DNA from: a virus
Virus record (IMG/VR): IMGVR_UViG_3300046009_003930
Coordinates: 1 to 20,602 of that record
Length of the DNA stretch: 20,602 nt
Reading direction: 5' to 3' (one strand)
This document shows positions 1-20,602 of the stretch, one piece after another; position 1 is the stretch's first letter; each line of letters starts with the position of its first letter. Made by a program: the position numbers and the translations under genes. Below the pieces are notes generated by a model that worked only from the letters and a program-made list of their open reading frames with translations, was not told the DNA's origin and searched no databases.

Positions 1-2327
1 AGGGCTTGTAAATCTCGTATTAATTGTGCTAATTCTGTTTTTATTTCTTGCACCGTTTTATCTGGATTTGCTGCTAGATAATTTGTTGCATTTTGTAATA
101 CAACTGCTCCTAATCTCAAAAATATATTTTCAAATGGTTCTAGATTTTGTTTTTTAAATTGTTTGAAATCTTTTTTATCAAATGCATCAACCCAAGCTAC
201 AAATTCTGGATTGGTTATTTGTTTTTTAAGTATGGATATATTTGTTGATTTATCGTCAAATGCCCAACGATATGTTAACGTATTAATTAGTTCATCGGAA
301 ATATCATAACCCAATTGTTGTGCTTTTGTTTTAATAACGTCTCGCCACCATGCTTTATGATATTCACTAATTAAATCGGTATCCTTGAGGTTGAATTTTT
401 GTTCCAATTGGTTAATCTCATCGAAGAATGCCGCTTGTTGATCTTCAAAATTATAAACGCGACCTATTTTAATACGTTGTGGTGGAATAAATGAAAATGT
501 TTTTTGCATGTGTACATTTGCATCTTGAATAACCTTTTGCATCAATGCTCCGCCTGTTAAATCAGTTTCAACAATTGTTCCGCGTTCGTCATATTCAACT
601 AAATTATGGAATTGTAAATGTGCTTTATCATATGCAATTACATTTTTTGTTGCCGGATAAATAATTTCCATGTTAGCAAATACTCGTCCGTTTTTAAATA
701 TTGTATTTAATTGTTCCGGGGAAATCATTCTGAACGCTTCAGTTAAATCTTCGGCACATGCTCGATATGCTTCTACAACTTGTTTATATCCTTCAGAAGC
801 TTCAGCTCCATTCTTTGCAATGCTTTCTTGATATTTTCTTTCAAAATCAGCTATAATTTGACTTGTTGTCATTGGATTAATTACAGTGCCTTTATTTCTA
901 GCAAAACCAATTTCTCCGTTTTTCCAAGTAACTTGAATGTTTTGACCATCTGTTTTCTCGGTAACTGCTTGTTCGATATCTAATCGTCCAGATAATGCGC
1001 GGGATACAATTTCTTTCATATCATTAAATGATAATCCATGATCATCCCATGGGTGTGCCATATGTCCTGCTGCACCGCCTTCAGTAATTAAACGTCCTTC
1101 TGAAATTACATGTTCGCGCATTACTGATTCGATTTTATATACAATGTCATCTGGATTATTTTTTTGCCATGGCTTACGCTGTTTTTTAATTGTTCTAGGA
1201 ATTAATTCAATCATTTTTTTGTTTGGATTCCATTGCAACATGAATGGCATATGAATCGGAACATCAAATTGATAATCAGAACCAACACCAGTAGGTCGTT
1301 CTAATCGTAATTGTCTAGCAATTTTATCTCCATATTCCGTTGCTAAATCTTCAAAGAAATCTTTCAACTCATCCATATAAATAGGAGCTTCATTTCTAGG
1401 ATCATTCAGACGGTCAATAAAATGTGTAAACTTGCCTTGAAAATCTACATCAATTCCGTACTCAGAAAAGAACCCGTCAACTGCGTGTTCTATAGATGCC
1501 AATTCTTCGCGTGTTATGTAATTTTCAGTTAAAATATTTTCTATTAATTTAGCGCCAGCAACTGTTTTTGCAAATTTATCAAAATCATATACAAAAGATT
1601 CACCTCGATTTGTTTCTAAAAATGAACGTAAATGTTTTATTTTTTCGTTGTGTTTTGCTTTTTCTTTTGGATTCATTATTGCTTCAAGAACGTCGTTAAC
1701 TTCTGGAGTTAATGTCGTTTCCCACCATGATGAACTAAATACTGATTCTTGTACGCCTCGTAATGTTTGCCAAATGCGTTTAACTACATCATCAGTTTGC
1801 ATTGGATATGATGCACGAAATGTTTCATAATCGTCATTTGCTAATGCAGCACGAATTGTTGATGCAGATATTGGTTCGCCGTTTGAGTATAACAATGGAT
1901 CAATATCAACGTTTAATTCTGTAGCATCAACACCTTGTGGAATCGTTCGTCCTTTTTTGTCTCCGACTGTTTTGTATTTGTCTACATTAGGAACGAAATC
2001 TTTTGTTCGTACGTAATCATCGCCTTTAGTCGATGCTGCCATTGCAAATCTGCCGGTTGCGTCTGGTGGTAACGCAAATAAGTATTCATATGCAGCCATG
2101 ATCGGCGAATTGAATTCAGTTGGTTGAATTGTAATTTTAGGATTACGATTTAGTAATTTGAATATTTCAATGGTTTTTTCGCGTGTAATTCCGTCTCGTT
2201 CTTTTGGTCCAATTAATAATATTACGCGTTCTGTTTCTGGAGATTCAGCATATCGTTCTGCTAATGCTAAATGTGCCCCGGTTAATGGTTTAAATCCGCC
2301 AGGAAATAATGTTGTTATTTTATTCAT
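1..2327 (-). CDS. NMN-adenylyltransferase-like / KxDG ligase-like fusion protein (3'-truncated by window edge)
   Basis: An open frame of at least 775 codons starts at ATG 2325-2327 and runs off the left edge without a stop, so the C-terminus is missing. Residues 1 to about 190 look like a HIGH-type nucleotidyltransferase of the NMNAT/CoaD superfamily: FPGGFKPLTGAH (H19; TGAH replaces the usual HxGH) and ISASTIR at 153-159, the ISxTxIR motif that contacts ATP phosphates. After a helical linker, a GGAAGHMAHPWD segment (417-428) leads into a covalent nucleotidyltransferase-like domain: EKTDGQN with candidate adenylated Lys458 (motif I, KxDG), R477 in ARNKG 19 residues later, and ANMEII with Glu554 (motif III-like). 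These spacings suit RNA ligases. Motifs IV and V are not visible and may lie beyond the edge. The start is 25 nt after the tail-fibre stop, behind a promoter-like motif, with only a weak GGAAA as possible ribosome site. The domain calls are motif-based and the combined function is inferred; NAD/ATP-dependent RNA repair is one possibility. Confidence 0.8.
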   Translation of the reverse strand, partial: MNKITTLFPGGFKPLTGAHLALAERYAESPETERVILLIGPKERDGITREKTIEIFKLLNRNPKITIQPTEFNSPIMAAYEYLFALPPDATGRFAMAASTKGDDYVRTKDFVPNVDKYKTVGDKKGRTIPQGVDATELNVDIDPLLYSNGEPISASTIRAALANDDYETFRASYPMQTDDVVKRIWQTLRGVQESVFSSSWWETTLTPEVNDVLEAIMNPKEKAKHNEKIKHLRSFLETNRGESFVYDFDKFAKTVAGAKLIENILTENYITREELASIEHAVDGFFSEYGIDVDFQGKFTHFIDRLNDPRNEAPIYMDELKDFFEDLATEYGDKIARQLRLERPTGVGSDYQFDVPIHMPFMLQWNPNKKMIELIPRTIKKQRKPWQKNNPDDIVYKIESVMREHVISEGRLITEGGAAGHMAHPWDDHGLSFNDMKEIVSRALSGRLDIEQAVTEKTDGQNIQVTWKNGEIGFARNKGTVINPMTTSQIIADFERKYQESIAKNGAEASEGYKQVVEAYRACAEDLTEAFRMISPEQLNTIFKNGRVFANMEIIYPATKNVIAYDKAHLQFHNLVEYDERGTIVETDLTGGALMQKVIQDANVHMQKTFSFIPPQRIKIGRVYNFEDQQAAFFDEINQLEQKFNLKDTDLISEYHKAWWRDVIKTKAQQLGYDISDELINTLTYRWAFDDKSTNISILKKQITNPEFVAWVDAFDKKDFKQFKKQNLEPFENIFLRLGAVVLQNATNYLAANPDKTVQEIKTELAQLIRDLQA

Positions 2328-2341
2328 TCGTTTTCCGTTTT

Positions 2342-2351
2342 ATATAAATAT
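2342..2351 (-). promoter_or_regulatory. Promoter-like ATATTTATAT motif upstream of the NMNAT-ligase gene
   Basis: On the coding strand this reads ATATTTATATAAAA and ends 14 nt before the ATG at 2327. It fills most of the 25-nt gap after the tail-fibre stop codon. It is identical in its 10-bp core to five other intergenic copies in the window. A late-promoter role is inferred from position and recurrence only. Confidence 0.55.
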
Positions 2352-2352
2352 G

Positions 2353-5052
2353 TTAACTTATAGGTCCGACAGGCAATGGGGCTATAGTTGAACCAACTAC
2401 TCTACTAGTTCGATATACAAAGTTGTTTAATTTCAAATTATCAGATAAACTGCCAGATGAGTTACGAGATACTATCATATATATTTGAACATAGTATCCT
2501 TGTGTATTTTCAAAATTTGTGCCAGTAGCAATATTTACAGTACGACTCCCACCTCGAGTACCTATGCCCGGTATAGTATTAATAGTTACTGGTCCGGCAC
2601 TATTAATAATAGCAGGTACACTCCATGCATTATAGCCGGAAACATTGCCAGTGTTGTCTGTAAAACTTGCAGATTGTATATAAAAATTTGCACGTAATTC
2701 ACCGGCTGATGAACTCGCTGCGGTAAATTCATACATAAACGATGTTTGCATTCGAGTTTCTCCTGGTAAAATAAACGTTTCAAATATTGATGCAGTTTGT
2801 GGCGATGTAAATAAATCGCCAGTATACGTAAATTCATTGCGGTCAAAATACACAACACGACCTACATTTATTCCGTCGACAAATTCTGAGTTACTATCAA
2901 ACAACGTATTACCATCTGGGCCAACTGCTGTAAATGCAGATGCCGTCACAGTACCGTTAGTATTAAGAACAAACCCACTCGATGATATTTGAAGCAATCC
3001 GTTACTACCACTAATAAATGTTCCGTTTGGATTTCCAAAAAAGAAATTATCAGTAGCAACATAAATTTCGTTATCAGTGGTTGAATAACGAAAATAACTT
3101 GCGGTATTAAGATATAACTCCAATCCTACACCTGAATATAAATTGCCGTATTTTGTTAACGAGCCAGTTAAGGCAGAACCGGACCACAATAAGAAACCTG
3201 GAAATCCGGCATCGAATCCATCATATCCTAACGATCTAACAAATCCACTATTTTTATATCCTGATATTGCAACACCAGATTCTAATGAGTCTGCTACATA
3301 CAATGATCCGGTTAACATGGAATAATCGCCATCAATATAACGGTTACCGCCTTGCCATGATTTATCGTAAAGATATGAAACTTGTTTGCTACGAACGCCA
3401 TCTACGTTGTAATATTCAACTTTGAATGATATTTGATTGTTTGCTTTATGTGGAGTATTAATCAATGAACGTATTCTAGTATAATTCGGCGAATATCCGG
3501 CATCGTTATCTGTTGTAGTTCGTACATCAGCAATTTGCCACGTTCCTGATTCTATTACAAATATCAATGTTGCGGTACCTTGATAATCAGTTTCAAAATT
3601 AAATACCTTGTCATCGATGCGTTGCGAGTCAGATGATATTTCAATTTGTCCAATACGTTTACCTAGTATTTTTGGTAATTCTTGATTGAAATAATCAGTT
3701 GAGTCCCATGCAACGGCAGAACCAGATACATATACAGATAATTTAGGATTAATTCCGGAGTTGTCTCTTGTACCTAATGCATCTATTGTAACTTTGTATG
3801 ACGATGTTGCAATAAATATTCCGGAATAGGCTGGTTTTGTTTGTACAATTGTTACGGCATTTGGTGCTGATATGTTAGTTGAGTTTACAATTTGCATTGC
3901 ATTGTTAATCGATGCGGTTGCCCAAGTTAATGTAGGAGCAACGCCAGTTGTTTTACCAACATATGTAAACCCTTGCCAATATGTATCAATAATGCTTTGC
4001 GATGTAAATATTCCAATGCTAACATCTGGAAATAAAGATGCGGTATTAGATATGAAAATTTCAGTTTCTACCAATTCAACATCATTAACCAATTCCCACG
4101 TGCCAACCGTACCTTTATTCGTAGTAAAAACTTTGATTCTAGATACATCGCCAGTTGCTGGTTCTAAACCATTAACTTGTATCAATGCAAATGATTGTGA
4201 ATTTTCGGTAGGTACATACGTAGGAGTTGCTTCATATATTAATGAATATGTCGAATTTGCAAATTCCGTATAAACGTGCGGAAAAATACTTTGGCTACTA
4301 TAAACCGTATACGGTACATCTAATAATGCCGTAGTATCAGATAATATCTTTTTTATCGTTGCAACGTAAGGTGTTGTACTGATTGCGTAATTAGGTGTAG
4401 GCGTAGGATTTTGTGGGGTTGCAATTGTAATAGTTCCCGTTTTCATATCACCGGTAAATTTACCGCCGATTAATTCAATAGCAGGTGTTCTATTCAATGA
4501 AAATAAACGAACTGCTCCTGTAGCGTATGTTGGAAATTGTTGGCTACCGGAATAGATTCGATCTAACTGCACTCCTACTTGTTCACTAACTGTTATTTGT
4601 GGTATTTTACTAAATATTATTTCAGATACATTTGATACATTTGGATTCACCGGTACTGTACGAGACCATTTAACGTTAGGGCGACCTTGCCATGTTGTTG
4701 GCACTGCTCCGCTTTGTATCGTTTGTGCTTCTGCAACCAATGTTACGGTGCAATCGCCTGGCGACGTTTCTGAATAAATATAAATTGCAATTACGCGAGA
4801 TTTGTCTTCATCAATATAATCGACTACTTCTGTATATATTGGATCTCCGTTGTAATCTAATACTTCAACGTTCAATACTCCACCTACTTTTAAATTAGTA
4901 GGATGTCCGCGAAGTTTAAATAAATTTTTACCAGCAGTTAATCGAGTTGGAAATTCCGTTATTTGAAAATAGTCCGGTGATGTCAACGAAGTATCTTGAT
5001 AATAAACTTGCGTAAATTGTAAACCTTTATATATTGCTTCTTTGCGTTTCAT
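2353..5052 (-). CDS. Tail-fibre-like structural protein, 899 aa
   Basis: This long, almost wholly beta-predicted protein is rich in Ser, Thr, Gly and Asn, with many SGS/TGS turns, as in phage fibres. Residues 1-200 look like Ig-like or baseplate-attachment sandwiches, with no signal peptide or membrane segment. About 540-640 contains a FKVEYYNVDG segment followed by GGNRYIDGDYSMLTGSLYV. About 640-710 holds a repeat-like shaft (YSGVGLELYLN, FFFGNPNGTFISGSNG, LLQISSSGFVLNTNGTVTAS), a style I associate from memory with fibre proteins of environmental tailed phages. The last 190 residues form a separate beta-rich tip candidate with FVYRTSRVVG near the end. The start at 5052 lies 17 nt after a promoter-like motif; no Shine-Dalgarno is evident. 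Likely role: distal tail fibre or baseplate-attached adhesin for host recognition. No enzymatic motif was recognised. Structural assignment is confident; the exact position in the virion is not. Confidence 0.75.
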   Translation of the reverse strand: MKRKEAIYKGLQFTQVYYQDTSLTSPDYFQITEFPTRLTAGKNLFKLRGHPTNLKVGGVLNVEVLDYNGDPIYTEVVDYIDEDKSRVIAIYIYSETSPGDCTVTLVAEAQTIQSGAVPTTWQGRPNVKWSRTVPVNPNVSNVSEIIFSKIPQITVSEQVGVQLDRIYSGSQQFPTYATGAVRLFSLNRTPAIELIGGKFTGDMKTGTITIATPQNPTPTPNYAISTTPYVATIKKILSDTTALLDVPYTVYSSQSIFPHVYTEFANSTYSLIYEATPTYVPTENSQSFALIQVNGLEPATGDVSRIKVFTTNKGTVGTWELVNDVELVETEIFISNTASLFPDVSIGIFTSQSIIDTYWQGFTYVGKTTGVAPTLTWATASINNAMQIVNSTNISAPNAVTIVQTKPAYSGIFIATSSYKVTIDALGTRDNSGINPKLSVYVSGSAVAWDSTDYFNQELPKILGKRIGQIEISSDSQRIDDKVFNFETDYQGTATLIFVIESGTWQIADVRTTTDNDAGYSPNYTRIRSLINTPHKANNQISFKVEYYNVDGVRSKQVSYLYDKSWQGGNRYIDGDYSMLTGSLYVADSLESGVAISGYKNSGFVRSLGYDGFDAGFPGFLLWSGSALTGSLTKYGNLYSGVGLELYLNTASYFRYSTTDNEIYVATDNFFFGNPNGTFISGSNGLLQISSSGFVLNTNGTVTASAFTAVGPDGNTLFDSNSEFVDGINVGRVVYFDRNEFTYTGDLFTSPQTASIFETFILPGETRMQTSFMYEFTAASSSAGELRANFYIQSASFTDNTGNVSGYNAWSVPAIINSAGPVTINTIPGIGTRGGSRTVNIATGTNFENTQGYYVQIYMIVSRNSSGSLSDNLKLNNFVYRTSRVVGSTIAPLPVGPIS

Positions 5053-5069
5053 TGCGTTTGATATCTTTT

Positions 5070-5079
5070 ATATAAATAT
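5070..5079 (-). promoter_or_regulatory. Promoter-like ATATTTATAT motif upstream of the tail-fibre gene
   Basis: The motif overlaps the last base of the HNH stop codon and ends 17 nt before the fibre start at 5052. The coding strand reads GATATTTATATAAAAGATATC. The core is identical to the other intergenic copies. Promoter role inferred. Confidence 0.55.
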
Positions 5080-5681
5080 CATTTGAGCGAGTTCTTATAT
5101 CGTTTAACTCCTTCACTAATCTTAAGTTTCGTTTCATCAGAAATAATTCGTCCTTTTTTTGAATCGGACATTTTTTGTCTAGTTTCAATCGAATGTTGTT
5201 TTCCTATCATCCATGGAGTTGATCTAGATACTCCTTTTGTAGATTGCAGACGTTTTTTATATTTTTCAATTGTTTCTGGAGAATGTTGTATTCCACGAAG
5301 AGATGTGGTACGTTTTTCAATTGTCTCTTGAGAATGTTTTTTTCCTTTATTAGATAATCCTAATTCACGTGCACGTTCTTGTTGAATTTGTTTACGCATT
5401 TCATATTCATATGAACTAATATTATAGTTCCGGATATGGTGTTTATTTTGTAAATTCATCATCCTCCATAATGCGTAATGTAATTTATTATTACCCGGAT
5501 TAATTTCACATAATAATTTATGTATGATAAAATGTTCTCTTGCGGTTAAGTCAACTAAGTTATCTTTAGTATTATTGCCACCTAAACAACGAGGTACAAT
5601 ATGATGTCGTTCTTTATATCCAGTTAACACTCTATGTTTTGCTCGTTCGATAATCAAATCATGTATTTTTTTGTAATCCAT
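5079..5681 (-). CDS. HNH homing endonuclease with NUMOD3-type repeats, 200 aa
   Basis: The N-terminal half carries an HNH nuclease core: RHHIVPRCLGG (H26, H27), DNLVDLTAREHFIIH (N41, H50, H54), matching the ERHHIxPR...NLVxLTxREHFxxH pattern common in phage mobile HNH enzymes. The C-terminal half has four NUMOD3-like DNA-binding repeats starting near residues 113, 130, 160 and 177 (for example GKKHSQETIEKR, GIQHSPETIEKY, GKQHSIETRQKM, GRIISDETKLKI). It is free-standing, between the recombination gene (ending 5787) and the fibre gene (starting 5052), and not inside an intron that I can see. The leader of about 105 nt carries a hairpin, and a promoter-like motif flanks the gene on each side, as if inserted at an intergenic promoter. 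It would cut DNA of related phages lacking it and so spread; the target site cannot be read from this window. An AAGG lies about 15 nt before the ATG, too far for a typical ribosome site. Confidence 0.9.
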   Translation of the reverse strand: MDYKKIHDLIIERAKHRVLTGYKERHHIVPRCLGGNNTKDNLVDLTAREHFIIHKLLCEINPGNNKLHYALWRMMNLQNKHHIRNYNISSYEYEMRKQIQQERARELGLSNKGKKHSQETIEKRTTSLRGIQHSPETIEKYKKRLQSTKGVSRSTPWMIGKQHSIETRQKMSDSKKGRIISDETKLKISEGVKRYKNSLK

Positions 5682-5691
5682 AATAGTAAGT

Positions 5692-5736
5692 AACCTTATG
5701 CTTTTCGAGGTGGATGGCTCTAATCAGCATAAGGTT
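5692..5736 (-). promoter_or_regulatory. 10-bp hairpin in the HNH leader, possible pseudoknot
   Basis: Perfect 10-bp inverted repeat: AACCTTATGC at 5692-5701 and its complement GCATAAGGTT at 5727-5736, with a 25-nt loop. The loop contains GTGGATG (5710-5716, plus strand), complementary to CATCCAC at 5759-5765, which lies 5' of the hairpin in the minus-strand transcript. This would permit an H-type pseudoknot. The structure ends 10 nt before the HNH start codon and could modulate its translation. No T-run follows it on the minus strand, so it is not a standard terminator there. Confidence 0.5.
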
Positions 5737-5773
5737 TTATTAATGTTTTATAATGTAGCATCCACTCTACTAT

Positions 5774-5783
5774 ATATAAATAT
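5774..5783 (-). promoter_or_regulatory. Promoter-like ATATTTATAT motif upstream of the HNH gene
   Basis: The motif lies just after the SbcD-SbcC stop codon and about 90 nt before the HNH start, much farther than the other copies. The coding strand continues ATAG rather than AAAA. Before the HNH gene was inserted, this or the copy at 5070-5079 may have served the fibre gene. Confidence 0.5.
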
Positions 5784-5786
5784 TAA

Positions 5787-8700
5787 TTAAATGTGATAAA
5801 CATAACTATAGTTATTAATTTTATTTACTTCAATTAATGAATCTACCATATCTCGCATCGAATCGACGTGAGATATAATAATTGAAAAATCAAATTTGGT
5901 ACGAACATAATCAAATAAATTTACTAAAGAAGATATATGAGTTGAATCTAAAGTGCCAAATCCTTCGTCGATTGCAATGAAATTAGGTCGAGGTAATGCT
6001 GATACATTAATCAATGCAATGCGAATTGCCAAACTAGAAATAAAACGTTCCATACCAGATGTCAATTCTAATGGCCAATAATTATCTTCATCATAAATTA
6101 TGTATCCGTTAATATTTTTGCCGTCAGTATTCATTACCATGTTAAAATCAACAATTTGATTAAGTACATTGTTTATTTCTGCTTCAATTTTTGGCAATGC
6201 TTTTGTAACTAACTCATATGGTATTCCGTCGCGTTTAACTGATTCTAAATAATATTCATATGCTTTATATTCCGTTTCCAATTGTTGATAACGTTCTAAT
6301 TGTTGCATAGCAGTTTGTTTTTTAGTTTTTGCTACTTCAATTGCACCATACATGTTTTTAATTTGAGTTTGTATAGTTTTGATTTGGTTTGAAATATCTG
6401 TAATATCATGTTTACATGTATCAATCAATTGATTAACATTTGAATTATGTTTTATTGCCGTTTCATTTTTTCGGAATGATTCTTGACGTTCGATTACCAT
6501 TTCCAATTCAGACTCACGTGTTTGTAAATCACTTTCTAAAATTTGAAGTTGCAATTCATTGCGTTCTGCCGTAATTTTTTCAGTTGCAATTGTATTACGC
6601 AACGAATTTAATTGTTCGGTTTTCCGGAAAACTGGTTCTAGTATTGCAATTTCAGAATTTAAAGTTACAATTTGTTCTTGGATACGTTTTAATATATCTC
6701 TATCCGATTCAATTGTGTTCTGTGCTTCAATTGCATTTTGTACGAAAACGTTAGATGTACAGTATTTACACTCCGGATCATACTCATGGTCGGTAAGATG
6801 ATTAATTTTTTCTTGTTTTGCATTTACTCGTTCTTGTTGTTGACGTAGTTTTTGTAATTGTGTATTAACTGAAAATGTTTTTGCATGATATAATTTAGTT
6901 TTAGAATCAATATCCGTAATATCATATTCTGACAATTCTGTTTCGTGTGTATCGATATTTGCAACTAGAATTTCTAAATCAGATTCCGCAGTTTCAATAT
7001 CTTGTTGAATTGATTCAATTAATTGAACCAAGCCTTGTTCTTGTTTTTTAAGTTGTTCGTTATCCGGGCCATTGTATGAAGTTGGCATTTTAGTTTCAAT
7101 TAATGAAACAATGCGTTCTTGCAATGCATTTCTTTGTTCTTGCAATGCATCTTCTTGTATTTCTAATTCATTGATATTTTCTTGATTATCAGAAATAATT
7201 GTGTCCGCAGTTATGATTATTTCAGCAAAATCTGTTTTTTTGTAATCTTTTAAACGGCCCGCAGTTTCTTTAATTTCATCTGAAGCCAATTGGTATAATT
7301 GTTCAAACACCGTAATATCTAAAAATTGAGAAAGTAAATCTTTGCGTTCTTTTTGTGATTTTTCAATAAAATTGTTGTTATCAGCTTGCAATGAAAATGC
7401 AGTTAAAATAAAGTCATCATATGTACCTAAATACCTACGTATGTTTTTGTTTGTTTCACTACGTTCTTCCCCGTTTAAATTATCAGCATCTGTATAAAAA
7501 TCTACATCGACTTTTACATGAGATTCTTTCTTTTTATTTTGCGTTCCACGACGTTCAATCGTATAAACAATTCCATTCATTTCAAAACGAAATAAACCTC
7601 GAAACCAAGTTTTTTTGTTGTTTAAAACTTCGTTTGCTTTGCCGGTTTTACTACATTTATCAAAAATTGTATAAGTTATTGCATCAAGCAAACTAGATTT
7701 ACCAGAAGTGTTTGCGGCAAATAAACCACATACGTTGGATAAATTTTCAAAGTTCAATACATTGCCTTCTCCATATGAAAACATGTTATCGAATTCAAAT
7801 GATATCGGATGCCATGTAGTATGACGAATAGACTCAACTGCAGGTAATTTAGAATTTATTGTGCGATTGATATGTCGTATTGCATCAATCTCTTCTGCAG
7901 TCGCTTGTGGATAATTTGTATCAATATAATCTGTTAATAAAATATTTTGATATTCAACATCACGTACATTTCCAATTGCTAAGCCAGATGAAGCTGCGGC
8001 AGTAGCATGTTCAATTGTACGTTGTATTGTAATATCTTGTACATCATATTTTTTGCGAATTGTAGCAATTAGCTTTTTCATATCCGCCGCAGTGGTACCA
8101 TTGAATTTAATTCGTATACGAGGTTTAACTGGCATACGGTGTGGATGTGATACAATTTTATCACTTTGCGTTTCCAATGTCACATAACCATAATCATTGT
8201 GAATTTGTGCAAATTCAGCTGAACGTGTTTCTAAATCCCATACCAATATACCATGGTCTAATGCTTCGCCATGATTTTGTTGTATCAAACTACCTGGATA
8301 TGCAATTGTACGTTCATCATCTAAAAATTGCGCTGGCTTATGAATATCTCCTAACAATGTAATGTCATGGCCCGCAAATAATGCTGTAGTAACATGTTCA
8401 TTTGATATTTGATATCCAATATCAGTTTTAGCAGTGTTTACCGCACCATGATGCAATGCAATTTTATAATCAGCATCGAAATCTTTTGCCATTACGTAAT
8501 CGACTGGCGATTTATCAACTGCCATGTGATTCCATGTAACGCCTCCTAATTCAAACAAACCGTTCTCTTTAATAAAATGAATGTTTGGATTTCTTATAAC
8601 ATCAAGTACTGGACTAACAGCATCAACTCGATGCATATTGTTCAAGTTCATATCGTGATTACCTAAAATAACAATTGTAGGTATCGTAAATCCATTGAAG

Positions 8701-8933
8701 AAGTCAACCAGCATTTGTACTAGTTCCGGAGACATATCCAATTTGCTGTGAACAATATCTCCGGTTACAACTGCTATACTGTTTTTAGTACAATGTGTTT
8801 CTATGTAATCAAACATGTTTGCAAATACTTGTCGATATTCTCCATGACGTTTCAATGTTCTAATATGTATATCAGAAACATGAAATATTTTATCGATTTT
8901 ATCAATTCCACAATCGATGTGTGTTATGCCCAT
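5787..8933 (-). CDS. Fused Mre11/SbcD-Rad50/SbcC recombination protein (T4 gp47-gp46 equivalent), 1048 aa
   Basis: The N-terminal third is a calcineurin-type nuclease: SDIH (D21, H23), GDIVHSK (D59), GNHD (N92-H93-D94), ALHHGA and LLGDIHKP (D196, H198; most SbcD/Mre11 have GHIH). About residue 370 onward is a Rad50/SbcC ATPase: Walker A AANTSGKSS with K412, a long Glu/Gln/Lys-rich coiled coil (about 560-900) with a zinc-hook CKYC at 722-725, a signature-like LTSGMERF (957-964), Walker B IAIDEGFG (D989, E990) and an IIISH switch. In T4 the two subunits are separate proteins that resect DNA ends for recombination-dependent replication and degrade host DNA; here they form one chain with no stop or frameshift between. 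The start overlaps the primase stop by 10 nt, implying translational coupling. All catalytic parts seem present, with an Ala for the first Walker A Gly. Confidence 0.93.
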   Translation of the reverse strand: MGITHIDCGIDKIDKIFHVSDIHIRTLKRHGEYRQVFANMFDYIETHCTKNSIAVVTGDIVHSKLDMSPELVQMLVDFFNGFTIPTIVILGNHDMNLNNMHRVDAVSPVLDVIRNPNIHFIKENGLFELGGVTWNHMAVDKSPVDYVMAKDFDADYKIALHHGAVNTAKTDIGYQISNEHVTTALFAGHDITLLGDIHKPAQFLDDERTIAYPGSLIQQNHGEALDHGILVWDLETRSAEFAQIHNDYGYVTLETQSDKIVSHPHRMPVKPRIRIKFNGTTAADMKKLIATIRKKYDVQDITIQRTIEHATAAASSGLAIGNVRDVEYQNILLTDYIDTNYPQATAEEIDAIRHINRTINSKLPAVESIRHTTWHPISFEFDNMFSYGEGNVLNFENLSNVCGLFAANTSGKSSLLDAITYTIFDKCSKTGKANEVLNNKKTWFRGLFRFEMNGIVYTIERRGTQNKKKESHVKVDVDFYTDADNLNGEERSETNKNIRRYLGTYDDFILTAFSLQADNNNFIEKSQKERKDLLSQFLDITVFEQLYQLASDEIKETAGRLKDYKKTDFAEIIITADTIISDNQENINELEIQEDALQEQRNALQERIVSLIETKMPTSYNGPDNEQLKKQEQGLVQLIESIQQDIETAESDLEILVANIDTHETELSEYDITDIDSKTKLYHAKTFSVNTQLQKLRQQQERVNAKQEKINHLTDHEYDPECKYCTSNVFVQNAIEAQNTIESDRDILKRIQEQIVTLNSEIAILEPVFRKTEQLNSLRNTIATEKITAERNELQLQILESDLQTRESELEMVIERQESFRKNETAIKHNSNVNQLIDTCKHDITDISNQIKTIQTQIKNMYGAIEVAKTKKQTAMQQLERYQQLETEYKAYEYYLESVKRDGIPYELVTKALPKIEAEINNVLNQIVDFNMVMNTDGKNINGYIIYDEDNYWPLELTSGMERFISSLAIRIALINVSALPRPNFIAIDEGFGTLDSTHISSLVNLFDYVRTKFDFSIIISHVDSMRDMVDSLIEVNKINNYSYVYHI
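7115..7150 (-). repeat. Short direct repeat encoding duplicated coiled-coil heptads
   Basis: GTTCTTGCAATGCAT occurs at 7115-7129 and again at 7136-7150, 21 bp apart, exactly seven codons. It encodes DALQEQRNALQER, so it looks like a heptad duplication within the Rad50-type coiled coil. Confidence 0.7.
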
Positions 8934-9868
8934 ATTAATCCCATTCTCAATTCCATTAGTCGTTCAAATGTCAATACTTCAACATCCGCTAATATATTTG
9001 TAATTTTTTTAAATCCTAATTCTGATGCATCTTCATTTTCTAGTTCAACGAAATATACATTTAATCCTTCACCCATGAAACGTTCTGCAATTTGAATTGC
9101 ATTTTTTAATGCATCCGCATCTAGGCAAATGTATATATTTTTAACATGTTCTTGAATAATTTTCTTTTGCAATGCCGGTTGTATTATTTTTCCAAACAAT
9201 GGAATAGCATTGCGTTTAATTGCAATTGCATCAAATGAACCTTCGCATAAAATAATTGGTTCAGACCAATTTACAAACATTTCAAAACCAATAATATCTT
9301 TAGAAATTTTTGGATTTTTATGTTTAAATTTATCGCTTTTATAATATGCTCGGCTAACAAAATAATTTAATTGGCCATCACAATCATAACTAGGTATAAT
9401 TATTTTTCCGGAATACTCGCCTGTTTCGCAATATCCAATTCTGTATTTAATAATATCAAATATCGTAATGTTACGAGTTGTTAAATAATGAATTGCATTT
9501 TTATAATCCGGTGTAGATTTTTTAATCCATAATGGACGATAATCTTGTGGCAATTGAATTGTTTGATTTATTTTTGTTTCTTTAGTATCGACACGATATC
9601 GTGCTGATTCAATTATACGATTTAATTGTTCGAAACGTTCTTTAGGTAAATTTAATTGTTTGAATAACGAAGATATACTTCGGCCTTTTTTGTCTGATAT
9701 CCAACAATGCCAAGCATTTTCGCCGGAACTTGTTGTATTGATATCAATTTCTAATTTTGGCTTGTAATGAGATTGAAATGGAGAAAAAAACGCAATATTA
9801 TTTCCTGAGGTTGATTTACCTTTGCCTAATATTGATTCTAGTAATTGAAGTAATTTAAGATTCTTCAT
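8924..9868 (-). CDS. DNA primase, T4 gp61/DnaG-like with Toprim domain, 314 aa
   Basis: The Toprim core is clear: IILCEGSFDAIAIKR (E209, D213) and YICLDADA (D250, D252), preceded by a DnaG-type core segment GKIIIPSYDCDGQLNYFVSR. The N-terminus keeps the outline of a primase zinc domain (SPFQSHYKPKLEIDI, then WHCWISDKKGRSISSLFK) but the usual CPFH and CxxC ligands are replaced, so it probably does not bind zinc in the standard way. At 314 aa it is close to T4 gp61 and much shorter than bacterial DnaG, and has no helicase fusion. It would make RNA primers at the fork with a separate helicase not in the window. Upstream is the 203-nt AT-rich gap; its 3' end overlaps the SbcD-SbcC start by 10 nt, pairing replication and recombination genes. 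No Shine-Dalgarno precedes the ATG. The start was chosen because stop-rich AT sequence lies directly upstream. Confidence 0.9.
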   Translation of the reverse strand: MKNLKLLQLLESILGKGKSTSGNNIAFFSPFQSHYKPKLEIDINTTSSGENAWHCWISDKKGRSISSLFKQLNLPKERFEQLNRIIESARYRVDTKETKINQTIQLPQDYRPLWIKKSTPDYKNAIHYLTTRNITIFDIIKYRIGYCETGEYSGKIIIPSYDCDGQLNYFVSRAYYKSDKFKHKNPKISKDIIGFEMFVNWSEPIILCEGSFDAIAIKRNAIPLFGKIIQPALQKKIIQEHVKNIYICLDADALKNAIQIAERFMGEGLNVYFVELENEDASELGFKKITNILADVEVLTFERLMELRMGLIWA

Positions 9869-10071
9869 ATTAATATAATATTGAATTTCTGTAAGATATC
9901 CAAATTAATTATTAATATAAAATAAATAATATTAATATAATATATTGTTTGATACATACATTAACATTCCTAATCAAACGATCGAATTAATAAATAATTC
10001 AATCTATTAATTAAATAAATTTCATTAATATTTCATGAATATATTAAAAATAATTGTAACTTCCAACCTTT
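9869..10071. other. 203-nt noncoding region of about 86% A+T between endonuclease I and primase genes
   Basis: This is the longest gene-free stretch here, with 29 G or C bases by hand count. It contains repeated TTAATATTAATATAAT-like runs near 9869-9945, an inverted repeat GTTTGAT/ATCAAAC (9947-9953 and 9973-9979, 19-nt loop) and a small one GAATTA/TAATTC (9984-9989 and 9995-10000). It lacks the ATATTTATAT motif found in most other gaps. Candidate roles are an early or middle promoter for primase, an easily melted replication origin, or a transcription boundary. None can be proven by eye. Confidence 0.5.
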
Positions 10072-10551
10072 TCAAAAGAATTTTTTAATAACGTTCGGAG
10101 ATTCTCCAGTTTTAACACATTCTGTTAACCATTCTGCAGGAATATCTCGTTTTGCTACATGTTTAATACCTAGTTTATAAGCATAAGCTTCATATGTAGT
10201 ATTACTGCCTTTTGATATTTTTTGTGTAGGAGTTTGAAATACTAATCGAATATCGACGCCAGGATTTGATTGTAAAACATGTTTCATTTTTAAACGATCG
10301 GCACTAGTCCATCGTCCTTTTGTTTCGATATACATGAAATTACCGTCTTTTTTAGTAAAAACAAAGTCCGGTGTATATTTTGCTTTACGTTCCGGTACTA
10401 TATAATTTATAATTTCTGTTTCATAATTCAAATCGTATTCAGTACTTTTTATCCATTCAGCAACTGTATGTTCTAATCCTGATTTATAACCGTATTTTAA
10501 TGCTGCAGCTCGTTTTGCGTTGCCGGCACTGTGAAAATGATTTTTTTTCAT
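10072..10551 (-). CDS. T7-type endonuclease I (Holliday-junction resolvase), 159 aa
   Basis: It aligns closely with T7 gp3 by eye: SGLE (E27), KYTPDF (D62), YIETKGRW (E76, K78), SADRLKM, PGVDIRLVF, TQKISKGSNTTYEAYAYKLGIKHV and IPAEWLTE. E27, D62, E76 and K78 correspond to the T7 active-site residues E20, D55, E65 and K67, so the PD-(D/E)XK nuclease should be active. In T7 it is a domain-swapped homodimer that resolves four-way junctions and debranches DNA before packaging. T4-like phages normally use endonuclease VII (gp49) for this job, so this may replace it. The ATG overlaps the stop of the upstream 661-aa gene as ATGA, implying coupled translation with a presumed virion protein. No obvious Shine-Dalgarno precedes it, which suits coupling. 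Confidence 0.95.
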   Translation of the reverse strand: MKKNHFHSAGNAKRAAALKYGYKSGLEHTVAEWIKSTEYDLNYETEIINYIVPERKAKYTPDFVFTKKDGNFMYIETKGRWTSADRLKMKHVLQSNPGVDIRLVFQTPTQKISKGSNTTYEAYAYKLGIKHVAKRDIPAEWLTECVKTGESPNVIKKFF

Positions 10552-12533
10552 GAGAGTTGAAACTGTTCTTTTGGTGTTCCAAATAATTTAGTGTTATACA
10601 TATTTTCAAATTTCTTTAAAATATCAGAATCTGTATATCGTAAACGCAATGGTATACTTTTATCGTTTTCATCGTATTGATAATCGTTAAATATGTTATT
10701 ATTTAATCGGTTTCGAAGTATTTGAGTTGTGGAGTGATCAAAATCTAACCAATCACCGCCATCTCCTGTAAATATATCATCTAAACGTTTTATAACAGAT
10801 GGAGTGTTTGTAGCTTGCGCACGTAAATATTCAACTGTTGTAGCAGATCTGCCGTTTCTAGAAATAACATAATTAACTATTCGTAAACTGTTTGGTTTAG
10901 TTATTCGTCCAAAATATTTAGAATTTGCAAATCGCATAATCATATCACAATATGCAGTTTTTAATACAGCATCATTTCCGCCATTTCCAATTAAACGTTT
11001 TGTAATTAATTTGTATATGTATTCTTCTGGCCAATCTCCGTTTTCTAAAGTATGTTTTGTAATTGCTTCAAAGAAAAATATTCCATTAACTATTAATGAT
11101 TCTATATATTTACGTTTTGCTTTTTGTTTTTTTGCAGCAGCTTCTGCATCTTGTGTTTGTTTTGTTTTATCAGTTGTAGGTATTTTATCAGTTGTAGGTG
11201 TAGTAGTTTTCTTTTTTGTGTCACTAGGTGGTGTTTGTTGTGTGTTTATTTTACGTACTGAATTTTCAGCGCGATCAGTGTCAAAATCATCAAATTGTTC
11301 GCGTATAGATTTATACTTACTAAATCTATCTTCTTTTAAAAGTTCTTTATTATATAAAAATTCTACAAACTCCGGTTCAATGACATTACCATCCATATTT
11401 TTAAAATAGTTTCCAGCTGAGTCTTTAAGTCCTCCTTTTAAAAATGCAATTAAAGATCGAGTTAAATCACTGTAATTTCCTTTCATGTTTCGTACATTAG
11501 TAAAATTTTTAACATAAGGGTTGTCTTTTTGTGGGGATATCGATAGTGTTGCCTTAAGCTTATCTTGCAATTTTTTTAATTCCGCATTATTTCGCATTCC
11601 GTACGTAAACCCAGTTGCAGGCGTATTTATCGTTCTTGTATTTTGCGTAATCACTGGCTTATTTGCAATCAATTCACGTGTACATATATTCGCAAATTGT
11701 TTAATTTCATCCGGATGTTTAAACTCATATTTAGAATTACGTAATCGATATGCAGTTCGTGCAGTTAATTCATCGTAATTACCAGTTACATCTATGTTAT
11801 TTTCAATTTGAAATTGTTGAATTGCTCCTTTTAAATCACATCCAAATACGTTATCACCAGGTACGTCATAACCTAACTCTTTTAAACCAAAATATGCATA
11901 TAAATTTCGTACTACCGAATTCGTTTGACCAAATGTTACTTGTGTTAATGGAGCTGCTGTTAACGTAATTGGTTCTGTATCAATTGACTTATTTTTTGTC
12001 CATTCAACAAAATTAACTTTTTCAATATCAAATACCATTGCACCTGCACCACCGCGTAATGTATCTACATATCCAGACATTTTGTTTGTTATAGTTTTTG
12101 GAAGCAATTTCGTTTGAATATAAACGGCAATTGAATAATATTTTGCAAATAAACGTTGTTCTTTAGGTTTGCGTCTATCATCAGTTTTTAAATCCGTAGT
12201 AATTACCCAAACATAATCTGGCGATGTCATAGGTAAATACGTGCCACGTAATCCGTTAAGTTTTAAAATAACATCGGTTTGAAATTCATTAGGAGTAATT
12301 ACGCGACTTTTTTTACCGGTAGTTGGGTCTTCATCTCGTAACCCGAATCTAGATAACGTTACCCGAAACCCATCAAATGTATTAAAGTTGGCTTTATCTC
12401 GACTTATATTTAATGGTTTACGTATATTGTTTGAAATCATCTGATCATCACCAGGTTGTAATACTTCTTGGCCTAACGTAATGTTTTCTTCCGTTAACAC
12501 GTTTTTAATTATTTGTTCTAATATTCTATTCAT
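10548..12533 (-). CDS. Probable virion-associated protein with peptidoglycan-binding-like domain, 661 aa
   Basis: I do not recognise the whole protein. Residues 206-264 (YFGLKELGYDVPGDNVFG, then LKGAIQQFQIENNIDVTG and ELTARTAYRL) match the three-helix PG_binding_1 pattern, where G/D-x-FG and QxxxGLxxTG-like motifs bind cell-wall peptides. No lytic catalytic domain is evident. About 430-480 is a Thr/Pro/Lys-rich linker with a DNA-level tandem repeat, leading into a charged helix and a conserved-looking C-terminal region with GDGGDWLDFDHS. The N-terminus MNRILEQIIKNVLTEEN resembles a T4 capsid- or core-targeting leader ending in an LxE prohead-protease-like site (residues 13-15). It follows the mini-kinase gene by 26 nt, with a promoter-like motif between, and is coupled to endonuclease I. 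A virion protein acting at the cell wall during entry or assembly is an inference. Confidence 0.75.
   Translation of the reverse strand: MNRILEQIIKNVLTEENITLGQEVLQPGDDQMISNNIRKPLNISRDKANFNTFDGFRVTLSRFGLRDEDPTTGKKSRVITPNEFQTDVILKLNGLRGTYLPMTSPDYVWVITTDLKTDDRRKPKEQRLFAKYYSIAVYIQTKLLPKTITNKMSGYVDTLRGGAGAMVFDIEKVNFVEWTKNKSIDTEPITLTAAPLTQVTFGQTNSVVRNLYAYFGLKELGYDVPGDNVFGCDLKGAIQQFQIENNIDVTGNYDELTARTAYRLRNSKYEFKHPDEIKQFANICTRELIANKPVITQNTRTINTPATGFTYGMRNNAELKKLQDKLKATLSISPQKDNPYVKNFTNVRNMKGNYSDLTRSLIAFLKGGLKDSAGNYFKNMDGNVIEPEFVEFLYNKELLKEDRFSKYKSIREQFDDFDTDRAENSVRKINTQQTPPSDTKKKTTTPTTDKIPTTDKTKQTQDAEAAAKKQKAKRKYIESLIVNGIFFFEAITKHTLENGDWPEEYIYKLITKRLIGNGGNDAVLKTAYCDMIMRFANSKYFGRITKPNSLRIVNYVISRNGRSATTVEYLRAQATNTPSVIKRLDDIFTGDGGDWLDFDHSTTQILRNRLNNNIFNDYQYDENDKSIPLRLRYTDSDILKKFENMYNTKLFGTPKEQFQLS
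11165..11199 (-). repeat. Tandem 17-bp repeat in the Thr/Pro-rich linker of the 661-aa protein
   Basis: TTTTATCAGTTGTAGGT occurs at 11165-11181 and 11183-11199, an 18-bp period. It encodes two TTDK units (PTTDKI, PTTDKT) in a disordered linker, so slippage would change its length in frame. Confidence 0.75.
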
Positions 12534-12547
12534 TGGGTTTCCATTTT

Positions 12548-12557
12548 ATATAAATAT
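12548..12557 (-). promoter_or_regulatory. Promoter-like ATATTTATAT motif upstream of the 661-aa gene
   Basis: The motif sits in the 26-nt gap after the mini-kinase stop and ends 14 nt before the ATG at 12533. The coding strand reads ATATTTATATAAAATGG, nearly identical out to 14 bases to the copy before the NMNAT-ligase gene. Promoter role inferred. Confidence 0.55.
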
Positions 12558-12559
12558 TG

Positions 12560-13105
12560 TTACCAATCAATCATGACTAAATTTCCATTCCATAACATAA
12601 CGTTGTTTGAATTGAAATCTAAATCTAAATCCAATTCTTCAATACCGGTTTTTTCTATATCATTTTGCAAAGCGCGCATAAAATTTATCAATTTAACATC
12701 GGTATCACGTGCCCCATCATTATCTAGATAATCAAATATAGAAACTTCGCCGCCTTTTGCACGTGCATATTCTGCAAATCGTTTCATGAATTTATCAATT
12801 TTTATTTTGTATTGGTCAGGCAATGGTTCAGCATTTGCCATAATGTACATGTGTTGTTTATCATCAACATAATATATCGGAATAAATGTTGAATATTCAG
12901 ACCAACGTCCTACTATAATAGACGCAACTTCAAATTCATCTCGTTCTTGTGTAATTTTGAAACAACGATCTTCACCGTTAATTTCATAAACACGTCCATT
13001 ATCACCTGCAGCAATAAATTTAAACTGTTTATTTTTAATTTTATCTAATAAACGAGAAATATCTGAATCAGACAGTTCCATTAATAATTGTTTTAAACGT
13101 ATCAT
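12560..13105 (-). CDS. Protein-kinase-fold mini-protein ending at the DFG-equivalent Asp, 181 aa
   Basis: Kinase-like features are visible in order: a glycine-rich loop AAGDNGRVYEI (residues 32-42), a candidate ATP-anchoring Lys50 in CFKIT, a candidate helix-C Glu57 or Glu59, hinge-like HMYIMANAEPL, and DFNSNNVML (D163, N168), whose D-to-N spacing of five equals the catalytic loop of protein kinases. It ends NLVMIDW, where Asp180 would be the metal-binding DFG Asp, and the stop follows at once. Thus there is no activation segment or later C-lobe, far shorter than normal kinases (about 250 aa). It could be a pseudokinase, a small-molecule phosphotransferase relative or a nucleotide-binding virion protein. 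The N-terminus MIRLKQLLMEL resembles T4 capsid-targeting leaders with an LxE site at 8-10. Its ATG overlaps the stop of the 542-aa structural gene (ATGA), so it is coupled to a tail gene. The fold call is motif-based. Confidence 0.7.
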   Translation of the reverse strand: MIRLKQLLMELSDSDISRLLDKIKNKQFKFIAAGDNGRVYEINGEDRCFKITQERDEFEVASIIVGRWSEYSTFIPIYYVDDKQHMYIMANAEPLPDQYKIKIDKFMKRFAEYARAKGGEVSIFDYLDNDGARDTDVKLINFMRALQNDIEKTGIEELDLDLDFNSNNVMLWNGNLVMIDW

Positions 13106-14730
13106 GATATATTCTTATCTAAATCTATTCTAATTAAAAAATTCATATCAACATCATTGCGTTTACGTATCGGTTGAGCTAATTTTCCAATAGCCAATAA
13201 TTGTCCGGCGTCATCGTATAAACCAATCGTAGTTATATATGGAGCAAAACTGCTTCCACTTGTATATGGATAATATGTTTTGTTATCATCTTGTGTAAGT
13301 GATAAGTTTGTTGACATATTAAAATCGCCAGCATCTAATTTTGTTACGACATTGAATTCATTGATTGTAACTGTGCTACGATAACTTGCCGTATACGGTA
13401 AATTTAAAATATCATTGAAACGATAATCCGGAGTTGATAATATAACTTGACCTTGTTTAGCAAATACGTTTCCTACATGATTAGTTTGTAAAAATGTACC
13501 ACCTTCAGTTCTGTCAGATAAATATCCAATTTCAGATACAGTTAATGCTTTGTTAAATATGCGTATTTCATCAAGTTTACCTTGCAAATTCATTGACGTA
13601 GTGTCAAACCCGCCAATGTATAAATCTGAGTAATTATCAATCCTAGCAGATGCAGTAAAAGGCGAGTCATGATATTGTAATAACGTACTAGATGCCGATG
13701 CGTGTAAAGCCCCATTAACGTACATATGTAATGCACTGCCGGACTTTTGACACAATATATGCGTCCATGTATTAACTGCGACGGACGATGTTATAGTTAG
13801 TTTAAATGTAGTGCTACCTGCTGCTGAAAATATTAATTGATTGCTTCCGCTTAATTCTATCCGGAATGGGTATTGTGGTTGCAAAGAACTAGATGATTTC
13901 GATAATACCAATTCATTTGCAGATGTTGTATTCGCACCGGATATAAAAAATGATACGGCATAATTTACATCGCGAGAATATTCTCCATCTAATTTTGATT
14001 GAATGTACCCCGCACCATCGAATTGTGCACTTTTACCAATACTTGCTGCAGTGCCATTAGTTGTCGAAATTCCGTCAACATATGAAACACCTACGCTGTT
14101 ATACGTGATTCTAGATACATCAAAATATTCATTGAATCCTTCATAATAATTGACACCGGTAACAATTGAACTAGTAAGAAATGCCGTATTATATAAATTT
14201 CCGTAACGATCCGATGAAATATATAATGGCAATATGTTACCTCCATAACTGCTTGTACCATACATACCTAAACCATATACCGTATTATCGTTGTAACTCG
14301 CAGTTAAAGTAAATGATGCTGGTTTTATGCCTTCGCCAACTTTAATCATCGGAAACGATAATATTGATGCTGATTGAAACAAGAATTTTTTTGTTCGATT
14401 CAAATCAGTTGGCCCGAACGTGTTGCATGGCTCGGTTTTTCTTTTATAGAATAAATGATTGATAGAAAAATACGTAATTGTCTGTAACGAATTATCTATA
14501 TTTTTTATATCATTGTATATTAATTCAGTACCTAACGCTGGTAATGTATTTGTATCAGAATAAATTGCAGTTAATGGCATTGCACTACTAGTTGCACTAC
14601 CTGAAATTACGGTCCATGATTTGTAAGATCGGAACGGATTAATTTTAACATCAGACTCACCAATCTTTTTAAAGACTGTTGGAGCTGGTCCTGTATAATT
14701 ATCCTGTTGTTTTATTTTTGATTCTGACAT
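13102..14730 (-). CDS. Tail/baseplate structural protein with LamG-like domain, 542 aa
   Basis: Residues about 235-405 form a concanavalin/LamG-like domain: AQFDGAGYIQSKL, YAVSFFISG, FRIELSGSNQLIF, NTWTHILCQKSG, LHMYVNGALHASAS, LYIGGFD and LDEIRIFNKALTVSEI. This is the typical LamG_3 strand series and often binds carbohydrate. Before it, residues 1-230 are beta-rich with YFSINHLFYKRK. The last ~75 residues (FNMSTNLSLT to YITTIGLYDDAGQLLAIGKL) are homologous by eye to the C-terminus of the 433-aa protein encoded next to it, suggesting a shared attachment or trimerisation module. The gene follows the 433-aa gene across a 58-nt gap with a GC-topped hairpin containing a promoter-like motif, and its stop overlaps the mini-kinase start. 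Probable role: a receptor-binding or fibre-connecting baseplate protein. Confidence 0.75.
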   Translation of the reverse strand: MSESKIKQQDNYTGPAPTVFKKIGESDVKINPFRSYKSWTVISGSATSSAMPLTAIYSDTNTLPALGTELIYNDIKNIDNSLQTITYFSINHLFYKRKTEPCNTFGPTDLNRTKKFLFQSASILSFPMIKVGEGIKPASFTLTASYNDNTVYGLGMYGTSSYGGNILPLYISSDRYGNLYNTAFLTSSIVTGVNYYEGFNEYFDVSRITYNSVGVSYVDGISTTNGTAASIGKSAQFDGAGYIQSKLDGEYSRDVNYAVSFFISGANTTSANELVLSKSSSSLQPQYPFRIELSGSNQLIFSAAGSTTFKLTITSSVAVNTWTHILCQKSGSALHMYVNGALHASASSTLLQYHDSPFTASARIDNYSDLYIGGFDTTSMNLQGKLDEIRIFNKALTVSEIGYLSDRTEGGTFLQTNHVGNVFAKQGQVILSTPDYRFNDILNLPYTASYRSTVTINEFNVVTKLDAGDFNMSTNLSLTQDDNKTYYPYTSGSSFAPYITTIGLYDDAGQLLAIGKLAQPIRKRNDVDMNFLIRIDLDKNIS

Positions 14731-14742
14731 GGTTAGTAAAAT

Positions 14743-14770
14743 CCCCGTTATACATATAAATATAACGGGG
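14743..14770 (-). promoter_or_regulatory. 10-bp hairpin enclosing the ATATTTATAT promoter-like motif
   Basis: CCCCGTTATA (14743-14752) pairs perfectly with TATAACGGGG (14761-14770) around an 8-nt loop, the strongest stem I found in the window. The 10-bp motif core (14754-14763) spans the loop and the start of one arm. On the minus strand ATTTT follows the stem, so it could act as a weak intrinsic terminator for read-through from the 433-aa gene. Alternatively it could hide the leader of the 542-aa gene in longer transcripts while a late transcript starting inside it stays open. Confidence 0.6.
14754..14763 (-). promoter_or_regulatory. Promoter-like ATATTTATAT motif upstream of the 542-aa gene
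   Basis: Identical 10-bp core to the other intergenic copies, ending 23 nt before the ATG at 14730. It lies within the hairpin at 14743-14770. Promoter role inferred. Confidence 0.5.
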
Positions 14771-14788
14771 CTTAATTACTGGTATTTT

Positions 14789-16090
14789 TTAATAATCTAA
14801 CTTAACACGAATCAATGCCTCGCGTTGAAAAGATTTTAATAATGGTTTTGATAGTTTAGCAACTGCTAATAATTCTTGCGAATCATTATACAATCCAACC
14901 GTGGTAATATATGTTTTAGGGTCACCTACAAATGTTGTTTGTGAAATTTGTCCGACACTACCTGTTACATATGATGGATTATTTGAAAAATTATATTCTG
15001 CATTTTTAACACGAACAAAATAATGTGTACTAGTAATTTTTTCTGAATTACGTGCTAGGAAACCATATGTATCGCCTGATGCTGAATTTATAAATAAAGC
15101 TGATCCAGAGATCGAATGGAACAATGCAAAATGGTTATTACCTTCTGAACTAGAACCGGTATTAGTTTGGAAATTTAATTGTTGATCTAACATTTTTCCA
15201 TCTAATATCAATGTACCATAATCTGGATATGCTAACCCGTAATAAATTGGCGCAGTTGGATTATGCACACCGCCATTAATCGAACCTGATACGATATTAT
15301 ATATTTTTCCAGAATCTCCAATTGTTGCAGAACTTAATGATGAATCATCAATCAATGTAATAACATGCGACCCCGATACATTTACACTTCCTGTTGCATT
15401 AGTAGGACGAGAACCAGAAATTGTACGTAATGGCAATTCCCAATTTCCTGCATCTAAACGTTCTTTTAAACGATTACGTTTGAAATTAACTGCATATATG
15501 TAATCGGTGCTACCAGATCCTGCAGTTGTAAAACGACTATCGTTTGGATTTAATAAAAGTTGACGGTATTGTGAATAAATTGCTTTGCTAGGAGAATCAT
15601 TAAGTTGTCCTTGCGAATCAGATCCACTACCTAATGCATGTCCAAATGCTAATGAATATTGTACTGCTGAACCTGTTGCTGCTGGCGTTTTATGATATAC
15701 ATCGACATAATAACGACGTTGCGATGTTGTTTGAACTGATGATGTAAAAAATGTAGTTAAACTTGCTACATTATCAGACCACAACCCAGCAGTTACCGTT
15801 TCGGTTTGATTTGATACTACATCATTGACTACATCAAACTTAGTAAATGTTCTTCCGTTTCTGGAAATAATTTGACTTTGTTGTTGTTCAGCTATCATTT
15901 GATTAGCCAATTGTTGAGCTAATTGTTGTACTTGTTCACTGATAACAGCTGTTGTAGTAGACACAGTTGAAGTAGCATTAACATTAAGATTATTTAAAGC
16001 TTCTATGTTATCTATAATAGGCGTTCCTAGACGTATTGGAGTTCCGCCTTGTCTCGGTTGTTGTTTTAATGTTTTACTTAAGTTAGTCAT
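14789..16090 (-). CDS. Tail/baseplate structural protein, 433 aa
   Basis: The N-terminus is polar, followed by a Gln-rich helical stretch (about 45-75, SEQVQQLAQQLANQM), possibly a short coiled coil for oligomerisation. The middle contains RRYYVDVYHKTPA and YIYAVNFKRNRLKERLDAG followed by NWELPL, then beta-rich repeats with SGS turns. The C-terminus (YNFSNNPSY to YITTVGLYNDSQELLAVAKL, ending RVKLDY) is clearly related to that of the 542-aa protein, so the two probably share a docking module or arose by duplication. It is the first gene after the 218-aa protein (16-nt gap), in the tail cluster. I read it as a baseplate or short-fibre component by context and composition; from memory, similar segments occur in structural proteins of marine T4-like phages. 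No catalytic motif seen. No Shine-Dalgarno precedes the ATG. Confidence 0.7.
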   Translation of the reverse strand: MTNLSKTLKQQPRQGGTPIRLGTPIIDNIEALNNLNVNATSTVSTTTAVISEQVQQLAQQLANQMIAEQQQSQIISRNGRTFTKFDVVNDVVSNQTETVTAGLWSDNVASLTTFFTSSVQTTSQRRYYVDVYHKTPAATGSAVQYSLAFGHALGSGSDSQGQLNDSPSKAIYSQYRQLLLNPNDSRFTTAGSGSTDYIYAVNFKRNRLKERLDAGNWELPLRTISGSRPTNATGSVNVSGSHVITLIDDSSLSSATIGDSGKIYNIVSGSINGGVHNPTAPIYYGLAYPDYGTLILDGKMLDQQLNFQTNTGSSSEGNNHFALFHSISGSALFINSASGDTYGFLARNSEKITSTHYFVRVKNAEYNFSNNPSYVTGSVGQISQTTFVGDPKTYITTVGLYNDSQELLAVAKLSKPLLKSFQREALIRVKLDY

Positions 16091-16106
16091 AGTTGTATTA
16101 TCTATA

Positions 16107-16763
16107 TTATCTTGATGCTGTTGCTGTTGTTATTTGTTTAACTGTTAATGTAATAGTAACACTACCACCAGTTTCATTTCCAATAATAGTAACTGTTGCT
16201 GTTTTATCTGACAACATTTGTGTTTTAGCAACTACACGGAATTCAAATCCTGCTACTGCTACACTTTGTGCATCTTCATTATCTCCAATAAAACGAGGTG
16301 TTGTTGGTAATACTGTATTTTGTAAAGCACGTGTAACTTGTATATCTGCAACGGTAGAATCTGATAAAATTGCAGTGTATCCTAAATTTGAATTACCTGA
16401 TTGGAAATTGCTTGTATTAGGTGCAATAATTGCACTATTGCCTGGTGCTGCTAACGTAATTAGCGTGTTACCAACGTTGATTACTGGTATATTAGTTGTT
16501 TGTTTTGGCAATGTAATTAATTTGTATTTCAATGCCTGAGTTTCATCTGGAATTGCTTCCGTGATTGGCATATTTTCTATGATAGTACCATAATAATCAG
16601 TTCCAAGTGGGTGATCTGGATTCCATAATGAATAATCAATTTCATCATCTCCTAACGCAAATTGCGAAATTTTAAACGCGTTACCACCTTTTGCTAGCAA
16701 CTCACGTCCTTTTAATGTTAATATTGCGTCAATTGTAACGCTAGAATTATCTAAGTATCCCAT
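16107..16763 (-). CDS. Baseplate/tail protein with collar-fibre-like N-terminus, 218 aa
   Basis: The N-terminus (TIDAILTLKGRELLAKGG, then AFKISQFALGDDEIDYSLW) follows the pattern of phage tail-collar/fibre attachment domains, in which LTxxGRxxLA is followed by a FxxGDDExDY turn. After that come ITEAIPDETQALKYKLITL and a C-terminal beta-sandwich-like region (about 110-218; AVAGFEFRVVAKTQML, TVTIIGNETGGSVTITLTV) that looks Ig-like. It sits between the 1167-aa baseplate-like gene (43-nt gap with a promoter-like motif) and the 433-aa gene (16-nt gap). A likely role is a small fibre or adaptor joining fibres to the baseplate. AAGG lies about 13 nt before the ATG, a distant possible ribosome site. 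Exact family unknown. Confidence 0.65.
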   Translation of the reverse strand: MGYLDNSSVTIDAILTLKGRELLAKGGNAFKISQFALGDDEIDYSLWNPDHPLGTDYYGTIIENMPITEAIPDETQALKYKLITLPKQTTNIPVINVGNTLITLAAPGNSAIIAPNTSNFQSGNSNLGYTAILSDSTVADIQVTRALQNTVLPTTPRFIGDNEDAQSVAVAGFEFRVVAKTQMLSDKTATVTIIGNETGGSVTITLTVKQITTATASR

Positions 16764-16782
16764 ATTGTTTAAACCTTATTTC

Positions 16783-16792
16783 ATATAAATAT
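16783..16792 (-). promoter_or_regulatory. Promoter-like ATATTTATAT motif upstream of the 218-aa gene
   Basis: Identical 10-bp core, ending 19 nt before the ATG at 16763 in the 43-nt gap after the 1167-aa gene. The coding strand continues GAAATAAGG. Promoter role inferred. Confidence 0.55.
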
Positions 16793-16806
16793 ACACGATG
16801 TTATTT

Positions 16807-19800
16807 TTATACCAAAACAAAACTTCCTTGTTCTCCGTTGTTTTGATATATTAATTGATTTGGATTTGCAGTTCTCCATTCTACTACTGCACCGCCATCG
16901 ACTGTTTGAGTTGATACGATATTGAATCCTGGTGATGTCATTTTAGTACCAGCATAACGTTGATTGTCGATACCTGTTGGTACATAATCGCTTGTTTCAC
17001 TTGCTTGATAACTTGCCGTAGAATTTATTATAATTTTATATTGTGCAAACTCTGAAACTACTGATGAAGTAATTGCTGGACAAAAAGCTTCACTACGCCA
17101 ATATGGAGTTGACGCAGTTATATACGAACTTCCGGACCAAATTAAATAATCATACGAATACGTTGTTCCGTCATATTTTTTAGCTTGAGATGATGTTAAA
17201 TACATTTGCCATTGGTCGTCATCTATACCTGATATTGATAAAATATTTCCATCGATACCACCTAGATATTGCAAATAGTCACCTGATGCTGTTGGTTGTG
17301 TTTCTGTAATAGTTACTGAATAACTAGAATCAAATCGTTTAACTGTTGGTAATATTTTAGCTTTGCTTCGTTCTAACAAATTTGGTTGAATCAATATACC
17401 TGTTAATTTATCAGCACGTGCTGGCAATATTTGTTCTAATTGTTTGAAAAATGATAAATCAAACAATGTAAACATGTTGATATACGCATTAAAATTATTG
17501 CTCGTTTCGTATTTTTTCCAATATGATTGTGCCATTTGAATTAATCTCGGATACGAATTCGAATCTGTTTCACCCGGATCGCCAATATATTGATCTAAAT
17601 CAGCGAATCCTAATTGTGCAATAATATCTTCATCAATCATTGTTTGCGGAGAAAAATATACACCTAATTTTTTACTGTCTAACGGAGCAGTATCAAATTG
17701 ACTACGTTCAGCACGAGTTTTAACATCCAATGTTCCAATTAAATTGTTAGATTCGATACGTACTTTGTTGTCATCATATGTACCCGCACCTATAGACGGT
17801 GCATCATAATAATATGTTTCTTCAATTGAATCATATGGCGTTGCCAAAGTCCAACTCGTAAATGATGCAGATATGCTAGATGATATGGGTTGTACACCAT
17901 ACATACTGCCAGTAACACTATGATTTATTTTTTGAGTTAATGGTAATCTAAATAATAATTCAGAGTACGCATCAACATTACCGTTATACGCAGCAGGTGC
18001 TTTAACGTGATTGTTAAATGCGGCATCTTGTAAACTAGAAGACCATAAACGAAGTTCTTGCAGTTGTCCTACAAATCTACTACCGCCAAAAGACCCGCCA
18101 ATTAATACATTGCCACTACCTGTAGAAAAAGAACTTATGTCAGATGCTGATACTGCTGCAATAATTTTACCATATTTTGACCGCTTAACTATTAAATCAC
18201 AGTTTAAGCCGTTATTACGTAACAACATTGACGACCATTCACCATCAAATATTTCAATCGGTTGTGTTGGGTTTCCATTAATTGTTAATACACCTTTATT
18301 ACCACTAACGAAATTAATTGTTACTGTATTACCTCCAACTGTAACAAGATTCATGGTAGTTGGAATTAGTGGATTGGTTACCACGTTATCTAGTCGGAAA
18401 CGTAGCTCAAATGCGTTAATCGGGGTAGTATAGTCAATTGATACCGAACCAGAAGTACTAGTTATTAAATCAAGTGCATAATCGAAATTCAATTTTTCGT
18501 ATATAGGAGCTCTATCTATTCGAGGTCCACCATATTCATTAATTGAAATTATTGATTGTGGAATACCATAACAAGATAACAAGGCTTGTACACTTCGTTT
18601 CGTACCTTTACTTTTTAATAATAACGGTAAGTTATTAACAATACGTCTCCACACGGTATATGTCATCTCTCGTCCGGGCATCGATGTGTTAGAAACGTAA
18701 TTTGACCCTGTAAGCGGACTACCCGTTTCCCCGGTACCTAATACGTATTTCCATAAATCTTGATATTGATTTCCATCCGATAAATTCCATCCAAACTGTT
18801 TAGCCACTGAATACAATAATTCATTTGGCATTCCTAATTTAGGATTTTCTTCGCGTTTATTAATTTGGGACATATGATTAATATACGTATAAAGTATGTC
18901 GTAATGATGTCCTAACATGTTAACAAAAGATAACATACCTTCATTTGATGCATCAAAACGAATATATTCCGGAATTGCATACACTAATGCATTGTAATTT
19001 AATGTATCATACAACGATGCTGATGCGTATACATTATTATACCAAGTTGTAAATATAGAACTAGTTGTGCTAGCTAACGTATATGGTATCGTAGTGTTTA
19101 CTTTAGGAGTTGGCGAAATATAACTGCCGGTAACCGCAGCTACAATTGCATATTCATTTGGAATTGGATTCGATGTTAACTTCGAAGATGACTCGTAATA
19201 TAAATATTTCTCAAATGCATCAAAGCCACTAATTAAATTGGTTTTGTTTGATTCATAATCCGTAGCATTTGTTGTAGCAACACTACCAGATATTTGTGAA
19301 ACTATTATACTTTGTGATGTATAATATTCTAATAATTCTAATTTATATTTGAAATTTTCTAAACGTTCTGTTGCTGAACTATAAAATACAAAGTTATTGA
19401 AATCAGAATAATCAATATTCAATTTTATACCAGATAAACTGCCAGAAAAATACGTATCAACAATTTGTTGTGATGTTTGTACTGATGAACCTAATAAATC
19501 ATTCCAAGTTTGTAATCCAGTTTCTGCAGATACATTGTAAATTGAATTTGCAGACCAATTTGGATTAGCTAAATTTTTAGTTTTCGATGTAATAGTTATA
19601 GGAGCTATCGAAACATTGTCAATGTATGCCGATTTTAATTCTTCAACAATCCAACACTTAAAGTTAACATCAAATGTATCTAATAATGGCTCATATAATT
19701 TAACATATACGTAATCTCCGATTACAACCGTATTAACAACTACTGCATTTTGATTTCTGCTAAAATTTAATAAATAAGTTTTATGAAATCTACTTGAAGT

Positions 19801-20310
19801 AGGTCGCACGGTTTGAATATATTTTGTAATCTGAGTTAAAAACTCTGGATTTGTATCGTCGATTGCACGTAAACGTATTTCAGTTCTGTCTGGAGATATT
19901 TCATCGATACGTAAATGTTGTTGTTCATAACTACCAATTAAATTCTTAAAGAAGTTAACTACAATTTTAAAATTTCCAGCAGTAAGTTTTAATTTATTAA
20001 ATTCATCATAAAGATCAATTGCAACTGGTTTCCATGGAAATGTAATTAATTGGTTTGTTTGTTTATCGCGATATTCTGGTATTTTTGTTTGTTGTGTAAC
20101 ACTATGATTACCAGTTAACCAAGCGTCACCTGAATATACATGAAGCTCAATTTTATTATCAACCAATTGGTTTACAATTTCTGGTACCGGAAAAATTCGT
20201 TTTTCTGCATCATAACTAAAAAATTCAGTACGTGATTTAGATATACGAGATGCAGCAACTGATTTAGTTGAATTTTTGATTTGGTCGATATTTTTATATT
20301 GTGTTATCAT
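16807..20310 (-). CDS. Large baseplate-like protein (P2 gpI/T4 gp7-type segment plus LamG-like domain), 1167 aa
   Basis: Residues about 460-600 carry a helical segment typical of tail protein I: HYDILYTYINHM, PNELLYSVAKQFGW, TVWRRIVNNLPLLLKSKGT and RSVQALLSCYGIPQ, the LLxxKGTxxxxxxLLxxYGxP pattern (K568, G569, T570). P2/Mu gpI-type proteins are regarded as equivalents of T4 gp7, a baseplate wedge component, and the length is close to T4 gp7 (about 1030 aa). Directly after it, about 630-790 is a LamG-like domain (FELRFRLDNV, NKGVLTINGNP, GNVLIGGSFGG, VGQLQELRLWSSSL). The N-terminal 300 residues contain beta-sandwich-like repeats, and the C-terminus is mixed. Its start overlaps the upstream 100-aa gene by 17 nt and has the best ribosome site in the window, AGGA about 9 nt before ATG. 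Likely a wedge protein carrying sugar-binding decoration. Confidence is higher for baseplate location than for gp7 identity. Confidence 0.75.
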   Translation of the reverse strand: MITQYKNIDQIKNSTKSVAASRISKSRTEFFSYDAEKRIFPVPEIVNQLVDNKIELHVYSGDAWLTGNHSVTQQTKIPEYRDKQTNQLITFPWKPVAIDLYDEFNKLKLTAGNFKIVVNFFKNLIGSYEQQHLRIDEISPDRTEIRLRAIDDTNPEFLTQITKYIQTVRPTSSRFHKTYLLNFSRNQNAVVVNTVVIGDYVYVKLYEPLLDTFDVNFKCWIVEELKSAYIDNVSIAPITITSKTKNLANPNWSANSIYNVSAETGLQTWNDLLGSSVQTSQQIVDTYFSGSLSGIKLNIDYSDFNNFVFYSSATERLENFKYKLELLEYYTSQSIIVSQISGSVATTNATDYESNKTNLISGFDAFEKYLYYESSSKLTSNPIPNEYAIVAAVTGSYISPTPKVNTTIPYTLASTTSSIFTTWYNNVYASASLYDTLNYNALVYAIPEYIRFDASNEGMLSFVNMLGHHYDILYTYINHMSQINKREENPKLGMPNELLYSVAKQFGWNLSDGNQYQDLWKYVLGTGETGSPLTGSNYVSNTSMPGREMTYTVWRRIVNNLPLLLKSKGTKRSVQALLSCYGIPQSIISINEYGGPRIDRAPIYEKLNFDYALDLITSTSGSVSIDYTTPINAFELRFRLDNVVTNPLIPTTMNLVTVGGNTVTINFVSGNKGVLTINGNPTQPIEIFDGEWSSMLLRNNGLNCDLIVKRSKYGKIIAAVSASDISSFSTGSGNVLIGGSFGGSRFVGQLQELRLWSSSLQDAAFNNHVKAPAAYNGNVDAYSELLFRLPLTQKINHSVTGSMYGVQPISSSISASFTSWTLATPYDSIEETYYYDAPSIGAGTYDDNKVRIESNNLIGTLDVKTRAERSQFDTAPLDSKKLGVYFSPQTMIDEDIIAQLGFADLDQYIGDPGETDSNSYPRLIQMAQSYWKKYETSNNFNAYINMFTLFDLSFFKQLEQILPARADKLTGILIQPNLLERSKAKILPTVKRFDSSYSVTITETQPTASGDYLQYLGGIDGNILSISGIDDDQWQMYLTSSQAKKYDGTTYSYDYLIWSGSSYITASTPYWRSEAFCPAITSSVVSEFAQYKIIINSTASYQASETSDYVPTGIDNQRYAGTKMTSPGFNIVSTQTVDGGAVVEWRTANPNQLIYQNNGEQGSFVLV
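19198..19207 (-). other. Intragenic copy of ATATTTATAT
   Basis: The only copy of the 10-bp core that I found inside a gene (the 1167-aa baseplate-like gene). It is followed by TACGAG rather than an A-rich run and has no nearby start codon serving a recognised gene. Probably chance, listed so that the motif count is honest. Confidence 0.4.
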
Positions 20311-20596
20311 TAGTTATTTCCTGATTCCACAAATTTACATTTTTGGATGCATCTGTTATTACCCAATATGTTTGTTCTGCGTTAATTGTATGATATATAA
20401 ATTCACTATTCTGATCTGCGTTTGCTCCGATGTTAAAAATGTCACCTATATTAAATTCATTATTAGAAATAATAACGTCAATTACCGTACTTAGTACTTC
20501 GTATGGTTCTACAATACCACCAGTTCCGCGATTGCCTACCGGTAAAAATGGACCTTTAAATTGTCGATTTAATTCAGTATCAGGTCCTTGTTTCAT
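20294..20596 (-). CDS. Protein of unknown function in the baseplate cluster, 100 aa (start near window edge)
   Basis: I do not recognise this family. The 100-residue frame begins at ATG 20594-20596, six bases from the window end. Only GGAATT is visible before it, so a further upstream start cannot be excluded. The sequence is polar, with GPFLPVGNRGTGGIVEPYE near the N-terminus, then VIDVIISNNEF and FIYHTINAEQTYWVI. No signal peptide, membrane segment or catalytic motif is seen. Its 3' end overlaps the 1167-aa baseplate-like gene by 17 nt, so the two are probably cotranscribed and coupled. Context suggests a small baseplate or tail assembly component, which is inference. Confidence 0.6.
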   Translation of the reverse strand: MKQGPDTELNRQFKGPFLPVGNRGTGGIVEPYEVLSTVIDVIISNNEFNIGDIFNIGANADQNSEFIYHTINAEQTYWVITDASKNVNLWNQEITNDNTI

Positions 20597-20602
20597 AATT
20601 CC

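Follow-up and report, generated by a model that had tools for sequence, protein, structure and literature searches.

Why would a phage join a nucleotidyltransferase to a ligase-like domain in a single chain, and is that chain real, complete and made to stay in one piece? The question is raised by a 20,602-base IMG/VR record, a phage fragment (here the window, meaning the whole stretch of DNA analysed), whose main genes all lie on the minus strand. The gene in question is the last of them (3..2327, minus strand), an ATG-started single frame encoding residues 1-775 of 836; it runs off the left edge, and its 3' end lies outside the window. A first-pass annotation, made from the letters alone, had noticed two motif sets in this one frame, namely GGFKPLTGAH (residues 10-19) and ISASTIR (153-159), then EKTDGQN with K458, ARNKG with R477 and NMEII with E554, and we find all of them at these positions. 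It had also predicted that ligase motifs IV and V lie just beyond the edge. A 100%-identical contig (L007) completes the gene (L007:8001-10508) with a stop after 836 amino acids, and its 61 codons past the window edge hold VPSEGVVFTFQGNTYKMTGAFAPVNQLLGVLKYAR; EGVVF (E805-G806), which is motif IV, and YKMTG (K817), which is motif V, are both in this extension. The two outcomes that the annotation had named against itself, an early stop without motifs IV and V and an assembly join between the halves, both came out negative. We rejected an assembly join because the fusion is shared by dozens of independent metagenomes and by an isolate, Microcystis phage Mel-JY01. The domain order is nucleotidyltransferase (residues 1-190), extension (190-268), middle module (269-405), a short linker and ligase (417-836). 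Purifying selection acts on both halves: dN/dS is about 0.10-0.20 in the nucleotidyltransferase, and in the ligase it is 0.09-0.11.

The ligase domain (residues 417-836, with 417-775 in the window at 3..1079, minus strand) carries a full motif set. Motif I, K458-T-D-G (945..956, minus strand), contains the predicted adenylylated lysine and is invariant in 182/182 sequences. A motif Ia-like arginine, R477 in ARNKG (897..899, minus strand), and the motif III glutamate, E554 in NMEIIYP (666..668, minus strand), are invariant in the 52-row alignment A3, where K458, D460, G461, R477, E554, E805, G806 and K817 occur without exception. Since motifs I, IV and V (KxDG, EG[ILV]VF and [YFL]K[MLFI]TG) are present in all 182 distinct ligase cores, the motif set is not due to chance. 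The AlphaFold model of the domain has a pLDDT of 89.5 and a pTM of 0.86 (model residues 1-16 are below pLDDT 50), and its first 28 Foldseek matches in the PDB are all polynucleotide ligases, headed by T4 RNA ligase 1 (E = 1.4e-3), then an archaeal RNA ligase and, third, a fungal tRNA ligase. These PDB E-values are weak because of a large insertion. Two helical insertions set motif III 96 residues apart from motif I and motif IV 251 residues apart from motif III; the second is located by model secondary structure and sequence at about residues 627-800 (3..449 within the window, minus strand). In a viral structure library, the nearest matches are relatives named 'Cytidyltransferase-like' (E down to 1.6e-38), followed by phage RNA ligases. 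On the basis of the model, a ligase fold of the C-terminal half is near certain. With the motif I lysine, motifs III, IV and V in order and this fold, the domain has the features of the covalent nucleotidyltransferase (ligase/capping enzyme) superfamily.

Sequence comparison places this domain near T4 RNA ligase 1 (Rnl1) at a considerable distance. In hhalign against a 20-member Rnl1 profile, K458 pairs with the lysine of KEDG and E554 with the glutamate of FEF in T4 Rnl1, and the score of 26.5 is higher than in all 150 column shuffles (maximum 25.9; P = 0.017). Neither Rnl2 nor T4 DNA ligase gave an alignment better than chance. The Pfam models, including that of the Rnl1 family (RNA_lig_T4_1), gave no match to the ligase half of the full protein, and PDB sequence searches with the single protein and a PDB profile search with A1 did not detect it. 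Among PHROGs, which otherwise did not detect this half in the single protein, the sole hint is phrog_562, the T4 RNA ligase 1 family (E = 0.011, motif III region). PF09511 (Rnl1) had no match in the related genomes, but the controls were silent too. We therefore call the ligase half Rnl1-like and do not assign it to the Rnl1 family. Adenylylation of the lysine and an RNA substrate are what we infer.

The N-terminal half (about residues 1-190; 1758..2327, minus strand) is securely placed by its sequence in the HIGH superfamily, as a putative nucleotidyltransferase of the NMNAT/PPAT kind. A profile (A2) compared with PDB sequences matched PPAT (2e-9) and NadD (2h29, profile positions 3-163; 4.5e-6). 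With this match and the ligase model, the superfamilies first proposed for both halves prove right. In the first signature, GGFKPLTGAH (2271..2300, minus strand), TGAH replaces H/TxGH; of 130 members, 77 have TGAH here, 50 a GxHH-like form and 3 the canonical one. The second signature, ISASTIR (1851..1871, minus strand), follows the pattern ISxTxxR, which is kept in 131 of 147 members. Against the NMNAT, NadD and CoaD models, this half scored under every curated cut-off, whatever the substrate class.

The two halves form a constant pair that defines a family. Searching IMG/VR with a profile of the ligase alone yielded at least 591 confirmed relatives and a second search from distant members at least 588, and the ligase is present on at least 588 phage contigs. 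In the loci examined, which were the best 80 of 600 stretches per scan, so that rarer architectures may exist, the nucleotidyltransferase accompanies the ligase in every distinct complete homologue that the ligase alone recovered (52 of 52 and 39 of 39). Protein length in the family ranges from about 560 to 1,909 residues. Exceptions are a stand-alone ligase (L003) in a 462-kb huge phage (LR756500) and two split versions (L066:8001-10317 and L109:5360-7230), in which a change of frame between or within domains leaves each part as an open reading frame of its own. Stand-alone nucleotidyltransferases are found in Lak phages. Two matches in GTDB genomes are contigs of metagenome-assembled genomes, and in one of them (L161) a terminase-like gene comes after the fusion gene, as in phages. 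In seven listed relatives and in Mel-JY01, the fusion gene comes just before those for the large terminase and portal. Full-length relatives are A0A6J5MBE6 and A0A6J5MCV5 of uncultured Caudovirales phages (UniProt) and WWT39297.1 of Mel-JY01. The two UniProt entries are labelled 'Cytidyltransferase-like domain-containing protein', and deposited members are annotated for the nucleotidyltransferase alone, leaving the ligase half unnamed. In the literature searched, the RNA-repair survey of Burroughs and Aravind (2016) aside, we found no paper on the nucleotidyltransferase-ligase pairing, and none on Mel-JY01. A gene that is very common in phages thus seems to be undescribed.

Between and around the two constant domains lie exchangeable modules. 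The middle module of the window protein (residues 269-405; 1113..1523, minus strand) is missing in roughly half of the unbiased set, and a stand-alone homologue is gp31 of Methylophilales phage Melnitz. The model of this module is of low confidence (pLDDT 57) and Foldseek gave noise, which lends no support to the small nuclease fold that we had considered for it. Other members carry different domains: a CCA-adding enzyme in L161 (PolyA_pol, 1.5e-29; phrog_2244, 1.6e-57), a PNK-like HAD phosphatase domain in L121 (phrog_415, 9.5e-12), an AAA_33/zeta P-loop kinase in 7-8 of 30 scanned relatives, and a Nudix domain and a DnaQ-type exonuclease in one each of these 30. A zinc-protease-like domain (L157) and ParB-like segments were also found in relatives. 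BLAST did not support the P-loop kinases as homologues of T4 Pnkp, and we call them only AAA_33/zeta-type. RNA-repair systems, for instance those of jumbo phages (PMC7824862), typically comprise a ligase, a nucleotidyltransferase, a kinase and a phosphatase, and it is mainly because the variable modules match these members that we prefer RNA repair as the function. Repair of RNA was among the options raised in the first-pass annotation, and the high rank of T4 Rnl1 and fungal tRNA ligase among the fold matches, together with the RNA-repair domains of relatives, favours it. The 160-kb relative G004 is among the large relatives without tRNA genes. Another relative (G002) has 22 tRNA genes, its own Rnl2-type ligase and a PNK-type gene, and the fused ligase is therefore no simple stand-in for these enzymes and could have a distinct substrate.

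Linkers vary too. In L062:7989-11285 and L073:7989-11195, an HNH-like insertion, in frame and about 220 residues long, sits exactly in the linker before the ligase, with GG duplicated at the ends. A linker in L286:546-5201, L246:14-3304 and L250:3871-7218 contains a long hydrophobic hairpin rich in Gly and Ala (GLGAAAAVTYAWTKMTFIGDPEYDLDLSAAATAAATGD); once ejected, a protein with this hairpin could be membrane-active. A linker segment of L154:4876-5953, IYHYTDKKGLAGILKSNSIK..YISFTRN, resembles ADP-ribosyltransferases (Tox-ART-HYD1, E = 0.0086, below the cut-off).

The borders of the modules carry a pattern that is known from T4 head maturation, where the protease gp21 cleaves behind L/I-x-E and N-terminal propeptides of 10-19 residues, ending at such a site, bring internal proteins into the head (PMC9026906). 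The first-pass annotation had mentioned neither the exchangeable module nor these sites. One candidate site precedes the middle module (LTE268/NYIT, cut after E268; 1524..1532, minus strand); here P1 is E and P3 is I or L in 52 of 52 sequences, and P2 is of nine kinds. The other, in a predicted disordered stretch, directly precedes the ligase (ITE416/GG, cut after E416; 1080..1088, minus strand), with E at P1 in 169 and L or I at P3 in 180 of 181 sequences and eleven kinds of residue at P2. The background rate of [ILV]xE is 1.6%, and the counts come from related sequences, not from independent events. The EGG at the pre-ligase site could serve the ligase itself.

An N-terminal leader is present in 51 of 126 complete members, and the other 75, the window subfamily among them, start at the nucleotidyltransferase. 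Among leaders of at least 12 residues, 40 of 45 distinct ones match M-x(4-20)-[LIF]xE, as do 24% of other open reading frames (Fisher P = 7e-19, uncorrected for kinship). The stand-alone ligase L003 starts MKFLKSYEEFLNENLILE/GG, like MKTYQEFIAE/ASVV of T4 IPIII. The relative G004 encodes a gp21-type protease (Peptidase_S77, 1.2e-32) and a Gp23 capsid protein (1.3e-74) with a site of its own, LVKE/ASS; in the window, a fragment, the protease gene is out of reach. A gp21-like protease is encoded at L302:3554-4183, and in WWT39297.1 of Mel-JY01 the predicted cuts would follow a leader ending in ..IFSE and the E that precedes GGLGGHM. Sites are thus found in the window protein and its relatives, and a gp21-type protease in one of these relatives. 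The simplest reading of sites and leaders would be a head-packaged polyprotein. Because the window subfamily has no leader, the packaging argument has its main gap in how these proteins would get into the head.

Leaders of this kind were also seen in other genes. Several neighbours of L003 in the huge phage start with a leader like those of T4 internal proteins (MKFILEYEKFLN, MEFVKTYLEFINE and MEYVKLFEEFVND), which suggests a set of head-packaged proteins. In the window, the protein encoded at 10548-12533 (minus strand), which has a peptidoglycan-binding domain, has a leader ending in L/I-x-E (MNRILEQIIKNVLTE/EN), as does that at 12560-13105 (minus strand; MIRLKQLLME/LS), and these two may be head-packaged too.

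Our preferred explanation, to which we give a probability of about one half, is that the gene encodes a late, modular polyprotein that is packaged, cut by a gp21-type protease and used to deliver an Rnl1-like RNA ligase for RNA repair. The polyprotein would be made with the late genes, probably enter the prohead, and be cut by the phage's gp21-type protease at the L/I-x-E sites between modules, and the freed enzymes would be ejected together with the DNA. K458 would then take AMP from ATP and hand it to an RNA 5'-phosphate, after which the 3'-OH closes the break; other modules would perhaps trim or rebuild RNA ends before sealing. RNA cut by host defences, most likely tRNA, would in this way be mended ahead of phage gene expression. 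A wider version, which we put forward more tentatively, is that a widespread group of T4-type phages injects an RNA-repair kit, packed in the head as a polyprotein and cut by the prohead protease, mending breaks in host RNA before expression starts. With the same reserve, the kit may be seen as a mix-and-match set of ligase, nucleotidyltransferase, kinase, phosphatase and CCA-adding enzyme. If the border sites are cut, the halves end as separate proteins, and the fusion would be a delivery device, not a channel.

Alternatively, the protein might be a stable bifunctional RNA-repair enzyme that remains uncut in the cytoplasm, the nucleotidyltransferase preparing or adenylylating 5'-phosphate RNA ends and the ligase sealing them, with the L/I-x-E sites being accidental. 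The chemistry of NMNAT, in which a 5'-phosphate and ATP give a 5'-5' pyrophosphate, is formally that of ligase step 2, and the obligate co-occurrence of the halves, the purifying selection on both and the missing leader of the window subfamily are all compatible with such an enzyme. However, P1 and P3 are kept and P2 is free at two borders in predicted flexible sequence, and large exchangeable inserts between the halves argue against tight coupling. Moreover, the ligase motifs stay constant, unlike the drifting signature of the nucleotidyltransferase, and the domains are also found apart (L003 and L005). We therefore consider an uncut enzyme unlikely.

We think it much less probable still that the N-terminal half makes NAD+ for the ligase half, as adenylate donor or as RNA cap. 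The nearest named families of this half are indeed NMN/nicotinate-nucleotide adenylyltransferases and PPAT, and the Nudix domain of one scanned relative and the P-loop kinases of several recall NadM and NadR. However, phage NadM is always accompanied by NadV (PMC9503650), and neither NadV nor NAPRTase was found in 15 related records, which are fragments; with no equivalog model above its cut-off and no such partner, the half lacks the marks of an NMN adenylyltransferase (NadM/NadR/NadD). Ligases owe their NAD+ specificity to an additional Ia domain (PMC9503650), and by inspection no Ia-like NAD-binding sequence is seen in the stretch of roughly 40 residues that leads from the EGG site to motif I. 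The nearest fold is that of the ATP-dependent Rnl1, and the H/TxGH signature is altered in all but three of 130 members. Thus, the superfamilies, catalytic residues and motifs IV and V of the first-pass annotation stand, and its proposed coupling of NAD supply to ligation finds no support. It is just as improbable that the protein is a morphogenesis factor like T4 gp63, which is annotated as both RNA ligase 1 and tail-fibre attachment catalyst, with ligase activity secondary or lost, since its fixed place among late virion genes beside terminase and portal is outweighed by the retention of all ligase catalytic residues in essentially every member and by exchangeable enzymatic inserts that an assembly role hardly explains.

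The components resemble phage RNA ligases, polyvalent proteins and T4 internal proteins, which are known kinds, and it is their combination and the proposed delivery that are new. T4 RNA ligase 1 (gp63/RnlA, RNA_lig_T4_1) and fungal Trl1 share with the family KxDG, an EGxV motif IV, the motif V lysine, a motif III glutamate in register (FEF/MEII-xP-xxN-V-xY) and the best PDB fold match. Unlike them, the ligase described here has about 12% identity, two helical insertions and no detection by Pfam ligase models, and is fused to a nucleotidyltransferase in 91 of 91 complete homologues in the loci examined. NadM and NadR of phages are likewise HIGH-superfamily nucleotidyltransferases fused to a second enzyme (PMC7824862, PMC9503650), whereas the present family has a ligase as partner, an altered HxGH and, in the 15 related records, no NadV partner gene. 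In the sections consulted of Iyer et al. (2017; PMC5512222), polyvalent phage proteins also hold several unrelated enzyme domains per chain that are shuffled between relatives, are encoded among late genes and are proposed to be injected, and P1 DdrB and DarA are cut before or during packaging. Those sections tie ligases to 2H partners only and the cutting to a built-in metallopeptidase, whereas in this family a nucleotidyltransferase and an Rnl1-like ligase form the core and a prohead protease of the gp21 type would do the cutting. T4 IPI-III and Alt share the L/I-x-E propeptide sites, a similar leader length and, in the case of Alt, a packaged and ejected enzyme; they are single proteins, whereas the present family has sites between domains too, and the window subfamily has no N-terminal leader.

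A ligase domain that is invisible to Pfam has thus stood unnamed in hundreds of phage genomes within a 'cytidyltransferase-like' protein. If active, it would be a new and abundant RNA-ligase family with a large helical insertion, of use in studies of phages and their hosts and perhaps as a reagent. Should the border sites be cut, head maturation of the T4 type would also be a polyprotein-processing route by which enzymes are delivered at time zero of infection.

Other genes of the window, all on the minus strand, deserve mention. A 1,048-residue frame (5787-8933) joins a calcineurin-type phosphoesterase to an SMC/SbcC ATPase, and is a one-chain gp47-gp46 or SbcD-SbcC (Mre11-Rad50-like) fusion; this SbcCD-like fusion also occurs in L012, L063, L027 and L073 at 1,046-1,048 residues. 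A T7-type endonuclease I (10072-10551; Pfam 1.3e-32) and a short Toprim/DNA-primase protein (8924-9868) are encoded beside structural genes. Finally, a free-standing NUMOD3/HNH homing endonuclease (5079-5681) lies between the SbcCD-like gene and a tail gene.
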